DNA from: Spirochaetes bacterium ADurb.BinA120
GTDB lineage: Bacteria > Spirochaetota > UBA4802 > UBA5368
Assembly (NCBI GenBank): GCA_002069125.1
Contig: MVZN01000009.1
Coordinates: forward strand, 1 to 64,000
DNA length: 64,000 bases
Direction: 5' to 3'
Positions 1 through 64,000 of this stretch are shown here, piece by piece (positions within the stretch are counted from its first letter, which is position 1; every line of letters begins with the position of its first letter). Both the position numbers and the translations under genes were made by a program. Below the pieces are notes generated by a model. It had not been told where the DNA came from. It saw only the letters and a list, made by a program, of their open reading frames with translations, and ran no database searches.

Positions 1-20
1 TCCTTTTTAACGCAACCTTT

Positions 21-51
21 CGCCTATATCCTTGAAAGCAAGGTATAGGCG
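21..51. repeat. Hairpin downstream of the integrase gene
   Basis: An inverted repeat has arms 21-28 plus 30-34 and 39-43 plus 44-51. It makes a 13-bp stem with one bulged T and an AAAG loop, 38 bases beyond the integrase stop codon. Neither side has a T-run, so it is not a classical intrinsic terminator. It could be a recombination or attachment structure or an mRNA 3' stabiliser. Confidence 0.5.
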
Positions 52-88
52 AATTTCGCATATACCGGTAAAATACGAAGCCTTTCGT

Positions 89-1162
89 TTAAACCTCTTT
101 ATCGAAAGAGTCGAGTGGATTTACAATATTCCTGAACGATACCGTGCTCACGTGCGTGTACACCATAGTAGTAGCCGGGCTTTTATGCCCTAAAAGCTCC
201 TGTATGTATCGAATGTCCGTTCCTTGCTCAAGCAGATGCGTGGCAAATGAATGTCGCAAGCTGTGAACGGTGGCCTTTTTTATAATTCCCGCTCGAGTGC
301 ACGCTGCGGCGAAAACATGCTGAATGCTCCGAACGCTTATGTGTTCTCGAGGGTCCTGCCCTTCGAAAAGCCATTCGCGAGGAGAATATTCGGCAAGGTA
401 GCGTTCGAGCAGAGCGACAAATGAGCTTGAAAGAAGCGTAACACGGTCTTTTCGCCCTTTGCCGCGCCGAACGGTAATTTGCCGACGATGGCGGTCTATG
501 TCGGCAATCTTCAGTGTTGCGGCCTCGGCGACTCGAAGCCCTGCCGAATAAATGAGAGAAAGCATTGTTTTATGCTTCAGGTTTGTCGTAGACGAAAGAA
601 TCACCTTTACCTCGTGTATGCTTAAGACAACTGGAAGAACTTTGTCCTTAGATGGCCTTTTGAGCTGGTGGCCCGGCATGGCGTCTTTCAGACCTGGCAA
701 GAAAAGCTCAAAGGCGCTAATCGCCACGTTAATAGTTGAAGCTGAGGCGCCGCAATCCGCAAGATAAGATAGATACTTCTTCACATCGTCGGGAGTTAGG
801 GATGAAGCGTCCTTGCCGGCATGCTCGCGGAGGGCGTGCGCGTTGCGCAGGTACTGAGAAATGGTCTTACGGCTGTATTTACGGGCCTTAAGTGTCGAGG
901 AGAAGGCGTCGAGGTCAGGTGCCGAAGGTGTGAGCTTGGGTATACCAGGGTTGGGATTTTCCTGTCCCGCAGCGCAGAGTGCTTGAAGAATAGCATCGAG
1001 CGCTTCCTGCCGGTCAGGGAAGCTCCACAGCTTCTGTTCGGGATGCCACGACCTCCCCGGTACGCGCTTGATCGAAGCAATGATGTTTTTTTCGTACGGC
1101 ACGCGCAGCGCGATGCGCCCGCCGGGGAATGGCCCTATTTCCGCGTGTATGTCCATATCCAT
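89..1162 (-). CDS. Tyrosine recombinase / integrase, XerC/D-like
   Basis: A site-specific tyrosine recombinase of 357 aa. The catalytic set is complete: R210 (AGLRVAEA), K235 (GKGRKDR), H300-x-x-R303 (HSLRHSFATHLL), H326 (LGHKSPATT) and Y335. A SAM-like DNA-binding domain spans about residues 85-160. The first 60 residues form a separate module with IKRVPGRSWHPEQKLW, which resembles the HARP/SMARCAL1-type basic motif seen before the core in some integrases. The insertion typical of integron integrases after the K235 region is absent, so this is a Xer-like or element integrase rather than IntI. It stands alone at the window edge, with a hairpin downstream and no phage genes beside it. The start has almost no Shine-Dalgarno sequence and lies very close to a promoter-like motif. 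Confidence 0.9.
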   Translation of the reverse strand: MDMDIHAEIGPFPGGRIALRVPYEKNIIASIKRVPGRSWHPEQKLWSFPDRQEALDAILQALCAAGQENPNPGIPKLTPSAPDLDAFSSTLKARKYSRKTISQYLRNAHALREHAGKDASSLTPDDVKKYLSYLADCGASASTINVAISAFELFLPGLKDAMPGHQLKRPSKDKVLPVVLSIHEVKVILSSTTNLKHKTMLSLIYSAGLRVAEAATLKIADIDRHRRQITVRRGKGRKDRVTLLSSSFVALLERYLAEYSPREWLFEGQDPREHISVRSIQHVFAAACTRAGIIKKATVHSLRHSFATHLLEQGTDIRYIQELLGHKSPATTMVYTHVSTVSFRNIVNPLDSFDKEV

Positions 1163-1170
1163 TATCCATT

Positions 1171-1196
1171 ATTATACAAAAACTCATCCAGGTCAA
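1171..1196 (-). promoter_or_regulatory. Putative promoter of the integrase gene
   Basis: Read on the minus strand there is TTGACC (1196-1191) followed by an AT-rich stretch. That stretch contains TAATAA at 16-bp spacing and TATAAT (1176-1171) at 14-bp spacing. Transcription would begin at or within a few bases of the ATG at 1162, giving a leaderless or near-leaderless message. Confidence 0.4.
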
Positions 1197-1589
1197 CCCA
1201 TTTTCAATCCACTCCCCCAAACCAAATGCAACACCCAACACCTCTCTCTACCTTTTACTCTATGTTTACCATAGGCCCCATGAACCCCCTCCCGCTGCAT
1301 CAGTAATCGATATCAGCATTTAGCCCATTGCGCAAAGCCGCGTGAGGGACGCGAAGGGGTAGTCGCGGCGGTCTTTTCGCCGCGACCGAAGCGTTAGCGG
1401 AGCCCGTAGCGGCCCGACCCGGCATGCGGGCCGCCGGCCCCGCTCTTATACGGACCCTTGCGTGCAGTCCGCCCGGTTTTACCCGAAGGCGAGGGGCACG
1501 CCCCATAAATGATTGACTTGTGGCGAAATGCGGATACAAAGGGAGGGCTGGCCGCGCGCCGGCGCACTCCACCGCCACGAGGACGGGCC
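1197..1589. other. Intergenic region with GC-rich hairpins
   Basis: No gene is supported here. Positions 1200-1320 are pyrimidine-rich. Positions 1321-1508 are very GC-rich and repeat-like. The clearest structure is a perfect 9-bp stem with a 7-base loop at 1362-1386. A Shine-Dalgarno GAGGA near 1578-1583 belongs to the ATPase gene start at 1590. Confidence 0.5.
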
Positions 1590-2894
1590 ATGAGCGAAAA
1601 CGGCGACATCGAGCTTATACCCTACGACCGAATGAAGGAGCAGGTGGAGCGCGAGGTGCTCGCCTTTATGGAGAAGCGCAACCTCCCCGAAGAGATTCCG
1701 CCGCCGCGCTTCTCGTTCGAGAAGGGAACCGCCATGGTGTCGTTCGCCCTGCCGTTTTTGGGCGACGCCCTCGTTATGCAATTTATCGCAATCGCAAAGG
1801 CGCACCTCGGCAATGTCCGCATTCACGCCTTCGACGACGGTTACTACGCGCTTCAGGCGCTGAACAAAAACCTCTTTAAAACCGAAAACCTGCTCGACAA
1901 TTTCAAGGCGGAGTTTTTCGGCATCACCGCAAACTTCAGGGCCGACTTCTCCAAAAAGGGAAACTTTAGCCAGGACGAGATCGCCCTTGCGCTCGAAATC
2001 TTTAAGACCGCCTATGCGCGCCTGAAGGACGATCCGGCGGTGCGCCTCAGGCGCCTCGGCGCGAGCATCTATGGCGACAGCGGTCACCTGGACTGGTCGT
2101 ACATTGCCGGCTACGAGGAGGTAAAGCGCAAGATACGCGAGTCGATCATTCTGCCTCTTATGAACCCGGAGATATACGATTCCATCGCGAAGATGACGAG
2201 GCGCAGCTTCGAGTCGAACCGTCCGCGCGCAATTCTCTTCGAGGGAGGGCCGGGCGTCGGGAAGACTACCATTGCGCGCATCATTGCGGGCGAGGTAAAG
2301 GTGCCGCTGGTGTACGTGCCCATTGAGTCCATTATGTCGAAGTGGTACGGCCAGTCGTCGCAGAACCTCTCGCAGATCTTCGACGCATGCGAGGACCTGG
2401 GCGGCAGCATTCTCTTCCTGGACGAGATCGACTCGCTGGCAGGGTCGCGCGACCAGAACATGTTCGAGGCGACGCGCCGCGTCCTCTCGGTGCTATTGCG
2501 TCGCCTGGACGGCTTCGACTCGGCGGCGAGCACCATTACCATAGGCGCGACAAACCGCAAAAAGGACCTGGACAACGCGCTCATCAGCCGCTTCGACCAG
2601 GCCATCCACTTTCCGCTTCCCACGGCGCGCGAGCGCGCGTCGATATTCGGAAACTACGCCCGCCACCTCTCCGAGGCGGAGCTTGAGGTTTTGGGCGGTT
2701 CGAGCGAGGGCCTTTCGGGCCGCAACATCCGCGACATCTGCGAGTACACCGAGCGGCGCTGGGCGCGAAAGCTCCTCGTAAAAAAACTGGAGGCCTCCGT
2801 CCCCGATTTCGATTTCTACCGGCATGCGCTTCGCGGCTGGAAGGAGGAGAATCAGATGACGGATTCCATGGCGCTGGAGGCGAACAGGGGATAG
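1590..2894 (+). CDS. AAA+ ATPase, single AAA domain, VCP/spastin-like
   Basis: A cytoplasmic AAA+ ATPase of 434 aa. Walker A is FEGGPGVGKTT (about residues 217-227), Walker B is ILFLDEIDSL (about 275-284), and the arginine-finger region is SRFDQ (about 332). The first 185 residues match no family I recognise and may be the substrate-binding part. An in-frame ATG exists 27 codons upstream (1509), but GAGGA lies just before 1590 and the extra residues are low-complexity. The family remodels or unfolds protein substrates with ATP; the substrate here is unknown. The 3' end overlaps the convergent GH57 gene by 43 bp. Confidence 0.85.
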   Translation: MSENGDIELIPYDRMKEQVEREVLAFMEKRNLPEEIPPPRFSFEKGTAMVSFALPFLGDALVMQFIAIAKAHLGNVRIHAFDDGYYALQALNKNLFKTENLLDNFKAEFFGITANFRADFSKKGNFSQDEIALALEIFKTAYARLKDDPAVRLRRLGASIYGDSGHLDWSYIAGYEEVKRKIRESIILPLMNPEIYDSIAKMTRRSFESNRPRAILFEGGPGVGKTTIARIIAGEVKVPLVYVPIESIMSKWYGQSSQNLSQIFDACEDLGGSILFLDEIDSLAGSRDQNMFEATRRVLSVLLRRLDGFDSAASTITIGATNRKKDLDNALISRFDQAIHFPLPTARERASIFGNYARHLSEAELEVLGGSSEGLSGRNIRDICEYTERRWARKLLVKKLEASVPDFDFYRHALRGWKEENQMTDSMALEANRG

Positions 2895-4414
2895 AGCCGC
2901 TCCCGCGTTTGAACATATTCGTCGTCTATCGCTCCGGCCTCCAGCCCCGCGAGTATGCGCGTGGCGGCGGTGATGTGCTCGTCAAGCCGCGTTCGCCCGT
3001 AATCGGCGAAGCGGTCCCACGATATAAAGAAGGGCCAGTCCGACGACTGCGCCAGCATTACCTCCGAGGCGGCCTGCCTCCATGCCCGGCGCGTTCGCGC
3101 GTTGGGCGAAAGCGCGAAGAGGCGAGCCGCGAGCTCGGAGATTTGGCTTGAGGCGACCAGACAGGCCGGGTTTAGCCAGGTTTCGAAATAGCCGCTCCTG
3201 CCCCACGAGCCCTCGGCGGGCCTTCCGCTCGCCTCGACCCCCTCGCGGATGAGCTCTTCCGGCGTGACGAATTCCATGTCCTCGGCCGCGGACGAGAGCA
3301 GCGCGAGCTCCTCCAAAAATTCCGGGCCCTCGTACCACCAGTGGCCGAAGAGCTCCATGTCGAAGGGCAGGGTGAATACCGGCGCCCTTCCCAAAATCGG
3401 TCCGAGCTCCGCGGCGCGTGCGCGGATGCGCGCCATGAAGTCGGAGGCGTGTTCTCGGGCGGCCTCGTTTGCGGCGGCCGCGTCGTATGGCTCGCGCGAA
3501 ACGCCGTCGCCGGTTATGCGGTGCACCTTTATGCCGAGCGGCGCGCGCGCAAGCCCCAGGCGCGAAAGCTCCAGCTCGGACATCTGCCAGGTGTAGTCGG
3601 CGTGGAATTCCCGGTAGCGGCCGTCGCCGGGATAGCCCGTTCGGTGCGCCCAGACCGCCCCCGAGAGAGCGAGCTCGCGCGGAAAGACCACCAGGCCCGA
3701 TTCCGCGGCGAATGGCATAAAGTTTCCGTGCTCCGGCGAGCCCTCCCCTCTATAGGCGGAGTGGGCCTCCAGAAAGGTGTACTCCACGCCGCAGGCGGAG
3801 AGGGTCGCGTCGAGCCCGGCGTGATAGCCCATCTCCGGCAGCCAAAGCCCGCGGGGGGCGGGGCCGAAGGAGGAGGCGAAGAGGCCCTGGCCGGTCCGTA
3901 TCTGCAGCCTTTCGAGCCTCGGGCTGTAGCGGTAGGCCGGAAGCAGCGCGTGCGTGGCGGCGGTGGTAATGAGGGTTATGGTCCCGCGTTCGGAAAGGGC
4001 GCGAAAGGACGAGGCGAGGTCGCCGCGAGCGCCGTCCCAGTACGCGCGCGTATCCTCCAGCCGGTCCGCCAGGCGCTCCAGGGCATCCGAAAGCCCGCCT
4101 CCCGGCACTGCGTGCACGCGGGAGAGCGTGATGACGCTGCCCAGGTAATCGGAGAATTTTTCGCGATAATAATCGTCACCGAGCATCGCCACGAGCGTCG
4201 GGCTTAGCGAGGCCGTTATCGGAAACCGGATTCCGCGTTCCGCAAGGCGTCCGAGGACGCGAAGGAGCGGTATGTAGCATTCGGCGATGTTCTGGTACAG
4301 CCATAGCTCCTGGGCCGGGAACCGCTCGCCCGGTACGCGTGCGTAGGGAAGGTGCGCGTGGAGCACGAGCAGTATTCGCGCGGGCGGCTCCTTCCGCCGA
4401 CGGGGCTTTTTCAT
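2852..4414 (-). CDS. GH57 family 1,4-alpha-glucan branching enzyme (DUF1957 type)
   Basis: A glycoside hydrolase family 57 enzyme of 520 aa, the usual length for the DUF1957/branching-enzyme subgroup. Family motifs are in order: HAHLPYAR near the N-terminus, WLPEMGY with the likely nucleophile E194, and LPFDMELFGHWW with the likely acid/base D352. There is no signal peptide, so it should act on cytoplasmic glycogen-like glucan. It is expressed with the DUF4912 gene just upstream (1-bp gap); that pairing recurs in other genomes. An alpha-amylase or 4-alpha-glucanotransferase role cannot be excluded from sequence alone. Confidence 0.85.
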   Translation of the reverse strand: MKKPRRRKEPPARILLVLHAHLPYARVPGERFPAQELWLYQNIAECYIPLLRVLGRLAERGIRFPITASLSPTLVAMLGDDYYREKFSDYLGSVITLSRVHAVPGGGLSDALERLADRLEDTRAYWDGARGDLASSFRALSERGTITLITTAATHALLPAYRYSPRLERLQIRTGQGLFASSFGPAPRGLWLPEMGYHAGLDATLSACGVEYTFLEAHSAYRGEGSPEHGNFMPFAAESGLVVFPRELALSGAVWAHRTGYPGDGRYREFHADYTWQMSELELSRLGLARAPLGIKVHRITGDGVSREPYDAAAANEAAREHASDFMARIRARAAELGPILGRAPVFTLPFDMELFGHWWYEGPEFLEELALLSSAAEDMEFVTPEELIREGVEASGRPAEGSWGRSGYFETWLNPACLVASSQISELAARLFALSPNARTRRAWRQAASEVMLAQSSDWPFFISWDRFADYGRTRLDEHITAATRILAGLEAGAIDDEYVQTRERLYPLFASSAMESVI

Positions 4415-4415
4415 T

Positions 4416-4946
4416 TTAATGGGAACTCAGGCCGGGGGAGGAGGGGGCGAGATGTTCGCGCACGCCGCTAACTTCGTAAAGCCGCGGGAGGCGCTCGTCG
4501 TGGAACAGGGGCCCGCCCAGGATGGCCGCAAGCGCCTCGTCCCCCAGCGGCACGTCGATCTCGGCGGATTGAAGCACCGTCTCGCGCTTTCCCGTTGCGG
4601 TCTGGTAGGAGAGCTCGATGACTATCCTTCGGCCGGCCATCTCTCCGGTGGTGAAGATGTGCCACCGGTTTTCCCTTCCGTAAACCGGTATCTCGTCAAG
4701 CTCGGCCCGGCCTCCGGAGTCGGCCTCTCGCACCCTCAAGAACAGGTACGGGTCGCCCTGATGGTCGGTGAGGGCCTTTCTTAGGATTTTTCCGTAAAGG
4801 GGGTCGGAGAGCTTCCACGTTGCGTAGATGCCTGCCCCGTCCACAAGGAGAGCGATGAGGTAATCGGTCCCCCCCGCCGCCTTCTTTCGGGAGCGGCCCG
4901 GCACGGGGGCTGCAGCCGCGGCCTTTTTGGTCGTTTTTCCGGGCAT
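4416..4946 (-). CDS. DUF4912 domain protein
   Basis: A soluble protein of 176 aa with a lysine/alanine-rich N-terminal 30 residues. The core carries the DUF4912 pattern: a Y-x-x-W-K-L-S strand, then LFLRVREAD, then a beta-rich stretch ending in AEIDVPLGDEA. Two ATGs are possible, at 4961 and 4946. The second has GAAGG eight bases upstream and is preferred. It directly precedes the GH57 enzyme in the same operon, which suggests a glycan-related accessory role. The biochemical function of DUF4912 is not known to me. Confidence 0.75.
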   Translation of the reverse strand: MPGKTTKKAAAAAPVPGRSRKKAAGGTDYLIALLVDGAGIYATWKLSDPLYGKILRKALTDHQGDPYLFLRVREADSGGRAELDEIPVYGRENRWHIFTTGEMAGRRIVIELSYQTATGKRETVLQSAEIDVPLGDEALAAILGGPLFHDERLPRLYEVSGVREHLAPSSPGLSSH

Positions 4947-5148
4947 TTGGTTTACCTTCATCCTTCAAATTATCGCCCTGATTTTATCCGGCCCGTTTCG
5001 TAAAGTCAAATAATTATTGGCCCGGTTTCGGGATTCGGCTGACGGGCGGTATGAAGGCGTATTATACGCTTGCAATGCCCTGGCGAGTGTGCTATACGCG
5101 TAATCGTGGCCGTCCGGCCGCCCCATTCTTTTCCGAGGGAGGCAGCGT

Positions 5149-5691
5149 ATGTCTCGAAATTCTATCGTTCGCATCACCCTCTTGCCGCTCGTTGCGCTTG
5201 CCGTTATGGCCATGGGCTGCTGCAAGAAGGAGCCGGGATATTTTCGCGATCGCTCCAAAGGTTTTTCCATTGTCTTTCCGGACGACTGGGAGATCAGGAC
5301 AAAGGGACTCCTTGGCGCCACAGTGGTGCAGGCCCTAAGCCCCCTCGAGGAAAAGGGCGATCCCTTCCGAGAGAACATCAACGTCTCCGTGGAGGACCTC
5401 TCCAAGGACGTGGGGCTTTCCTATTATCGTGAGATCACCTTCGAGAACATGGCCAGGGCCCTTGACGAGTTCCGCGAGCTGGAGCGAAACGATTTCAAGC
5501 TGGACGGGCGAAAGGCCGTAATGACCGTCTTTTCCCACCGGGCGGGCGCGCTCAGGCTGAAGGTCATGCTGTGCCTGGTGGTGGAGCGGCACCGCGGTTA
5601 TGTGCTGGTGGGCACCGCCACGGAAAAGAGCTTTCCGGAATACAAGCCGATCTTTTTCAAGATTATTCGAAGCATGAAGCTCGAGGGTTGA
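5149..5691 (+). CDS. Lipoprotein with PsbP/DcrB-like domain
   Basis: A predicted envelope lipoprotein of 180 aa. It has a hydrophobic signal peptide (residues 8-22) ending in VMAMGC with the cysteine at about 24. The mature part begins with FSIVFPDDWEIRTKG, the opening strand pattern of the Mog1/PsbP/DcrB-like fold, and ends with the family-typical FFKIIRSMKLE. GGGAGG lies 8 bases before the ATG. It is a single gene facing away from the GH57 operon. No enzymatic motif is seen; the fold usually serves in envelope stress or protein binding. Confidence 0.7.
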   Translation: MSRNSIVRITLLPLVALAVMAMGCCKKEPGYFRDRSKGFSIVFPDDWEIRTKGLLGATVVQALSPLEEKGDPFRENINVSVEDLSKDVGLSYYREITFENMARALDEFRELERNDFKLDGRKAVMTVFSHRAGALRLKVMLCLVVERHRGYVLVGTATEKSFPEYKPIFFKIIRSMKLEG

Positions 5692-5700
5692 GCCGGATGC

Positions 5701-6384
5701 TTAGCGCGTTTTTTCCGCGTGCCACATTCGGGGCGAGCCGCCCACCATGTAGCGGCCCTGTATGACTCGGCCGTTATCGCGGTACTCTCCGGTGTATACC
5801 TGGGTAAAATATACGTGCGACCCGGTGCGCTCCCTCTCGGCGGGCGTGGTGATGGAGCGCGTAAATCCGATGAACTTTCCCCTTATATATAGCCCCTTTA
5901 AGGGCTCGACAGCGCCCCTGCCCCATTCGGGAAAGCGCACCGAGCCGTAGAGCGCGCCGTTCCTTGCCCCTATTGTCAGGTATCCGGGATTGCCGGAGGC
6001 GTTTATACGATAGGTCCCCATATAGGCCATTGGGACGGCCCCGGCCGCCTCGTCGGAAGCGGACGGCGTTTCGGGGATGATTTCGATAAAAGCCACCTCG
6101 ACGAGCCGGGCCATGGCGGGTTTGGAACCTTCATCGCGCGAATCGAGCGCGGCCTTCCGCGTAGAGTGGCTTTCGGCCGAGCGAAGGCAGAACAGGCGAT
6201 CGCCGGCTATAACTATTTTTCGCGCAACGTAGAAGGCCCCGTCGGTTCCGCGAACCAGGGCCCTTTGGTTCGAAAGGAGCACCAACGCGGCCAGAAGCGC
6301 TATTAAAACCATGGAGGCGAGCGGCGCGACGATCATTGCGCCCCGGCGCTTTTTATCTCCTTTACTGTCGATTTCGATATCCAT
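5701..6384 (-). CDS. Membrane-anchored hypothetical protein
   Basis: 227 aa, not recognised. A short charged N-terminus (residues 1-15) is followed by one transmembrane segment (about 17-38). The rest is a periplasmic or external domain rich in beta-strand patterns, for example YLTIGARNGALYGSVRF and YMGTYRINAS. These resemble the small beta-barrel domains that report modification of ingested or bound molecules, but no family can be assigned. It converges on the upstream lipoprotein gene with 9 bp between stops, so the two are not in one operon. Confidence 0.55.
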   Translation of the reverse strand: MDIEIDSKGDKKRRGAMIVAPLASMVLIALLAALVLLSNQRALVRGTDGAFYVARKIVIAGDRLFCLRSAESHSTRKAALDSRDEGSKPAMARLVEVAFIEIIPETPSASDEAAGAVPMAYMGTYRINASGNPGYLTIGARNGALYGSVRFPEWGRGAVEPLKGLYIRGKFIGFTRSITTPAERERTGSHVYFTQVYTGEYRDNGRVIQGRYMVGGSPRMWHAEKTR

Positions 6385-6538
6385 GGTCCGCCATCATAAT
6401 ATGGGAAACGCCCCGGCCACAACCATAAAAATGGGATTGTTTTAAAATAATTTATTGACCGCCCGATATTTTCTCGTTATATAAACGGCCATAATCGCGT
6501 TTCCGCGTGTTCCATCTCAGATAAAGGAGAAGTCCCTC

Positions 6539-7279
6539 ATGAAAAAGCTGATAATGACCGCCTGTATACTCGCGCTTGTAGCGCCCTTCGGCTGCAAAAA
6601 GAAGGAGGTCGGGACCGACGACAAAACTATCGCCAGAAAATACGCTCTCTACCAGGTTTCCGTGTACAAGGACAAGGATTTCAAGGAATGGCTGGCCACG
6701 CTCGAAAAGGCCGAATCGGTAGATCTTCTAAGCGAAGAAAAATACATCAACCAGAAGAGCATGCAAATTGACCTTTCCCAGGTAAGGCTTGCGGACGGCA
6801 AGGAGGGATACATGGAGTCCAAGCACCTTGCCGACAAGCCCATCGTTTTTATCGAGGAGAGCACGCGCCTCTTCGTGCGCCCGAACATGGGAAGCAAGGT
6901 GTTCTGCACCGTACCCAAAGGGACCATAGGCTTCATCAAGGAGGAGAAGGCCGACTGGGTACTGGTATACATCGGCAATATGGCGGGCAAATGGATTACC
7001 GGACAGTGGGCGCAGGGCGGATACAGCACCGACGAGAACCTCGTTGTGGAGGCCAAAGACTATGAGGCGGCCTTGAGTCTTCTTAAAGAGCGGCAACCGG
7101 ATAAAAAGGCCGCCGCGGAGAAGAACGCCAGGGAGAAGCTTACGGAGTTGGCGAAAGGAAGCTCCGTGATTGCGGGGATGGCCAAATCCAAGCTGGACGA
7201 GCTCGACGAGAAGCCCCCGGCGGATGCCGCGGAGGGAGTCGACCAGGGTCCCGAGACCGGCGAGAAAAGCGCGGAATAG
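6539..7279 (+). CDS. Lipoprotein with SH3-like domain
   Basis: A predicted lipoprotein of 246 aa: MKKL signal, hydrophobic stretch to LVAPFGC, cysteine near 19, then a Lys-rich linker. Two SH3b-like segments are visible. One is around residues 35-100. A better one is around 103-160, with the SH3 pattern TRLFVRPNMGSKVFCTVPKG and then WVLVYI and GKWITGQW. The C-terminus from 170 is a charged helix and acidic tail. AAGGAGAAG precedes the ATG. Such domains usually bind peptidoglycan or envelope proteins. The gene is monocistronic and ends in a strong terminator. Confidence 0.7.
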   Translation: MKKLIMTACILALVAPFGCKKKEVGTDDKTIARKYALYQVSVYKDKDFKEWLATLEKAESVDLLSEEKYINQKSMQIDLSQVRLADGKEGYMESKHLADKPIVFIEESTRLFVRPNMGSKVFCTVPKGTIGFIKEEKADWVLVYIGNMAGKWITGQWAQGGYSTDENLVVEAKDYEAALSLLKERQPDKKAAAEKNAREKLTELAKGSSVIAGMAKSKLDELDEKPPADAAEGVDQGPETGEKSAE

Positions 7280-7301
7280 GCGGCTAACAGGGAAGCAAAC
7301 G

Positions 7302-7342
7302 GGCCCTCCATGGCCGCATGATGCGTGGAGGGCCGTTTTTTT
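7302..7342 (+). terminator. Rho-independent terminator
   Basis: A 9-bp GC stem (7302-7310 with 7326-7334) is followed by a run of seven T after one G. It lies 22 bases after the SH3 lipoprotein stop codon. Confidence 0.85.
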
Positions 7343-7449
7343 GCCCTGAGCGCAATTTTAAAACGTCGTCCCCGTCGTGGAATTGGAAAGCCGGCGCGCC
7401 CGGCCAGGGCAAGTGTAAGGCCGGCCAATGCCTGGGCGCTTCGGCGTTT

Positions 7450-8010
7450 TTATTCGGGGAAGGGATTCCCGTAGGCGTCGAGGAAGGCGAACTGGGAAAG
7501 CGGTTTTCTTGGCGGGCCCTCCTTCCCGGCTACGGCCGGCCGGCCCAGCGGGATGCAGGCCACCACCTCCCTGTCGGCCGGCAGGCCGAGAAGCTCTTTG
7601 GCTCGGTCGTGGTCCAGGAGTCCCGCCACCACGCTTCCTATCCCCAACTCGTGCGCCTTGAGGCAGAGGTTCTGGACGGCCATGCCAAGATCGAACATAA
7701 ACCATTCGTTGAACCTCGTGAGGTTCTTGCCATCATAGCATCCCGACACCCCGGTAATCGCGCAGGCCACGATAAGCGCGGAGGCGGCAAGCGAGCATTT
7801 GGTCGCCGGGTTCCCGTCGATGTATGTGGCCGTCATTCTTTCCATAAGGCTGCGGTCGCGAAGTACGATAAATTCCCACGGCTGCACGTTCGCCCATGAC
7901 GGCGCCATCCCCGCCGCTTCGAGCACCGAGCGTATCTCGCCGTCACTCACCGGCTCGCCTGTAAATTTGCGTATGCTCCTCCGCTTTCGCAAGGCCTCCT
8001 GCAGTTCCAT
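7450..8010 (-). CDS. Nitroreductase family protein
   Basis: An FMN-dependent nitroreductase-fold oxidoreductase of 186 aa. The N-terminal RKRRSIRKF motif binds the FMN phosphate. APSWANVQPWEFIV follows, as does the C-terminal GIGSVVAGLLDHDRAKELLGLPADREVVACIPLG-type block that closes the active site. The start at 8010 is chosen because GGAGGGAG lies 4 bases upstream; an in-frame ATG 17 codons earlier has no such site. The physiological substrate cannot be told from sequence. The gene stands alone, convergent with the SH3 lipoprotein gene. Confidence 0.85.
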   Translation of the reverse strand: MELQEALRKRRSIRKFTGEPVSDGEIRSVLEAAGMAPSWANVQPWEFIVLRDRSLMERMTATYIDGNPATKCSLAASALIVACAITGVSGCYDGKNLTRFNEWFMFDLGMAVQNLCLKAHELGIGSVVAGLLDHDRAKELLGLPADREVVACIPLGRPAVAGKEGPPRKPLSQFAFLDAYGNPFPE

Positions 8011-8136
8011 GCTCTCCCTCCGAAAGTGATCGCCGGGCTCGGCGCGGACCGGCCGGTACATTGATAATATGCTTGCCGGGCGCTGTCAAGCCGGTATGGG
8101 CGCAAGCGGGATGCGCGCAGGCTGATATTAATACGC

Positions 8137-8166
8137 TTGACAATTGGAAATACCCGCATGTAGGTT
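8137..8166 (+). promoter_or_regulatory. Possible promoter of the 8304 lipoprotein gene
   Basis: A perfect TTGACA (8137-8142) is followed after 18 bp by TAGGTT, a weak -10. It would give a leader of about 130 bases containing complementary segments 8180-8186 and 8228-8234 (7-bp stem). Confidence 0.3.
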
Positions 8167-8303
8167 CGTGCGTGTGTTAAAGGTGGACTTTTGACCCGCC
8201 GGCAGCCTGAGATCGTGCTTTGGCGCACCACCTTGAACGGCCCATGCCCGGTGCTTTAAACCGGCAGGCAGGCCGATTCTCTATATTACACAGGAGGGTT
8301 TAA

Positions 8304-8924
8304 ATGAAAAAGATAGTGGCTGTTTTCTTGCCTGTGGCGATGGTCGCGATACTCGCCGCCGGCTGCGGTTCGAAGGGTTCGTCCAGGGGCGATATGGCCA
8401 TGGATGTCTTTAACAGGGTGTCATCTATCAATACGGATTCCATCACCGGGAATAAAAACGATTCCGATGTTTCGGCGTCCAAAAAGGGCTACGACGCCCC
8501 CGGTGCGGACGGTTCGGACGCGCACTACATCCAGCCGGACGATTATTTTATCTCGAAGGAAGCTTACGGCACGCAGGCCTGGATCTACATCAGTCTTGCC
8601 AAAGTTATGACCGCGCCCGCCGCGGCGACCAAGTATGAAGGCCAGTTCATGCTGGTCCACGACGGCAAGGAAATCTGGACCAAAAATTACTGGAAAACGA
8701 GGATCGCCAACAAGGGGGATATCAAACTCGGCGCGGTCGTCATTATGTTCGAGGGCAATTCTCGAGATAACGTGTATCAAGCCCCGGCAAACAAAAAAGA
8801 GGCGCGAAACGAAGCCTGGTTCATGGCGAAGATTACCGACACCTCGGACATGTACAAAGGCTATGTAATGGTTTCCGGAGGATACCGGGTGGCCGTGGAT
8901 AACCTGCGTGTCGCGATTAAATAG
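8304..8924 (+). CDS. Putative lipoprotein, function unknown
   Basis: 206 aa, not recognised. A lipoprotein signal is clear: MKKIVAVFLP, a hydrophobic run to ILAAGC, cysteine 21, then a Gly/Ser/Asp-rich linker to about residue 80. The folded part (about 85-206) contains WIYISLAKVMT and a closing YRVAVDNLRVAIK. CAGGAGGG lies 6 bases before the ATG. It is preceded by a possibly structured leader and followed by a long GC-rich spacer, so it is probably transcribed alone. Confidence 0.65.
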   Translation: MKKIVAVFLPVAMVAILAAGCGSKGSSRGDMAMDVFNRVSSINTDSITGNKNDSDVSASKKGYDAPGADGSDAHYIQPDDYFISKEAYGTQAWIYISLAKVMTAPAAATKYEGQFMLVHDGKEIWTKNYWKTRIANKGDIKLGAVVIMFEGNSRDNVYQAPANKKEARNEAWFMAKITDTSDMYKGYVMVSGGYRVAVDNLRVAIK

Positions 8925-9256
8925 GTCCTTCCGACACATCCGAATCGCGCCCGAACGTCCCGCCCGTCCCAACGGAGGGGCGTTGGCGTGCGGTATACAC
9001 GACTGAATTCGCGGCTTTGTCCGCCCCGCGCGCGCTTTGCGCGGGGGCTGCCCGCAGACGTTCTCCCCCTCGGCCCGGGCGCTTCTTTTTTTACGAAGCG
9101 TTCCGCAAGCGGTGGGATAAGGATGGGTCTTTAGCCAACCACGCACTCTCGCTTCGTGTGAAGGATAGACGCATTGGCCGGGGGCCCTCATGTACGCCGC
9201 TGTAGGAAAGCCGGCCCCTTCGGGTTTCCGGGCCGCCCGGTGCTATGACGCCGGGC
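8925..9256. other. Intergenic GC-rich region with hairpins
   Basis: No gene is supported. One strong hairpin is at 9024-9046 (8-bp GC stem, 7-base loop), downstream of the 8304 gene. Another, 9235-9240 with 9251-9256, lies immediately after the stop of the small minus-strand gene and may end its transcript. Neither has a T-run. Confidence 0.45.
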
Positions 9257-9421
9257 CTACTGGCCCAATACGTACTTGTTTACAAGGAACTCCGTCTGCA
9301 TTGGGTTGAGGTCGTATTTGCGGCTCGCCTCGTCGATGAGGGCGTTTTTATCGGCCTCCGGATTCGCGACAAGCTCGCCGCTTATAAAACGTATTGCGTT
9401 TTCCATCGAAGAATCCATCAT
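9257..9421 (-). CDS. Small protein of 54 aa downstream of a radical SAM gene
   Basis: A short open frame that looks genuine. It starts MMDSSMENAIRFISGEL and ends FLVNKYVLGQ, has strong amphipathic helix patterns, no cysteine and no signal peptide. GAGG precedes the tandem ATGs. It lies 22 bp after the radical SAM gene on the same strand and is followed directly by a hairpin, so it is probably the last gene of the queE-radical SAM operon. The family is unknown to me. It may be a partner or substrate of the radical SAM protein; that is only a positional guess. Confidence 0.6.
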   Translation of the reverse strand: MMDSSMENAIRFISGELVANPEADKNALIDEASRKYDLNPMQTEFLVNKYVLGQ

Positions 9422-9443
9422 AACCTCGTCGTTTATCGATATG

Positions 9444-10322
9444 TTATAAGGCCCTCATGTGTTCGGGCTTTAATAGGCGCTCGTCGCGCTTTTTTAGAAC
9501 CTGGTCGATGAGAGCGATCACCCTGTGCCGGTCCTCCGGCAGCCTGGCCCTTATGGGCAGGTAGTTGGACGCGTGGTTCGAAGTAAAAAAACAGGGCGAC
9601 TTGACTTTCATGTTTATGACCATAAGCCGCAGTTCGTTCAAAAGGCCGAATTTGTCCGGCAGTACGAAGCGTCCCTCCCGCATGTCGCGATACAGCTCGG
9701 TGTTTGGAAGCAGCATGACGGTAAGCGCCCCCGCGTAATGCGGCGACATGTCCCCAAGGTGCTTTCCGGTATCGATAGCGTGTTCCTCCGAAAGCTCGGT
9801 CCCGCCTATGCCTAAAAGCACCGTCTGCGAGAGGAGGATTCCGGCAGCCTTTATCTTTTCGGCCGCCTCGAGCTGTTTGTGCGGAAACGCGCCCTTCTTT
9901 ATGCGCCGTAGCACCTCCCTGTTTCCGCTCTCTATCCCCTGGTAGACTATGCCGAGACCGGCCCCCTTTAGCGCCGAAAGCTCCTGGGGGGTTTTTTTGA
10001 GGATGGCCTTGGTATTGCCATAGACGCCGACGCGTTCGATCGCGGGGTTCTTTTTTTTGATGTAATGGATGATCTCCAGAATTTGTTCATTTGGAAGTAT
10101 GAGCACGTCGCCGTCGGCCAGAAAGGCCCTGGTAAATTCGTGGCGGTACGAAGACATCTCGTCGATGTCCCGTTTTATAAGGGCCATGTCCTTCAGCCTG
10201 AATTTTTGGTCCTTATAGGTGCCGCAGAATGTGCACTGATTGTGCGAGCAGCCAACGGTCACCTGTATGATCATGCTGTATGCCTCGCTTGGAGGGCGTA
10301 TAACGTGACCTACGTAGTCCAT
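9444..10322 (-). CDS. Radical SAM protein with C-x4-C-x2-C cluster motif
   Basis: A radical SAM enzyme of 292 aa (COG1032-like). The cluster-binding motif is CSHNQCTFC at residues 25-33, a C-x4-C-x2-C spacing rather than the usual C-x3-C-x2-C. The SAM-binding GGTE-like and YQGIESG segments follow. The C-terminus has the family-typical SNHASNYLPIRARLPEDR. AAAGGG sits about 8 bases before the ATG. It lies 13 bp after queE and is probably co-transcribed with it. The reaction catalysed by this subgroup is not known to me. Confidence 0.85.
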   Translation of the reverse strand: MDYVGHVIRPPSEAYSMIIQVTVGCSHNQCTFCGTYKDQKFRLKDMALIKRDIDEMSSYRHEFTRAFLADGDVLILPNEQILEIIHYIKKKNPAIERVGVYGNTKAILKKTPQELSALKGAGLGIVYQGIESGNREVLRRIKKGAFPHKQLEAAEKIKAAGILLSQTVLLGIGGTELSEEHAIDTGKHLGDMSPHYAGALTVMLLPNTELYRDMREGRFVLPDKFGLLNELRLMVINMKVKSPCFFTSNHASNYLPIRARLPEDRHRVIALIDQVLKKRDERLLKPEHMRAL

Positions 10323-10334
10323 CGCGCATCCCTT

Positions 10335-10976
10335 TCATTTTTTCGGCTCGCCTTCGGGCCAGAGGACCGTGTGGAGCTGCATGTTTAGCCTGAGCCCGTG
10401 TCCGTCCGCGAGTATAAGCCGGGCGAGCTCCGCAGGGTCCATAACCCCGCGCACAGGGGAAAGATTAATAACGGGTCCAGGCTTGGCAAGATGTTTTTTA
10501 ACGAAAGTGCGGGCGAAATCGTAGTCCGCGCGGTCGGCAATGACGAATTTCAGCTCGTCGCGCTCGGCTAGAAAGGCGAGGTTCTCCATGAGAAACGAGC
10601 CCTCCTCGCCGCTTGAGGGCGTTTTTACGTCGACGATCTTTACGACTTCCACGGGGACTTCGGAAAGATCCCTGCTTCCGTTCGTTTCGAGCCGTATGCG
10701 GCGGGAGGCGCAAAGCCGCCGCATAAGCCCGATCGTGCCCTCCTGGCAGAGCGGCTCGCCGCCCGTTATCGTGATATGGTCGGCATGCGGGTGTTTGGTT
10801 ACGGCATCCAATATCCGTTCCATGGCCATGCGCCGCCCGCCCGTCCGGGCGTAGACCGTATCGCACCATGCGCAGTTGAGGTTGCACCCCGCCAGCCTGA
10901 TGAAAAAGGAGGGAAATCCACTGCGGGTGGTCTCGCCCTGGATGGAGTAAAAAAGCTCGCTTACCAGAAGGTCCAT
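10335..10976 (-). CDS. queE: 7-carboxy-7-deazaguanine synthase QueE
   Basis: A radical SAM enzyme of 213 aa. It converts 6-carboxy-tetrahydropterin to 7-carboxy-7-deazaguanine in queuosine/7-deazapurine biosynthesis. Typical features are the N-terminal ELFYSIQGETTRSGFPSFF, the cluster motif CNLNCAWCDT (about residues 31-40), the TGGEPL motif, and the C-terminal hydrophobic SAM-binding region. The length is that of the family. No other que gene is in the window. It is flanked by the propeller gene upstream (2 bp) and the radical SAM gene downstream, all on the minus strand. Confidence 0.9.
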   Translation of the reverse strand: MDLLVSELFYSIQGETTRSGFPSFFIRLAGCNLNCAWCDTVYARTGGRRMAMERILDAVTKHPHADHITITGGEPLCQEGTIGLMRRLCASRRIRLETNGSRDLSEVPVEVVKIVDVKTPSSGEEGSFLMENLAFLAERDELKFVIADRADYDFARTFVKKHLAKPGPVINLSPVRGVMDPAELARLILADGHGLRLNMQLHTVLWPEGEPKK

Positions 10977-10978
10977 CC

Positions 10979-12121
10979 CTAAGGGGTCCCTTTCATTTTT
11001 TCGGCGGCCAGCCGCTCGAGGCGTGGGAGCTCGATGCGGGCAATCAGTATGTCGCTTCGGGCGAGCATGCCGATGATCCAGGGGTAGTCCCGAGCCGTGT
11101 CGCTGGTGTAATAACTTATATAGGCGGCGCCTTCGCGGATGACAACACCGGCGTATGAAGTGTCGCCGGCGCTCGGAAGGTCGGAGAGATATACAAGGCG
11201 GTCCTTCAATACGCGGTAGAGCGCCGTGCGCTTGCGGGCGAGAATGCTCCCGTAATACGAAAAAAAGCCGGGCGGGTCGGGGTTGTGCCTTCCGACGGCA
11301 TAGAGGTTTCCGTTATACGAGAATAGGGCCGGGCCGTCCAGGCGCGTCACGCGGCTCTCCACGGACTTCCAGGAGGTGTAAGGCGGGGCCGCCGTGGCTA
11401 TAAGGGTGGAGGCGCGCTCGTCGCCAAGCCAGCTATCGGAGCCCTCCAGGCGGGCCGTGGCCAGGAGCCTGCCGTCGGGCAGAAACTCGATTGCGGTCTC
11501 GTCGTTCCATCCACCCTCGTGGATTGCCGATACGCGCTCCCACCGAAGGCCGTCGAAGGATTTTAGAAGAATCGACCTGCCGTGCTCGTGCCAGTAGGCG
11601 GGCGCGTACCAGGTACGGCCGTCGCGCGTCTTCGGCCGCCAGAAGAGCCATCCCTCCGGCTCGATATCGATGAGCGGCGTCCATTCCTTTCCATCGGCGC
11701 TGGTTCGCAGCGCCGTGCTGTAGGGCTCGGCTATGAAGCGCGTGCTCTTCAACACATAGAGGAAGAGGCGCCCTGCCATGGGTACGAGTTTCGGATCGCG
11801 TATGTCCTCTCCCGGTATGTTCACCTCGGAGAGCTTTTCCCACGAGCGTGCGTCCCCGGAACGCCAGAGCATCAGCCTGCATTTTTCGGTCGCAAAATGA
11901 TAGGGGGAGTTGGCGTGCACCAGGTAAAAATTCCCCTTCCAGAAGATCATGTCGGTGTTCGAGTTGTGCATGCCGTCGGCTACGGCGCTCCAGGTTTCGA
12001 GCTTGAGTGATGGCTCCACGCGTGCGGCGTTGGGTCTGAAGCACCAGTAGAGCAGTAGAAGAAGCGCGCAGAGAACGATAAAAAGCATTAGAACGAGGGT
12101 GATTTTCAGCAGCTTTTTCAT
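10979..12121 (-). CDS. Membrane-anchored sialidase/glycosidase-like beta-propeller protein
   Basis: 380 aa with an uncleaved N-terminal membrane anchor (residues 5-26). It is followed by an extracytoplasmic domain built of repeated propeller blades, for example LMLWRSGDARSWEKLSEV and LRTSADGKEWTPL, which are Asp-box-like S-x-D-G-x-x-W motifs recurring at least four times. This is the pattern of sialidase-fold and GH43/GH32-like hydrolases. I see no definitive catalytic triad, so enzymatic activity is uncertain. It starts the minus-strand group that continues with queE 2 bp downstream. Confidence 0.6.
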   Translation of the reverse strand: MKKLLKITLVLMLFIVLCALLLLLYWCFRPNAARVEPSLKLETWSAVADGMHNSNTDMIFWKGNFYLVHANSPYHFATEKCRLMLWRSGDARSWEKLSEVNIPGEDIRDPKLVPMAGRLFLYVLKSTRFIAEPYSTALRTSADGKEWTPLIDIEPEGWLFWRPKTRDGRTWYAPAYWHEHGRSILLKSFDGLRWERVSAIHEGGWNDETAIEFLPDGRLLATARLEGSDSWLGDERASTLIATAAPPYTSWKSVESRVTRLDGPALFSYNGNLYAVGRHNPDPPGFFSYYGSILARKRTALYRVLKDRLVYLSDLPSAGDTSYAGVVIREGAAYISYYTSDTARDYPWIIGMLARSDILIARIELPRLERLAAEKMKGTP

Positions 12122-12147
12122 GATTAGCCTCCTTGTCTCCGGTACGA

Positions 12148-13236
12148 TTACGGGCGCATTAGCTTCCTCCCGGAAGGGGCCGCGCCGCCCTTGGACTCGT
12201 AAAGCCTCGTGAATTCTTCCATGTACACGCGGGCTATCTCCTCGTTATGGATGATGAGTATGTTTTCGTCGTTTCTGAGGTTCGCTCCGCGCGAGTAGTT
12301 GAACGATCCGGTTATTACAATAGACTCGTCGATGATCATCACCTTGTGATGCATGCGCCCGATGCCGGAAATGATTCTTACGGGAATGCCCTCGATTTTA
12401 AATTTTACGAATTGGGAGTCCCTGCTGTTCGTTCCGGTCTTTTCCATGACCCCGCCGACGTCCAGGCCGTTTTTATGGAGCCGTACAAGCTCTTCGCCGA
12501 GCGGTTTGCTTGTGAACGAAAAGGCCATAAAGCGTACGGACCGCCTGGCTTTCGTTAGGCGCTTCAGGATGATTCGCTCGACATTGTCGTCCGGCGAGAA
12601 ATACGCGTTTACGTCGGTATTCCCGATCCTTACATGGTATTTCTTCGTGAGCGCCGCGAAGGCGCCGAACTCTCTCCTGTTTCCGAAGACGCCGTCTCGG
12701 TGCATCTCCATGAATTCCGCGGTGAATATCTCCGCGAGCTCGGGGGAGTATATAGCGATGGCGTTGTTGTCGTTTTTCATCGCGCCGTTGAGCGTGAGGT
12801 TGTATGAGCCGGTCCATACGAACGCTCCATCGACGACCGCGAACTTGTTGTGCATGAGGCCGGGCCCGTTGTCGGTGACCACCGGGATTCCGGCATTGGC
12901 CAGGGAGCGCAGCGGCGCCTTTTGCGCGTTGTCACGTTCCGTCACTATGCGCACGTCTATGCCGCGGCGATGGGCCTCAAGCAGTCGGGCGGCGATCGTT
13001 TCGTCTGAAATGTCGTAAAACGCGCCGTAAACGCTCCGCGAGGCGTGACCGATGAGCCGCTTGAAGGCGGCGTCGGGCGAGTTGTCGTTTCTTCGGGAGG
13101 CCGAAGCCCCAGGATTTGCAAAATAGACCCGCCACCATCCGTTCTCCCGATTGCCTTCCGGCGCCGGGGAGGAGGCAAGGAGCAAAATCGCGGCGAGCGG
13201 GGCGATTCGGGCGATACTGAAAGTGGGCATGCGCAT
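12148..13236 (-). CDS. Exported phospholipase D family protein
   Basis: A PLD-superfamily protein of 362 aa with two HKD motifs. The first is HNKFAVVDGAFVWTGSYN (around residues 130-147). The second is HHKVMIIDESIVITGSFN, about 170 residues later. Both keep the H, K and D and the trailing G-S-x-N. A Sec-type signal peptide (about residues 8-24) suggests a periplasmic or external enzyme. The family includes phosphodiesterases acting on phospholipids or nucleic acid (Nuc-like); the substrate here is not determinable. It lies 26 bp upstream of the propeller gene on the same strand. Confidence 0.85.
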   Translation of the reverse strand: MRMPTFSIARIAPLAAILLLASSPAPEGNRENGWWRVYFANPGASASRRNDNSPDAAFKRLIGHASRSVYGAFYDISDETIAARLLEAHRRGIDVRIVTERDNAQKAPLRSLANAGIPVVTDNGPGLMHNKFAVVDGAFVWTGSYNLTLNGAMKNDNNAIAIYSPELAEIFTAEFMEMHRDGVFGNRREFGAFAALTKKYHVRIGNTDVNAYFSPDDNVERIILKRLTKARRSVRFMAFSFTSKPLGEELVRLHKNGLDVGGVMEKTGTNSRDSQFVKFKIEGIPVRIISGIGRMHHKVMIIDESIVITGSFNYSRGANLRNDENILIIHNEEIARVYMEEFTRLYESKGGAAPSGRKLMRP

Positions 13237-13263
13237 GACGAGGACGTGTCTCCGCCGCGGCGG

Positions 13264-14247
13264 TCAGGCCCCATCCTGAAGGGCGGATTTTTTCTCGTAT
13301 AACATGTTTTCGAATTCCGTAAAGAGGAGCTGGTCGTCCGTGCCCGGATACATCAGCTTTACCTTCGCGATCAGCGTAAAAAAGGAGGCGAGCGGGGCGG
13401 CGTCGTTCATTCTCTCGATAATGGAGCGGACCTCCGCCTCTTTCTTTCCGAGCAGATGGATGTAAAACCGTAATGAGCCCTGAATGGCCTCCAGTTTAGG
13501 GAGGTTCTTTCGGATTTCAGCGTCCTCTTCGCTTTTGGAAAGCATCGTCGAAACGAAACTGAGTATATACTCCGCCTCGAGCGGGGACAGGTCGAAGTCG
13601 AGTATGAGCTGGTTCACCTTGGAGATGTTCATCTCGCGCAGATGGACGCGGGCGAGGAATACCGGGTTGTTCGACATCATGTTTATGTTTACGTCCTTCG
13701 CCACCTCGGTCGCGCGCTGGTCGTCGAAGCTGTTGATCTCGCTCTCCTCCCTGGGGGCGCCGCCGTCCTCGTCCCTGCCGCCCGCCAGGATTATATGGGC
13801 GTCGGCGAGCCTGTTTTTGATGATTATAATGTCGTTGCGTGTCACCGAGCCGCTTACCACTATATGGTCGGGTCTGGTTCCGGCCTCGGTCTCGCGCACC
13901 AGCGAGGAGATGTCCCTTAGGGCCTTAAGCCTTACGGGGATAAGGTCGATGCCTCTTTCGGCGGGGATGAAGATATAGCGCTGCCTGCGATCGGCGTCTG
14001 TATCGACATAGGGAATTACGATCTGCCCCCTTGTGGCCTTTAAAAAGGACATCTCCGCGCCCGCGTTGTTCTTTACCGTGAAACTTCCGCCGACGAAAAT
14101 GACGAGAGGGACCCGGTGCAGAACCTTCAGGCCAGCGGCGTCCGCGTAAATGGTTTTTCCCTTTTCGTCGAAGGCAAGATAATTCCATTTTTTCGGAAAT
14201 ACCTTGAGCGTTATGCCGCGGGGTGTCGCCTGTTCTATGAAATCCAT
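13264..14247 (-). CDS. Hypothetical cytosolic protein of 327 aa
   Basis: Not recognised. There is no signal peptide or membrane segment. Residues 1-110 are strand-rich with YIFIPAERGIDLIPVRLKAL. Residues 115-160 hold an alternating strand-helix block with HIVVSGSVTRNDIIIIKNRL. The C-terminal half (190-320) is strongly helical, for example LREMNISKVNQLILDFDLS. It is divergently transcribed from the giant repeat protein, 88 bp apart, and is followed by the PLD gene 27 bp downstream on the same strand. Confidence 0.55.
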   Translation of the reverse strand: MDFIEQATPRGITLKVFPKKWNYLAFDEKGKTIYADAAGLKVLHRVPLVIFVGGSFTVKNNAGAEMSFLKATRGQIVIPYVDTDADRRQRYIFIPAERGIDLIPVRLKALRDISSLVRETEAGTRPDHIVVSGSVTRNDIIIIKNRLADAHIILAGGRDEDGGAPREESEINSFDDQRATEVAKDVNINMMSNNPVFLARVHLREMNISKVNQLILDFDLSPLEAEYILSFVSTMLSKSEEDAEIRKNLPKLEAIQGSLRFYIHLLGKKEAEVRSIIERMNDAAPLASFFTLIAKVKLMYPGTDDQLLFTEFENMLYEKKSALQDGA

Positions 14248-14371
14248 ATATATGGAGCCTATCGGGCCGATTGTCTTAAATCAAACACTTTTTGGCCTTT
14301 AATAAAATATTTGACAATCACCTTCGACGAAAGGGATGATCGAGGATCGTTATTCCCGCGTCCGGAGATAT

Positions 14372-17300
14372 ATGATGAAGCCTGTCAACGTAAGCCTGAG
14401 AACAATGCGCGGCGGCGCGATCAGCGCCTTTTCGAGCCAGCTCGACGATGCGCACCCGGCGGCCGCCGTGCTTGAAGACGATGGATACTGGAGCAGCCAG
14501 AAAAGCAATTCCATGGTCCCCGAGTATATCACCATCGATTACGGAGATATTGTTCCCGTCGACCGCGTCGAGATAGACGCTTCGCCGGCCGGCAGGGTGA
14601 CCTTTCCCCACGACTTCAGGCTGGAGTTGAGCGTCGACGGCGCGGTATGGCGCGTGGTCAGGAGCGAGAGAAAATACGAGATGGAGGATGGCCCGGCATA
14701 CCGTCTCGACCTCCCACTTGCGCTTGCCCGCTTCATCAGGCTGTATATAACGAGACCGCGCAAAACCGGAACAAAATACTTTTCCGAAATCGGCGCCATA
14801 AGGGCGGGCATTGGCGGGGCCCGCGAGGTGAGCGCGTCGAGCCATTCGTCCTACGAACACGCGCCGAGGCTGCTGCTGGAAAGCGCCGGCGCGTCCTTCT
14901 GGGAATCGGAGGTCCGAACAGGCGCGTCCCGTGAACACGTAGAGATCGATCTGGGAAGGACGCTTCATGTCAACGGCGTGTGGCTCGCCTCCGCCGGCAT
15001 GATTCCCCATGGTTTTCCCGAGAACTATTCAATAGAGGTCAGCGCCGACCGCACCGTATGGGCCCCGCTCGTGGAGGAAAAATTCTTTTCCGCGCAGCCG
15101 GCCACCACCTATTTTCACGAGGCCGCGGTGACGCCGGCGCGCTATGTCCGTGTCGAGATGAGCACTGTTCTGATAGAGTCCAGAACCTTCGGGGCCCGCC
15201 TGGCCGGTTTCGCCGTAAGCGCCGCCCCCTTCGAATTTACCCACACCCACAACATCGGCGAACTGACTCCGCAGGCATCCATCTTCCAGGCTGGAGTGGT
15301 GCGCCTGGCCCGCGACGGAGACGATTCGCTAGGCACGGTGGTGCAGGCCAGCGACCGCCGTCTCCGCGACGCCACAACGGTGTTCAAGGGGGTGGTGCGG
15401 CTCGCCGAGGACGGGGACGACAGGCCGGGACTCGCCGTACAATCGTCCGACTCGCGCTTCAAGCCCGCTTCGGAGCTCCGGCCGGGCATGGTGCGGCTTG
15501 CCTACGACCGGGAGAGCAAACCCGGCATAGCGGTGCAGGCGAACGATTCGCGCCTGGCCGAGGCTACGGAGAACTCCTACGGCACGGTCCGTCTCTGCCC
15601 TGACGGGGTATATTCCGAGATGAGCGTGGTCAGGGGGGCGGACAGCAGGCTTAAAAAGGCCACGACGATGGCCCACGGCATATGCCGCCTTGCGGCCGAC
15701 GGCGAGAACAACCCGGAATGCGTGGTGCAGGGGAACGACCGCAGGCTTCGTGACGGCACGACCATCAACAAGGGCATTGTGGAGCTTGCCGAGGACGGCG
15801 AGGCGGCGGAGGGCGTGGCGGTACAGGGAAACGACCGGCGCCTGAAAGACGCGACCACGATGGCGAAGGGCATTGTGGAGCTTGCCGAGGACGGGGAGGA
15901 CCGCGAAAATGTCGCGGTGCAGGGAAACGACCGCAGGCTTAAGGACGCCGGCGATTCGTCGAAGGGCATTCTGCGCTTCGCGAAGGACGGCGAGGATTCG
16001 CCGCTGGCGGCGGTGCAGGGGAGCGACCGGCGTTTGAAAGACGCGACCACGACGGCGAAGGGCATTGTGGAGCTCGCCGAGGACGGTGAGAATTCCCCGC
16101 TTGTCGCGGTGCAGGGGAGCGACCGCAGGCTTAAGGACGCCGGCGATTCGTCGAAGGGCATTCTGCGCTTCGCGAAGGACGGCGAGGATTCGCCGCTGGC
16201 GGCGGTGCAGGGGAGCGACCGGCGTCTTAAAGACGCGACCACGACCGCGAAGGGGATTGTGGAGCTTGCCGAGGATGGCGAGGACCGCGAATGCGTCGCG
16301 GTACAGGGGAGCGACCGTCGCCTTAAAGACGCGACCACGACGGCGAAGGGCATTGTGGAGCTTGCCGAGGATGGCGAGGACCGCGAATGCGTCGCGGTAC
16401 AGGGGAGCGACCGAAGGCTTAAGGACGCCGGCGATTCGTCGAAGGGCATTCTGCGCTTCGCGAAGGATGGCGAGGATTCGCCCCTGTCGGCGGTGCAGGG
16501 GAGCGACCGCCGCCTGAAAAACGCGACCACAACGGCGAGGGGCATTGTGGAGCTCGCCGAGGACGGCGAGGCGGCCGAGGGCGTCGCGGTACAGGGGAGC
16601 GACCGCCGTTTGAAAGACGCGACCACCATGGCGAAGGGCATTGTGGAGCTTGCCGAGGACGGCGAGGATGCCGAGGGAGTCGTGGTGCAGGGGAACGATC
16701 GGAGGCTTAAAAACGCCACCGAGGAGGCGCCGGGGATCGTGGTTCTTGCGGCTAACGGAGAGGCCAGAAGGGGGGCCGTGCTCCAGTCGGACGACGTACG
16801 GCTTTCGGACGCGCGCGAGCCGCTCCCGCATACCCACAACTACGCGCCCCTGGTCCACGCGTACTCCAGCCATTCCGGCGCGATAAGCATTACCGAAAAG
16901 CGCAGTGAGGAGTTTACCGGGGTGACGCCGCCTCCGGACGCCTCCGCGGTGGTCTACGCGAAGAACGAGTCGCCCGGAGAGGGGGCTGTCGGCGTGCTGG
17001 GAATCGCCGCAGGGGGCCGGGAGGGCGCGCCGCGCTCGTGGGGGGTGCTCGGCCATGGCGCGTTCTCGGGGGTCCGCGGGCAGTCGGCGGGAACGGAGGC
17101 TAACGGGCCGCGGGGCTGCGGCGTGCTGGGCGTTTCGCGTTTCGGCGCGGGAGGGGTTTTCGCGAGCGAGCATTCCTACTCGCTTGTCGTCGACGGGTTT
17201 GGCTCGATCGACGAGTACGACGATACTGTGAATCTTGTGGGCAACGGCGAGGCGCTCATGGTGCGGGGCTCTTCGGAGTTCCATGGCAGGGTGCGCATAC

Positions 17301-17734
17301 ACAACCCGAGCCGTGAGGGATCGTTTCCGGTAAACATCGTGGAGATGTTCGAGGTGGACGACATAGATTACATATCCCCCGGTGACATACTTGCGGTCAG
17401 CGCTCAGGGCGGCGGACGGCTTTCCCGCTCGAGCGGGGCTTACATGCGTTCGGTAATTGGGATCGTATCGGGGAACCCGACCCTGGTGGTCGATAATACG
17501 GGGGCTTCGCGCAAGGCCTATCCGGTCGCACTGGCGGGAAAAGTGCTCTGCAAGGTCGATGCGCGCAATCGTCCGATCCGGCCGGGCGATCTTATAGTAA
17601 CATCCGAAACGCCGGGCTGCGGCATGGCGGGCGAGATGGATTCGCTCGCGAAAATTGGCACGGTTATCGGCAAGGCGCTGGACGGCCTTTCGGACGGGCT
17701 TGGCGCCATACCGGTCTTCGTGGCCCACCTGTGA
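14372..17734 (+). CDS. Tail-fibre-like repeat protein with two discoidin domains
   Basis: A very large protein of about 1,120 aa. Two F5/8-type-C (discoidin) carbohydrate-binding-like domains fill residues 5-150 and 153-290. Sixteen 32-aa repeats follow (308-819), consensus GIVELAEDGEDxxxVAVQG then SDRRLKDATTTAK, very like phage tail-fibre repeats. The array is bracketed by HTHN motifs (THTHN before, HTHNYAP after). The C-terminal 300 aa contain Gly-rich GVLG strands and a tail with PVALAGKVLCKV and GDLIVTSETPG, resembling spike maturation domains. No signal peptide is seen. The start at 14372 has GGAG four bases upstream; an earlier in-frame ATG at 14336 has AAAGGG touching it. Likely an adhesive fibre; no phage genes are nearby. 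Confidence 0.75.
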   Translation: MMKPVNVSLRTMRGGAISAFSSQLDDAHPAAAVLEDDGYWSSQKSNSMVPEYITIDYGDIVPVDRVEIDASPAGRVTFPHDFRLELSVDGAVWRVVRSERKYEMEDGPAYRLDLPLALARFIRLYITRPRKTGTKYFSEIGAIRAGIGGAREVSASSHSSYEHAPRLLLESAGASFWESEVRTGASREHVEIDLGRTLHVNGVWLASAGMIPHGFPENYSIEVSADRTVWAPLVEEKFFSAQPATTYFHEAAVTPARYVRVEMSTVLIESRTFGARLAGFAVSAAPFEFTHTHNIGELTPQASIFQAGVVRLARDGDDSLGTVVQASDRRLRDATTVFKGVVRLAEDGDDRPGLAVQSSDSRFKPASELRPGMVRLAYDRESKPGIAVQANDSRLAEATENSYGTVRLCPDGVYSEMSVVRGADSRLKKATTMAHGICRLAADGENNPECVVQGNDRRLRDGTTINKGIVELAEDGEAAEGVAVQGNDRRLKDATTMAKGIVELAEDGEDRENVAVQGNDRRLKDAGDSSKGILRFAKDGEDSPLAAVQGSDRRLKDATTTAKGIVELAEDGENSPLVAVQGSDRRLKDAGDSSKGILRFAKDGEDSPLAAVQGSDRRLKDATTTAKGIVELAEDGEDRECVAVQGSDRRLKDATTTAKGIVELAEDGEDRECVAVQGSDRRLKDAGDSSKGILRFAKDGEDSPLSAVQGSDRRLKNATTTARGIVELAEDGEAAEGVAVQGSDRRLKDATTMAKGIVELAEDGEDAEGVVVQGNDRRLKNATEEAPGIVVLAANGEARRGAVLQSDDVRLSDAREPLPHTHNYAPLVHAYSSHSGAISITEKRSEEFTGVTPPPDASAVVYAKNESPGEGAVGVLGIAAGGREGAPRSWGVLGHGAFSGVRGQSAGTEANGPRGCGVLGVSRFGAGGVFASEHSYSLVVDGFGSIDEYDDTVNLVGNGEALMVRGSSEFHGRVRIHNPSREGSFPVNIVEMFEVDDIDYISPGDILAVSAQGGGRLSRSSGAYMRSVIGIVSGNPTLVVDNTGASRKAYPVALAGKVLCKVDARNRPIRPGDLIVTSETPGCGMAGEMDSLAKIGTVIGKALDGLSDGLGAIPVFVAHL
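15293..16828 (+). repeat. Tandem array of sixteen 96-bp repeats inside the fibre gene
   Basis: Sixteen in-frame 96-bp units encode 32 aa each, with no length variation. The first four are divergent. Units 6-15 are nearly identical and come in two alternating types, one beginning GIVELAEDG and one GILRFAKDG. The GILRFAKDG type occurs three times (units 8, 10, 13) with almost the same DNA, spaced 192 and 288 bp. This implies recent duplication. Confidence 0.95.
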
Positions 17735-17884
17735 TCGGATCAGGATTTCTCCACACGGTCGAAAAGACAATGCCGATTAATGCAATTGCGGCGGGCGAGG
17801 ATGGCGCTCCTGCCGCGCCAAAGGCGCTGAGGGGGGATCTTCAATGCCTGCGCCCGAATGGGGGCGTTGCGCCGTATTCGCGGC

Positions 17885-18493
17885 TTAGGGCTGCAGACGT
17901 TTCAGGATTTCCAGCTCGGTGCGGCTGAACACCTCTTCCTGGTATTTGTTGACCTCTTTCGCGAGCTCCTTCCCGACATAGGTGATCTTGCGGCTGAAGG
18001 GCCTCTTCTCGTATTCGTCAACCCACATCACGACGGATGTTTTATCGGACTCCCATATACGCGCGCCCTGGTTGTTCTTCAGGGTCTCTCCGGTGAACGG
18101 GCCGTACTGGTCCTGGATGCGCCGGTTTACCTCGTCCATTGCGAGATAGGGGAATCGCACCGCGACGTAATAGAGCCTGGGCTCCGCCTCGGCGGCGGCT
18201 GTTTCGCCCGTTTCCGCCGCCGGGGGCGATTCGCGCATGAAGAAACCGTAGAGGTATTCGATATCGCCGTCTCGCGAGGTGATTATCTTTTTTTCATCGG
18301 TGTAGGTTATCTTGCCGAGCAGGTTTTCCTTCACCGAGTTCAGCGAATCCCCCCACTTGGTCTTGTTGAAGCCCTCGATCGACCTGGCCGTTGTCTTTGC
18401 CGGCTCCTTGGGCGCCGGCGTCGTCTGGGCGATGAGCGATGTGCATGCAGCAAGAACACATGCCGCCAGGAATCCCTCGATGATTCGTTTCAT
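17885..18493 (-). CDS. Exported hypothetical protein, probable lipoprotein
   Basis: 202 aa, not recognised. MKRIIEGFLAACVLAACTS gives a signal peptide with lipobox LAAC (cysteine about 17), then a Thr/Pro/Lys linker. The mature part begins GFNKTKWGDSLNSVKENLLG, a pattern also found in small periplasmic proteins that start with a W-G-x-S helix. It ends in a charged helix with VNKYQEEVFSRTELEILKRL. The start at 18493 is preferred over longer in-frame options because the signal peptide begins there and GAGGAT lies upstream. It is convergent with the fibre gene. Confidence 0.6.
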   Translation of the reverse strand: MKRIIEGFLAACVLAACTSLIAQTTPAPKEPAKTTARSIEGFNKTKWGDSLNSVKENLLGKITYTDEKKIITSRDGDIEYLYGFFMRESPPAAETGETAAAEAEPRLYYVAVRFPYLAMDEVNRRIQDQYGPFTGETLKNNQGARIWESDKTSVVMWVDEYEKRPFSRKITYVGKELAKEVNKYQEEVFSRTELEILKRLQP

Positions 18494-18628
18494 GGTGTGA
18501 ATCCTCGTTGTAATATATCGCGGGCCGTCATGGTGCCCGTGACGGGACATGGGGCGCCTGAGTTCATTATCGGACGCCCGGGGCAAAATATGAAAGTGAT
18601 TAATTGCCACGGGGCCGGTCATTTTGTA

Positions 18629-18657
18629 TTGACATGCGCGGCGCTTTCTGTTATGTA
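18629..18657 (+). promoter_or_regulatory. Putative sigma70-type promoter of trxA
   Basis: A perfect TTGACA (18629-18634), a 17-bp spacer and TATGTA (18652-18657). The trxA start codon is 34 bases further on. Confidence 0.5.
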
Positions 18658-18690
18658 AAGCGTAGTTGCTGCGATGATAGAGGAGGAGCT

Positions 18691-19005
18691 ATGGCTGGTA
18701 TCCTTGAGGTTAATGACGGTAATTTCAACAAGGAAGTCCTGGAGGCATCGGGCAAGGTGCTGGTGGATTTCTGGGCGCCATGGTGCGGTCCATGCAGAAT
18801 GCAGACGCCTATACTCGAAAGGCTGGCCCAGTCGGGCGCCATCAGCGCGAAGATAACCAAGCTCAACACCGACGAGAACCCGCAGATAGCGCAGAAATAT
18901 GGAATCAGTTCCATCCCCACTCTGATACTCTTTGCCGACGGCAACGAAACGGAGCGGATGATAGGGGTTCAGCCGGAAAGCGTGCTGAGCCAGAAGCTAT
19001 CATAG
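18691..19005 (+). CDS. trxA: Thioredoxin
   Basis: A thioredoxin of 104 aa, the normal length. The redox motif is WCGPC (C32 and C35). The family also requires the buried aspartate in VDFWAPW and the cis-proline in SSIPTLILF, and both are present. It is cytoplasmic, reducing protein disulfides and serving reductases such as methionine sulfoxide reductase; an MsrAB is encoded at 34 kb. AGGAGGAG directly upstream fixes the start at 18691. It heads a plus-strand run with dtd 39 bp downstream. Confidence 0.95.
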   Translation: MAGILEVNDGNFNKEVLEASGKVLVDFWAPWCGPCRMQTPILERLAQSGAISAKITKLNTDENPQIAQKYGISSIPTLILFADGNETERMIGVQPESVLSQKLS

Positions 19006-19044
19006 GCGGTCCCCGGCTTAATCTTTCCCGGTTCGCTATTCTCC

Positions 19045-19494
19045 ATGAGGGCGGTAGTTCAGCGGGTGCTGAAGGCCGGCGTCGAGTGTGACGGTTCGGC
19101 CGTGGCTTCAATTGACAGGGGCATGCTGGCGCTTGTCGGATTTCATCGCGACGATACCGACGCGGATAGCGAGTACATCACCGGGAAACTCCTGGGCCTC
19201 AGGATCTTCGACGACGCGGCCGGAGTGATGAACCTCAATCTCTCGGAGGCGGGAGGGGGCCTTCTGCTTGTGTCGCAGTTCACGCTGTATGGGGACGCTC
19301 GAAAGGGAAGACGCCCATCCTATTCGGAGGCCATGGCGCCGGGGCCCGCGCGGGAGATGTTCGACCGTTTCACGGCGCGCTGCAGGGAGCTCCACCCGGT
19401 AGTCGAGCGGGGACTGTTCGGGGCGGAGATGATGGTATCCCTCGTCAACTGGGGGCCGGTCACCATTCTGTTGGACAGCGCCCGGCTTTTTTGA
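19045..19494 (+). CDS. dtd: D-aminoacyl-tRNA deacylase
   Basis: 149 aa, the usual Dtd size. It hydrolyses D-amino acids, and mischarged glycine, from tRNA. The start MRAVVQRVLKAGVECDG, the central SQFTLYGDARKGRRPSY (SQFTL is the active-site motif) and the C-terminal NWGPVTILLDS (the cross-subunit Gly-Pro motif, normally NxGPVT) are all intact. It sits between trxA and the aroKC fusion, 33 bp before the latter. Confidence 0.95.
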   Translation: MRAVVQRVLKAGVECDGSAVASIDRGMLALVGFHRDDTDADSEYITGKLLGLRIFDDAAGVMNLNLSEAGGGLLLVSQFTLYGDARKGRRPSYSEAMAPGPAREMFDRFTARCRELHPVVERGLFGAEMMVSLVNWGPVTILLDSARLF

Positions 19495-19527
19495 TCCCCG
19501 CCGGCGGCGCGGTGGAGCGCATGTTAT

Positions 19528-21126
19528 ATGAAGATATTGATTACAGGCCCGAAGTGTTCGGGAAAGAGTACGATCGGCGTGCGGCTGGCCGGGGTCGTCG
19601 GCCTGCCCTTCGTCGAGACTGACGCGCACATCGAGGAGCTTTATTTCGCTGAGACCGGCAGGCGCCTGAGCTGTCGGGAGATCTTCAGAGAAGAGGGGGA
19701 GGCCTCCTTCCGTGCGCGCGAGGCCCGTGCTGCCGCGGACATCGCCGGGCGCGACTGGTGCGTGGTGGCCACAGGCGGCGGCACCATGCTGCAACCCGAA
19801 ACCCGTTCCCTGCTCGCCTCGGACTCCCTTATGGTGCTCCTTAAGGCCCCCGTTCATCTGCTCTGGACGCGCATGCAAAAAACAGGCCTGCCCCCGTTTC
19901 TGGAGTGCTCGGACGGCCTTTCAGAGTACCGGGCCCGGGTCGCCCGCCTCTACGAGGCGACGGAACATCTGGCGGACATAGCCTTCACCGTAACGGAGAA
20001 AAACGAGGATGGCGCGCATCTACTCCTGTCGGAGAGGGTTGCGGAGGCCATGATGCTGCGCATGCGATCGCCCAGCTCCTTCGGCGAAGTGATTCGCGTA
20101 ACGACCTTCGGGGAAAGCCATGGGCCGGCCGTGGGGGCGGTGCTCGACGGGGTACCGCCGACGCTAGAGCTTTGCGAGACGGATATTCAGCGCGAACTCG
20201 ACCGGCGCCGTCCCGGGCAGAGCGCGCTTACCACGCCGCGTTCCGAGGAGGACCGAGTGCACATCCTCTCGGGGGTCTTCGAGGGCCGCACCACAGGCGC
20301 GCCGATCTGCCTGCTGGTGTACAACAGGGACCAGGACCCGTCCAAATACGAGGCCATCCGCGACCTGTTTCGTCCGGGGCATGCCGACTTCACCTTTTGG
20401 AAGAAATATGGCATCCGCGACCACAGGGGCGGCGGCCGCTCCTCCGGCCGCGAGACCGCCGGACGGGTAGCCGCCGGGGCTGTGGCGAAGAAAGTACTTG
20501 CCGGGCGGGGCATACATCTAACCGCGTTCGCCCAGGAGATCGCGGGCGTACGGGGGGAGGTGGAGGACTTAGGGTTTATCGAACAAAACCCGGTCCGCGC
20601 GGCCGACCCAAATGCCGCCGTTCTCATGGAGGAGGCAATAGTGCGCGCTCGCTCCGAAAAGGATTCGGTGGGCGGAGTGGTGAAGCTGGTTGTGCGGGGC
20701 GTCCCGCAGGGACTGGGCGATCCGGTTTTCTACAAGATGGACGCCCGGCTGGCAATGGCGATCTTTTCCATAGGTGCGGTGAAGGGGGTCGAGATCGGTT
20801 CGGGTTTCGACGCGGCCCGCAGGCGCGGGAGCGAGAACAACGATCCGATGATGGACGGCGGATTTCTCTCTAACAACGCCGGGGGGATCCTCGGAGGCAT
20901 AACGACAGGCGCCGATATCGTGCTTAGGGTGGCGGTAAAACCGACGCCTTCAATATTCCGCGAACAGAAGACCATCGATACCGGCGGCGGCGACCGGAAC
21001 ATCACGGTGGAGGGAAGGCACGATCCCTGTATAGTTCCGAGGATCGTACCGGTGGTGGAGGCCATGGCGGCCCTGGTGCTATGGGACGCCATCGAGATCC
21101 AGCGGAAGATCGGGGGCGTTCGATGA
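19528..21126 (+). CDS. Shikimate kinase-chorismate synthase fusion
   Basis: A single 532-aa frame with two complete shikimate-pathway enzymes. Residues 1-175 are shikimate kinase: Walker A GPKCSGKST, ETDAHIEE, the shikimate-binding SFRARE, ATGGGT, and RARVARLYEAT. The lid motif reads GLPPFL, where R-P-L-L is usual. Residues 180-532 are chorismate synthase: TTFGESHGPAVG, the RPGHADFTFWKKYGIRDHRG region, and the ENNDPMMDGGFL/NNAGGILGG FMN-binding region. Kinase and synthase are normally separated in the pathway by EPSP synthase, which is not in the window. There is almost no linker; internal ATGs at 20050-20064 might allow separate synthase translation. The stop overlaps the ribF start (ATGA). 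Confidence 0.9.
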   Translation: MKILITGPKCSGKSTIGVRLAGVVGLPFVETDAHIEELYFAETGRRLSCREIFREEGEASFRAREARAAADIAGRDWCVVATGGGTMLQPETRSLLASDSLMVLLKAPVHLLWTRMQKTGLPPFLECSDGLSEYRARVARLYEATEHLADIAFTVTEKNEDGAHLLLSERVAEAMMLRMRSPSSFGEVIRVTTFGESHGPAVGAVLDGVPPTLELCETDIQRELDRRRPGQSALTTPRSEEDRVHILSGVFEGRTTGAPICLLVYNRDQDPSKYEAIRDLFRPGHADFTFWKKYGIRDHRGGGRSSGRETAGRVAAGAVAKKVLAGRGIHLTAFAQEIAGVRGEVEDLGFIEQNPVRAADPNAAVLMEEAIVRARSEKDSVGGVVKLVVRGVPQGLGDPVFYKMDARLAMAIFSIGAVKGVEIGSGFDAARRRGSENNDPMMDGGFLSNNAGGILGGITTGADIVLRVAVKPTPSIFREQKTIDTGGGDRNITVEGRHDPCIVPRIVPVVEAMAALVLWDAIEIQRKIGGVR

Positions 21127-22058
21127 ACGTGCTAAGGGGAATTCCCGAAGAGAAGGGCCTTTTTGGCAATCCGGTGGTAACTCTTGGCAGTTTCGACGGG
21201 GTGCATTTGGGCCACCGGCGCATCTTCTCGACCCTGCTGACAATAGCCCGGCGGAAGGGCGGAGAGGCGATCGTCATTACCTTTGCGGATCACCCGCGCA
21301 GGGTGCTTACCCCCCTGACGCCGCCGAAGATTCTGACCACGACGGAGGAGAAGCTTCGCGCGATCGCCGAATGCGGAATAGGCACAATCATACTCCTCGA
21401 TTTTACGCGACAGATGGCCGATATGAACGCGGCTGAATTTTTCAACGAAATCGTTTTAAAGAAAATCGGTGTAATCGACATGGTCGTGGGCTACGACCAC
21501 GCCTTCGGCAAGAACCGCGAAGGGACCATCGACTTTCTGCGCGAGCTTTCGAAATCGCGGGGCTTCAGCGTGACCAGGGTGGAGCCAAAAAATTTTTACT
21601 CCCGGCCGGTTTCGTCCACCTGGATACGCACCGAGATAGAGGACGGCAATGTCCGGCTTGCCTCGGCTCTTCTGGGGCGCCCTTACGGCCTCAAGGGGAC
21701 CGTTGTGACCGGGGTGGGGCGTGGAGCGAAGATCGGTTTCCCCACGGCGAACATCGTTCCCGATGACCGCGACAAGGTCGTTCCGGGAGACGGCGTATAC
21801 GCGGTCCGGGCGCGCACACAGGACGGCACCGCCCTCGAGGGCATGCTTAACATCGGCACCAATCCGACCTTCGACGGAGTAAGCCGCGGCATCGAGGTAA
21901 ATCTTTTCGATTTCGACGGGAACCTGTACGGCCGGTCCCTGGAGGTGGAATTTGTCGAGCGGCTGCGCGAGGAGACCCGCTTCGCCTCGGTCAAGGAACT
22001 CGTCGTACAGCTTGAAAAAGACCGCATGGCGGCACTGGAGGCGCTGGATGAGCAGTAA
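21123..22058 (+). CDS. ribF: Bifunctional riboflavin kinase / FAD synthetase
   Basis: 311 aa. It makes FMN from riboflavin and then FAD. The N-terminal nucleotidyltransferase has the VVTLGSFDGVHLGHRRI motif and the SSTWIRTEIEDGNV region. The C-terminal kinase has GRGAKIGFPTANI and the GMLNIGTNPTF block. The start at 21123 overlaps the previous stop by four bases (ATGA), indicating translational coupling. Chorismate synthase needs reduced FMN, so coupling of these two genes makes metabolic sense (inference). It is followed by ogt with an 11-bp overlap. Confidence 0.95.
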   Translation: MNVLRGIPEEKGLFGNPVVTLGSFDGVHLGHRRIFSTLLTIARRKGGEAIVITFADHPRRVLTPLTPPKILTTTEEKLRAIAECGIGTIILLDFTRQMADMNAAEFFNEIVLKKIGVIDMVVGYDHAFGKNREGTIDFLRELSKSRGFSVTRVEPKNFYSRPVSSTWIRTEIEDGNVRLASALLGRPYGLKGTVVTGVGRGAKIGFPTANIVPDDRDKVVPGDGVYAVRARTQDGTALEGMLNIGTNPTFDGVSRGIEVNLFDFDGNLYGRSLEVEFVERLREETRFASVKELVVQLEKDRMAALEALDEQ

Positions 22059-22641
22059 CACTACGGCTTCCGGGATTTATTCGAGGCTCGTTCGACTGAA
22101 CGGGATAGGCTACGAGGTGTTCGAACTGCCCTCCGGGCCCTTTTTCCTTTTTGCCGACGACCTGGCGCTCCGAATGGCGGCCTTCGAGGGCTCCATTGAT
22201 GAAAAGGAGCTCTCCAGGGTCATACCGAGACGGCGGAACGCGCCGATAAGCGCGGCGTTGAATTTTCTGGAGCTCTATCTGCACGGGGAGAAGGCGCCCC
22301 TGCCCCCTCTCGATCTCTCCGCGTTTACCGACGCCGAGAGGGCCGTTTACCGCTCCCTGATGAGCGTTCCGTTCGGGCGCACGCTTAGTTATGCCGAGCT
22401 GGCCTCCAGGGCGGGCTTCGCGGGCGGGGCGCGCTTTGTAGGAAACTGCATGGCGAAAAACGATTTTCCGGTCTTCATTCCATGCCACAGGGTCATCCGC
22501 TCCGACGGGAGCGTAGGTAACTTTTCCGGGGGCGAAGGTATCAAGGAACTGCTTCTGGGCTTTGAGGGCTCGTTTCCGGTGAAGCTAAGGCCGGTGGGCC
22601 GCCGGACGCGACGGGGAAGGGCATCCGGCTCCGCCGGCTGA
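22048..22641 (+). CDS. ogt: Methylated-DNA--protein-cysteine methyltransferase
   Basis: 197 aa. A suicide repair protein that transfers the alkyl group from O6-alkylguanine to its own cysteine. The active-site motif is PCHRVI, preceded by the DNA-binding helix-turn-helix (SYAELASRAGF and ARFVGNCMAKNDFPVFI) and followed by NFSGGEGIKELLLGFEG. The start at 22048 has GGAGGC upstream and lies inside the end of ribF. The C-terminal 20 residues are Arg/Gly-rich and beyond the family core. Confidence 0.92.
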   Translation: MSSNTTASGIYSRLVRLNGIGYEVFELPSGPFFLFADDLALRMAAFEGSIDEKELSRVIPRRRNAPISAALNFLELYLHGEKAPLPPLDLSAFTDAERAVYRSLMSVPFGRTLSYAELASRAGFAGGARFVGNCMAKNDFPVFIPCHRVIRSDGSVGNFSGGEGIKELLLGFEGSFPVKLRPVGRRTRRGRASGSAG

Positions 22642-22659
22642 AATTCATGGAGGTGCGCC

Positions 22660-22935
22660 ATGCGGGAAAACCGTGAACCAGAGGCGGCGAGAGAGCTTCC
22701 GGAATTTCCGACCGAGATTACGTTCAAGGCTGTTTACAGGTTCTCGCCGCACATCATGGGGACGATTAGAAACGCGCTCCACGAGCAGGGCCTAAAGGCC
22801 GCCGTAAGCAGCCGTCCGAGCTCCGGGGGCAAGTTCGTGTCGTTCACCGTTACGGCGGTGTTCGACTCCGAGGAGAGACTTAAGGCCGCGTGCGGCGTGG
22901 TCGCCGCGATCGAGGGTTTTATGACGATGTTCTGA
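22660..22935 (+). CDS. DUF493 (YbeD-like) protein
   Basis: A small cytosolic alpha/beta protein of 91 aa. It fits the DUF493/UPF0250 pattern: a central FKAVYRFSPHIMGTIRNAL, then VSSRPSSGGKFVSFTVTAVF and a closing helix around IEGFMTMF. GGAGG lies 6 bases before the ATG. It is the last gene of the trxA-dtd-aroKC-ribF-ogt run, 18 bp after ogt. The family is thought to be regulatory or structural, related to the ACT-like fold. Confidence 0.75.
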   Translation: MRENREPEAARELPEFPTEITFKAVYRFSPHIMGTIRNALHEQGLKAAVSSRPSSGGKFVSFTVTAVFDSEERLKAACGVVAAIEGFMTMF

Positions 22936-22960
22936 AGACAAGCCCTCGAAACGCCGCTGT

Positions 22961-24193
22961 TCAGGAGGAGGCCGCGATTCCGGCAAGGGCCCCGGTGCTC
23001 CAGGCGAACTGGAGATTGTATCCGCCGCTGTCGCCGTCGATGTCGAGTAATTCTCCCGTTATATGCAATCCTTTAAGGATCCTCGATTCCAGCGAAACTG
23101 GATTGAGTTCCCCTACATCCACCCCCCCTGCGGCGACCACGGCCTCGTTGAACGCGCGCGGCGCGCCCGGTTTCAGCCTGAGCCCTTTGAGCGCGCCGGC
23201 GATATCGGTTTTCTGCCTTACGGAGAGCCCTTTTACCGGCACAGCCGGATCGACGCCGGCGATTTTTACAAGAGTCTCGCCGAGGCGGTCCCGCAAAACT
23301 CCGTCGAGGCTTAGGGCGACCGGGCGTTCGACATCGCTCCACAGTTCGGAGAGGAGGGATCCCAGCTCGTCCGTGTCCATGTCCGGAAAAAAATCTATCA
23401 CGATGTCCGGCGCCTCCCCCGATTCAAGCGACTCGTTGACGGTGCGCGAAACCTCGAGGGCGGCGGGGCCCGATATGCCGTATTTTGTAAAGAGCAGCTC
23501 CCCGGAACTGCGGTCGGCCAGTCGTCCAGAGCGCATAACGGACACGGTGCAGTCGCGCTTGATCCCCTCGAGGCGGTGGAGCGCCTTAAGGGTGATGTTA
23601 ATGGGAAGGATCGAGGGGAAGGGTTCGTGCACCGTGTGCCCTAACATGGAGGCGAGCTCGTATCCGGAGCGTGAGGCGCCGAGCTGCGGGTAGGCGCAGC
23701 CGCCGGCCGCCAGGATGACCGCTTCGAAGTCCTCCCGCTCCTGGCCGGCGGTGGTAAGGCGGAGGGCGCCTTCATGCGGATCGATGCGTTCGACCCTGCG
23801 ATGTAGACGAACATCGACGCCGAGTCTTTGGAGTTCGTATTCGAATATCCGGGTGACGCTTGCGGCCTGAAGCGAAGCCGGGTACATGCGTCCCGATTCC
23901 AGCTCCACGAGCGGTATCCCTATGCCCCTGAAGAAGGCCACCGTTTCGTCCAGCCCAAAGCGGGCGAAGACGTTCCTTACGAACCGCGGATTGCGCCCGT
24001 GATAGAAGGAAACGTCGATGTTCCTGTTGGTGATGTTGCAGCGGCCGTTGCCAGTGGCGCGCAGTTTGCGCCCGATCATCCTCTGTTTTTCGAACAATAC
24101 GACCCGTGCGCCAAGGGAGGCCGCCTGCCAGGAAGCCATGAGCCCCGAGGCGCCCGCGCCTATTACGGCGACGGATTTCCCATTATTTCCCAT
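22961..24193 (-). CDS. HI0933-type flavoprotein (YhiN family)
   Basis: An FAD-binding oxidoreductase-like protein of 410 aa. The N-terminal Rossmann motif is VAVIGAGASGLMAS. Next comes the family signature KLRATGNGRCNITN (about residues 42-55), and near the C-terminus comes GLHITGELLDIDGDSGGYNLQFAWSTG in pieces, all diagnostic of HI0933/YhiN. The enzymatic role of the family is unestablished. It faces the DUF493 gene convergently (25 bp apart) and diverges from plsC. Confidence 0.88.
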   Translation of the reverse strand: MGNNGKSVAVIGAGASGLMASWQAASLGARVVLFEKQRMIGRKLRATGNGRCNITNRNIDVSFYHGRNPRFVRNVFARFGLDETVAFFRGIGIPLVELESGRMYPASLQAASVTRIFEYELQRLGVDVRLHRRVERIDPHEGALRLTTAGQEREDFEAVILAAGGCAYPQLGASRSGYELASMLGHTVHEPFPSILPINITLKALHRLEGIKRDCTVSVMRSGRLADRSSGELLFTKYGISGPAALEVSRTVNESLESGEAPDIVIDFFPDMDTDELGSLLSELWSDVERPVALSLDGVLRDRLGETLVKIAGVDPAVPVKGLSVRQKTDIAGALKGLRLKPGAPRAFNEAVVAAGGVDVGELNPVSLESRILKGLHITGELLDIDGDSGGYNLQFAWSTGALAGIAASS

Positions 24194-24237
24194 AGATAAT
24201 GCCTCGGAGCCAGAAAGTAATTAGCGTGAAAATGTCA

Positions 24238-24266
24238 TTGACAATAGCCGGTGAGGTCCATATCGT
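24238..24266 (+). promoter_or_regulatory. Putative promoter of the acyltransferase gene
   Basis: TTGACA (24238-24243), 17 bp, TATCGT (24261-24266). Transcription would start near 24273, downstream of an in-frame GTG at 24251, which favours the start codon at 24344. Confidence 0.55.
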
Positions 24267-24343
24267 CCTTTTTTTCAACGATCGGGCCGGGGAAAATATG
24301 GACACCAGCCGTCGTTGTGTACATTTCTCCACTGGTGGGTGGC

Positions 24344-25084
24344 ATGATGTCATTTATCGGTAACGTCATCAATTCCTTTTTTTGCTGGATATTCATCGCG
24401 GTGGATACCGTCTTCTGGGGGACTATATCCATAAGCTCAATAATCTACAGTCCGCGCGGGCGCGTGGCCCATTTCTGCATGCGGGCCTGGTCGGCCTCCA
24501 TTCTCTGGTTTTGCCGCATCAGGATACGGACGGAGGGGTTGGAAAATATCGATCCGGCACGGGTACAGATATTCGCGTCGAACCATTCCAGCCATTTCGA
24601 CATATTCATTCTTAGCAAGGTGCTTCCGGTGAAGTTTGGATGGGTGGCAAAGTCGGCCCTGTTCAAAATACCCTTCATGGGCTGGCATATGAAGCTAAAC
24701 GGCTATATCTCGGTTGACCGAAGCAACAGGGAGAAGGCCATACAGAGCATGGACGAGGCCGCGGAAAAGGTAAAACGCGGAAACCGCATCATGATATTCC
24801 CCGAGGGAACCCGCAGCCGCAGCGGCGAGCTATTGGCGTTTAAAAAGGGGCTCTTCCACCTGTGCGTAAAAACCGGCGTGCCCATTGTCCCCATTTATAT
24901 AAAAGGCTCATACGGCATCCTGAAACCCGATACACCGTTCATCCGCCCTGCCAGCGTTTGCGTTAAGATCGGCCCCGAGATGCAGACCGCCGGCCACAGC
25001 GTGGAAAAGCTCGAAAAGATCATGGACGAACTGAGAACGCGCATAGTGGCATTGCATGACCAGATCGAGAGCGCTAAGTCTTAG
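24344..25084 (+). CDS. plsC: 1-acyl-sn-glycerol-3-phosphate acyltransferase
   Basis: 246 aa. It acylates lysophosphatidate to phosphatidate at the inner membrane. The catalytic H-x4-D is NHSSHFD (around residues 79-85), and the acceptor-binding block is FPEGTRSRSG. A hydrophobic N-terminal segment (about 5-35) anchors it. A GTG 31 codons upstream is open in frame but lies before the predicted transcription start. The window also encodes a GpsA fusion at 28 kb that would supply glycerol-3-phosphate. Confidence 0.88.
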   Translation: MMSFIGNVINSFFCWIFIAVDTVFWGTISISSIIYSPRGRVAHFCMRAWSASILWFCRIRIRTEGLENIDPARVQIFASNHSSHFDIFILSKVLPVKFGWVAKSALFKIPFMGWHMKLNGYISVDRSNREKAIQSMDEAAEKVKRGNRIMIFPEGTRSRSGELLAFKKGLFHLCVKTGVPIVPIYIKGSYGILKPDTPFIRPASVCVKIGPEMQTAGHSVEKLEKIMDELRTRIVALHDQIESAKS

Positions 25085-25147
25085 GCGCACATTGGGCCGC
25101 TTCGGTGCGGGCTTCCTTGAACGGCGTCCGCTTGAGAGATATCCATA

Positions 25148-26023
25148 ATGTATAACGGCATCCTGCTGCTCCTCCTGGCCGAATTCACCTTCGCGCTCTC
25201 GACCGTTTTCGGAAAGCTCGTCACCAACAACTCGGATATCGGCGGCATACAGATTACCTTCGTGCGTTTCGCCATTGGAACGCTCGTCACAGGCCTATTC
25301 ATGCTCCTCTCGCGGAGATCTTTCAGGCCGAACAACCTGCGCCAGGTGGTACTTCGCGCAGTGTTTAACGTTACCGCCGTGATGCTCTTCTTCGGCGGGC
25401 TTCAGTACACAACGGTTACCAACGCGAACATGCTCAACATGACCTATCCGGCCTTCGTGTTTCTGCTGGCCCCTTTCATAAACGCCGAAAAAACTCGACT
25501 GCGGAACATCTTCTATCTCCTTTTGACCATGGCGGGCGTTTATCTCGTCGTGGCGCCGGATTTTCGAAACGTCAATCCGGGAGACCTGCTGTCCCTTGCC
25601 TCCGGGCTGGTCGCTGGTTTCGGTATCCCTTTTCTAAGGGAGGCGCGCAAATACGATTCGAGCGAGGTCATAGTTTTTTATCTGATGCTCTTCGGTTGCC
25701 TCATGAGCGGGGTATTCCTCATGTGGGACTGCTCCGTTCCGCGCGGCATGGTCGCCGTTTACCTGCTGCTCTCCGGGGTATCGGCGGCGCTTGGGCAGGT
25801 CCTCATCACCATCGGCTACCGATACATTGAGGCCGCGGCCGGGTCGCTTGTTTCTTCCAGCCGTATCATCTTTGCCGGAATAATGGGGGTGATCATCTTC
25901 GCCGACCCATTTACCGCGCCTATCCTGACGGGCGCGCTTCTCATTCTGTTGTCGCTTATGGGCGTTGGAGGCCTGTGGGAAAAAGCGGGGGATTGGATTA
26001 AGCGTCGATTTGGGGCTGCCTGA
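25148..26023 (+). CDS. EamA/DMT-family membrane transporter
   Basis: 291 aa with about ten transmembrane helices in two homologous halves of five, the EamA arrangement. The first half starts AEFTFALSTVFGKLV and has TYPAFVFLLAPF. The second half has SGVSAALGQVLITIGYRYIEAAAGSLVSSSRIIFAGIMG-type helices in order. The substrate is unknown; the superfamily exports metabolites or amino acids. It follows plsC by 63 bp on the same strand and may be co-transcribed. Confidence 0.85.
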   Translation: MYNGILLLLLAEFTFALSTVFGKLVTNNSDIGGIQITFVRFAIGTLVTGLFMLLSRRSFRPNNLRQVVLRAVFNVTAVMLFFGGLQYTTVTNANMLNMTYPAFVFLLAPFINAEKTRLRNIFYLLLTMAGVYLVVAPDFRNVNPGDLLSLASGLVAGFGIPFLREARKYDSSEVIVFYLMLFGCLMSGVFLMWDCSVPRGMVAVYLLLSGVSAALGQVLITIGYRYIEAAAGSLVSSSRIIFAGIMGVIIFADPFTAPILTGALLILLSLMGVGGLWEKAGDWIKRRFGAA

Positions 26024-26048
26024 CTGAGAAAGTTAGCCTAATTCTTTT

Positions 26049-26147
26049 GGGTAGTCACAAAAACTGTGTTTCCCCGCCCGCCGAAGGCGGGCGGATAAAC
26101 CTAACTGTTGAATTTTTCAGTAGTTGCATTTTTAGGACTTCCCTTAG
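26049..26147 (+). repeat. Dispersed GC-palindrome repeat, copy 1
   Basis: About 100 bp beginning GGGTAGTC and ending near CCCTTAG. Its core is a 9-bp perfect palindrome with a GAA loop (26074-26082 / 26086-26094). The same order of blocks (GGGTAGTC, palindrome, CAGTAGTTGCATTTT, TAGGACTT) recurs at 61111-61234. Confidence 0.8.
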
Positions 26148-26170
26148 TATATATTATTAGTAGAACTGTT

Positions 26171-26575
26171 ATGAAAAAGATAATGCTGATAACTATAATT
26201 GCGCTGCTTCCCTTCCTAAACCATGCCCAGGGGAGCGAAGCGAAAAAATCAATAAAACCAACCTGTATTTCAGGAGATTGTAAAAACGGCAAAGGCGTAT
26301 TAATTTATGCCAGTGGTAATCGTTACGAGGGAGACTTCAAGGATGGCAAATTCGACGGCAAAGGCGTCATAATTTTTACCAATGGTGCTCGTTACGAGGG
26401 AGACTGGAAGAATGACAAACGGCACGGCAAAGGCGTCTTAATTTATGCCAATGGTGATCGTTACGAGGGAGACTTCAAGGATGGCAAAATCCACGGAATC
26501 GGTACCCTTTATAACTCTAAAAATAAAATCTTAAAAAAAGGCAGATGGGAAAAGGGTGAATATGTAGGGCCGTGA
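26171..26575 (+). CDS. Exported MORN-repeat protein
   Basis: 134 aa. A Sec signal peptide (MKKIMLITIIALLPFLNHAQG) is followed by three clean 23-aa MORN repeats of the form GKGVLIYASGNRYEGDFKDG and a fourth partial one (GIGTLYNSKNK). MORN repeats form beta-hairpin platforms that bind proteins or membranes. An in-frame ATG at 26108 is discounted because it lies within the dispersed repeat and upstream of the signal peptide. The gene is markedly more AT-rich than its neighbours and lacks a good Shine-Dalgarno sequence, which points to acquisition by transfer. Confidence 0.75.
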   Translation: MKKIMLITIIALLPFLNHAQGSEAKKSIKPTCISGDCKNGKGVLIYASGNRYEGDFKDGKFDGKGVIIFTNGARYEGDWKNDKRHGKGVLIYANGDRYEGDFKDGKIHGIGTLYNSKNKILKKGRWEKGEYVGP

Positions 26576-26837
26576 CGGGGCTCTTCTTCAATCGACAATA
26601 CTATATCACCATACCTAAAGTAACCTCAATCAAACTTAACCTTCGGCAAGGCGTTTACTATATCAACAGTTTTAACGATGACATTGATTATACCGTCACC
26701 GCGTTATCCTGCGTACTGATAGGCCGGTTCTTGTCGTCTCAAAGAAAACCTGAAAATTCCGGCTTTTAGAATTCCCCATAATATTATATCCGATTGCTCT
26801 TAAAAAGTGATTGGAAAATCACAGCCGATGAATTAAT
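26576..26837. other. AT-rich intergenic stretch left of the IS element
   Basis: No supported gene. An open frame of 65 codons overlaps the MORN stop but has no ribosome site or recognisable product. The 3' part of the toxin gene cut at 27838 would be expected here on the minus strand but was not recognised. Confidence 0.4.
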
Positions 26838-27837
26838 GTAACTATTCCGCACACCCGGGCATAAAAGGCCTGTTTTCAAAAAGCCCCTGAATTGCTTCAA
26901 AGACATTGACATCATTTTTTTTCACCGTTGAAATATATCCTCGGATTCTGGCGAAAAACATACTACCTTCAATGTTCCTGAAGCACCCGGAAATTTTCTG
27001 CTGCACTTTTACCATTCGCAAATCACGTTCAGCCTGATTGTTGTCAAATGGAATCGAAAAATCCCTCACGAAACCAAGTATGCCCGGCTTATACAACTTC
27101 AGCCGTTCGAGTAAATTGCGGGGCTTCGATTTTTTCTTCCTGCCTCGCCGCACCGTACCATCATCCCTGTCCGGATTCTTGCGGAATCCTTTCTGGACTA
27201 TCCGGTCATATCCATCCTCAAACATTCCTATGGTCTCTTTATTCAAACGTAAAGAACGCACCTCGACTTTCTTTTTGGCCTCAACTAACAATTTTTTCAT
27301 TTCCAGCGGCCATTTCTGTTTGAAATCTTCATGTATGCCGGTGAGTTCCCTCAGTATATGGGCATTACAGAATACATGTTCACAATCATACGATAGATAC
27401 GGTTTCCAAAAATCGTGCATTAAACGGCCGCGATATTCAGGAATGATTCCCATGGCCTCAATCGCATTTCCCTCATTTCTCGACCGAATGAACATTGATT
27501 TTATCAGGTTGAGCGCTCATTTTCAGTTGGGCTACCCTCGTGTCCCTTCTGACCACCGGGCTTCTTCCGGCTCTTGCGCTCTCGTGCACGCCGGTCTTTT
27601 CTGCTCAATCCATCACTTGAGGGCGGGCGATTGCTGTTCTTGCTGTCCTTGTTTAAACGACGCTCCAATTCTTCGATTCTGGCGAAAAGCGTCTCTATCA
27701 AATCCAGTATCGCTTCAGGGTCACGTTCAAGCAGCTTTCTCAATTCGTCGCGTTTCATGCGACATAATTACTACTGCACCAATACAATTAATACCTTTTT
27801 TTCTCCTTGAAAAAACAATTTTTTGCTGAATAGTTAC
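26838..27837 (-). mobile_element. IS66-like insertion element, internally deleted
   Basis: A 1,000-bp element bounded by 14-bp inverted repeats with one mismatch: GTAACTATTCCGCA at 26838-26851, and the complement of GTAACTATTCAGCA at 27824-27837. IS66-family ends typically begin GTAA. Both transposase parts inside belong to IS66 TnpC. The expected 8-bp target duplication is not clear; ATTAA/ATTAA sequences flank the ends, but this is ambiguous because the ends themselves are AT-rich. No tnpA or tnpB is present. The element is non-functional as it stands. Confidence 0.75.
26842..27758 (-). pseudogene. IS66 TnpC transposase, broken by an internal deletion
   Basis: Two pieces in different frames. 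The N-terminal piece (27758-27504, 84 aa) has the IS66 leader helix IEELERRLNKDSKNSNRPPS and the Lys-rich KPGGQKGHEG. The C-terminal piece (27495-26842, 217 aa) has HDFWKPYLSYDCEHVFCNAHILREL and the final DDE-domain block FDNNQAERDLRMVKVQQKISG with its C-terminal helix. The zinc-finger domain and the first part of the catalytic domain, roughly 150-200 residues of a normal ~500-aa TnpC, are missing between them. The stop codon lies inside the left terminal repeat. Confidence 0.85.
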
Positions 27838-27927
27838 AATTAACATTTTCAAAATAGCTTCTCGAGCATCATCATCAAGTGATGTTATCCATTTCGCCAA
27901 TTGGTCCGTTCTTTTTAGCTCCCACAT
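27838..27927 (-). pseudogene. Truncated HigB/Gp49-like toxin, interrupted by the IS66 element
   Basis: The first 30 codons of a RelE/ParE-superfamily toxin: MWELKRTDQLAKWITSLDDD and then an alanine-rich helix, matching the Gp49/HigB start (M-W-E-V, T-D-x-F, W-x-x-S-L). The frame then crosses exactly into the IS right end at 27837 and reads on for 36 meaningless codons. The rest of the toxin and its antitoxin were not found on the far side of the element. The call rests on a short match. Confidence 0.55.
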
Positions 27928-28056
27928 CAGTTTAATATATCAAGCCTGTGTTATGAAGTTAAGTGAATATTCATACAAGTTCATATTTGTCGGTTGGGTT
28001 TGTGAGTGCCAATAACATAGAGATAGGTTGAGGGGGCAACCCAGAATAAGCGAGCC

Positions 28057-29964
28057 TCAGTCCCTAATCCCGAGTTTTTCAAACAGCTCTGCCGGGTCGT
28101 TCACCTCCATGGAGGGGACGGGTCGGCCTATCTCGAGAATCTGCTTTGATCGCTCCTTATCCGTTTGCTCCGCCATTAGCGAAAGCGGATAGAACTGCAC
28201 AGGCTCGTGCGTATCGAGGATGGAGCCAAGCACCGTCATGAGGGTTTCATCCATTTCGTCGGTTTCGGCTTGCCCGATTTCAGTCCGGTGTAACAGAACG
28301 GGAATGCGGTGTGAAACCAGAAACGAAAGGTACGAGGCGAGCAGTTCCCGATAAAGGGGAGAGGAAGCCGCCGATCGGTCCACAAAAAACCCTCCGCAAT
28401 GGCGAAGCAGAAAGTCCCGAAAGACCTCCCTGCCTCGAGTGAGCTCGAGCCAGAACCTGGGCACAGGCATGCCCGAGCGCCGAAGGGCGAGCGCAATCTC
28501 TATGGCGGAGGCGCTTAAATTGGCAGTAATGATGTACACGGGGGTGTCGCCGGTCGCGACGTTTTTGCCGCCGCGCCCTGTTTTAGAAGCGTCCGCAGCC
28601 GAAACGAGAGGCCGCCTTCTCCCCGCCCATGGGATGGAGCGCATAAGGCTAAACAGGCTGAAGGCGAACAGGGAGGATATGGTGCCGTACCTGTCGGCCA
28701 TGCGATCGAACATCTCTGAGGCGCGTTTGATATCTCCGTCCCGGTCCTCCGATATAACGGCGGAACGGGAGAGCGCATCGAGCACCGGTTTTTTGAAGGC
28801 CGTCCCCGGCTGCTTGCGAATGTCCCTTCTACTGAGAAGGGGCTGGAAGGCGGCATGTTCGTAGAGGTCTTCGAAGCGCCGTGGGTCTTTGATGGTCTCC
28901 ACAAGCAGGGAAGGGTCTTTGCGGTTTAGCAAAACCTCGTAAAGCGAGCGGTATAAAGGAAGGGCGACACCCTTGCGTCCGGCTATCTCCATTAATGGTT
29001 CGATCGCATAGGCTCCCTCGGCCAGGTAGTTCAATCTTTCGGTCATCCGTTCCATCATGCGGCCGGGCCGGAAAAACAGAAACATGCGGTCGAAGAGGCC
29101 CAGGGGTTGCCCTCCCTTCAGCATGCGCGTCGCGATGTCCTTGCCGAAGCGGCGGTTGCGGCTGAGAGGGCTGAGCGCCGTGGCCACCAGATCCCCCAGA
29201 CCGCAAATATCTATCAGGGTTTCGTCCCTGGCCCCAAGCGCCCTGCTAACTTTAAGGATTTCCTTCAGGGCCTCGGATATGAGCGCGCCGGAAAGATTGT
29301 CGCCGCAGCCGGGAAGCGCGCTTATCATGCCGGCTGCGATGGCGGCAGGGTTTTTCAAAGCTCCCCCCAGTTCCACACCGCGGATGTCGTCGGTCTCTCT
29401 GCACTGCATGTAAGCGGACGAAATGAGGCGTGAAAAGAGGCGGCGCGTGGAGCGATCGGGAGAACCGATGCTGATGCAGCTGTGAAGGCGTGCTGCGACC
29501 TCTTCGGCGTGAGTGGGGCCCGAGATGGCCGCTATGCGGTTGCCGGTTTCCGGAAGAGCTACGCTTATGGTTTCGGATATGGTGAGGGTCTTTCCGTGGA
29601 CCTTGCAGAACCCCTTGGATAAAAAGCCCACGCAGGCATCGGGACGAAGGTGGCCGGAGACTTTTCGGCATGTGTCGTATATCACCCTGGAGGGCGTGGC
29701 TATGATCACGGCCCTGGTGCCGGAAAGGGCTTCGCGTATGCTTCGCACGGCTTTGAGGTTTGGAGGGAGAGAGATGCCTGGAAGATATGAGGTGTTGACT
29801 GACTGCCTGTTGATCGAATCTGCGACCTGTTTCTCATACGCCCATATCAAGACACGCATATGGGGATGGTTTTCCGCGATTAGCGCCGCCACCGCCGTTC
29901 CCCACGAACCGGCCCCTATCACCGCGACAGTTTCGAGGGGTTCGGATTTTTCGGGTGTCGGCAT
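28057..29964 (-). CDS. gpsA: Glycerol-3-phosphate dehydrogenase fused to a degenerate acyltransferase-like domain
   Basis: 635 aa, nearly twice the normal GpsA length. Residues 10-345 are a complete NAD(P)-dependent glycerol-3-phosphate dehydrogenase: GAGSWGTA (17-24), SKG (116-118), ELGGALKNPAAIAAG with catalytic K204, and GLGDLVATALSPLSRNRRFG. After a linker, residues about 380-610 resemble the PlsB acyltransferase layout. CGGFFVDRS, SPLYRELLASYLSFL and VQFYPLSLM match GAFFIRRS, LYSTVFREYL and the P-V-Y strand, but the catalytic H-x4-D is replaced by ANLSASAI and the G-x-R-S-R-T-G motif is not intact. CGGAG precedes the ATG. Confidence 0.85.
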   Translation of the reverse strand: MPTPEKSEPLETVAVIGAGSWGTAVAALIAENHPHMRVLIWAYEKQVADSINRQSVNTSYLPGISLPPNLKAVRSIREALSGTRAVIIATPSRVIYDTCRKVSGHLRPDACVGFLSKGFCKVHGKTLTISETISVALPETGNRIAAISGPTHAEEVAARLHSCISIGSPDRSTRRLFSRLISSAYMQCRETDDIRGVELGGALKNPAAIAAGMISALPGCGDNLSGALISEALKEILKVSRALGARDETLIDICGLGDLVATALSPLSRNRRFGKDIATRMLKGGQPLGLFDRMFLFFRPGRMMERMTERLNYLAEGAYAIEPLMEIAGRKGVALPLYRSLYEVLLNRKDPSLLVETIKDPRRFEDLYEHAAFQPLLSRRDIRKQPGTAFKKPVLDALSRSAVISEDRDGDIKRASEMFDRMADRYGTISSLFAFSLFSLMRSIPWAGRRRPLVSAADASKTGRGGKNVATGDTPVYIITANLSASAIEIALALRRSGMPVPRFWLELTRGREVFRDFLLRHCGGFFVDRSAASSPLYRELLASYLSFLVSHRIPVLLHRTEIGQAETDEMDETLMTVLGSILDTHEPVQFYPLSLMAEQTDKERSKQILEIGRPVPSMEVNDPAELFEKLGIRD

Positions 29965-30088
29965 GATTACTCCGTTGAGATATTAAAATAGTGCCAGATG
30001 GCCCTGCGATTGTGGACCATTTTAGGGAATCGACGCAACCAATTTTCCGGTTTTGGGGCGGCGAATGAAACACGGCCTTATTTTCTCG

Positions 30089-30116
30089 TTGACACGCAAT
30101 GGTGCGAGTAAATGAT
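30089..30116 (+). promoter_or_regulatory. Putative promoter of the AICAR transformylase gene
   Basis: TTGACA (30089-30094), 16 bp, AATGAT (30111-30116; 4 of 6). It lies in the divergent region between gpsA and purH, about 75 bases before the purH start. Confidence 0.4.
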
Positions 30117-30192
30117 TACGGGCATTCGCGTAGGGACAACGGTTTCCAGCTCCCGGCCGCGATCCAACTAAACGAAACATACAGAGGGACCG

Positions 30193-31476
30193 ATGGACTT
30201 AAAACAGGCATATAAAACGATAATGGACGACCATTTTCCGGATTCCATGACCATTCGATTCGGCGACCAGGTGCTCGAATATCGCAAGCGCGCGTGGAGA
30301 CTCGAGGACGGAGGGAGCCTTGTCGAAAAAGGGCTGCGCTACGGCGAAAATCCGGGACAGGAGGCCGCCATGTACGAGCTCGTAAACGGCAACCTCTCGC
30401 TCGGCGGCTGCAGTTTCGTAGCCCCAGGCAACTCCCTTGTAAGCGGCATAGACGAGGGCATGATGCTTCAGCCGGGCAAACACCCCGGAAAGATCAACCT
30501 TACGGACATCGACAACTCGCTCAATGTATTGAAATTCCTCTCCGACTCGCCGGCCGCGGTGATCGTAAAACACAACAACCCCTGCGGCGTCGCGACCGCT
30601 TCCGGCCCCGCCGAGGCCTTCAACCGCGCCTTCCGCGCCGACCGCATAGCCGCTTTCGGAGGTTGCGCGGCGATAAACCGAACGCTCGACCGCGAGACGG
30701 CCGAACTCATCGCCCGCGAGTACATGGAGGTGGTCGTCGCGCCCGACTACGCCGACGGCGCCGTGGACATCTTAAAAAAGCGCAAGAACCTCCGCATCAT
30801 CCGCATAGACCGCATGGACCGGCTCGAAAAATTCCGCGCCATGCGCTTCGTCGATTTCAAATCGCTCATCGACGGCGGAATAATCGTGCAGCAGTCGCCG
30901 CTAAACATCGTAAATACTCGAGACGACCTTAAGCCCGCAGCCGCCGAATACAAGGGCCAGAAGTACGCCATCGAGCGCCCTCCCTCCGAAAAGGAATACA
31001 GGGACCTCTTGTTCGGCTGGTTCGTGGAGCAAGGCGTAACCTCCAACTCGGTGCTGTACGTAAAGGACGGAGTGACCGTGGGCATAGGCACAGGCGAGCA
31101 GGACCGCGTGGGCGTTGCCGAGATAGCGGTGTACAAGGCCTATACCAAGTATGCCGATCTGCTATGCTACGACCGATATGGGATATCGTATAAGCAGTTC
31201 GAGCTCGAGGCTGCAAAGGGCGAACGCAAGAAAGGCGACCTCGAGGCAATAGACGAGGAGACCCGGACCTCGCGAGGCGGCCTTATCGGCGCGGCCATGG
31301 TGTCCGATGCCTTCTTCCCGTTCCGCGACGGAGTGGACGTGGGGATCGCCCAGGGCATTACGTCGATCGTACAGCCGGGCGGCTCGGAGCGCGACTTCGA
31401 ATCCATCGTCGCCTGCAACGAAGCGGTGCCCAAGGTCTCCATGGTGTATACCGGCCAACGGGCCTTCAAACACTGA
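30193..31476 (+). CDS. purH: AICAR transformylase (stand-alone PurH C-terminal domain)
   Basis: 427 aa. It transfers a formyl group from 10-formyl-tetrahydrofolate to AICAR in purine synthesis. Family motifs are present: RYGENPGQEAAMY, the catalytic KHNNPCG (about residues 135-141), AFGGCAAINR, SNSVLYVKDG, GIGTGEQDRV, SDAFFPFRD and VQPGGS. The usual PurH is about 510-530 aa with an N-terminal IMP cyclohydrolase (MGS-like) domain, which is absent here. A separate cyclohydrolase must exist elsewhere. AGAGGGACCG precedes the ATG. YjbQ follows 50 bp downstream. Confidence 0.9.
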   Translation: MDLKQAYKTIMDDHFPDSMTIRFGDQVLEYRKRAWRLEDGGSLVEKGLRYGENPGQEAAMYELVNGNLSLGGCSFVAPGNSLVSGIDEGMMLQPGKHPGKINLTDIDNSLNVLKFLSDSPAAVIVKHNNPCGVATASGPAEAFNRAFRADRIAAFGGCAAINRTLDRETAELIAREYMEVVVAPDYADGAVDILKKRKNLRIIRIDRMDRLEKFRAMRFVDFKSLIDGGIIVQQSPLNIVNTRDDLKPAAAEYKGQKYAIERPPSEKEYRDLLFGWFVEQGVTSNSVLYVKDGVTVGIGTGEQDRVGVAEIAVYKAYTKYADLLCYDRYGISYKQFELEAAKGERKKGDLEAIDEETRTSRGGLIGAAMVSDAFFPFRDGVDVGIAQGITSIVQPGGSERDFESIVACNEAVPKVSMVYTGQRAFKH

Positions 31477-31526
31477 CGCGGAGCTCTCCATAAAGAGATT
31501 CTCTCTTTCCTTATTTGGGGGATGAT

Positions 31527-31943
31527 ATGGCCGTGCATACGGACTACATCGAGGTCGAGACCGGAGGCAAAAGGAGCGTCGTGGACCTCTCTCAACAGCT
31601 CGCTTCGATAGCGTCCAAAAGCGGTGTGAGCGACGGCTTGTTGACCGTGTTCGTTCCCGGCTCGACGGCGGCGCTCACAACCGTGGAGTACGAACCGGGA
31701 CTCGTAAAGGACATAGACGCATTTTTAGAGCGATTGCTTCCGTATAGTGAACACTACGCCCATCACGAAACCTGGCACGACGACAACGGCGCGGCCCATC
31801 TTCAGGCAGCGCTACTCGGGCCGTCCCTCACGATCCCTATAGTCGGCGGCGAGTTGACCCTCGGGACATGGCAGCAGCCGGTCCTCATAGACTGCGATAC
31901 CCGGCCCCGCAGGCGCAGGCTGGTGGTGCAGATTCTTTATTAA
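31527..31943 (+). CDS. YjbQ/UPF0047 family protein
   Basis: 138 aa, the family length. It carries the conserved HHETWHDDNGAAHLQAALLG block (H-x-x-x-W, N-G-x-x-H) and the C-terminal GGELTLGTWQQPVLIDCD and RRLVVQI strands, both diagnostic of UPF0047. Members have weak thiamine-phosphate-synthase-like activity reported, but the role is not settled. A GGGGGA six bases upstream supports the ATG at 31527. Probably co-transcribed with purH. Confidence 0.85.
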   Translation: MAVHTDYIEVETGGKRSVVDLSQQLASIASKSGVSDGLLTVFVPGSTAALTTVEYEPGLVKDIDAFLERLLPYSEHYAHHETWHDDNGAAHLQAALLGPSLTIPIVGGELTLGTWQQPVLIDCDTRPRRRRLVVQILY

Positions 31944-32014
31944 GGTTTCCGCTGTTCCACCAGCCGTCATGTCCCGCCACGATGGACACCCGAAGGGCCG
32001 GGCCATATCCCCGG

Positions 32015-33799
32015 CTAAATCATCAGGCCCGCCTTTACGGCCGGGTCTACCTTCCCTCTTGCCAGTACCTGCCTTCCATTGACGAAGACGGCCTCGATAC
32101 CCGTTGGAGGGGCCGAGCTGTTTTTACTGGTGGTGTTGTCCCTTATCGTCTTCCAGTTGAAGACGGTGATGTCGGCGGCGTATCCCTTCTTGAGATAGCC
32201 GCGCCTCTCGATTTTGAAGCGATCGGCCGAGGCGCCGGTCATCTTGCGGATTGCCTCCTCCATGGATACAAGCCTGCGGTCCCTTGCGTATTGTAACAGC
32301 AGGGGGAAATTTCCGTAGGCGCCGGGGTTCTGCACTCCCACAGGTGTGGGCGTCGCGTCGGTCATGAAGAGTGAGGCCGGATGCCTGATCATGTCGAGTA
32401 CGTTATCGAGCTTGCTGTAGCGGTGGTTGAGCACCCGCGCCCGACCTTTTGTGCGTTTGGAGATGTCGAGCATGCAGTCGAACTCGTCCATCTTGCGGGT
32501 CTTTGCGATTTCATCCAGGAACATCCCGTTATATTGCGCGAGCTCCGGGTCCATGGTGTTCGTAACCTGTATGTCTCCGAAGTCGAAGCCCAGGAGCTTT
32601 CTTATTACAAAGAGCTCCATGCGGAGTTTTCGCCTTGCGGACTCGCTCTCGTAGTTTTCGGGCAGCTTGGATAGGAACCATTTGGAAATGAAGACGTTTA
32701 TATTTGATGTCCCGCAGTGATAGGCATAGGTGTCGAACTGCACATCGAGCCCTTCCTTTCTGGCTCTGTCGATGGTTTCGAGCGCGTCGGGGCAGGTTTT
32801 CCACGATCGCTCCCCGACGAAGATGAGGTGCGATAGCTGCATCTTTACGCCGGTCCGCCTTGTAAGCTCGATCATATCGTCGATGGCCTGCAGGTTGTGC
32901 GCCCTGCCGAAGGGCCTGATTGGATAGGACGGGGAGAGGGCGGAATAGGCCTTCATATGCACGGTGATGATGCCGTCCCTGCTTTTTACCATGCGCGCGA
33001 TTTCGGTGAGCTCGTCCATGGTGGCGAATATGTCCGGCTCGTACTGCAGGCCGAAGGAAACGCCCCGTGCGCCTTCTTCGAGGGCCTGCTCAAGGAGCTT
33101 CTTATACACCTTCCTCTCGTCCGCGGATAAGGGATCGCTCTTCATTCCGCGCATGGACATGCGTGTCGTTCCGCTGCCGGCGAGCACAGCCATGTTGTGG
33201 GTGTGCATTCTCGATCTGGACCATCTGAAAAACTCGGCAAAGCTTGTCCAGTTTACCGAAAACATCCTGTCCATAATACGCCGTTGGATGAGCTCCATGT
33301 GGGGGGAGTTCTTCGCAAAGGCCGCAACCCCAAAGCCGCAGTTGCCCGCCACGAAACTCGTGACCCCCTGCGCCGTAAAAGGCGTTTTCAGATTATCGTG
33401 ACCCACCCCGGGAAGCACCCAGTCCATGTGGGAGTGCATGTCGATGAATCCAGGAGAGACTACAAGCCCCTCGCAGTCGATGGTTCTGCCGGGGAAGGCG
33501 ATTTCTCCTCGGGAGACCTCCTCTATAGTGCCGCCGTTAATGAGCAGATTGCCCTTGAAACCGGTTTTGCCCGTTCCATCGGCTATAAATCCGTTTTTAA
33601 GCAGGATCCTTTGCCCGTTGTCTTTATAGGCAATTTTTGGAGCCCCTATATTTCCTTTGAGGTTTGCATCTTTCGCCTCGGCCCGGCCGGATGAAAAACG
33701 AGAAAAAAGTCCCGAAACGGTAAGAGAAGCCGCTATCGCGCTTAAAAATGATAAAAATCCCCTGCGTGACAGCCGGCTAAAATCGATATGATTATCCAT
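32015..33799 (-). CDS. Tat-exported N-acyl-D-amino-acid deacylase (amidohydrolase superfamily)
   Basis: 594 aa. The N-terminus has a twin-arginine signal (SRRGFLSFL, then a hydrophobic run), predicting export of the folded metalloenzyme. The amidohydrolase core shows GFIDMHSHMDW (metal ligands), VAGNCGFG (typical D-aminoacylase cysteine region), QLSHLIFVGE, and the C-terminal ITVFNWKTI with a final VFVNGRQV strand. The family hydrolyses N-acyl-D-amino acids. The nearby pair of metabolic genes gives no more substrate detail. It is convergent with yjbQ and divergent from msrAB. Confidence 0.85.
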   Translation of the reverse strand: MDNHIDFSRLSRRGFLSFLSAIAASLTVSGLFSRFSSGRAEAKDANLKGNIGAPKIAYKDNGQRILLKNGFIADGTGKTGFKGNLLINGGTIEEVSRGEIAFPGRTIDCEGLVVSPGFIDMHSHMDWVLPGVGHDNLKTPFTAQGVTSFVAGNCGFGVAAFAKNSPHMELIQRRIMDRMFSVNWTSFAEFFRWSRSRMHTHNMAVLAGSGTTRMSMRGMKSDPLSADERKVYKKLLEQALEEGARGVSFGLQYEPDIFATMDELTEIARMVKSRDGIITVHMKAYSALSPSYPIRPFGRAHNLQAIDDMIELTRRTGVKMQLSHLIFVGERSWKTCPDALETIDRARKEGLDVQFDTYAYHCGTSNINVFISKWFLSKLPENYESESARRKLRMELFVIRKLLGFDFGDIQVTNTMDPELAQYNGMFLDEIAKTRKMDEFDCMLDISKRTKGRARVLNHRYSKLDNVLDMIRHPASLFMTDATPTPVGVQNPGAYGNFPLLLQYARDRRLVSMEEAIRKMTGASADRFKIERRGYLKKGYAADITVFNWKTIRDNTTSKNSSAPPTGIEAVFVNGRQVLARGKVDPAVKAGLMI

Positions 33800-34038
33800 G
33801 TGCCACCTCTTCTGGAGTATTTGTTTTAAAAATTAGCCCCGCCTGTCGTCGGCTTGAGCGTAACATATTATACTTTTTATAGATCATATCAGAGAATTTT
33901 GACTCGATCGAAGAAAAAAGAGGGTAATCCAATGGAAATACCCGTCTTTTTATTCCGTACAGGGAAAATCTATCGGAATGAGAGGGCAAGCCTCCCGTCT
34001 CGAAGGGTGCCCTGTGAACACCGTGAAGGAGGATGATG
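33800..34038. promoter_or_regulatory. Divergent promoter region between D-aminoacylase and msrAB
   Basis: 239 bp without a gene. On the minus strand a perfect TATAAT-type -10 lies at 33872-33867, about 70 bases before the deacylase ATG, with a poor -35. On the plus strand only AAGGAGG before msrAB is clear. Confidence 0.35.
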
Positions 34039-35103
34039 ATGGATACTTACTGGATTAACTATATAATGCTCGCGCTTGTGGTTCTCGTGGTCGGCATTTC
34101 GGCCGCTTCCCGTCGGGAGGAAGAGACTGCCATCTTCGCCGGTGGCTGCTTCTGGTGCATGGTCTCGCCGTTCGACCGAATGGAGGGCGTAAAAAAGGTC
34201 GTATCGGGCTATACGGGGGGAACGCTTGAAAACCCCTCGTATGAGGATGTGACCTCCGGAACGAGCGGGCATATGGAGGCGGTCCTAATTCGCTTCGACC
34301 CGTCCAGAATATCGTACGAAAAGCTATTGGAGATATTCTGGCGGCAGATAGACCCAACCGACGCCGGAGGACAGTTTGTAGACAGGGGCGCACAGTACAG
34401 GACGGCGATCTTTTACCTGGATGAAAAGCAGAAAGGCCTTGCCGAACAGTCGAAGGAGGAGCTTGCCCGTTCCGGAAGATTCGATCGGCCCATCGCGACC
34501 GGGATACTTCCCGCCGCGCGATTTTATCCCGCCGAGGACTATCACCAGGATTATTACAGGAAGAACGAGCGGCGATACGCCTATTACAGGCACTTTTCGG
34601 GAAGGGACCTCTTTATAAAAAAAACCTGGGGAGAGGGCGACCAAAAAGCCTCCGGCAACAAGGCGAAGTACGCACGCCCGAGCGAAGAGGAGATCAGGGG
34701 AAGGCTTACGCCTCTTCAGTATGACGTAGTAAGAAATAACGGCACGGAGCGTCCCTTTCAGAACGAGTACTGGGACGAGAAACGGGAGGGCATCTATGTG
34801 GACATCGTGAGCGGCGAGCCGCTTTTTAGCTCCAGGGACAAGTTCGATTCCGGAACCGGCTGGCCGAGCTTCACCGGGCCGCTGGCGGCCGAAAACATCG
34901 TGGAGCGCACGGACCGGTCCCTTTTCATGATTAGAACGGAGGTGCGGAGCCGCCACGGTGATTCGCACCTGGGCCACGTCTTCGACGATGGGCCCGCACC
35001 TGAGGGCCTGCGGTACTGCATGAATTCCGCCGCTCTCCGATTTATACCCCGGGAGGACCTCGAAAGGGAGGGCTACGGGGAATTCAGGGAGCTGTTCGAT
35101 TGA
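34039..35103 (+). CDS. msrAB: Membrane-anchored bifunctional methionine sulfoxide reductase MsrAB
   Basis: 354 aa. An N-terminal transmembrane anchor (about residues 7-22) precedes MsrA, with GGCFWCM holding nucleophile C37 and C40, then GHMEAV and YHQDYY. The MsrB half starts around 210 with [18 protein letters not shown], has SGTGWPSF and ends with [10 protein letters not shown] and the catalytic [10 protein letters not shown]. The zinc-binding CxxC pairs of many MsrB are absent, as in the PilB-type. The anchor implies repair of envelope proteins. Three ATGs run in tandem; 34039 is six bases from AAGGAGG. Confidence 0.92.
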
Positions 35104-35136
35104 TAAAACGCCGCGCCTAAGCGCGGCGTTTTATCA
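35101..35136. terminator. Bidirectional terminator between msrAB and the helicase gene
   Basis: A perfect 16-bp stem (35101-35116 / 35121-35136) with a CTAA loop and a T4/A4 stretch on each outer arm. The msrAB stop codon lies within the stem. It serves both convergent genes. Confidence 0.8.
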
Positions 35137-35145
35137 GGACGGGCG

Positions 35146-36801
35146 TCAAGCTTTAATCTTGAAAAGGCCGACAAGCTTTCTAATGGCGCCCCCGAATCCC
35201 CTGCCGCCGGCCTTCTTTTTGGTCGAGGAGTCGCCAAGCATGAAGTCCTCGCCGTATTTCTGCCGGTAGTAGGCCAGGCGCTCCTCGGGGGTGGCGCTGG
35301 CCGGCAGGCGTCCGGGGAGGGCCCGGGAGTCTTCGGCCCTTCGCTTGTCGCGTTTATCACGCTGACGCCCGTTTCCGTTCCTCTGCGTCTCCTGCTTTCG
35401 CCGCGGCGATCCCTGGGCCGCCTGTGCGGGCCGCCTTTCCTGATTGGGCCTCTTTTCCGCGGCGGCCGGACGCTCCTGGCGATCGCGGGGCGGTTTTTTC
35501 GCCGCCGCGGACTTCCGGTCCGACGTGACGGCCGGACGCCTGTCTCCGCGCTCCTTTCTGTCGTCCCTCCGGCCTTTGCGCTCACCCCTGTTTCTGGCGC
35601 CTCGTTCGTCCCTGTCGTGCCGAACTCTGTCGGTGTCGCGGGGCGGCGGGCCGGCGTCCTTGATGTCCCTGGCAAGCAGGTCGTCGAATTCCCATTCCGT
35701 GGGGATCTTCATGCCGATGAACTTTTCTATCGCCTCGAGATTGAACACGAAGGTCTCGCAGGCCAGCGATATTGCCTTGCCGGATTTGCCAGCACGGGCC
35801 GTCCTGCCGATACGGTGGACGTAATTTTCGCAGTCATCGGGAAGATCGTAATTCACCACCATGTCGAGGTCCTCAATATGGAGGCCCCTCGCGGCCACGT
35901 CGGTGGCGACGAGCAGGGTGGTCCGCCCGGACTTGATATTTTCTATAATCTGGAGCCGTTTCTTCTGTGGGAGGTCGCCGCTTATATACTCGTTTGGAAA
36001 GCCGTTGACGGCGAGCCTGCGCGAGACTATCTCGGCCATCTTTTTGGTATTTGTAAAAATCAGCAGGCTTTTCGGCTCCTCGCGCCTGAGAAGGCCGAGG
36101 AGAAGGCTGAACTTTTCATCCCGGGCGACATGGTAGAGCTTCTGAGAGATGGTATCCACCGTGACGTGTTCGGGCTGGATCTCGATCTCGACAGGGTCGT
36201 TCATATATTCCCAGGCGAGCTGTTTTACCCGCTGGCTTAGCGTGGCCGAATACAGCATGGTGAGCCGTTCGGCCGGAGGCGGCATCTTTTTTACCATATA
36301 GCGGATGTCCGGTATGAATCCCATGTCGAACATCCTGTCCGCCTCGTCGATAACCAGAATGTCGAAGGCCTTTAGATCGAGCTTTCCGGACTTGTAGAAG
36401 TCGATGAGGCGTCCCGGGGTGCCAACGTAGACATTTAGATCGCTTTTTAGAAGTTTTTCCTGTTTTTCGTAACCAATACCGCCGAAGAAACTGCCGACCT
36501 TGAAACGGCAGTGCTTGCCCAGTTGTTTGGCCTCCTTTTCCACCTGAACGGCGAGTTCGCGAGTCGGCACTATGATGAGCGCCTTTTTATTCCTGTAGCG
36601 ATCGCCTGTCAGGAACAGGTGGAAGATGGTGATTAGAAAGGCCGCCGTTTTCCCAGTACCGGTCTGGGACTGGACGTAGACATCGGTACCGCGAAGGGTC
36701 TTGTCGAGCGTCTTTTCCTGGACGGGCGTGCAATCGTCAAACGCGGCGTCGTCGATCCCACGCAATACGTGGGGGTGAAGATTGAATTCTGCGAATTTCA
36801 T
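35146..36801 (-). CDS. DEAD-box RNA helicase
   Basis: 551 aa. Full set of helicase motifs: the Q motif with CTPVQEKTL, AQSQTGTGKT-type motif I (QSQTGTGKTAAF), PTRELAVQ, GTPGRLIDF, VIDEADRMFDMGF, YSATLS, LLIFTNTKK, ATDVAARGLHIEDLD and HRIGRTARAG. Residues about 385-551 form an Arg/Asp/Lys-rich disordered tail with a final basic helix, as in RhlE/RhlB-like proteins that bind RNA or ribosomes. AGAGGAACC precedes the ATG. Likely in ribosome assembly or mRNA turnover. Confidence 0.92.
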   Translation of the reverse strand: MKFAEFNLHPHVLRGIDDAAFDDCTPVQEKTLDKTLRGTDVYVQSQTGTGKTAAFLITIFHLFLTGDRYRNKKALIIVPTRELAVQVEKEAKQLGKHCRFKVGSFFGGIGYEKQEKLLKSDLNVYVGTPGRLIDFYKSGKLDLKAFDILVIDEADRMFDMGFIPDIRYMVKKMPPPAERLTMLYSATLSQRVKQLAWEYMNDPVEIEIQPEHVTVDTISQKLYHVARDEKFSLLLGLLRREEPKSLLIFTNTKKMAEIVSRRLAVNGFPNEYISGDLPQKKRLQIIENIKSGRTTLLVATDVAARGLHIEDLDMVVNYDLPDDCENYVHRIGRTARAGKSGKAISLACETFVFNLEAIEKFIGMKIPTEWEFDDLLARDIKDAGPPPRDTDRVRHDRDERGARNRGERKGRRDDRKERGDRRPAVTSDRKSAAAKKPPRDRQERPAAAEKRPNQERRPAQAAQGSPRRKQETQRNGNGRQRDKRDKRRAEDSRALPGRLPASATPEERLAYYRQKYGEDFMLGDSSTKKKAGGRGFGGAIRKLVGLFKIKA

Positions 36802-36887
36802 CGGTTCCTCTGTAGGTCAATGCGGGGGGATCCCGTCAGGCTGTATATCTTTTAACACAGTACCGGTAAATGCCCAATGCGCATAAA

Positions 36888-36916
36888 TTGTCAACATTTT
36901 TCGACATTATTATATC
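36888..36916 (+). promoter_or_regulatory. Putative promoter of the MBL-hotdog operon
   Basis: TTGTCA (36888-36893), 17 bp, TATATC (36911-36916). On the other strand the same bases read TTGACA, so the two divergent units may have overlapping -35 elements; no good minus-strand -10 was seen. Confidence 0.5.
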
Positions 36917-37026
36917 CTCAAAGAGGGGAGTCGTCAATTTTTGTTCCAATATTACTTGCCAATATGCCGGTTCCGGTATAGGCCGGTTGGAATTTGGCTC
37001 CGCCCGGGACGGCGGATCGAATCGCC

Positions 37027-38136
37027 ATGAACGAGCTCTTGTCAGACATATACGTCATAAAGGAGCGGGGGGCCTTCGGCGCCTTCAAGCCCGAGATCAA
37101 CATCTACGTGCTGGCCGGGCCCGACGGCCTTGTTTTCGACGCCGGTTATGGCAACCGGAGCGCCGTCCGGCATCTTATGCGGGAGCTTGGGGCCATCGGG
37201 GACAGGTTCCGTTCTAAAGGCAGGCCCTTCGCGGTGCGGAGGGTGCTCATCAGCCACGCCCACCCCGATCATTTCCCCGGGCTCATCCCCCTTCGCGCCG
37301 AACTCGGCCTTAAGATCATGATCCCCGCCCGCTCCGCCGAAGTGATCCGGTCCGCCAAGGATTTCTACGGATCGATGGACGCGGAGGAAGAGGATGAATT
37401 CCTCCTGCGGCGGAGGAGGGCGGGGGGGATGCGCAGCGCGGTCAGGAGAATGCTGATGCGCCATTTCTACCGGCGGCTTTACGGGCTCCATTTCTTGCCC
37501 GATCCGGATGAACTGCTCCCGGATACGGCCGAGCTCGATATCAACGGGGAGAGATGGAGCGTCTTTTCATCCCCCGGACACGCCTTCGACCACATATCGC
37601 TTTACAGCCCCGCGCGCGGGGTGCTCTTTGCGGGAGACAATGTTCTCAGATCGATCACCACCTGGCTCGGCCCCCCCAACTCCGATCTCGAGGCGTATAT
37701 CGACTCTCTCGAGCGCATGCTCGATCTACCTAAACTCGAGGTGGTCCTGCCGGCCCATGGCAGTCCGGTGACGAACCCCCGGGAGCGAATTCGTGAGATT
37801 ATCGACTTCAGGTGGAAGCGCACCATGCAGGTATACGAGGCGCTGGAGGCGCGCGACGGAGGCGCCACCATGGACGAAGTCGTAAGGGCGCTGTATGCCG
37901 GGGAGGGGCGTTTCAAACATGAGATGGCGCGCGGATGGGTGGCGCTTACGCTCCGGTTCCTGGAATCCAGGGGCGTTGCGGAAAGGAGCGAAACGAAACG
38001 AGAGATACGGTTTCATGCCGTGGCTGGCGCTTCGGAGAGGGACATCCACGGCCACCTGGGGAAACCCGTTGGCGCGGCGGGTGGAAAAACCGATTCCACC
38101 TCGCGCGCCGGGAAAAATGGGAGAAAAATATCGTGA
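37027..38136 (+). CDS. MBL-fold metallohydrolase
   Basis: 369 aa. Metallo-beta-lactamase fold with the metal-binding motif SHAHPDHFPG (about residues 78-87), then SSPGHAFDHISLY, LFAGDN and PAHGSPVTNP. A helical C-terminal region (about 255-340) resembles the winged-helix end of LACTB2-like hydrolases and is followed by a low-complexity tail. The substrate is not determinable; relatives act on esters, thioesters or RNA. The start at 37027 removes a short N-terminal stretch that lacks fold features. It overlaps the next gene by four bases (GTGA). Confidence 0.8.
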   Translation: MNELLSDIYVIKERGAFGAFKPEINIYVLAGPDGLVFDAGYGNRSAVRHLMRELGAIGDRFRSKGRPFAVRRVLISHAHPDHFPGLIPLRAELGLKIMIPARSAEVIRSAKDFYGSMDAEEEDEFLLRRRRAGGMRSAVRRMLMRHFYRRLYGLHFLPDPDELLPDTAELDINGERWSVFSSPGHAFDHISLYSPARGVLFAGDNVLRSITTWLGPPNSDLEAYIDSLERMLDLPKLEVVLPAHGSPVTNPRERIREIIDFRWKRTMQVYEALEARDGGATMDEVVRALYAGEGRFKHEMARGWVALTLRFLESRGVAERSETKREIRFHAVAGASERDIHGHLGKPVGAAGGKTDSTSRAGKNGRKIS

Positions 38137-39113
38137 GCGGCGGCCCGCAAAGACGCCACGTGGATTGTTATTTCTGTGGTCCCGGGGGCTTCCTGTTCTC
38201 CGACTGGGAGCGTACCGGGGACGGGGTGCGCACAAGGATGAAAATCGAGCGCCGGCATGAGGGGTGGCCCGGCATACCTCATGGAGGCGTCGGCATGACC
38301 TCGATCATCGAGCTGGCGGATTTCGCCGACCCGTCACTGTTCGACCAGGAGTGGCGCGCCGACTTCCGGTTTGGGGGCGACCGCCTGGGGGTTGGCGATG
38401 AGGTCACGGCGGAGATTGCAGGGGATGAGGGCCTGTGGGACGGCTCGATATACAGGCCGGGCGGAGACCACCCTTATCTGCGCGCATCGCTGCGCAAGGT
38501 GACGGGCGGCATAGCCCGGGCCGAGCGTGAAATGATGGAGGCGCTGCTCGCCGAGCCGGTAAAAACCGAGAGCTCGTTTACCATCCCGGTTTTTTCCGAC
38601 AGGATAATTTTCCGAGAGCGCTTTCAGTCGCTGCACACGCGGAGGGTGTTCGAGTTCAGGGAAACCAGGACGGGGCGCATATATACGGAATGCCTGCACG
38701 AGGGGGAAAGCGGATCGATGCAGTGCACGGAGATGAACACGATTTCGCAAAGCCGCGTACATCCCGGAGCGATAATCGCGATCATGGACGAAACGCTTGC
38801 ATGGGCCGGATTTCTGACGGTCTGGCAGGGAGGGGTTACAGTAGACCTTTCGGTGCATTTCGCCGGCCCGGTTTTTCTCGATGACCGGATCTTCTCCGTT
38901 GGGTTTTGTTCGGGTGTAAAGGGGAGGCACCGAAGAAAGATCGTCTCGTGCGGCGGCGGCGTATTTGCGGTGCGCGGCAGCCGGTTCGTTCCAATCGTTA
39001 CGGTCAGCGGGCGCTGGCTGACGGACCCGGAGTACAAGGAGAAGATGCTCGGATATATAGTGCCCGAGGCGCTCTCTCTCATCACCGAGGTGCATCGCAA
39101 GCTCAACCCTTGA
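38133..39113 (+). CDS. Tandem hotdog-fold thioesterase-like protein
   Basis: 326 aa, two hotdog units. The first starts with the PaaI/THEM4-like CYFCGPGGFLFSDW and has GIPHGGVGMTSIIELAD, where the helix after HGG normally carries a catalytic acid. The second (from about residue 190) has RVHPGAIIAIMDETLAWAG and VDLSVHFAGPVFLDDRI, a near-canonical 4HBT/PaaI active site with D/E present. The start is taken as GTG 38133, overlapping the MBL stop. It is probably an acyl-CoA or acyl-protein thioesterase working with the coupled hydrolase; this is inference from position and fold. Confidence 0.7.
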   Translation: MSGGPQRRHVDCYFCGPGGFLFSDWERTGDGVRTRMKIERRHEGWPGIPHGGVGMTSIIELADFADPSLFDQEWRADFRFGGDRLGVGDEVTAEIAGDEGLWDGSIYRPGGDHPYLRASLRKVTGGIARAEREMMEALLAEPVKTESSFTIPVFSDRIIFRERFQSLHTRRVFEFRETRTGRIYTECLHEGESGSMQCTEMNTISQSRVHPGAIIAIMDETLAWAGFLTVWQGGVTVDLSVHFAGPVFLDDRIFSVGFCSGVKGRHRRKIVSCGGGVFAVRGSRFVPIVTVSGRWLTDPEYKEKMLGYIVPEALSLITEVHRKLNP

Positions 39114-39116
39114 GGC

Positions 39117-40388
39117 TCAGACGTCGCCTTCCGAGCGCCGCTTTTCCTTTTTCCATCGGGCCTTGTCGAGCTTTGTCCAGCTCTCCACCACGTGACGCGA
39201 GAGTTCGCGTTCCGGATCCCCCTTCGTCCGTTTTTTGCCCGCCTTGCCCGGCCTGTGGCGGTTCCTGGCGGCATATTCCTCGATCTCCTTGCGCGTGAGC
39301 TGTGCCTCCGAGGCGAGGAATTCGCGGGGCTCCCCGGCTTTACCGGAGTCCGCCAGGGCCCCGGCAAGGGAAAGGAGCCTGCGCCGGTTGACCAGTCCGT
39401 CGAGGAGCTTTGGCGGGATCCAGGAGGTCCCCATGGCGGCTCCGGCGATGGCCCCGCACAGGGCGCCAAGCGGCCCGGTCGAGCCGCCGGCTTCGGCCGC
39501 CGCGTAAAGCGGCTCCGCCGGCGAAGCCGCTCCCGCACCGCACAACACGAGCGCGTACGGCGGCACGGCAAGAGGGTGGTTGACGGTCGCCCTGCTTACG
39601 GGGCTTTTCACGAGGCGGTTGACGGCCTCACAAATGGCCCGCTCCGCGTCCTCTCGAACGGAGAGGCGCGCAAGCCGCTCAAAAAGCCCCTGGAAGTCCA
39701 TCGTGGCGCGCAGAAGGCTTTCGGGATTTATGCCGGCCGCGAAGACAAGGCCGGAGCGGGAGTCGATCGCCCGGCGGGCCCTCTCGCCGGCGGCAATGGC
39801 CATTTCGAAAAGCCGGGCATGTGCCGGCATGCCGGGCCCGACCGCAAGAGCCTCAAGCAGAGATCCGAAGATCAGGGCCGCGGCAAGGGAGTGAACCTCT
39901 CGATTGAGGGCGAGCTCCATCCCGGGCCCTTCGGAAAGAGGAGATGCGCCGTATCCCGACACGGCCCGGGCCGCCGCGGCGATGACCGCGGTTCGCGCGC
40001 AACTGAATGACGGCGACGCTTCCGGGCCTCGAACGCGTTTCTCGATGAGGTTTCGCTCGGCGGGGCCGGGGTGGCGGAAAGCTCCATAGAGGTTACCCTC
40101 CACCGGCGGGTTGTCCTCGAGCGAACGGAGGAACCGGTCCATGTCCGGCCCTCCATCCTCCCGCGCGGATATAAGGATCAGCATGATCGTCTGCGAGATG
40201 GATGTGTAGAGGGCGGGCTTTTTCCAGCGATCGAGCCTGCCCTTGAGAGCCGGTGCCGGATCCAGGTACTCCCTTACCCTGCCGAAGATCGAGCGGATAT
40301 GGCCGGGACCAAGCCCGTCCAGCGGGCTGCAGAGCGCGTCGCCTATCGCGGCGCCTATAATAATGCCCCTTTTTCTGTCCGGTTTCAT
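39117..40388 (-). CDS. ADP-ribosylglycohydrolase-fold protein, active site degenerate
   Basis: 423 aa. The fold is that of DraG-like ADP-ribosylglycohydrolases: N-terminal GIIIGAAIGDALCSPLDGL, and C-terminal GGSTGPLGALCGAIAGAAMGTSWIPP. In active members the second block reads G-G-D-T-D-T and an earlier block reads T-D-D-T. Here they read GGSTGP and YTSISQT, so the acidic metal ligands are missing. The last 90 residues are a Lys/Arg-rich tail. It may be a binding protein without hydrolase activity. It converges on the hotdog gene with a 3-bp gap. Confidence 0.7.
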   Translation of the reverse strand: MKPDRKRGIIIGAAIGDALCSPLDGLGPGHIRSIFGRVREYLDPAPALKGRLDRWKKPALYTSISQTIMLILISAREDGGPDMDRFLRSLEDNPPVEGNLYGAFRHPGPAERNLIEKRVRGPEASPSFSCARTAVIAAAARAVSGYGASPLSEGPGMELALNREVHSLAAALIFGSLLEALAVGPGMPAHARLFEMAIAAGERARRAIDSRSGLVFAAGINPESLLRATMDFQGLFERLARLSVREDAERAICEAVNRLVKSPVSRATVNHPLAVPPYALVLCGAGAASPAEPLYAAAEAGGSTGPLGALCGAIAGAAMGTSWIPPKLLDGLVNRRRLLSLAGALADSGKAGEPREFLASEAQLTRKEIEEYAARNRHRPGKAGKKRTKGDPERELSRHVVESWTKLDKARWKKEKRRSEGDV

Positions 40389-40594
40389 CCTAATTGCGCC
40401 ATTTCGGGGTAATCACGGCATACTCGCGCCGTTTTGCGGTAATGTCAATACGAAGCGGAAAAAAACGGCCAAGGCGTTTGGAAAAAGCGCGGAGGGCTTT
40501 TTAAGGCAATCGTAGTTGCATTTTTATGAATAACGATAGTATTATTCATTGTCCGGGACGGGCGTCCGACCGGGTATTTCAAGGGGGGATTCCG
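40389..40594. promoter_or_regulatory. Intergenic region upstream of the FecR lipoprotein gene
   Basis: A possible promoter is TTGCAT (40516-40521), 18 bp, TATTAT (40540-40545). It overlaps an 8-bp inverted repeat (40526-40533 / 40542-40549). AAGGGGGGA precedes the ATG at 40595. Confidence 0.35.
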
Positions 40595-41677
40595 ATGAAA
40601 AAAACCATTGTTGCATGTTGTGTAATTGCGGCATCGCTGTGGGCGGGCTGCGGAAAAGCCTATGATGAATACGCGACCATAATGTTTTTCATTGGCAACG
40701 TGACAAAAAACAACGCGTCGATAGAGATCGGCGAGGCGGTCAAGGAGAACGATCGGCTGGTCACCGGGGGACAATCCTCGTGCGATATTAAAATCGGGGA
40801 ATCAATAATACGGATCAAGGAGAACTCCACCGTGCTCATTTCCCAGCTCATGAAGAAGGGCGCAATGGAAAATACGGCGCTCGGTCTGGACGTGGGCAAG
40901 ATGCTGTGCAAGCCGAAAAAGCTCATGAAAGACGAGAGCTTTCTCGTCAAGACGCCGACTGCGGTCGCCGGGGTGCGAGGCACAAGGTTTACCGTCGAGG
41001 CCGACACCATGAAGACCACCAGGATCAAGGTTTTTGATGGGAAGGTCAAGGTAATAAAGAGGGTGGACAGGCTGGAGGGGGCCTTCGATAAAATAATGGA
41101 GGAAGCCGCGGCTGTCGAGGAGAAAGAAAAGGTCATAGTCACCGAGAATGACGTTAAAAAGGCGGAGAAAAAGGTTGAAGACGCCCTCGCCAAGGAGGGG
41201 GCGGCCGGACTCGAGGTCGCGGTGGTAAAGATCGTTGAGCAGGTAAAGGACGATGTGATCGTTTCGCGGAAGGAGGTGCAAACCTTCAAGGTGGAGGACT
41301 TCAAGGAAGAGAAGAGCGAACTGATCGCGGTCGAGGAGCGTCCCAGGGAGGTGATCAGGCAGATCGCCGCGATAGTAAAGCTGGAAAAGGAGAAGCCCAA
41401 GCCGGACGGACGCCTCCTCGTTACGAGATATGATGTGTATTTTATCAAGAACGGAAGCGTTCTCTGGGAGGGGAAGGTAATAAATCCTCCGATACGCAGG
41501 GATGACCGGATTTACATCGCCTCCGGCGATTACGTCTATTGCGCGTCCGCAGAGGGGCCGGTCCTATGGCGGAAGAACATCGAAAACGACGGAAAGCTCG
41601 AGATCCGTGACGATAGGCTGGTCGTTCACGCGCGCACTGGAGTGAAGTCGCTCGATCTGGATACGGGGCAGGAGTAA
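40595..41677 (+). CDS. FecR-domain lipoprotein
   Basis: 360 aa. Signal peptide ending in SLWAGC (cysteine 19). A FecR domain covers about residues 30-140, with NGxVxxxxxG-like spacing, ENSTVLIS, and the family signature KTPTAVAGVRGTRFTVE. A long charged coiled-coil-like stretch (about 150-260, rich in Glu/Lys/Val) follows. The C-terminus has two PQQ-like beta-propeller strands (GSVLWEGKV and GPVLWRKN). Unlike FecR proper it has no anti-sigma or membrane helix, so it is probably an outer-envelope structural or sensory lipoprotein. Confidence 0.78.
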   Translation: MKKTIVACCVIAASLWAGCGKAYDEYATIMFFIGNVTKNNASIEIGEAVKENDRLVTGGQSSCDIKIGESIIRIKENSTVLISQLMKKGAMENTALGLDVGKMLCKPKKLMKDESFLVKTPTAVAGVRGTRFTVEADTMKTTRIKVFDGKVKVIKRVDRLEGAFDKIMEEAAAVEEKEKVIVTENDVKKAEKKVEDALAKEGAAGLEVAVVKIVEQVKDDVIVSRKEVQTFKVEDFKEEKSELIAVEERPREVIRQIAAIVKLEKEKPKPDGRLLVTRYDVYFIKNGSVLWEGKVINPPIRRDDRIYIASGDYVYCASAEGPVLWRKNIENDGKLEIRDDRLVVHARTGVKSLDLDTGQE

Positions 41678-41701
41678 AGCCAAAGCGCAATTCCAATATT
41701 A

Positions 41702-41730
41702 GGGCGCGGCGCCTGTGCCGCGCCCTTGTT
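41702..41730 (+). terminator. Probable terminator of the FecR lipoprotein gene
   Basis: A 9-bp GC stem (41702-41710 / 41717-41725) with a 6-base loop, followed by TTGTT. It lies 24 bases after the stop codon. Confidence 0.6.
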
Positions 41731-41967
41731 CCAAGGGCGGCCGCGGATCAGTCGTCATTCAATTTTAAAGAAAATTGGCGGCGAAATTCACTCTATTCAC
41801 GATATTATTGTTGCCATTTGCCCACCGCGTTTTATAGCTTGCTTCGATGTTGTTTTGGATGCTTTATTATCCGGATTATTATATTTTAACGCAATTCCAC
41901 GAAAGGCCCGGCGGATGGTTCATTGACATGCCCGGGCTTATGCTGGATTTGCGCGGAAGGAGGGGGC

Positions 41968-42717
41968 TTGAAGGCGAAAAACAACTTAACGGTCCTGGCG
42001 ATGGCGCTTGCGATAAGCTCTGGGGCCTTCGTCGATGTCGGGGCGCAGGGCGTCAGAAAGCCGCTTCAACATAATATTGTTAGCGGTAAATACATACACA
42101 ACGATCTTGTCACCATATCCAGCATCAAACATCTGCCCATACCGGCCACAAACGAAGATTACGCGATTTTTCAATCGATCGGCAGGGTAAGCAATGTGAT
42201 CGTCGGCAGATTCAAGGCCGGGACAAGGCAGATTGTACTCATTACCGACAGGGACGCGGACGGCAAGGTGGATTTCGCCTGCGTATGGAATGTGGACAGC
42301 GGCTCTGTCGACATTACGCCGAAACCCGACACGGTCTATGCTGACGCGCAGTTCCGGCAGATGAAAGAGGATATCGTCAATGGGAAGAGCGGCCTGGTCA
42401 GCCCAAATCCCGAAGGTGCCGGCTACTTGCAGGTGCTCACCGAAAAGCCGTCGAACATCGTCAAAATGCGCAACGGTTTCCGTGTTTCCGGATTCGACCC
42501 GGACGTCGCGGGCCTGGAAAGGGTGAATTATTTCTTTTCAGACAACGGTGTGCATGGAGCGGATCTGGCGTTCGAGGTGAAATACAACAATATGGGACAG
42601 GTCCGAGTAAGTCCCATCATTACCGTTTGGGTGTATTGCAAGAACTCCTATGATCCTTTCGTCCTCGAAACCGTTAAAAAGCTGAACGCCGAAACCGCGA
42701 GTCGATACTTCAAATAA
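41968..42717 (+). CDS. Exported hypothetical protein
   Basis: 249 aa, not recognised. The start is taken as TTG 41968 because GGAAGGAGG lies upstream and a Sec signal peptide begins there (LKAKNNLTVLAMALAISSG, cleavage near VGAQG). An in-frame upstream start would add a Cys-rich stretch that looks non-coding. The mature protein has a calcium-loop-like DRDADGKVDF, also seen in EF-hand or dockerin-like loops, and ends KKLNAETASRYF. No homologous family can be named. It is followed by an 18-bp inverted repeat. Confidence 0.6.
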   Translation: MKAKNNLTVLAMALAISSGAFVDVGAQGVRKPLQHNIVSGKYIHNDLVTISSIKHLPIPATNEDYAIFQSIGRVSNVIVGRFKAGTRQIVLITDRDADGKVDFACVWNVDSGSVDITPKPDTVYADAQFRQMKEDIVNGKSGLVSPNPEGAGYLQVLTEKPSNIVKMRNGFRVSGFDPDVAGLERVNYFFSDNGVHGADLAFEVKYNNMGQVRVSPIITVWVYCKNSYDPFVLETVKKLNAETASRYFK

Positions 42718-42719
42718 TG

Positions 42720-42765
42720 AATATGTCCTATATTCAGAACACATGTACTGAATATAGGACATATT
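42720..42765. repeat. Perfect 18-bp inverted repeat after the 41968 gene
   Basis: Arms 42720-42737 and 42748-42765, with a 10-base spacer, three bases after the stop codon. It is AT-rich and lacks a T-run, so it may be a 3' mRNA structure, a weak terminator or a protein-binding site. Confidence 0.75.
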
Positions 42766-42930
42766 TCTCCGATTTCCGATTTATCTTATCCAAAATGCCC
42801 CCCGCTATTGTACAGCACCTTTATAAATCGGCACACTTCATCTGTACATTCCGCTATAATTTATAATTAAAAAACCATTTAAAGTCTTTTTTTTGCGTGA
42901 AAAAAGGGATTATTTTGTCGAATCCTCTTG

Positions 42931-42947
42931 CTGGCATGATATGTGCT
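42931..42947 (+). promoter_or_regulatory. Sigma54-like promoter element
   Basis: CTGGCATGATATGTGCT has the GG-N10-GC spacing of -24/-12 promoters; it differs from TGGCAC-N5-TTGCW at one base in each box. Transcription would start near 42957 and meet a terminator about 90 bases later. Confidence 0.4.
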
Positions 42948-42956
42948 TATTAATAA

Positions 42957-43052
42957 GCAGTGAGCTGGGATAATCCTGGTACACTTTAATTTCCTTCCAA
43001 ATATTCCGCTAAATTTGCGCGAGGTATTCTCCACGAATACCTCTTTTTTTTT
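42957..43052 (+). ncRNA. Candidate small RNA
   Basis: The interval between the sigma54-like element and the intrinsic terminator, about 95 bases. It has no start codon with a ribosome site. The call rests only on promoter-like and terminator signals. The same RNA could instead be the 3' end of a longer transcript from the 41968 gene or from the TATAAT at 42855. Confidence 0.35.
43021..43052 (+). terminator. Strong Rho-independent terminator, plus strand
   Basis: A perfect 9-bp stem (43021-43029 / 43035-43043), a 5-base loop and nine T. It is 304 bases after the nearest plus-strand stop codon, and its T-run does not serve the minus-strand ligase gene. Confidence 0.9.
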
Positions 43053-43098
43053 AGTGGGACATTCCCCTATCTCTAATGGGCAAATTGCGCTTAAGGAT

Positions 43099-44553
43099 TC
43101 AAGGATGAATCATAAATCTGTCGGGGATTTTATAAGCGGACATGTTTTCACGGCACCAGGAGCGAAGCGTTTCGGCGGTTAGTTCATGACCGATTTTGAG
43201 GCGGATTTCCGCCTCGAGCTCTTCGGTAAAGGAGCTATCCATATTGCGATTAAAGCGTCCTGTTGCCCGGACACTTTTTATCGATGGATGGAAGAGGAGT
43301 AGTTTTTCGACCTCGGCGGGATAGACATTGAAGCCCTTCCGGATGATCATATTTTTAATACGCCCAGTGATATAATAATAGCCGTCCTCGTCGCGATAGC
43401 CCGTATCGCCTGTGTGAAGCCAGCCGTCGACGATGTGACGGGCGGTGGCGTCCGGCCGCTCGAAATATCCGGGGACGACGTTTGAGCCGCTGACGAGGAT
43501 CTCACCCTCGGTTTTTGGGGGGCAATCGGCGTTTTCCCTGACGATCCTGATGCGGTTGTAGGGCATAGGGGTCCCTATGGATCCGGGGCGGTTCGGCCCC
43601 CCGGGGGCGTTCCATGTCACTATCGGAGAGGCCTCGGTAAGCCCGTAGCCCTGCCGGACATCGATCCCGTATCTTTCCAGCATTATCCTCTGCGTGTCGG
43701 TGGAGAGCGCCTCCCCTCCGGATATCCAGGTCCGCATTCCAGGGAAGCGTGCGCCTGCCGGAAAGGCCGCGGCAAGCAGGGTGAACATGGCCGGAACTCC
43801 GGCCATAACGGTGGCCCCCGCGTCGATGGCGGAGGTAATTGTTCGCGGCGAAAAGCGCCCGGCCAGATGGATCGGCGTCATGTTGTAGAGCGGTATGAAG
43901 AGCGATGATGTGAGCCCGAAGGCGTGAAAGAGCGGAAGCACCGTAATGAAGGCGTCGTCCTGTTTTACGAAGATCGCGGCCGAGGCGCGCGCGGTTTCGT
44001 ATATGCCACGGTGAGTGAGGAGCGCGCCCAGCGGAAGGCCCTCCGTCGCGGAGGTGAATATGATGGCCGCGGGATGGTCGGCGCCGATGGCGGCGGCGTC
44101 GCAATCGGCCCGATCATCGGAGCCCATCTCCAATATCGAATCGAACCCGGCGGCATGGTCGGCGACAAATATGGATGCCTGAGGGACCAGGAACGAACCT
44201 TCGTCGCGAAGCTCCAGGAGCCTGTCGGAGGTGGTGATGACGCCCGCCGGCCTGGAGATGTCGATATAGGTGCGCATCTCGTGACGCCGGGCGGCGGGAT
44301 TGACCGGGACCGCGACGGCGCCCAGGCGCGAAAGGGCGAGAAAGCTGTAAATGTATTCCGGAGAATTGCCCAGTTGGATGATCACCCTTTCGCCGAACCC
44401 CACTCCGCGCGAACGCAGAGCGCCCGACAAGCGCTCGGTGATTTGAAGCGCTTTTGCGTAGCTTACGGATGTTGCGCCGCTGTAGAAGAAGGGGGAATCC
44501 GGTCTCGCGTCGGCGGCGGCGCGCAATAGGTTGAAAAGATTGTTTCCGGTCAC
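43099..44553 (-). CDS. AMP-dependent acyl-CoA synthetase/ligase family protein
   Basis: 484 aa. An ANL-superfamily ligase that activates a carboxylate (probably a fatty acid) as acyl-AMP. Motifs: A3 reads IIFTSATEGLPLGALLTH, where S-G-T-T-G-x-P-K-G is usual, so the loop lysine is Leu. A5 GYGLTEASP, A7 LHTGDTGYRDEDGYYYITGR, and A10 MSAYKIPDRF with the catalytic lysine are intact. No ATG fits; GTG 44553 is preferred because longer starts would run antisense through the divergent membrane gene and its promoter. The length is slightly short for the family. Confidence 0.85.
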   Translation of the reverse strand: MTGNNLFNLLRAAADARPDSPFFYSGATSVSYAKALQITERLSGALRSRGVGFGERVIIQLGNSPEYIYSFLALSRLGAVAVPVNPAARRHEMRTYIDISRPAGVITTSDRLLELRDEGSFLVPQASIFVADHAAGFDSILEMGSDDRADCDAAAIGADHPAAIIFTSATEGLPLGALLTHRGIYETARASAAIFVKQDDAFITVLPLFHAFGLTSSLFIPLYNMTPIHLAGRFSPRTITSAIDAGATVMAGVPAMFTLLAAAFPAGARFPGMRTWISGGEALSTDTQRIMLERYGIDVRQGYGLTEASPIVTWNAPGGPNRPGSIGTPMPYNRIRIVRENADCPPKTEGEILVSGSNVVPGYFERPDATARHIVDGWLHTGDTGYRDEDGYYYITGRIKNMIIRKGFNVYPAEVEKLLLFHPSIKSVRATGRFNRNMDSSFTEELEAEIRLKIGHELTAETLRSWCRENMSAYKIPDRFMIHP

Positions 44554-44591
44554 GCTTGTCCGATCATGGCGGATGGTCCGGCCCCTTTTGC

Positions 44592-44619
44592 TTGACTTTC
44601 CAGGTACTATGTCTATACT
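44592..44619 (+). promoter_or_regulatory. Promoter of the 44671 membrane protein gene
   Basis: TTGACT (44592-44597), 16 bp, TATACT (44614-44619); each box matches consensus at five of six positions. The start codon is 51 bases downstream. Confidence 0.65.
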
Positions 44620-44670
44620 CGAGCCGGATGTCAAGTCATAACGGATTCCGGAAAAACAACCGTTCAGCGA

Positions 44671-45114
44671 ATGATTGCGCTTTTTTTTATCGCCATACTC
44701 CAGGTATCCTTCGTCGTTCATATATACTATCTCGTAAGCTATATCTCCAGGAAGCAGGACAGGTTTTTCAAGGGCTTTCTCACCACCGCAATCACCAATA
44801 TTTTCATAGGGATATTCCTTGCGGTCCTGGTTCTCATAAATCCCGCGGAGGTCAGGGCCCTCAATCTGGACCGGGTGCTGTTCATCGAATCCGGCCTCAT
44901 CTTTTTTCTCATGCTCGCCATCAAGGGGCGGGTTTCGGTCCGTATTTATCGGCGCTCCCAGGACCCGCAGCACTACCACTATTCATATTTCGGCAAAAAG
45001 GTCATTCACGCAAGCGCGGTCACCTCGCGGGACCTGCTCACCTATTTTCTCACCCTGCCGCTGACGCTGATCTGCGGGGCGTATTTCGTGGTTAAACTGG
45101 GGTGCGGCCGCTGA
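44671..45114 (+). CDS. Small integral membrane protein
   Basis: 147 aa, not recognised. Four hydrophobic segments are visible: residues 2-25, 38-57, 68-86 and 121-142. Between the last two lies a basic loop with VSVRIYRRSQDPQHYHYSYFG. There is no signal for a known family. It diverges from the acyl-CoA ligase gene and ends 3 bp before the convergent M20 peptidase stop. Confidence 0.6.
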   Translation: MIALFFIAILQVSFVVHIYYLVSYISRKQDRFFKGFLTTAITNIFIGIFLAVLVLINPAEVRALNLDRVLFIESGLIFFLMLAIKGRVSVRIYRRSQDPQHYHYSYFGKKVIHASAVTSRDLLTYFLTLPLTLICGAYFVVKLGCGR

Positions 45115-45117
45115 GCC

Positions 45118-46227
45118 TCAGGCGGAGTCTATCAGGGCGAGGACCAGCCTGGCGCCCGCGACAATGTCGCGCATATAAATGTATTCGCCGGTGGTGTGGA
45201 CGGCCCTCATGCCGATCGAGAGGTTGACCGCCTTTATGCCGGCGCGATTGATGATGTTGGTGTCGCTGCCTCCTCCGGAGCTCTCGAATCTGGGGGTCTT
45301 TCCTATACTGCGGACCGCCTCTGCGGCCATTTTTACTATTGGGCTCGTCTCCTTGAGTGAAAAGCCGGAATACTCGAGATTGCGCGTAATGCTCACCTTC
45401 GCGCCAAGGCGCACGACGGTCTCCATGGCGGTCCTTCTTATTCGCGCCTCCGTTGAACGCATCCTCTCGGGCTTGATGGACCGCACCTCGAGCTTGCAAT
45501 AGGCGTTTTCGGCGACGATGTTTGTGGCCTTGCCGCCGCTGATTATTCCCGCGTTGGAGGTAGTGTATTTGTCGATGCGTCCGTGCGGTATGCGCGTAAT
45601 GATTTCGGAGAGGGTGCGTATGGCGCTCACGCCCTTCTCCGGCTCCATGCCGGCGTGGGCGGCCCTTCCTTTTACAAACAGCTCCATGGTGAGCTGGGAC
45701 GGAGCCTCGAGCACTATGCCGCCGATGTCCCCGCCGCTGTCGAATACGAACGCGTAGTCGGCCCTTAGAATCGAAAGGTCGAAGCACTTTATGCCGCACA
45801 GGCCGATTTCCTCGGCGCAGGAGAATAGAAACTCGAGCGGCCCGTGCGGCATGCCGGTTTCATGGAGCACGCGTATTGCCTCGATAAAGGCCGCGATGGC
45901 CGCCTTGTCATCCCCGCCGAGCACGGTCTTTCCGTCGGAGGTTATTTTCCCGCCTCTTATGACGGGTCTTATGTTTTCACAGGGAACGACCGTGTCCATG
46001 TGGCATGAAAACAGAAGGGTCTTTCTGTCCGGATCGCCGTCGATTCTCGCAAGCAGATTGTTCGACTGGCCGCACGGATGGAGCGACCAGGATATGCCGA
46101 GTTGGTTGAAAATTGGAACGAGGTATTCGATTATCGGCCTCTCCTCCCACGATGGGGATGGCCTTTTTACAAGGTCAATAAAGGTGTTTTGCAGCCGTTT
46201 GCCGTCGATTTCGTATTTTTTTTTCAC
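45118..46227 (-). CDS. M20 family metallopeptidase (PepT-like)
   Basis: 369 aa. A zinc aminopeptidase of the M20 clan. Metal-binding and catalytic motifs: SCHMDTVVPCENI, the VLGGDDKAAIAA block with bridging Asp, SCAEEIGLCG with the general-base Glu, FDSGGDIGG, and GGGSDTNIIN. The dimerisation domain (VKGRAAHAGMEPEKGVSAI) is present. This is closest to the tripeptidase T / PepT2 group. It lies 7 bp after the nucleotidyltransferase gene in the same orientation and is probably co-transcribed. Confidence 0.88.
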   Translation of the reverse strand: MKKKYEIDGKRLQNTFIDLVKRPSPSWEERPIIEYLVPIFNQLGISWSLHPCGQSNNLLARIDGDPDRKTLLFSCHMDTVVPCENIRPVIRGGKITSDGKTVLGGDDKAAIAAFIEAIRVLHETGMPHGPLEFLFSCAEEIGLCGIKCFDLSILRADYAFVFDSGGDIGGIVLEAPSQLTMELFVKGRAAHAGMEPEKGVSAIRTLSEIITRIPHGRIDKYTTSNAGIISGGKATNIVAENAYCKLEVRSIKPERMRSTEARIRRTAMETVVRLGAKVSITRNLEYSGFSLKETSPIVKMAAEAVRSIGKTPRFESSGGGSDTNIINRAGIKAVNLSIGMRAVHTTGEYIYMRDIVAGARLVLALIDSA

Positions 46228-46234
46228 CCGTCCA

Positions 46235-48724
46235 TCATCCTTTCTTGAATTTTTTGACCATCAGTACGAATTCGTCGAGAATGGCGTCGCGCGCCTCGAT
46301 GGAATCGCCATCAGCGTAAAAGTGGATGAGCGGCAGCGCCGCGTCCGGAAGTATGAGCACCCAGGCATTGTCGCGCAGTATCTTTACGCCGTCCGTCATT
46401 TCCATCCTTGCGCCCTCCGGGAGGGTCATGGAAGAGAGCATCCTCATCACCGAGGCCTTCTCCTCCACGCTGCACGGGAGGGAGGCGCTGTGCGTGTTCG
46501 CCCGCGGCAGGCGTTCCCTGAGCTCGTAAAGGGGCCGGTCTTCAAGCGCCACGAGCTCGAGCAGAAGGAGGGCGGCGATCATGGGATCATACGTCATCTC
46601 CAGATAGGGATAGCGCCCCGAGGGCCCCGCCTGAAAGATGTCGGTGGCGTCCTGGGGCGAGCGTATCTTTGTGCTGGTGCGGACGACGGTCGCCCCGTAG
46701 ACATGGCCGATCTTTTCGGTAATGGAGGGGGAGGTTATCGGAATGTTGATGGTCTTCTCGCCCCGGTACTTCATGTAATACTGAGCGAGCAGGGCCCCCG
46801 TCTCGTCCTGGGAGAGGGGGTTGCCGCGTTCGTCGATTATCGTTAGGTGTTCGCCGTGCGGTCCGATGATGATGCCGATCTCGCGGTTGGCCCGGGTCAT
46901 GTCGACGATGGCCTCCAGGGCCTTTCGGGTTTCGATCCTCAGTTCGTCCTCGCTGACCGATTCCTTGATCTGTCCGCGAAGCACTGAGACCGAACATCCC
47001 ATCCCGACGAGCAGATCGGGGAAAACATACGAGGTGGCGCCGTTAAAACAGTCCACTATGAGGTTGAACCGCTTTTTTTGGAGGACCTCGTGGTTGATGT
47101 ATCTTCTCGCGTTAACCATATAAGATTCCAGGTGGTGGATTGGATATACCAGCCGGCCCACCTCGTAGGCATCCTTGCGTGGGTAATCGCCGCGGAAAAA
47201 GATGTTCTCGATCTTTTTTTCCTCGGTCATGGAAATCGGAAAACCGAGCCTGTCGAAAATCTTGATCTGGACAAACTGGAGGCCGGTCATGGGCGAAATC
47301 TGCACGTAGATGCCCATGTCGGCGCTGATAAAGCGGGTGGAGTAGCGGTTGATGGGTATCGATTCTATCTCCATGTCGTAAACCTCCACGCCCATGGAGA
47401 GCAGACCGGCGGTGAGCGCCCTTTTGATGAGTCGTGCGGCCGCGGTCGTATCGCGGCTTATGACCACGATGGAATTGTTGCCGAGGAAGGCCCCCAGGGC
47501 CGAGCCGAGCTTGGTGCTGAATTCCGGCGTTATCCTGGTGTTGAAGGAACCGAATATGCCGTCCGTTCCGAAGAGCATTTTCTTTTCGGTCTGGCCCCAG
47601 ACAAGATCGGCGGTAAGCCGCGTCCCCTGCTCGATTATCTTCTCCGGCCAGACCCGTATGCCGGGGGGGATCTCGGAGCCGCTGCCCACCTCGCAGTCGT
47701 CGCTTACAACGGCCCCCTCGTATATGGCGACTCCGGCCTCGATAACGCAGCGTTTTCCTATAACGGCGCCGCGCAGCTCGCTCTTCGAGCCGATGATGGT
47801 GTTGTGCAGTATTATGCTTCGCCGGACCGAGGCCCCCCTGTCGATAACGCAGTTGTCCCCTATGACGCTGAACTCGGAAATCTCCGCGCCCGGTTTTACG
47901 CGCACGAAATTGCCCAGCACCACCGGCCCGCGTATGACCGAATCCGGGGAGATCTCGACGTTCCTTCCAACCCACACGTTGTCGCCGATCTTCTTTCCCG
48001 GAAAATCGATGTTTACCAGGCCGTCGAGAATTGCACGGTGGACGTCGCGGTAGGAGCCCAGCGTTCCCACGTCGCACCAGTATCCGTCGGCTACATAGCC
48101 GTAGAGGGGTACGTCCCTCTCCTGGAGGATGGGGAAGAGGTCCATGGAGAAATCGTAAGCTGCGTCTTCGGGGATGAAACGGTCGAGTATATGCGGTTCG
48201 ATGACGTACATGCCGGTGTTCACGGTGTCGCTGAACACCTCGCTCCATGCCGGCTTTTCCAGAAACTTGTCTATTCGCCCGTCTTCCCTGGCGATGACGA
48301 TGCCGTATTCGGTTGGCTCGCTCACCCTCGTGAGCACTATGGTGAATGGCGATTTTTTCTCGCGGTGGAAGTCGAGGATTTTTCGTATATCGAAATCTAT
48401 TATGCCGTCGCCGCTAAGCACCACGACGGTGTCGCGCGTGTTTCCCGCGGCCATCTTGACGCCGCCGGCGGTTCCTAGTGGAGACTCTTCGATGGAATAG
48501 GTGATGTTGACGTCCCATTCGGAGCCGTCGCCGAAGTAGTTCTGGACGTTCTCCGGGCGGTAGAAAAGGCTGATAACGATGTCGCTAATGCCCTGTTTTC
48601 TGAGCAGATTTACGGCATGCTCGATTACCGGCTTGTTGATTATCGGTATCATCGGCTTGGGGCGGTTGCTCGTAAGGGGCCTCAGGCGGGTGCCCTCCCC
48701 CCCGGCCATAATGATCGCTTTCAT
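46235..48724 (-). CDS. Sugar-phosphate nucleotidyltransferase with LbH and phosphomannomutase-like domains
   Basis: 829 aa, the length of three-domain Mpg-type proteins. Residues 1-235 are a nucleotidyltransferase (MKAIIMAGGEGTRLRP, PMIPIINKPVIEH, LSGDGIIDFD). Residues about 245-375 are left-handed beta-helix hexapeptide repeats (IGDNVWVGRNVEISPDSVI and similar). From 385 on is a PGM/PMM-like region (GTDGIFGSFNTRITPE). The mutase metal loop DGDGDR is replaced by GPHGEH and the T-A-S-H-N-P motif by QISPMT, so mutase activity is unlikely. Most likely a GDP-mannose-type or glucose-1-phosphate nucleotidyltransferase for surface glycan. Confidence 0.88.
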   Translation of the reverse strand: MKAIIMAGGEGTRLRPLTSNRPKPMIPIINKPVIEHAVNLLRKQGISDIVISLFYRPENVQNYFGDGSEWDVNITYSIEESPLGTAGGVKMAAGNTRDTVVVLSGDGIIDFDIRKILDFHREKKSPFTIVLTRVSEPTEYGIVIAREDGRIDKFLEKPAWSEVFSDTVNTGMYVIEPHILDRFIPEDAAYDFSMDLFPILQERDVPLYGYVADGYWCDVGTLGSYRDVHRAILDGLVNIDFPGKKIGDNVWVGRNVEISPDSVIRGPVVLGNFVRVKPGAEISEFSVIGDNCVIDRGASVRRSIILHNTIIGSKSELRGAVIGKRCVIEAGVAIYEGAVVSDDCEVGSGSEIPPGIRVWPEKIIEQGTRLTADLVWGQTEKKMLFGTDGIFGSFNTRITPEFSTKLGSALGAFLGNNSIVVISRDTTAAARLIKRALTAGLLSMGVEVYDMEIESIPINRYSTRFISADMGIYVQISPMTGLQFVQIKIFDRLGFPISMTEEKKIENIFFRGDYPRKDAYEVGRLVYPIHHLESYMVNARRYINHEVLQKKRFNLIVDCFNGATSYVFPDLLVGMGCSVSVLRGQIKESVSEDELRIETRKALEAIVDMTRANREIGIIIGPHGEHLTIIDERGNPLSQDETGALLAQYYMKYRGEKTINIPITSPSITEKIGHVYGATVVRTSTKIRSPQDATDIFQAGPSGRYPYLEMTYDPMIAALLLLELVALEDRPLYELRERLPRANTHSASLPCSVEEKASVMRMLSSMTLPEGARMEMTDGVKILRDNAWVLILPDAALPLIHFYADGDSIEARDAILDEFVLMVKKFKKG

Positions 48725-48833
48725 GCGGTCGCCGTCCTTTCCCGCCTCCGGCATGCCCGGAGGATTGTCGCTTCCGGGACCGATCGGATCCCTTTGGCGC
48801 GCTTTCGGTGGATTGTCATCCGCCAAAAATGGC

Positions 48834-48862
48834 TTGTCAATAAAAAACTACGTGTATATGCT
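48834..48862 (+). promoter_or_regulatory. Putative promoter of the HEAT-repeat gene
   Basis: TTGTCA (48834-48839), 17 bp, TATGCT (48857-48862). The start codon at 48910 lies about 40 bases after the predicted transcription start. Confidence 0.55.
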
Positions 48863-48909
48863 GAAGGAAACAAACTACCGGAGGCAAGCGCCTGGAAAAG
48901 CATCGGAGC

Positions 48910-49761
48910 ATGTTATGCGCTATAATTCTGGCCGCCCTCCCGATACTCACTTCGGCGGCGCAGGCCGGAGGCTCGACCATCGAGCTTTTGCGCTCCGGCT
49001 CGTACGAACAGCGCCTGGACGCCATGCTGAAGGCGGGATTCTCCGGGAACAAGGAGGCGTTTTATTATCTTATCGGGCACCTCTCCGGAGAGAAGGAGGG
49101 CGTTTTATCCGAGAGATGGCGAACCCGGCTGCGCGCGGCGGCGGCCGAATCGCTTGGAAGGCTGCGGGACGAACGCGCGCTGCCCCACCTGGTGGCCCGA
49201 TACGGGCGGGAGGAAAGCTTGGAGGTCCGCCGTTCGATACTGTTTGCGATAAGCTTTTTCCGCTCCGAAGGGACGTCTGAGGTCATCCGCGACGGCCTTG
49301 CGTCCAGTGACGAGGGGGTGCGCTTCGAGGCTATAAGGACCGCGGCGCTTTCGGGTGGGCCTGTTCACGTCCCGGCGCTACGGGAGCTTGCCGCGAAGGC
49401 CGAAGCCGAGCGCGTCCGCCTCGCAGCGGCCTGGGCGCTTGCCATGCTGGAGGACGAGCCCGGGAAAAACGTGGCGCTGCTCGAAGAGGGGCTTAAGAGC
49501 CGCGATCCGGAATCCCGTTTCTGGTCATCGGTTTATTTAGGCGAGGCCGGGATGCGGGGCTCGCTGGAGGCGGTGGCGCGGGCCCGCGAGATCGAAAACA
49601 TGGAGTGGGTAAAGCGCGAGATGGACACGGCCGTTGCGCGTCTGGCCGTTATGCGCAAAAAAATGAAGGAAAGGGCCGAGGATGAACGGCTTGGGCGCGC
49701 AACTGGATTGAGGCCCGCGGGCGGGCCGCCGGAGGAGCGGCCCGGAGGGCCGGAAAAATAG
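48910..49761 (+). CDS. Exported HEAT-repeat protein
   Basis: 283 aa. A short signal peptide (MLCAIILAALPILTSAAQA) precedes at least five helical HEAT/PBS-lyase-like repeats, for example LRAAAAESLGRLRDERALPHLV and VRLAAAWALAMLEDEPG, running to about residue 215. A charged helix and a Pro/Gly-rich tail follow. HEAT arrays act as protein-binding scaffolds; the partner is unknown. It is divergent from the nucleotidyltransferase and convergent with the signal peptidase gene. Confidence 0.75.
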   Translation: MLCAIILAALPILTSAAQAGGSTIELLRSGSYEQRLDAMLKAGFSGNKEAFYYLIGHLSGEKEGVLSERWRTRLRAAAAESLGRLRDERALPHLVARYGREESLEVRRSILFAISFFRSEGTSEVIRDGLASSDEGVRFEAIRTAALSGGPVHVPALRELAAKAEAERVRLAAAWALAMLEDEPGKNVALLEEGLKSRDPESRFWSSVYLGEAGMRGSLEAVARAREIENMEWVKREMDTAVARLAVMRKKMKERAEDERLGRATGLRPAGGPPEERPGGPEK

Positions 49762-49787
49762 CCGGGGCGGACGATGGGCGGGCGGCC

Positions 49788-50312
49788 TTATCTGTGATAA
49801 ACGACTCTTCCTATTACGTCATTCTCTCTTACGGGCCCGAACTCGCGGCTGTCCAGGCTGTAGTCGAGGTTGTCGCCGAGCAGAAAATAGTGATGCCGCT
49901 CCATCTTCACCGCGGTCATGGTGTCCCGTCCTGAAAAGCTCATAGGAAATGTCCGGTTGTCCACGGAGTGGACCTTCCAGTGGAAGCGCGCGCGCTCGTT
50001 GTTGATGTACAGGACCCTGTTGCGGAGCTCGACGACATCCCCTTCGGCGGCAACGACCCTTTTAAGCAGATACTTGCCCGGCTCGATGGGGCTGTTCACA
50101 AGCACGGCATCGCCGACGCTGGGTGCGCCTATTTTAACCGCGTAAACCCGGTCCCCGGGCCCGTAATTCGGGTTCATGGAATTGTCCGATACGGTGAAAC
50201 CGGCAAGGACCAGTCTGCAGGCAATAAAGCCCCCGAGTATGCCGGCAATGGCGAAAACGAACCTGAAAAGGCGCGGAAGACCGTATGGCGAAGCCCCGCT
50301 GTCGATGTTCAT
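49788..50312 (-). CDS. lepB: Signal peptidase I
   Basis: 174 aa. A membrane serine protease that removes Sec signal peptides. A single N-terminal membrane anchor (about residues 14-34) precedes the catalytic serine in SDNSMNPNYGPGD and the lysine in YLLKRVVAAEGD. The C-terminal box YFLLGDNLDYSLDSREFG is canonical. The start at 50312 has GGGGA upstream; a TTG start 18 codons earlier is possible but would crowd the divergent aminotransferase gene. Many products in this window carry its substrates. Confidence 0.88.
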   Translation of the reverse strand: MNIDSGASPYGLPRLFRFVFAIAGILGGFIACRLVLAGFTVSDNSMNPNYGPGDRVYAVKIGAPSVGDAVLVNSPIEPGKYLLKRVVAAEGDVVELRNRVLYINNERARFHWKVHSVDNRTFPMSFSGRDTMTAVKMERHHYFLLGDNLDYSLDSREFGPVRENDVIGRVVYHR

Positions 50313-50440
50313 GAGGAATCCCCGGAAAATTTTCTCGAAGTATGCGGAGGCGGCCATTATTTTCAAGAAGAAAAGTGCTTGATTATCGCCTCGAAAACGG
50401 GTCTGCTTATCCGATCATATCCTTCTTCGAGAGGTGCGCC

Positions 50441-51625
50441 ATGCCCGTCGCGGCCAAGATAAGCGAGTCGGTTAGCAAATCGTCGTGGATACGCAGGATG
50501 TTCGAGGAGGGGCTTCGGCTCAAGGCGCAATTCGGCAATGAGAACGTTTTCGACTTCAGTCTGGGGAACCCAGACCTCAGCCCGCCGGCCGAGTTCAACG
50601 ACACGCTGAAGGCGCTTGTCGAGAAGAACGAAGGCGGGGTGCACGGCTATATGCCCAATGCGGGCTTCGACGGGGTGCGCGCGGCCATTGCCGAAAGGGT
50701 GTCGAAGGAACAGGGGGTCGATGTCCAGGGCAGGCATATAATAACAAGCTGCGGTGCGGCGGGGGCCCTCAACGTCATCCTCAAGACGATCCTAAACCCC
50801 GATGACGAGGTGATAGTCCCAAAGCCCTATTTCGTGGAGTACGGTGCCTATATCGACAACCATCGCGGCCGGATCGTGCTTGTGGATACCAACCCGGATT
50901 TCTCGTTGAATATCGATAACATCCGCGCCGCGCTTAACGGGAAGACCAGGGCCGTGCTCATAAATTCTCCGAACAATCCCACCGGGCGAGTATATGCCGA
51001 GAAGGATATTGCGGCCCTTGGCGCGCTGATCAAAGAGCACATGGAGTCTACAGGCCGCATAGTCTATCTGGTTTCCGACGAACCCTATAGGGAGATCGTT
51101 TACGACGGAGTGAAGGCGCCGAGCATCCTGAAGCACTGCCGGCAGGCGATAGTCGTGACATCGTATTCCAAAACGCTGTCCATAGCAGGGGAACGGATAG
51201 GATACATCGCCGTTCATCCCGGTTGCGCCGGGGTCGAGGCCCTTTTGGGGGGGCTCATCCTCTCCACGCGCATACTTGGTTTCGTGAACGCCCCCGCCCT
51301 CATGCAGCGCGCCGTCGCCCGCCTGGGAGGGGTCTCGGTCGACATGAGCGTCTATAAAAATCGGCGCGATCTTCTGATGAGCGGGCTCGAGTCCGCCGGG
51401 TACGACTTCGCCAGACCGGAGGGCGCCTTCTACATCTTCTGTAAGTCGCCGATTCCCGATGACGTGGCCTTTGTGGGCCATCTGCAGAAATTCAACGTGC
51501 TGACCGTGCCCGGCTCGGGTTTCGGCGGACCGGGATACTTCCGCATAGCCTATTGCGTTTCCGAGGGAGTCATCCAGCGCGCCGCGCCGAAATTCAGGGA
51601 GGCGCTCGAGGCCCTTAAGACATAA
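50441..51625 (+). CDS. Class I/II aminotransferase (aspartate-aminotransferase-like)
   Basis: 394 aa. A PLP-dependent aminotransferase. Motifs: FSLGNPDLSPP near the N-terminus, SCGAAGALNVIL (cofactor phosphate loop), NSPNNPTGRVY, VSDEPYREIVY, the lysine block TSYSKTLSIAGERIGYI that binds PLP, and the C-terminal PGSGFGGPGYFRIAYC with the substrate-carboxylate arginine. AGAGGTGCGCC precedes the ATG at 50441. The amino-acid substrate is not determinable. A 52-aa gene follows 43 bp downstream. Confidence 0.9.
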   Translation: MPVAAKISESVSKSSWIRRMFEEGLRLKAQFGNENVFDFSLGNPDLSPPAEFNDTLKALVEKNEGGVHGYMPNAGFDGVRAAIAERVSKEQGVDVQGRHIITSCGAAGALNVILKTILNPDDEVIVPKPYFVEYGAYIDNHRGRIVLVDTNPDFSLNIDNIRAALNGKTRAVLINSPNNPTGRVYAEKDIAALGALIKEHMESTGRIVYLVSDEPYREIVYDGVKAPSILKHCRQAIVVTSYSKTLSIAGERIGYIAVHPGCAGVEALLGGLILSTRILGFVNAPALMQRAVARLGGVSVDMSVYKNRRDLLMSGLESAGYDFARPEGAFYIFCKSPIPDDVAFVGHLQKFNVLTVPGSGFGGPGYFRIAYCVSEGVIQRAAPKFREALEALKT

Positions 51626-51668
51626 TAGCGCGAGTTTAAATTCAGGCCCCAGTGCAAAGGAGGAGTGC

Positions 51669-51827
51669 ATGTCCGAGGAGAACAAGGCGGCGCCCGCAAA
51701 AAACAAAAAGATCAACAAGATGGACGGTTCCGAGCTTAAAAAAAAGATGGAAGAGCTCGGAAAGGAAAACCACGTGAAGTCACGATACTATCGCCATCTT
51801 GTGATGCGTCTGGCCGAGCTCGGCTGA
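51669..51827 (+). CDS. Small charged protein of 52 aa
   Basis: A short but convincing gene. AAAGGAGGA ends 4 bases before the ATG. The protein is Lys/Glu-rich, with N-terminal low complexity (residues 1-18) and two predicted helices: SELKKKMEELGKEN and YYRHLVMRLAELG. There is no signal peptide or cysteine. It is in the direction of the aminotransferase gene and ends 10 bp before the convergent methyltransferase stop. The family is unknown to me; the basic helices suggest a nucleic-acid or protein-binding role. Confidence 0.65.
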   Translation: MSEENKAAPAKNKKINKMDGSELKKKMEELGKENHVKSRYYRHLVMRLAELG

Positions 51828-51837
51828 TAGCATCGCT

Positions 51838-52767
51838 TTAGCCCTTTTTAACGAGTATCAGGTATTCGTACCGGTACAGATCCTCGATGAACTGCCGGAC
51901 AGCCTCGTGCTCGTCGCGTGCGGAGCGCGAGGCGAGGATAAAACGCACCTCGTCGGTCCAGCGCACATGGAGGAAATCCGCGTATGGGCCGCGCGCCGAA
52001 CGATATCCCAGGGCGCGGGCGACGCTTTCCAGGTGCGAGAATTTAATCGTGTATTCATCATGCCCCTTAAGCCCGATCCTCTCCGGGAATCCGGGCGGGT
52101 CCATGGCCAAGAAGGGCGCAAGCTCCGGCGGAGCTATCGCCTCGCAGCTGTGCTCGCTTACGAAGATTGCGGGCACGCCCGCGGCGCACAGCTTTTCGAC
52201 GGCGAGCGCGGCGCCGAGGTTGAAGACGAAGGGCCCCTCGGGCAACTCGAGGCCATAGTGCCGGAACAGGCGCCGGGCGGTTTGGACCTCGGCGACTTCA
52301 CACGCGCCCTCCAGCGCCTCCGCGTCGATATCGCAGAGCGCCGGGAAATCGCCGATGATTTCGTTCAGGATGGCGAGGTCATAGCTCGCAAGGCGCTCTT
52401 TGTCGAACTCGAAGAAGTCCCCCTCGATGAATTCGGCCCTCTCCGCGCCCACCGTCTCGCGTTGCCGCGAGAGGAGGTGCGGAGAGATGTCGAGCATCGT
52501 CGCCCGGACGCGGGGATGGGCAGCAAGAAGGTCGCGCATAACGAAACCGTATCCGCCTCCGATCTCCAGCATCCGGCTGACCCGCATCCAGTCAAGATGC
52601 CGCGCCAGGAGCCTCGAAAGGTGCGCTCCGTACGAAAGGTCTTCGCCAAGGGCGCGCCTGCAGGGGCCTTCGGGATCCTCGGTCATGGCGCACACGGTGA
52701 GCTCCCATCCCAGCGAATTCAGGTGATGGCGATGATAGTCGGCCGTGGAGCTTACGAAGGGCTTCAT
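51838..52767 (-). CDS. SAM-dependent methyltransferase, MidA-like
   Basis: 309 aa. Motif I is MLEIGGGYGFVMRDLL (about residues 66-81). Motif II is TMLDISPHLL, and LAILNEIIGDFPAL stands where MidA/NDUFAF7-type enzymes have N-E-x-x-D-x-x-P. The C-terminal part is larger than a minimal Rossmann methyltransferase. Members of that group methylate arginines in proteins; whether this one does is inference. It overlaps the upstream zinc-ribbon gene by four bases (ATGA). Confidence 0.72.
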   Translation of the reverse strand: MKPFVSSTADYHRHHLNSLGWELTVCAMTEDPEGPCRRALGEDLSYGAHLSRLLARHLDWMRVSRMLEIGGGYGFVMRDLLAAHPRVRATMLDISPHLLSRQRETVGAERAEFIEGDFFEFDKERLASYDLAILNEIIGDFPALCDIDAEALEGACEVAEVQTARRLFRHYGLELPEGPFVFNLGAALAVEKLCAAGVPAIFVSEHSCEAIAPPELAPFLAMDPPGFPERIGLKGHDEYTIKFSHLESVARALGYRSARGPYADFLHVRWTDEVRFILASRSARDEHEAVRQFIEDLYRYEYLILVKKG

Positions 52768-53177
52768 ATATAAACAGCCCCGCCGTCGGTCGCGGCGCCG
52801 CTGGAACAGAGCAGTCGGCCAAGAAGCGCCAGTGCAAGAATTACAATGACTGCGATCAGCACTATGCGCCGCTGGCGGGCGGCCGGAAGCAGTCGGAAAT
52901 TCTGCAGCGTGTACTTGACGGATAGAAGGCCGCGCACCGACGCCTCCCAGATTTTAGCGGGATCGATGGACTTCAAACGTCCGGCAAGATCAAGCCGCCG
53001 GCGGCCGGAGGCCGCCGGTTTATGCTTTAGGTCGAAGCGGGCGTTCCTGTAAAGGGCGGTATCGTCGGGATCGGCTATGAACTGGTGCCCGCAGACGCAA
53101 CGCACGCGTATCTTGCCCCTGTCAATCGGGAAACGAAGCCCCCTCCCACAGGATGGACATTCCTTTACCAGAAACAA
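52764..53177 (-). CDS. Zinc-ribbon membrane protein
   Basis: 137 aa. The N-terminus is a zinc ribbon, with C-x-x-C pairs in ECPSCGRGLRFP and RCVCGHQF. A basic middle region (residues 50-75) follows, then one transmembrane helix near the C-terminus (about 104-124). The topology suggests a cytoplasmic ribbon attached to the inner membrane. It is coupled to the MidA-like gene by a four-base overlap and lies 13 bp after the HDOD gene in the same direction. The function is unknown. Confidence 0.65.
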   Translation of the reverse strand: MFLVKECPSCGRGLRFPIDRGKIRVRCVCGHQFIADPDDTALYRNARFDLKHKPAASGRRRLDLAGRLKSIDPAKIWEASVRGLLSVKYTLQNFRLLPAARQRRIVLIAVIVILALALLGRLLCSSGAATDGGAVYI

Positions 53178-53190
53178 GGAGTATCTTTCC

Positions 53191-54051
53191 TCAGAGGATG
53201 GCCGTGGCCTGGTCCAGTATTTGAGGCATGTCGCGATAGAGCTCTTCGAGCTCGCGGTTGGAGAGTCCGAGCGTCTTGATCGCCGTATCGCTCAATTCAT
53301 GATACAAACCGTCCGCTCCGATTCCAATGCCGGCCATCAGGCAGAGCGTGTTGGCGATGTGGACGATCGAGACGATAGGCAGAAATTCCGCCGGGGATTT
53401 TTCGGGTTCGTGGTGGTGCCGCACTATGGCCTTGAGAACCTCGGGAAACTTCCACTTGGAGAGGATTTTTTCGCCGATCTCCTGGTGGTCGAACCCCATT
53501 ATCTCCTTTTCTGCCTGGGCAAATGGGATCTGGCGCGCCTGGGTGAGCTCGAGGATCTCGCGGAAGGTATTCTGCACGAACAGGGCAAGGACCGTTTTTC
53601 CGACGTCGTGGATGATCCCGCCGGTGAAGGCGATGTCCGCGACGGCCTTTTTATTTTTCATTATCGCGATTTTCTTGGAAAGGACCGCCACGGCGATTCC
53701 ATGCTTCCAGAGCTCGCCGCGGGCCAGGTCGTAGCCTACAATGATTTTGTTAAGCACCTCGCGGGTGGCGGCGACGATTACGATATCCTTGACCTCCTTG
53801 ATCCCCAGCGTGACGATGGCCCGGTCGATCGAGGAAATCTCCTTGCCCTTGCTGAAGTACGCTGAGTTGCAGAGCTTTAGTATATTCGTTGTGATGGCCT
53901 GGTCCTTGGAGATCTCTTCGGCTATGGCCTTGAAGGAGATATCCGGGTCGTTGACCATGGTGAGGACCTTGCTCGCGACATCCGGGATGGATGGGAGTTG
54001 GTCCAGATTGTTGATGATTCCCTGTATTCTTTGCTGTATATGCGCGTGCAT
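53191..54051 (-). CDS. HDOD domain protein
   Basis: 286 aa. An HDOD (HD-related output domain) protein. LPSIPDVASKVLTMVNDPDIS and DQAITTNILKLCNSAYF are the family opening. IIHDVGKTVL retains an H-D pair, and FDHQEIGEKILSKWKFP and IVRHHHEPE follow. No GGDEF or EAL domain is attached. HDOD proteins usually regulate signalling, often together with chemotaxis or second-messenger systems. cheD lies 20 bp upstream on the same strand, which supports such a role. Confidence 0.88.
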   Translation of the reverse strand: MHAHIQQRIQGIINNLDQLPSIPDVASKVLTMVNDPDISFKAIAEEISKDQAITTNILKLCNSAYFSKGKEISSIDRAIVTLGIKEVKDIVIVAATREVLNKIIVGYDLARGELWKHGIAVAVLSKKIAIMKNKKAVADIAFTGGIIHDVGKTVLALFVQNTFREILELTQARQIPFAQAEKEIMGFDHQEIGEKILSKWKFPEVLKAIVRHHHEPEKSPAEFLPIVSIVHIANTLCLMAGIGIGADGLYHELSDTAIKTLGLSNRELEELYRDMPQILDQATAIL

Positions 54052-54071
54052 GGGTTTACTCCACGGTGTGG

Positions 54072-54551
54072 TTATACTTTATAATAGAGTTTTTCCTGAC
54101 CGCCGGCCTTCACTTTAAGCCGGCCGTCCTCCAGGAAGAAATCGATCACCCTTCCCATGTTTCCTCCGGTGTCCTCCTCGAGGACCGGGATGCCGTTCTT
54201 TTCGAGTATTTTTTTGCTCTCTTCGACGTTGCGTTCGCCGATCTGGCCGAGGGTGACACTGGCGTTGAATTTGAACATCGAGGCCCCTCCGGCCAGCTTT
54301 GCCGAGAGGAATTCCTTTTTTGCCCCGTCTTTGAGAAGGCGGTTTACCAGAAGCGGAATGGCGCTGTCGGCGTATTTTTCGGCGACGCCGTCTCCGGGGT
54401 TGTTTGGAAGAAGAATATGGGCCATCCCTCCGATTTTTTTCATCCGGTCGTATATGCAGATTCCGACACAGCTTCCCAGTATCGTCCTCAGAACGCTCGG
54501 GCTGGAAGATGCTCCCATCTGGGAGACTCCGACGTTTATTAGTGTGTTCAT
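54072..54551 (-). CDS. cheD: Chemoreceptor glutamine deamidase CheD
   Basis: 159 aa, normal for CheD. It deamidates glutamines of chemoreceptors to glutamate. The catalytic cysteine is in LGSCVGICIYD and the histidine in GGMAHILLPNN. KLAGGASMF and the C-terminal IGERNVEESKKIL plus DTGGNMGRVIDF block are diagnostic. The start at 54551 (MNTLINVGVSQ) has AGG just upstream; an in-frame upstream extension is not family-like. It forms a unit with the HDOD and zinc-ribbon genes. It indicates a chemotactic, probably motile host. Confidence 0.93.
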   Translation of the reverse strand: MNTLINVGVSQMGASSSPSVLRTILGSCVGICIYDRMKKIGGMAHILLPNNPGDGVAEKYADSAIPLLVNRLLKDGAKKEFLSAKLAGGASMFKFNASVTLGQIGERNVEESKKILEKNGIPVLEEDTGGNMGRVIDFFLEDGRLKVKAGGQEKLYYKV

Positions 54552-54860
54552 ACCTGTAACTCTGGGATCCCCTGTTTTTCGATGCGACTCCAGAAGCGCA
54601 TGGTCCTTGCGTGGCCGGCATCCCGGCTTCGGCCTGATGCCCGGCCCGGCCATGAAAACCGTATTCGAACTCGCCTGGCGGCCCGTTCGAAGCGTTTTAC
54701 CCGCCTCGGGGCAGCCGGACCGGAAGCGCCCGAAAAGCCCCTAATGTTAGGGATCTTGAAGGGCGTTTGTCAAGGGAATTAGAGTGGACCGTGTTTTTTA
54801 TTTGCTTTTTCAAAAGAAAAGGGGCATACACGAGCAGTATGCAGCCTGAAACTAATCTCG

Positions 54861-55796
54861 ATGACAATGGACCCGCTCGAAAAAATAGATGAGATCTTGA
54901 ATGGCATAGACGCCGGCGCGGACAACGATACGGGCGCGGTCTATATAAACAGCGTAAAAAACGAGTTCGTTCTGTTCAACGGCAGGATCGAGATACCCCG
55001 TCTTCCGGTCAAGGAGATAGATCCGGCATCCGCCGCGGACATTCTCGCGTCGATAGCGCGGTACATCCCGGCCTATATGGCCGGAAGGCGTCTTGCGAGC
55101 GGGATCTCCGCGGCGCACCAGCACAGCCTGCGATTGGCCCGCCGTCTGGAGGGAAACCTTGTCGACTTTGTCCATCTCTTCCGGATAGATTTAAAATACG
55201 GCGGCGGGGCGGGCGAGATACTCGAGAGGGGGGGCACCGATTATTATCCGTCCTACGCGACGGATCGCGTATATTTTAAATCGCGTCTCGTGCCCGTGGA
55301 AAAGGAGGCCGCTCCCGGGACCGGCTTCCTGCCGGTGCGATTAGTGGATTCGACCTACACCGATTCCGACCAGTATTTTCACACCTTTGCCATTTTCGAG
55401 GAGACCGGAAATCGCGAAGCGACCATGGAAATCCACCGACGCCTCGACATGCGGGACATCTTCCCCGTTTCCACTTCCCTATACCCTTTCGTGGAATTCG
55501 AGCACTTTACCGCCTGCCTCAACGTGCCCGATCCTACAGCCCCGGAGCTCGAGAGGGCGAAGGCCGTGTTCGAGCCGCTTTTCCTCCATATTTATTCGCG
55601 CTATCGTCCGTTGCACGACAGATTTCCCCGCGACAAAATCGAGGAGTCGTTCCCCGAGCTTTGTCCATCCGCCGGCGGGGGAGCTCCGGGCGATGGCCTC
55701 CGCGCGCGTCTGGCGGAGTATTTCGGCGGATATTCCTTCCACCGTGATGACGAACTGGCGCTCAAGGGATGGTGGAGAATTGATATCGTGCGTTGA
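54861..55796 (+). CDS. Hypothetical protein of 311 aa
   Basis: Not recognised. There is no signal peptide, and the overall composition is that of a soluble cytosolic enzyme or binding protein. Visible segments are a helical region about 60-100 with ISAAHQHSLRLARRLEG, a strand-rich centre with RLVDSTYTDSDQYFHTFAIF, and a C-terminal half with LYPFVEFEHFTACLNVPDP and YFGGYSFHRDDELALKGWW. It heads a group of four overlapping plus-strand genes that ends with a phosphatase pair. The ribosome site is weak; ATG 54867 is an equally good start. Confidence 0.5.
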   Translation: MTMDPLEKIDEILNGIDAGADNDTGAVYINSVKNEFVLFNGRIEIPRLPVKEIDPASAADILASIARYIPAYMAGRRLASGISAAHQHSLRLARRLEGNLVDFVHLFRIDLKYGGGAGEILERGGTDYYPSYATDRVYFKSRLVPVEKEAAPGTGFLPVRLVDSTYTDSDQYFHTFAIFEETGNREATMEIHRRLDMRDIFPVSTSLYPFVEFEHFTACLNVPDPTAPELERAKAVFEPLFLHIYSRYRPLHDRFPRDKIEESFPELCPSAGGGAPGDGLRARLAEYFGGYSFHRDDELALKGWWRIDIVR

Positions 55797-56373
55797 TATA
55801 AAAAGGGTCCCGTTTCGGCGGAGAGCGCGGGCGTTCCGGCTTCTCCTCGCCCTTTCTGCGGGAGGCTGTCTCTGTTCCCCTCCCGGCCCGCCATTGGACG
55901 GCCTTGTACTGGGATCGAGCCTCGAGCCCGACGGTTCCATGGCCGACGAATCGCTGGCGTACACATTCAGGCCTTTTCTAAAGAAGGGCACAAACCGGGA
56001 TCTCTTCAATCACATCTATTTTCAGGGCGATACGGTCTGTTTCAGCGTTCGGGCCTCGCGGCCTGTGGCGAAAAGCGCGGTTCGGGCATGGTTTGTTGAT
56101 CCCGAAAGCGGCAGGCGTTTCCCCGCGGAGAGGCTGGATGTAGAGGGAAAGAGGATATCCGGCTTTTCCCTTGTTGGGAGCCTGCTCGGCTCCTTCTTCG
56201 AGGGAATACGGGATAAGCCCGCGCCAAAAGGCCATCTGAACGGGGTCAGCGTCCCGTTCGAGCTTATCGTAACGATGGCGGATGAAAGCGGCGAGCACTC
56301 CGCCAGCGTGAAATCCTCCTTCGTAATTCGTTATGCGATAATGAATGAGAGTAAGGTCGATGGGCGGCCGTAA
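55780..56373 (+). CDS. Probable exported protein of unknown function
   Basis: 197 aa if TTG 55780 is used. It has a basic N-terminus (RRRARAFR), a hydrophobic run and a cysteine cluster LSAGGCLCS near residue 30, consistent with a lipoprotein with a loose lipobox. The mature part has an immunoglobulin-like strand pattern (DTVCFSVRASRPVAKSAVRA and VPFELIVTMADESGEHSASV), as in presynaptic-type carrier or ligand-binding domains. No ATG is available. It overlaps the upstream gene by 17 bp and the downstream gene by 14 bp, so it is part of a coupled operon. Confidence 0.5.
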   Translation: MISCVDIKRVPFRRRARAFRLLLALSAGGCLCSPPGPPLDGLVLGSSLEPDGSMADESLAYTFRPFLKKGTNRDLFNHIYFQGDTVCFSVRASRPVAKSAVRAWFVDPESGRRFPAERLDVEGKRISGFSLVGSLLGSFFEGIRDKPAPKGHLNGVSVPFELIVTMADESGEHSASVKSSFVIRYAIMNESKVDGRP

Positions 56374-56983
56374 CGGTTTGCGCCTTAAAAATTCGTATTA
56401 CATCATGCGCCACGGCCAGAGTGAGGCGAATATTGGGCGGTATATCTGCAGTTCGCCGGCCGGAGGACTTAATTCATGCGGACTTACGCCGGAAGGAGTC
56501 CGCCAGGCGCGGGAGGCGGCATCGAAGAGTCTCGCCGGGGAGCGGGACATTGTGGTGTGCTCATCGGATTTTTTGCGCGCCCGCCAGACCTCGGAGGCCA
56601 TCGCCAAAATCCTCCCGATTGAAGAAACCATACACACGCCCCTCCTGCGTGAGCGTTTTTTCGGGACGTACGATGGAGGTGATGATACACTGTACCAGGA
56701 GGTCTGGAGGGCCGACTGGGGCAATCCCTACAATCAGGAGGCCGGGGTCGAGTCGCCTGCCGCGGTGAGACTAAGAGCCCTTGCCGCCGTGCACGAGTGC
56801 GAGCGCCGGTATAAGGGAAGGACGATCCTTCTTATATCGCACGGTGACACCCTGCAGATACTCTTTGCGGCCTTTCTCGGACTTTCCCCCGAACGGCACC
56901 GCGAGATGGAACCGATCAAAAACGCGGAGATACGCAGGATAGTTCCTATAGACGGTCTCCGCCTGAAGGAGCTTGAACCATGA
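56360..56983 (+). CDS. Histidine phosphatase (phosphoglycerate-mutase-like)
   Basis: 207 aa. The histidine phosphatase signature is YYIMRHGQSEAN (phospho-accepting His), with DFLRARQTSEAIA (second Arg), LLRERFFGTYDGGDD (Glu) and LLISHGDTLQILFAA (second His), all present. The substrate could be a phosphosugar, nucleotide or other phosphomonoester. It is coupled on both sides: the start lies inside the previous gene and its stop overlaps the alkaline phosphatase start by four bases. Confidence 0.88.
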   Translation: MGGRNGLRLKNSYYIMRHGQSEANIGRYICSSPAGGLNSCGLTPEGVRQAREAASKSLAGERDIVVCSSDFLRARQTSEAIAKILPIEETIHTPLLRERFFGTYDGGDDTLYQEVWRADWGNPYNQEAGVESPAAVRLRALAAVHECERRYKGRTILLISHGDTLQILFAAFLGLSPERHREMEPIKNAEIRRIVPIDGLRLKELEP

Positions 56984-58584
56984 TGCGCCGATTGAAGACC
57001 CGCCTTAGAGGCCTTGTTCCGTACCCTTCGTTTCCCGTCATTCTCTTTCTTATAGTATCCTGTTTGTCCTGTTCGCGCTCCGGCTCAGAGGTTAAAAACC
57101 TCATTCTTCTGATAGGGGACGGCATGGGACCGCAGGAGATCGGACTGGCGCTGAGCTATGCGCGATACTCCGAGAGCCCGGCCCTAAAGGACAGGGCCCT
57201 CGCCCTGGAGAAGCTTATGAATGAGGGCACGACAGGAATCGCCCTCACCAGCCCCGAGGGTTTCCTGGTGACTGACTCCGCAGCCTCCGCCACGCAGATA
57301 GCCACGGGCAAAAAATCGCGGCCCGGAATGATAGGCCTGGACCGCGACGGGAACCGGGCCGAAAGCATTCTCGAAAAGGCCCGCAAAAGCGGCCGCTCGG
57401 CGGGGCTTGTTTCGGACACGCGCATAACGCACGCCACCCCGGCCGCCTTCGCGGCGCACAGACCCAGCCGCGCCATGGAAAGCGAGATAGCCCTGGACAT
57501 TTTGGATTCGGGTGCGGAGGTGCTGCTCTCGGGGGGGCTTCGCCACTGGCTGCCCGGGGGCACCGATGGGTCGGCCTTGAAGCCCGCCGGCTCCGTGGGC
57601 TTCCCGGTACGTTCCGCGCGCAAGGACGGCAGGAACCTGCTCGAAGAGGTCCGTAGCCAAGGATATGCGACGGTATTCGACCGGGCCTCCTTAAAGGAGA
57701 GCTCCTCACCGAAACTCCTCGGCCTCTTTGCCGCTTCCGAAATGCCCGACGCGATAACCGTCAACAGGACGCGCTCTCATAAGGAGCGCACCGTCCCGAC
57801 ACTCGCCGAGATGACTGAAAAGGCTCTTCAAACGCTCTCTCAAAATAAAAAAGGCTTCTTTCTTATGGTGGAGGGCGGACAGATCGATTACGCGGGACAC
57901 AGTAACGACGCTGGTCGGCTTCTCCACGAGATGCTCGTCTTCAATGAAGCGGCGGATGTAGTATACCGATGGGCGCGCGGACGCTCCGACACACTCGTGG
58001 TGGTGATAGCCGACCACGCGACCGGCGGATTTTCCTTTAGCTATTCACGCCATAATCCTCCTCCGGCTATAAGGCTTCCCGGAGCCGCGTTTAAGGATAA
58101 GGAGTATTCTGCAAGAAACAACTATGTAAATCCCTCGGTGCTCGACAGGCTTTACGCTCAGAAGAAGAGCTTCGAGAACATACGCAGGGAGTTCGAAGCC
58201 CTCGATACCGCCCTGCAAACCCCCGAGCGTTTCATGCGCATGTTCAACGAGGCTGTGGAGTTTAAAATAAGCCTGTCACAGGCGGCCGGCATCCTGGAGC
58301 TGATGGACGCGCCACCCGGCTTCATGTTCAAGAAGGAGCGCGTTTATAAAATCCCAAGGATAAGGGACTTCCCGGAGTTTTACACGGCTGCCATGGAGAA
58401 CAGAAGCAATCTCATGGCGAGGGCGGTGGCGCCGGAGCAGGGCGTGGTGTGGTCCACGGGCGGGCACACGGCCAGCCCGGTGCTCGTTACGGCCTGGGGG
58501 CCGGCCAAGCATACGCGTTCTTTCGGTGGTGTGCATCATACCACCGACGTGTATCGTTTAATGGCCGGGGCCCTGGGATTGTAA
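56980..58584 (+). CDS. Alkaline phosphatase, lipoprotein type
   Basis: 534 aa. An exported phosphomonoesterase. The hydrophobic N-terminus (16-27) ends with two cysteines (SCLSC), giving a lipoprotein or membrane-held enzyme. Catalytic and metal residues: D47 in LLIGDGMGP, nucleophile S100 in FLVTDSAAS, THATPAAFAAH, GGQIDYAGHSND (metal), IADHATGG and STGGHTASPV. This is the PhoA superfamily (Pfam alkaline phosphatase). It is the last gene of a four-gene operon with another phosphatase, which fits phosphate scavenging; no pho box was recognised. Confidence 0.92.
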   Translation: MMRRLKTRLRGLVPYPSFPVILFLIVSCLSCSRSGSEVKNLILLIGDGMGPQEIGLALSYARYSESPALKDRALALEKLMNEGTTGIALTSPEGFLVTDSAASATQIATGKKSRPGMIGLDRDGNRAESILEKARKSGRSAGLVSDTRITHATPAAFAAHRPSRAMESEIALDILDSGAEVLLSGGLRHWLPGGTDGSALKPAGSVGFPVRSARKDGRNLLEEVRSQGYATVFDRASLKESSSPKLLGLFAASEMPDAITVNRTRSHKERTVPTLAEMTEKALQTLSQNKKGFFLMVEGGQIDYAGHSNDAGRLLHEMLVFNEAADVVYRWARGRSDTLVVVIADHATGGFSFSYSRHNPPPAIRLPGAAFKDKEYSARNNYVNPSVLDRLYAQKKSFENIRREFEALDTALQTPERFMRMFNEAVEFKISLSQAAGILELMDAPPGFMFKKERVYKIPRIRDFPEFYTAAMENRSNLMARAVAPEQGVVWSTGGHTASPVLVTAWGPAKHTRSFGGVHHTTDVYRLMAGALGL

Positions 58585-58590
58585 ACGGGC

Positions 58591-59535
58591 TCAGCCTATC
58601 GGTCCGAGCGGGTTCGCGGCCTCGCCATGGCCGCTCTCGCCGAGTGGATTTTCGGCGTCGTTGGAGAGCTGTTCGCGGACGTCCTCATATTCACCGCTTT
58701 CGTTCGTCTCGATGGTGGAGGTTATTACGTACTTTTTATCCGGTAGTGTAAGCACCTCCTCCCTGGTTTCGAGGGAGGTGATGTTGATGGTCCCGCTCCT
58801 GGGTATCAGGATCGTCTTATTGCCCGCGACTTTAAGAATAAACTCCGTTCTCGATGATTTGATCCGCGCGTTCGGGGTCATATAGAAGTATTCCGGCTCG
58901 CCCTCCGGATTGTTGAATCGTGTAAAAAGGGTGCCTTTAATGAGTTTGAAAACGAATTCGGCCTGTCCCCGCCCGTGTTTCATCATGGCCCTTCCGAGGC
59001 GCAGCTCGCTATTTTCATGAATTTTCAGGAGAAAATGGTTCTTGTAGGAGAGCACCAGAATGGATTTCCTCGGGACATCGATGAGGCTTCCCTCGTAGAT
59101 AGTGCTTTGGTAGTTGACGGGAGATCCATCCACAAGCGCTCCGCCCCTGATATGGTATACGTATAGCGGAAGCGGCCTGGGGGCGCGGATTTTATAGACG
59201 AAAAATCCCGCACCGGCGGCAACGATAACAAACGCCAGGGCGCCGGCGGCTGCCTTGCGATTCAGTCCGTTCAGAACGCCGCGGATGGCTTCCACAAGGG
59301 AGAGCCTGGCCGAAGTGCGATATGCCTTCCAGTAAGCCGCCAGGACGCGCCTTTCCATTTCCGGAGAAGGGTTTATGGTTTCCGTGTCCGATGGCGCGAG
59401 GATCTTTTTAAGTCCGTTGAGGCGTTCCCGGCAGTCGGCGCAATTGTCGAGATGATGGACCACGGCGTCCCCTATCCCTCCCCCAAGGAGGATGGAGCGC
59501 ATGGACCTGTCGTCGATGTGGGCGCCCTTTTTCAA
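58591..59535 (-). CDS. Zinc-finger anti-sigma factor with periplasmic FecR domain
   Basis: 314 aa. The cytoplasmic N-terminus has an anti-sigma zinc finger (H-x3-C-x2-C as HHLDNCADC). A transmembrane helix follows at about 95-116. The FecR domain after it has SELRLGRA, the FTRFNNPEGEPEYFYMTPNARI region with the family pattern F-x-V-x-T-P-x-A, and SRTEFIL. It would hold the ECF sigma factor encoded just upstream (59687-60196) and release it on an envelope signal. The start is taken as TTG 59535 with AGGAAGAG upstream; ATG 59502 is an alternative. Confidence 0.85.
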   Translation of the reverse strand: MKKGAHIDDRSMRSILLGGGIGDAVVHHLDNCADCRERLNGLKKILAPSDTETINPSPEMERRVLAAYWKAYRTSARLSLVEAIRGVLNGLNRKAAAGALAFVIVAAGAGFFVYKIRAPRPLPLYVYHIRGGALVDGSPVNYQSTIYEGSLIDVPRKSILVLSYKNHFLLKIHENSELRLGRAMMKHGRGQAEFVFKLIKGTLFTRFNNPEGEPEYFYMTPNARIKSSRTEFILKVAGNKTILIPRSGTINITSLETREEVLTLPDKKYVITSTIETNESGEYEDVREQLSNDAENPLGESGHGEAANPLGPIG

Positions 59536-59686
59536 TCTCTTCCTCTTATTTTAGATGATTGTATCACCGATATTGCGCTTCGTCATTGCCGGCCGTTCAC
59601 GATGGCCTGTTTTGTTCGGAAACAGCGGCATCCTATAAGATAAAACAATCGTAAGACTTAAAGCTGCCATGTTTTGCACAAAAAAT
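59536..59686. other. Spacer between ECF sigma and anti-sigma genes
   Basis: 151 bases without a supported gene. A 39-codon minus-strand frame (59670-59551) lacks a ribosome site and is not called. No terminator is visible, so sigma and anti-sigma may still share a transcript. Confidence 0.4.
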
Positions 59687-60196
59687 TTATATAAAACATT
59701 TTTTTTTAAGGTGCGCGGCAAGACCATCTATCAATGCCGCAAGTTTCCTCCTGGCGGTTCGCTCGGATATCCCCAGGGAATTTGCGATCTCCGGGATACT
59801 CATCCCCGATTCCTTGCTCATTATGAATATCGACCTGGAGACCTCGTCGGCCGATTGTATGTGCCGGTATATCTCCCGGTTCAGCTCGTCCAGTTCGAGC
59901 GCATCCTCCATGTATCCCTCCGCGGATATATTGCTGTCCTCCTCGAGCGGAACCGGAGTGATGCGCCGATCGCGTTTCCGGTAATTCAAGACGAGATTAT
60001 GCGCCGTTCTATAAAGGAACGACCTTATGTTCACGTCGACAAGCTCATATTTAAGGGAATATTTGATCAGATTTTCAAAGCAGTCCTGAAGGATATCCTC
60101 CGAGGACTCATGTGAGTGAGCGAATCGATAAATATATACAAATAATTCTTTTTTGTATAATGCGTAAATATCACGCAGTCGCGCTTCGGTAAGCAT
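59687..60196 (-). CDS. ECF sigma factor (RpoE-like)
   Basis: 169 aa. Region 2 is DIYALYKKELFVYIYRFAHSHESSEDILQD-type helices (about residues 8-60) with RSFLYRTAHNLVLNYRKR (about 64-82). Region 4 is a helix-turn-helix, SIPEIANSLGISERTARRKLAALI (about 130-155). It is probably controlled by the FecR-type anti-sigma factor encoded downstream. It diverges from the small Lys/Ala-rich gene at 60296 across a 99-bp region with a 19-bp palindrome, a likely regulated promoter region. Confidence 0.9.
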   Translation of the reverse strand: MLTEARLRDIYALYKKELFVYIYRFAHSHESSEDILQDCFENLIKYSLKYELVDVNIRSFLYRTAHNLVLNYRKRDRRITPVPLEEDSNISAEGYMEDALELDELNREIYRHIQSADEVSRSIFIMSKESGMSIPEIANSLGISERTARRKLAALIDGLAAHLKKKCFI

Positions 60197-60247
60197 ATTT
60201 TTCAGGAAATAATGTCCGAAAATCGGGTCTCGATTGTTTTACAAGGT

Positions 60248-60266
60248 ATAGAACCCCGGGTTCTAT
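60248..60266. promoter_or_regulatory. Palindrome in the ECF sigma / 60296 divergent promoter region
   Basis: ATAGAACCCCGGGTTCTAT, nine-base arms around a central C. It is a candidate operator, or overlapping ECF -35-like AGAACC boxes in both directions. Confidence 0.45.
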
Positions 60267-60295
60267 GATTTTAACAATCAAAAAAGGAGTCGTAT

Positions 60296-60553
60296 ATGAA
60301 AAAAGTATTAAGCCTTTTGGTTGCTCTTGCTTTTGTCGTGTCGACCACGGCGTTTGCGGCCGATGCTCCGAAAAAAGACACAGCCGGTAAGGCGGTAAAG
60401 GTCGAGGAGAAAAAGGCAGACGATAAATGCGCTAAGAAGGACGAGAAGAAAGCCGCTCCGAAGCCTGAGGCCGCCCCGAAGAAAGCCGACGACAAGGCCG
60501 CGAAGAAGGACGACAAGGCCGCTAAGAAGGACGAGAAGAAGGCGACCAAGTAG
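60296..60553 (+). CDS. Small exported Lys/Ala/Asp-rich protein
   Basis: 85 aa. A clear Sec signal peptide (MKKVLSLLVALAFVVSTTAFA, cleavage before ADA) is followed by a mature chain made almost entirely of Ala, Lys, Asp, Glu and Pro in short KKADDKAAKKDDK-like repeats. It is intrinsically disordered and very highly charged. AAAGGAG lies 8 bases before the ATG. It could bind anionic envelope polymers, DNA or metal, but no function is established. It is divergent from the ECF sigma gene and may belong to its regulon. Confidence 0.75.
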   Translation: MKKVLSLLVALAFVVSTTAFAADAPKKDTAGKAVKVEEKKADDKCAKKDEKKAAPKPEAAPKKADDKAAKKDDKAAKKDEKKATK

Positions 60554-60610
60554 GTAGAGCCCGGTGTTCCGACTGTAGTTTATGTAATTAAAATTTACAG
60601 CGGAAATATT

Positions 60611-60643
60611 TTCCCCCCTCCGCTCTAGACGCGGCGGGGGGAA
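60611..60643 (+). terminator. GC hairpin after the 60296 gene
   Basis: 12 bp of stem with one mismatch (60611-60618 and 60620-60623 paired with 60631-60634 and 60636-60643), 7-base loop. No T-run follows, so it may be an attenuator or a protecting 3' structure. Confidence 0.45.
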
Positions 60644-60720
60644 GGTTCAATCTCACAGTGGAATGGCTTTATTTGCGGTACAATATGGGTCTTATAATAA
60701 TAAAAAACAAGGAGATTCAC

Positions 60721-60978
60721 ATGAAGAAGTTCGCAAGTCTTATCGTACTCGTTTTCGCGCTCGGCCTGGTTTTCGCAAGCTGCGCGAAGAAGGAAGAGTC
60801 TGTCGATCCCAACGCTCCGGCCGCTACCGAGGAGAAGAAGGACGAAGCCACCGTTGCCGACGCTGCGAAGGACGCCGCGAAGGAAGCCGCTCCTTCCAAA
60901 GACGCTCTCAAGGACGCCGCCAAAGGTGTCGCGAAAGACGTCGCCACCAAGAAGGGCGGGGACATGCTGAAGAAGTAG
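60721..60978 (+). CDS. Small Lys/Ala-rich lipoprotein
   Basis: 85 aa. MKKFASLIVLVFALGLVFASC gives a lipoprotein signal (lipobox FASC, cysteine 21). The rest is a disordered or amphipathic alpha-helical chain of DAAKD / DAAKGVAKD repeats, similar in pattern to LEA-like hydration-helix proteins. CAAGGAGATT precedes the ATG. It lies 167 bp after the other small exported protein with similar composition but a different anchor, and is probably a related stress or structural envelope protein. It ends in a terminator. Confidence 0.75.
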   Translation: MKKFASLIVLVFALGLVFASCAKKEESVDPNAPAATEEKKDEATVADAAKDAAKEAAPSKDALKDAAKGVAKDVATKKGGDMLKK

Positions 60979-61000
60979 TACCGGCTCATGCCGCACTTAC

Positions 61001-61035
61001 AAAAGGGATATCCGCCTGCGCGGCTATCCCTTTTT
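61001..61035 (+). terminator. Rho-independent terminator
   Basis: A 10-bp outer stem (61001-61010 / 61025-61034) with an inner CCGC/GCGG stem and five T. It lies 22 bases after the small lipoprotein stop. Confidence 0.8.
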
Positions 61036-61110
61036 ATTTGCCACGTTCTTTTCGTTTCCTTGTTGAGTAGTTTACAAGCTTATTGTTAAATGAGAACCTC
61101 TAAAAATTAA

Positions 61111-61234
61111 GGGTAGTCTCAAAAACTCGATTTACCCGCCCGCCGAAGGCGGGCGGGTAAATCTAAGTGTTGAATTTACCAGTAGTTGCATTTTAAAGAT
61201 AATCTGAAAATAATTGTTTTTAGGACTTCACTTA
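61111..61234 (+). repeat. Dispersed GC-palindrome repeat, copy 2
   Basis: Same block order as 26049-26147. The core is a perfect 16-bp palindrome with a GAA loop (61129-61144 / 61148-61163), followed by CAGTAGTTGCATTTT. It carries about 25 extra bases before TAGGACTT relative to copy 1. Confidence 0.8.
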
Positions 61235-61251
61235 ATTTTTGAGATTCCCAA

Positions 61252-61320
61252 TAATTGTAACTACTGGCATACTCAGGACTCAGGTTTACCCGCCCGCCAA
61301 AGGCGGGCGGGTAAACCTGA
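61252..61320 (-). repeat. Dispersed GC-palindrome repeat, copy 3, inverted
   Basis: The reverse complement repeats the palindrome and CCAGTAGTT block of copy 2. The core is a perfect 18-bp palindrome (61282-61299 / 61303-61320) with an AAA loop. It faces copy 2, so the two copies can pair over about 200 bp. Confidence 0.75.
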
Positions 61321-61417
61321 TTATTAGAGATTGCTTAATGAAATTATACGGCTCGCAGGTTTTTATTGAGGCAAGGGAATGCGCCCGCGGCAAGGCATGC
61401 GTTATTCCGGGTATGCG

Positions 61418-62137
61418 ATGAATTTTAATGACAGGATATCGGCCGCCGATTATGACAGGAGACTTTCCGCCGAGGGCTATCCTGGCGGGCTTGTCGATTA
61501 TATCGAGCGTGAGCTCGATGGATGCGGAAGCGTTATCGACGTGGGCGCCGGAACAGGTTTCTTCGCGATTCCGCTTGCCGCGAGGGGATATACGATCGAC
61601 GCGGTCGAACCCTCGATGTACATGCTGGAAATATTGCAATCCAAAATCGACGCTGCCACGGCACCGAAAATTCGCCTGAATAACCGTACATGGGAGGATT
61701 GGGAGGGGGAAAAGCGTGACGCGCTCATCTGTCTGCACGCCCTGTATCCGATGAGGGACCCCCGGGCCGCTATCGAAAAGATGACCCGCTATGCCGATAG
61801 GCGAATCATCCTGGTCCGCAGTGATGAGGGGTCACGCAACCTGAGCGGCCTTCTTAGGGAGATGACCGGAAAGATCCGCGATGGGGGACCATTCATCGAG
61901 TTGATCAGAAAAGCACTTGCCGGATTGGATATGCCCTACTCTGAGGAGATTGTCGAACAGCGCCGAACGAGTGTGTTTTACGATTTGGATGGAGAGGCGC
62001 GGTATTATTGCGGGCATCTCGGATTGAAGGAAGACCGGTTGGAGTGGATCCGTGGAATCATAGAGCGGAACACGGTGCGCCGCGAAGGGCGTTTCGAGTT
62101 CGAGGGACTGTATCGCGACTTCATGGTAACATTCTGA
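61418..62137 (+). CDS. SAM-dependent methyltransferase
   Basis: 239 aa. Class I methyltransferase with motif I VIDVGAGTGFFAIPLA (about residues 39-54), motif II TIDAVEPSMYML, and LICLHALYPMRDP at the motif IV position. The substrate is unknown. The start at 61418 gives the usual N-terminal length; a 13-codon in-frame extension exists but has no better ribosome site. The gene follows the paired palindrome repeats and overlaps the convergent metallopeptidase gene by 17 bp at the 3' end. Confidence 0.8.
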   Translation: MNFNDRISAADYDRRLSAEGYPGGLVDYIERELDGCGSVIDVGAGTGFFAIPLAARGYTIDAVEPSMYMLEILQSKIDAATAPKIRLNNRTWEDWEGEKRDALICLHALYPMRDPRAAIEKMTRYADRRIILVRSDEGSRNLSGLLREMTGKIRDGGPFIELIRKALAGLDMPYSEEIVEQRRTSVFYDLDGEARYYCGHLGLKEDRLEWIRGIIERNTVRREGRFEFEGLYRDFMVTF

Positions 62138-62909
62138 ATGCCGACGTCCGGGAGAATTCCGGATCGATCCGGAGATAGTACCGACGCCATACGACGTATT
62201 TGCGTTTAACCGCGTCGTGCCTTGCCATTACAGCCTTAAATTTTTCTCCGGCCCCAAAGGCCATCTCCGAGTAAACGCAGAAATCCTCCTCCAGCGAGGC
62301 GGTGGCGTATTCCGCGAGGAATCCCTTCGCGTACAGGCGCTCATCTCCGGCCAGAGAGTCTTTGCCCCTCCGGATGGCCTCTACCCCGCCGGTCTCGCCG
62401 CCCACATAGGCGAAGCCCGGGGGATTGCACGCGCTCCATTCTTCGACGGGGAAAGGGTGTTTGGAGTACAGGATGTGGGCCAGCTCGTGGTGAAATGCCC
62501 TGCCAATATATTCATCCGTATACCCCTCGGAAGCGCCGGCGCTGCACAGGTATATGCGGTCGTGGGTGCTTGTAGCCCCGAATTTAAGGCCGTAAAACGA
62601 AAGCTCGCCGCATAAATGGACGGAACGAAGATGCCTCTCGATAAGCGCTTTTGGATACGCACCCAGTGACGCGCTCAAGAGGGCTTTCACGCGCTTTAGC
62701 TCCTCTTCGGCCATATCCGAGGCGGCCGCCGAGATTGGGGACTCGAGCCACTCCACCGGGAAAAAGCCTTCGCCTGTCACGCATCGCACTTCGATGCCAT
62801 ATTCCAGCTCCAGCGGACCGAGGAGGCGCGCGCAGCGGTATTTTTCGGCGGAACCGCAGAAAGCCGCAAAGAGTGAGAGCGCGGCCGGTAAGAGGGCAAA
62901 GCGTTTCAG
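62121..62909 (-). CDS. Putative exported zinc metallopeptidase
   Basis: 262 aa if translation begins at CTG 62909. The zinc motif is FHHELAHIL (H-E-x-x-H) with an upstream YIGRA helix. A GETGGVEAIRRGKD loop and a downstream FCVYSEMAF helix with a candidate third ligand (Glu) follow. The N-terminus from the CTG reads LKRFALLPAALSLFAAFCGSA, a convincing signal or lipoprotein peptide. No in-frame ATG, GTG or TTG lies near it, and the first GTG (62789) would remove the signal. GGAGG lies 10 bases before the CTG, which overlaps the previous stop as CTGA. Confidence 0.6.
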   Translation of the reverse strand: MKRFALLPAALSLFAAFCGSAEKYRCARLLGPLELEYGIEVRCVTGEGFFPVEWLESPISAAASDMAEEELKRVKALLSASLGAYPKALIERHLRSVHLCGELSFYGLKFGATSTHDRIYLCSAGASEGYTDEYIGRAFHHELAHILYSKHPFPVEEWSACNPPGFAYVGGETGGVEAIRRGKDSLAGDERLYAKGFLAEYATASLEEDFCVYSEMAFGAGEKFKAVMARHDAVKRKYVVWRRYYLRIDPEFSRTSAFRMLP

Positions 62910-63955
62910 CGTTTGAGCACCTCCGGGGCGAGACGTTCGATCAGCTCGAGCGCGGCAAAGAGTCTGTCCGGGTCGAGAGCGTGCAGTTTTCCAGCGTGTT
63001 CGATCATGAGTATGTTATCGGCCTGTCCGGCAAGCCGCCACCCGAAGGGCAGGGCGCGGGCCGAGGACGAACCGTCCGGTAGCGCCTGGATAGCTTCATT
63101 GTCCTCGTAGAACATTCCTGCGGAAAAGAGCGCAATGTCGGAGATTCTTCCGGGGCGGGCGATCTCCCCGAGGACGCGGCCGTCCGGAGAGAACTCCGTA
63201 ACCGTCCGCAGGCCCGGCGCTCCCGTGACGCACCGAAAGCCCCGGTCGGTAATCGCTATCCTGGGGGAGGCGATGGCCCTGTTCGCGAGGATGATGGACG
63301 GCGGGGCCGTGGAAACGATGCTCATGTTGTACCGGCCGGCGATGCCGGCAATGACGATGGCCCGCCCTTGCATCCGTTTAAGCTCTGCCCGGTAAAAATC
63401 CCCCCGAAACGGCGGCGAAAAATTCTCGCCTTTCAGGAAAGGGGTGGTGCCGCCGCTCGAAGGCGAGTAGCGGTACAGCGACCTGCCCGCCAGGAAGAGG
63501 ACTGTGTCGTCATCGAGTCGGCACGCGGCGCGAACCGGGCCTTCGGGGTTTGGGACCGTTACGGCGGCCGCCCTTCCCGAATAAATCATCAGCCCTTCGG
63601 CCCCGGCGACCGTCAGGGTCCGTTTTGTCGATTCAGCCGAAAGCAGTACCGCGTCCTCCCCGGCTTCTATCGTCCTCCTGAAGGGGAAGACAACGGAAAG
63701 CTTTTTTCCGGAACGGAAGACAAGCGAGTTGCCCGACTCGATGGGATACGGCTCGTCGAACGATTCGACAAGCGCCATCGCGATTACGGCGCCCCCGATG
63801 TCCGCGATCGTGGACGCCGGAGTTGATTTTTCGTAGCGAGAAAGGGCTCTTTCGAGGGCCTTCCGGCCGTCGTCGGAGCAGGAGGCCACGACGACACACA
63901 CGAGCGCGACGTGAAGGGCCGTGTGAATGAAGGGCTGTTTCATTGTCCGACCCAT
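62906..63955 (-). CDS. Hypothetical lipoprotein of 349 aa
   Basis: Not recognised. The signal peptide ends in VVVASC (cysteine 26 if the first ATG is used). The mature part is all-beta in pattern, with repeated strand-turn units such as LSVVFPFRRTIEAGEDAVLL, LYRYSPSSGGTTPFL and TVTEFSPDGRVLGEI, suggesting a beta-propeller-like domain. It is coupled at both ends: its ATG overlaps the upstream stop (TAATG) and its stop overlaps the next start (CTGA). ATG 63943 is an alternative start. Confidence 0.6.
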   Translation of the reverse strand: MGRTMKQPFIHTALHVALVCVVVASCSDDGRKALERALSRYEKSTPASTIADIGGAVIAMALVESFDEPYPIESGNSLVFRSGKKLSVVFPFRRTIEAGEDAVLLSAESTKRTLTVAGAEGLMIYSGRAAAVTVPNPEGPVRAACRLDDDTVLFLAGRSLYRYSPSSGGTTPFLKGENFSPPFRGDFYRAELKRMQGRAIVIAGIAGRYNMSIVSTAPPSIILANRAIASPRIAITDRGFRCVTGAPGLRTVTEFSPDGRVLGEIARPGRISDIALFSAGMFYEDNEAIQALPDGSSSARALPFGWRLAGQADNILMIEHAGKLHALDPDRLFAALELIERLAPEVLKR

Positions 63956-64000
63956 TATGGTTTGGAGCGTTTCATCATCACGCGCTCCATGGCCTTGTTG
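63955..64000 (-). CDS. C-terminal end of an upstream gene (partial)
   Basis: Only the last 14 codons are inside the window (ending NKAMERVMMKRSKP, stop TAA at 63957-63955). The stop overlaps the ATG of the lipoprotein gene by one base (TAATG), so the two are translationally coupled. The product cannot be identified from this fragment. Confidence 0.6.
   Translation of the reverse strand, partial: NKAMERVMMKRSKP

Follow-up and report, generated by a model that had tools for sequence, protein, structure and literature searches.

General features of the locus

The window, i.e., the whole stretch of 64,000 nucleotides of Spirochaetes bacterium ADurb.BinA120 that was analyzed, encodes a phage-fiber-like discoidin protein (hereafter the fiber). 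The positions of its gene, its parts and its adjoining genes are listed in Table 1. The fiber start is backed by a GGAG upstream of ATGATG, and this ribosome-binding site and start are common to the fiber gene and its same-genus orthologue. The promoter-like site is of a kind found twice against 1.7 expected in shuffles; a similar sequence is also present at the same-genus orthologue. No Rfam match was found near the fiber gene. The conserved start of the convergent gene corresponds to residue 44 of the listed 245-aa frame, and this gene often adjoins the fiber within the order to which the window belongs (uncultured Spirochaetota).

Genes around the fiber encode two radical SAM proteins (one QueE-like), PLD, thioredoxin, D-Tyr-tRNA deacylase, AroK-AroC, RibF and an HI0933-like protein. 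Phage structural genes were found near the fiber neither in the window, in agreement with the first-pass annotation, which had been made from the DNA letters without database searches, nor in its relatives, and the neighbors are housekeeping genes. In a genome of the same genus (L031), fourteen neighboring genes besides the fiber are in the same order. In genomes of the same genus and the same family, the synteny is conserved and of a non-phage kind, which excludes a degraded prophage lying just beyond recognizable range, the case that the annotation had named as its possible refutation. Elsewhere in the window, positions 26001–28000 have a G+C content of 42%, compared with 58% overall, and contain a MORN-repeat protein with a 69-bp tandem repeat at 26286–26496. 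Two other contigs of the same genome (G000:C147 and G000:C59) carry a portal match and a terminase match, probably belonging to a prophage elsewhere.

Table 1. Features of the fiber locus (positions in the window)
Feature	Position	Strand	Basis
Phage-fiber-like discoidin protein, 1120 aa	14372..17734	+	ORF, Pfam, PHROG
Promoter-like site TTGACA-18-GATGAT upstream of fiber gene	14311..14340	+	Consensus match alone
First F5/8 type C (discoidin) domain, residues 21–133	14432..14770	+	F5_F8_type_C, E 1e-24
Second F5/8 type C domain, residues 174–261	14891..15154	+	F5_F8_type_C_2, E 3.4e-15
First HTHN, residues 291–294, confined to the window's order	15242..15253	+	
Sixteen 32-aa phage-fiber repeats, residues 308–819, without indels	15293..16828	+	
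Second HTHN and His cluster, candidate metal site	16829..16879	+	HTHN at 820–823
GVxG-rich stretch, residues ~874–934, between His cluster and C-terminal domain	16991..17173	+	
C-terminal domain, residues ~987–1120, Peptidase_G2 / preneck appendage-like	17330..17731	+	
Convergent gene, exported protein, lipoprotein-like signal	17885..18493	-	
Co-inherited partner, 327 aa, divergent from fiber	13264..14247	-	
Two-domain PLD-like protein, beside 327-aa gene in families f1, f2, f3 and f6	12148..13236	-	

Domain architecture of the fiber

The fiber consists, in order, of an N-terminal discoidin pair, a repeat array, a His cluster and a C-terminal domain. The two F5/8C-like domains proposed earlier were recovered by Pfam in two stretches (87.5 bits against a cut-off of 28.2). 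Discoidin domains alone do not establish an adhesive role.

The repeat array had been described as sixteen exact 32-aa repeats. There are indeed sixteen, spaced by exactly 32 residues in 15 of 15 intervals, but their sequences are not exact, with a mean pairwise identity of 57% and one identical pair. The repeats show homology to phage tail families (PHROG 910, "tail collar fiber protein", E 6.5e-11), while the Pfam Phage_fiber_2 match is below the cut-off. Tail-fiber-like proteins of viral contigs contain single units of this repeat. Phage tail collar and tail fiber proteins (PHROG 910; viral contigs L128–L143) have the same GIVELATDGE...VVQGNDSRLSDART unit, in many cases with a His-containing segment after it. 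However, the phage proteins compared have a few scattered units, whereas the fiber family has 8 or 16 in perfect register, and they show no match to the discoidin pair.

HTHN motifs lie on both sides of the array, as had been noted, and the second alone is conserved outside the window's order. Residues H820, H822, Y824, H829, H834 and G836 are invariant across 23 aligned family members, and the His cluster may bind metal.

The C-terminus had been called spike-like. A monomer model of this region is of moderate confidence for the last ~135 residues and mostly of low confidence for the rest. A fold search of the C-terminus in BFVD matched phage preneck appendage proteins (E about 4e-10), which is consistent with that description and suggests a likeness to the preneck appendage / Peptidase_G2 group of intramolecular chaperones. 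The fold match speaks for a likeness and no more: the Peptidase_G2 profile gave weak matches in 7 of 15 fiber family members (best E 0.0018), and the window's fiber scored 11.4 bits against a cut-off of 25. In the PDB, a sequence search with the C-terminal profile returned no match and a fold search returned weak capsid-decoration-type matches only. Hypothetical proteins encoded on plasmids of Streptomyces, Acaryochloris, Hymenobacter and others also contain the domain (about 35% identity), and because these bacterial proteins are otherwise unrelated to the fiber, we regard it as a general module. A 417-aa protein with a hydrophobic N-terminus from family f55 (L113:9651-10901, on a contig of 4,653,970 bases) has this domain of the fiber only. 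The C-terminal alignment had no match in IMG/VR, and tblastn of 50,697 phage records found no match for either fiber end or for the whole protein. A phage origin of the whole protein was rejected, since the phage records match neither its ends nor its full length.

By hydropathy and reading of the N-terminus, neither a signal peptide nor a transmembrane stretch was found in the fiber, whose first 60 residues reach a top 15-residue Kyte-Doolittle mean of 0.53. Its orthologues are alike. The earlier statement on the signal peptide is thus upheld, and the N-terminal signal of a Sec-exported or lipoprotein adhesin is absent from the orthologues by the same reading.

Distribution, selection and repeat number

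The fiber is present in 43 of the 46 genomes of the window's order, including the window's own genome, where it is single-copy. The three genomes without it are 71–76% complete. Its C-terminal part was detected in 70 of 392 Spirochaetota genomes, mainly in the window's order and in families f11, f22, f32, f36 and f39; the families outside the order that carry the fiber include Leptospira and Turneriella. The search of relatives suggested in the first-pass annotation found the same domain order in the Leptospira orthologue, and conserved, non-phage neighbors in same-genus and same-family genomes.

Between the window and the same-genus orthologue, dN/dS is 0.115 for the fiber, 0.105 for aroK-aroC and 0.088 for the 327-aa gene. 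The fiber is under purifying selection of a strength like that of its housekeeping neighbor. Its gene belongs to the core genome, occurs in single copy and is inherited vertically. Its order-wide core status, the purifying selection and the lack of phage context bear out the earlier proposal that it is host-encoded.

Repeat units were counted in 41 orthologues, with double-counted matches (spacing 30+2) and isolated pattern matches outside the array discounted. The spacing is 32 throughout all 41. In the window's order, 15 of 20 orthologues have 16 units, three have 15 and two have 14; the counts of 14 and 15 could reflect assembly collapse. Among the other families, 20 of 21 members have 8 units, and the remaining one (L107) has 5. 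The L107 locus also lacks the ParA-ParB-initiator genes described below. Tandem repeats normally change copy number easily. Given this lability, the nearly fixed number of units suggests that selection acts on fiber length.

A relic of a prophage, or a selfish gene with no role in the cell, would fit the phage-type repeats and the linkage, in some families, to plasmid- or phage-type replication genes. Nevertheless, the strong purifying selection, the family-level vertical inheritance and the fixed repeat number largely refute this explanation, to which we assign hardly any probability.

The co-inherited 327-aa protein

The 327-aa protein encoded divergently from the fiber has no Pfam family. 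Its homologues were identified in 71 of the 392 genomes. Among the 72 genomes with either gene, 67 contain both, two the fiber only and three the 327-aa gene only; this count leaves out G355, where the fiber match is C-terminal only, and G054, where the 327-aa match is weak. Two of the three genomes with the 327-aa gene only (G006 and G043) carry the N-terminal part of the fiber. Genomes of family f7 retain both genes even though these are unlinked there. The fiber and 327-aa trees have 15 of 23 splits in common, compared with a maximum of 3 in 200 label shuffles. None of the strongly supported splits of the fiber tree conflicts with the 327-aa tree, and three strongly supported groupings of the 327-aa tree are missing from the fiber tree. 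Co-occurrence of the two genes within clades is partly a matter of shared ancestry. A link between the fiber and the divergent gene had been raised as a possibility, and the co-occurrence and the congruent trees support it.

The predicted structure of the 327-aa protein (pLDDT 85) comprises an N-terminal beta domain and a C-terminal helical domain, and a PDB fold search with this model found nothing below E 0.03. The protein has no evident export signal. It may act as an assembly factor or a binding partner of the fiber. In family f11, a separate gene of ~160 aa corresponding to the N-terminal domain of the 327-aa family lies beside the full-length gene (L101:15270-15767, L104:16096-16569).

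The Leptospira-type locus and chromosome II

In families f11, f22, f32 and f36, the usual order is ParA, ParB, an HTH_36 protein and then the fiber, together with a divergent sigma-54-activator-like regulator (Fis-type HTH) and the 327-aa homologue. The HTH_36 protein matches replication-initiation families, and its C-terminal part is common to LE1 phages and about a hundred Leptospira plasmids. The ParA-ParB-initiator-fiber locus lies on the ~350-kb replicon of L. interrogans, deposited as a plasmid in two records. Its size and content identify this replicon as chromosome II. In Turneriella parva, the same locus is on pTURPA.01. Within the plasmid collection, homologues of the fiber and the 327-aa protein were found only on the two large L. 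interrogans replicons and on pTURPA.01. The fiber of one f22 genome is 99.9% identical to the pTURPA.01 protein, and f11 is the sampled family nearest to the L. interrogans fiber (50–54% identity). pTURPA.01 (NC_018021.1, 1-25287; L118 / L124) also has mtnB/mtnC and queC/queD, which occur on contigs from related genomes as well. This plasmid could be a fragment or remnant of the same second replicon as in L. interrogans.

The L. interrogans chromosome II protein WP_001083720.1 ("discoidin domain-containing protein") shares 38.7% identity over 96% of the window's fiber. The domain order, repeats and C-terminus are as in the window's fiber, and a 327-aa homologue is present in its locus. It differs in having 8 repeats instead of 16 and no N-terminal HTHN. 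Its gene adjoins the ParA-ParB-initiator genes and metF and is annotated only as hypothetical. The F5/8C annotation, the mass and a gene number that falls where chromosome II begins make LIC20001/LB001 the most likely identity of the L. interrogans fiber, and the window's fiber belongs to the same family by its domain order, its 32-aa register, its His cluster and its C-terminus. LIMLP_17785 was rejected as an orthologue because it is listed on chromosome I. LIC20001/LB001 is a conserved hypothetical protein of 91.0 kDa with an F5/8 type C annotation, and mass spectrometry of a ClpB-trap pull-down, for which lysate at 37 C was used, identified five of its peptides (PMC5979558). As whole lysate was used, the pull-down does not prove that LIC20001 is cytoplasmic. 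The protein is among outer-membrane or extracellular candidates predicted in silico (PMC2387172, PMC5348505), and its transcript is unchanged in host-adapted cells (PMC3953431). In the literature searched, no paper on the function of LIC20001 and nothing relevant on discoidin in Leptospira was found.

The fiber of Leptospira-type families might serve chromosome II maintenance by anchoring or spacing the replicon, a special case of the intracellular tether considered below. The conserved order beside partition and initiation genes is consistent with such a role. The initiator and the fiber also co-occur outside the window's order, while within it the initiator is absent save for one weak match, and the fiber was not found on other Leptospira plasmids with related initiators. 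However, the window's order keeps the fiber and the 327-aa gene without that locus, and the adjacency to replication genes may be historical. The locus-type ParB in G049 scores 455 bits, compared with about 100 for other ParBs, and the lower-scoring type is the only one present in the window's order. Since the ParA-ParB-initiator genes are not beside the fiber in the window's order, a partition role cannot be general, and we consider chromosome II maintenance a doubtful explanation.

Contractile systems and phage-like particles

Tail fibers of eCIS, tailocins and T6SS resemble the window's fiber in having a fiber-like architecture without a signal peptide, and contractile-injection-like delivery had been suggested in the first-pass annotation. 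Such systems are marked by sheath and spike genes, which were not found in fiber-bearing genomes. The PF04984 sheath, the one sheath family that the search covered, is absent from the window's own genome and present in 1 of 59 genomes, one without the fiber. The baseplate spike / VgrG (PF04717) was found in 0 of 59 genomes, with control genomes positive. Pvc16-type PF14065 was also found in 0 of 59, and no control genome was positive for it either. Contractile delivery was rejected on the PF04984 and PF04717 counts. The sole order genome with a phage-type sheath (G044; L079, L080) is 73% complete, has two such genes and lacks the fiber.

The fiber could instead belong to a conserved, unrecognized phage-like particle (a gene transfer agent or tailocin) with its other genes elsewhere. 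Its phage-fiber homology, its one-copy conservation, which resembles that of a domesticated particle, and the fact that such particles may have their structural genes dispersed would agree with this. However, portal PF04860 (6 of 59 genomes) and terminase PF03237 (11 of 59), the one family of each kind that the search covered, are scattered rather than conserved in all fiber carriers. The sheath and spike are nearly or wholly missing, and no phage gene lies near the fiber. A gene transfer agent was rejected on the PF04860 and PF03237 counts. With sheath and spike near-absent and portal and terminase scattered, there is no support for a contractile system or for a conserved transfer agent, and a phage-like particle is improbable.

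Proposed origin and role of the fiber

The reading we prefer, with a probability of roughly 45%, is that the fiber is a phage-type tail fiber that was domesticated as a core cellular protein of Spirochaetota and forms a two-protein module with the 327-aa protein. The fiber is probably trimeric and, like phage fibers, would assemble into a rigid rod whose length is set, with the C-terminal domain aiding trimer folding and the discoidin pair forming the binding end. The fiber gene may have arrived on a phage-plasmid-like replicon, from whose genes for replication and partition the chromosome II locus arose, while the fiber/327-aa module would have persisted in the window's order without them.

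Where the rod acts is less certain. It could be a host surface adhesin, a trimeric fiber that reaches the surface or the medium by a non-Sec route (lysis of part of the cells, vesicles or an exporter), where its discoidin domains would bind glycans. Two such domains, an architecture in the style of phage receptor-binding proteins and the in-silico surface predictions for LIC20001 favor this; a signal peptide is present in no orthologue checked, the sheath and spike searches were empty in all but one genome, and the 327-aa partner is also without evident export signal. We regard such an adhesin as possible, though rather unlikely.

Alternatively, the rod might be a fixed-length tether within the cell or on the inner side of the envelope. 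We lean tentatively toward this location because the proteins start without export signals, no secretion machine searched for co-occurs with the fiber, and the Leptospira-type locus is linked to chromosome II. Discoidin domains and fiber tips usually act outside cells. The intracellular location is weakened by this and by the surface predictions for LIC20001, and the non-Sec adhesin is a close rival to it. The more specific proposal, that a tail fiber domesticated when these spirochete lineages first arose became an intracellular rod of 8 or 16 units, which physically organizes the cell together with the 327-aa protein and spaces or anchors chromosome II in Leptospira, is speculative and has a low probability.

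These results turn an orphan "tail fiber" into a defined, testable family that belongs to the core genes of an entire order and of the Leptospira-type families. Its repeat number hardly varies, it is inherited together with a partner, and in Leptospira it sits at the replication-partition locus of chromosome II. They suggest that parts of phage fibers can be co-opted for a cellular role without an injection machine, and the locus bears on the origin of the second chromosome of Leptospira. If an intracellular rod that organizes the cell proves true, the fiber would be a virus-derived element of the bacterial cytoskeleton or segregation apparatus.
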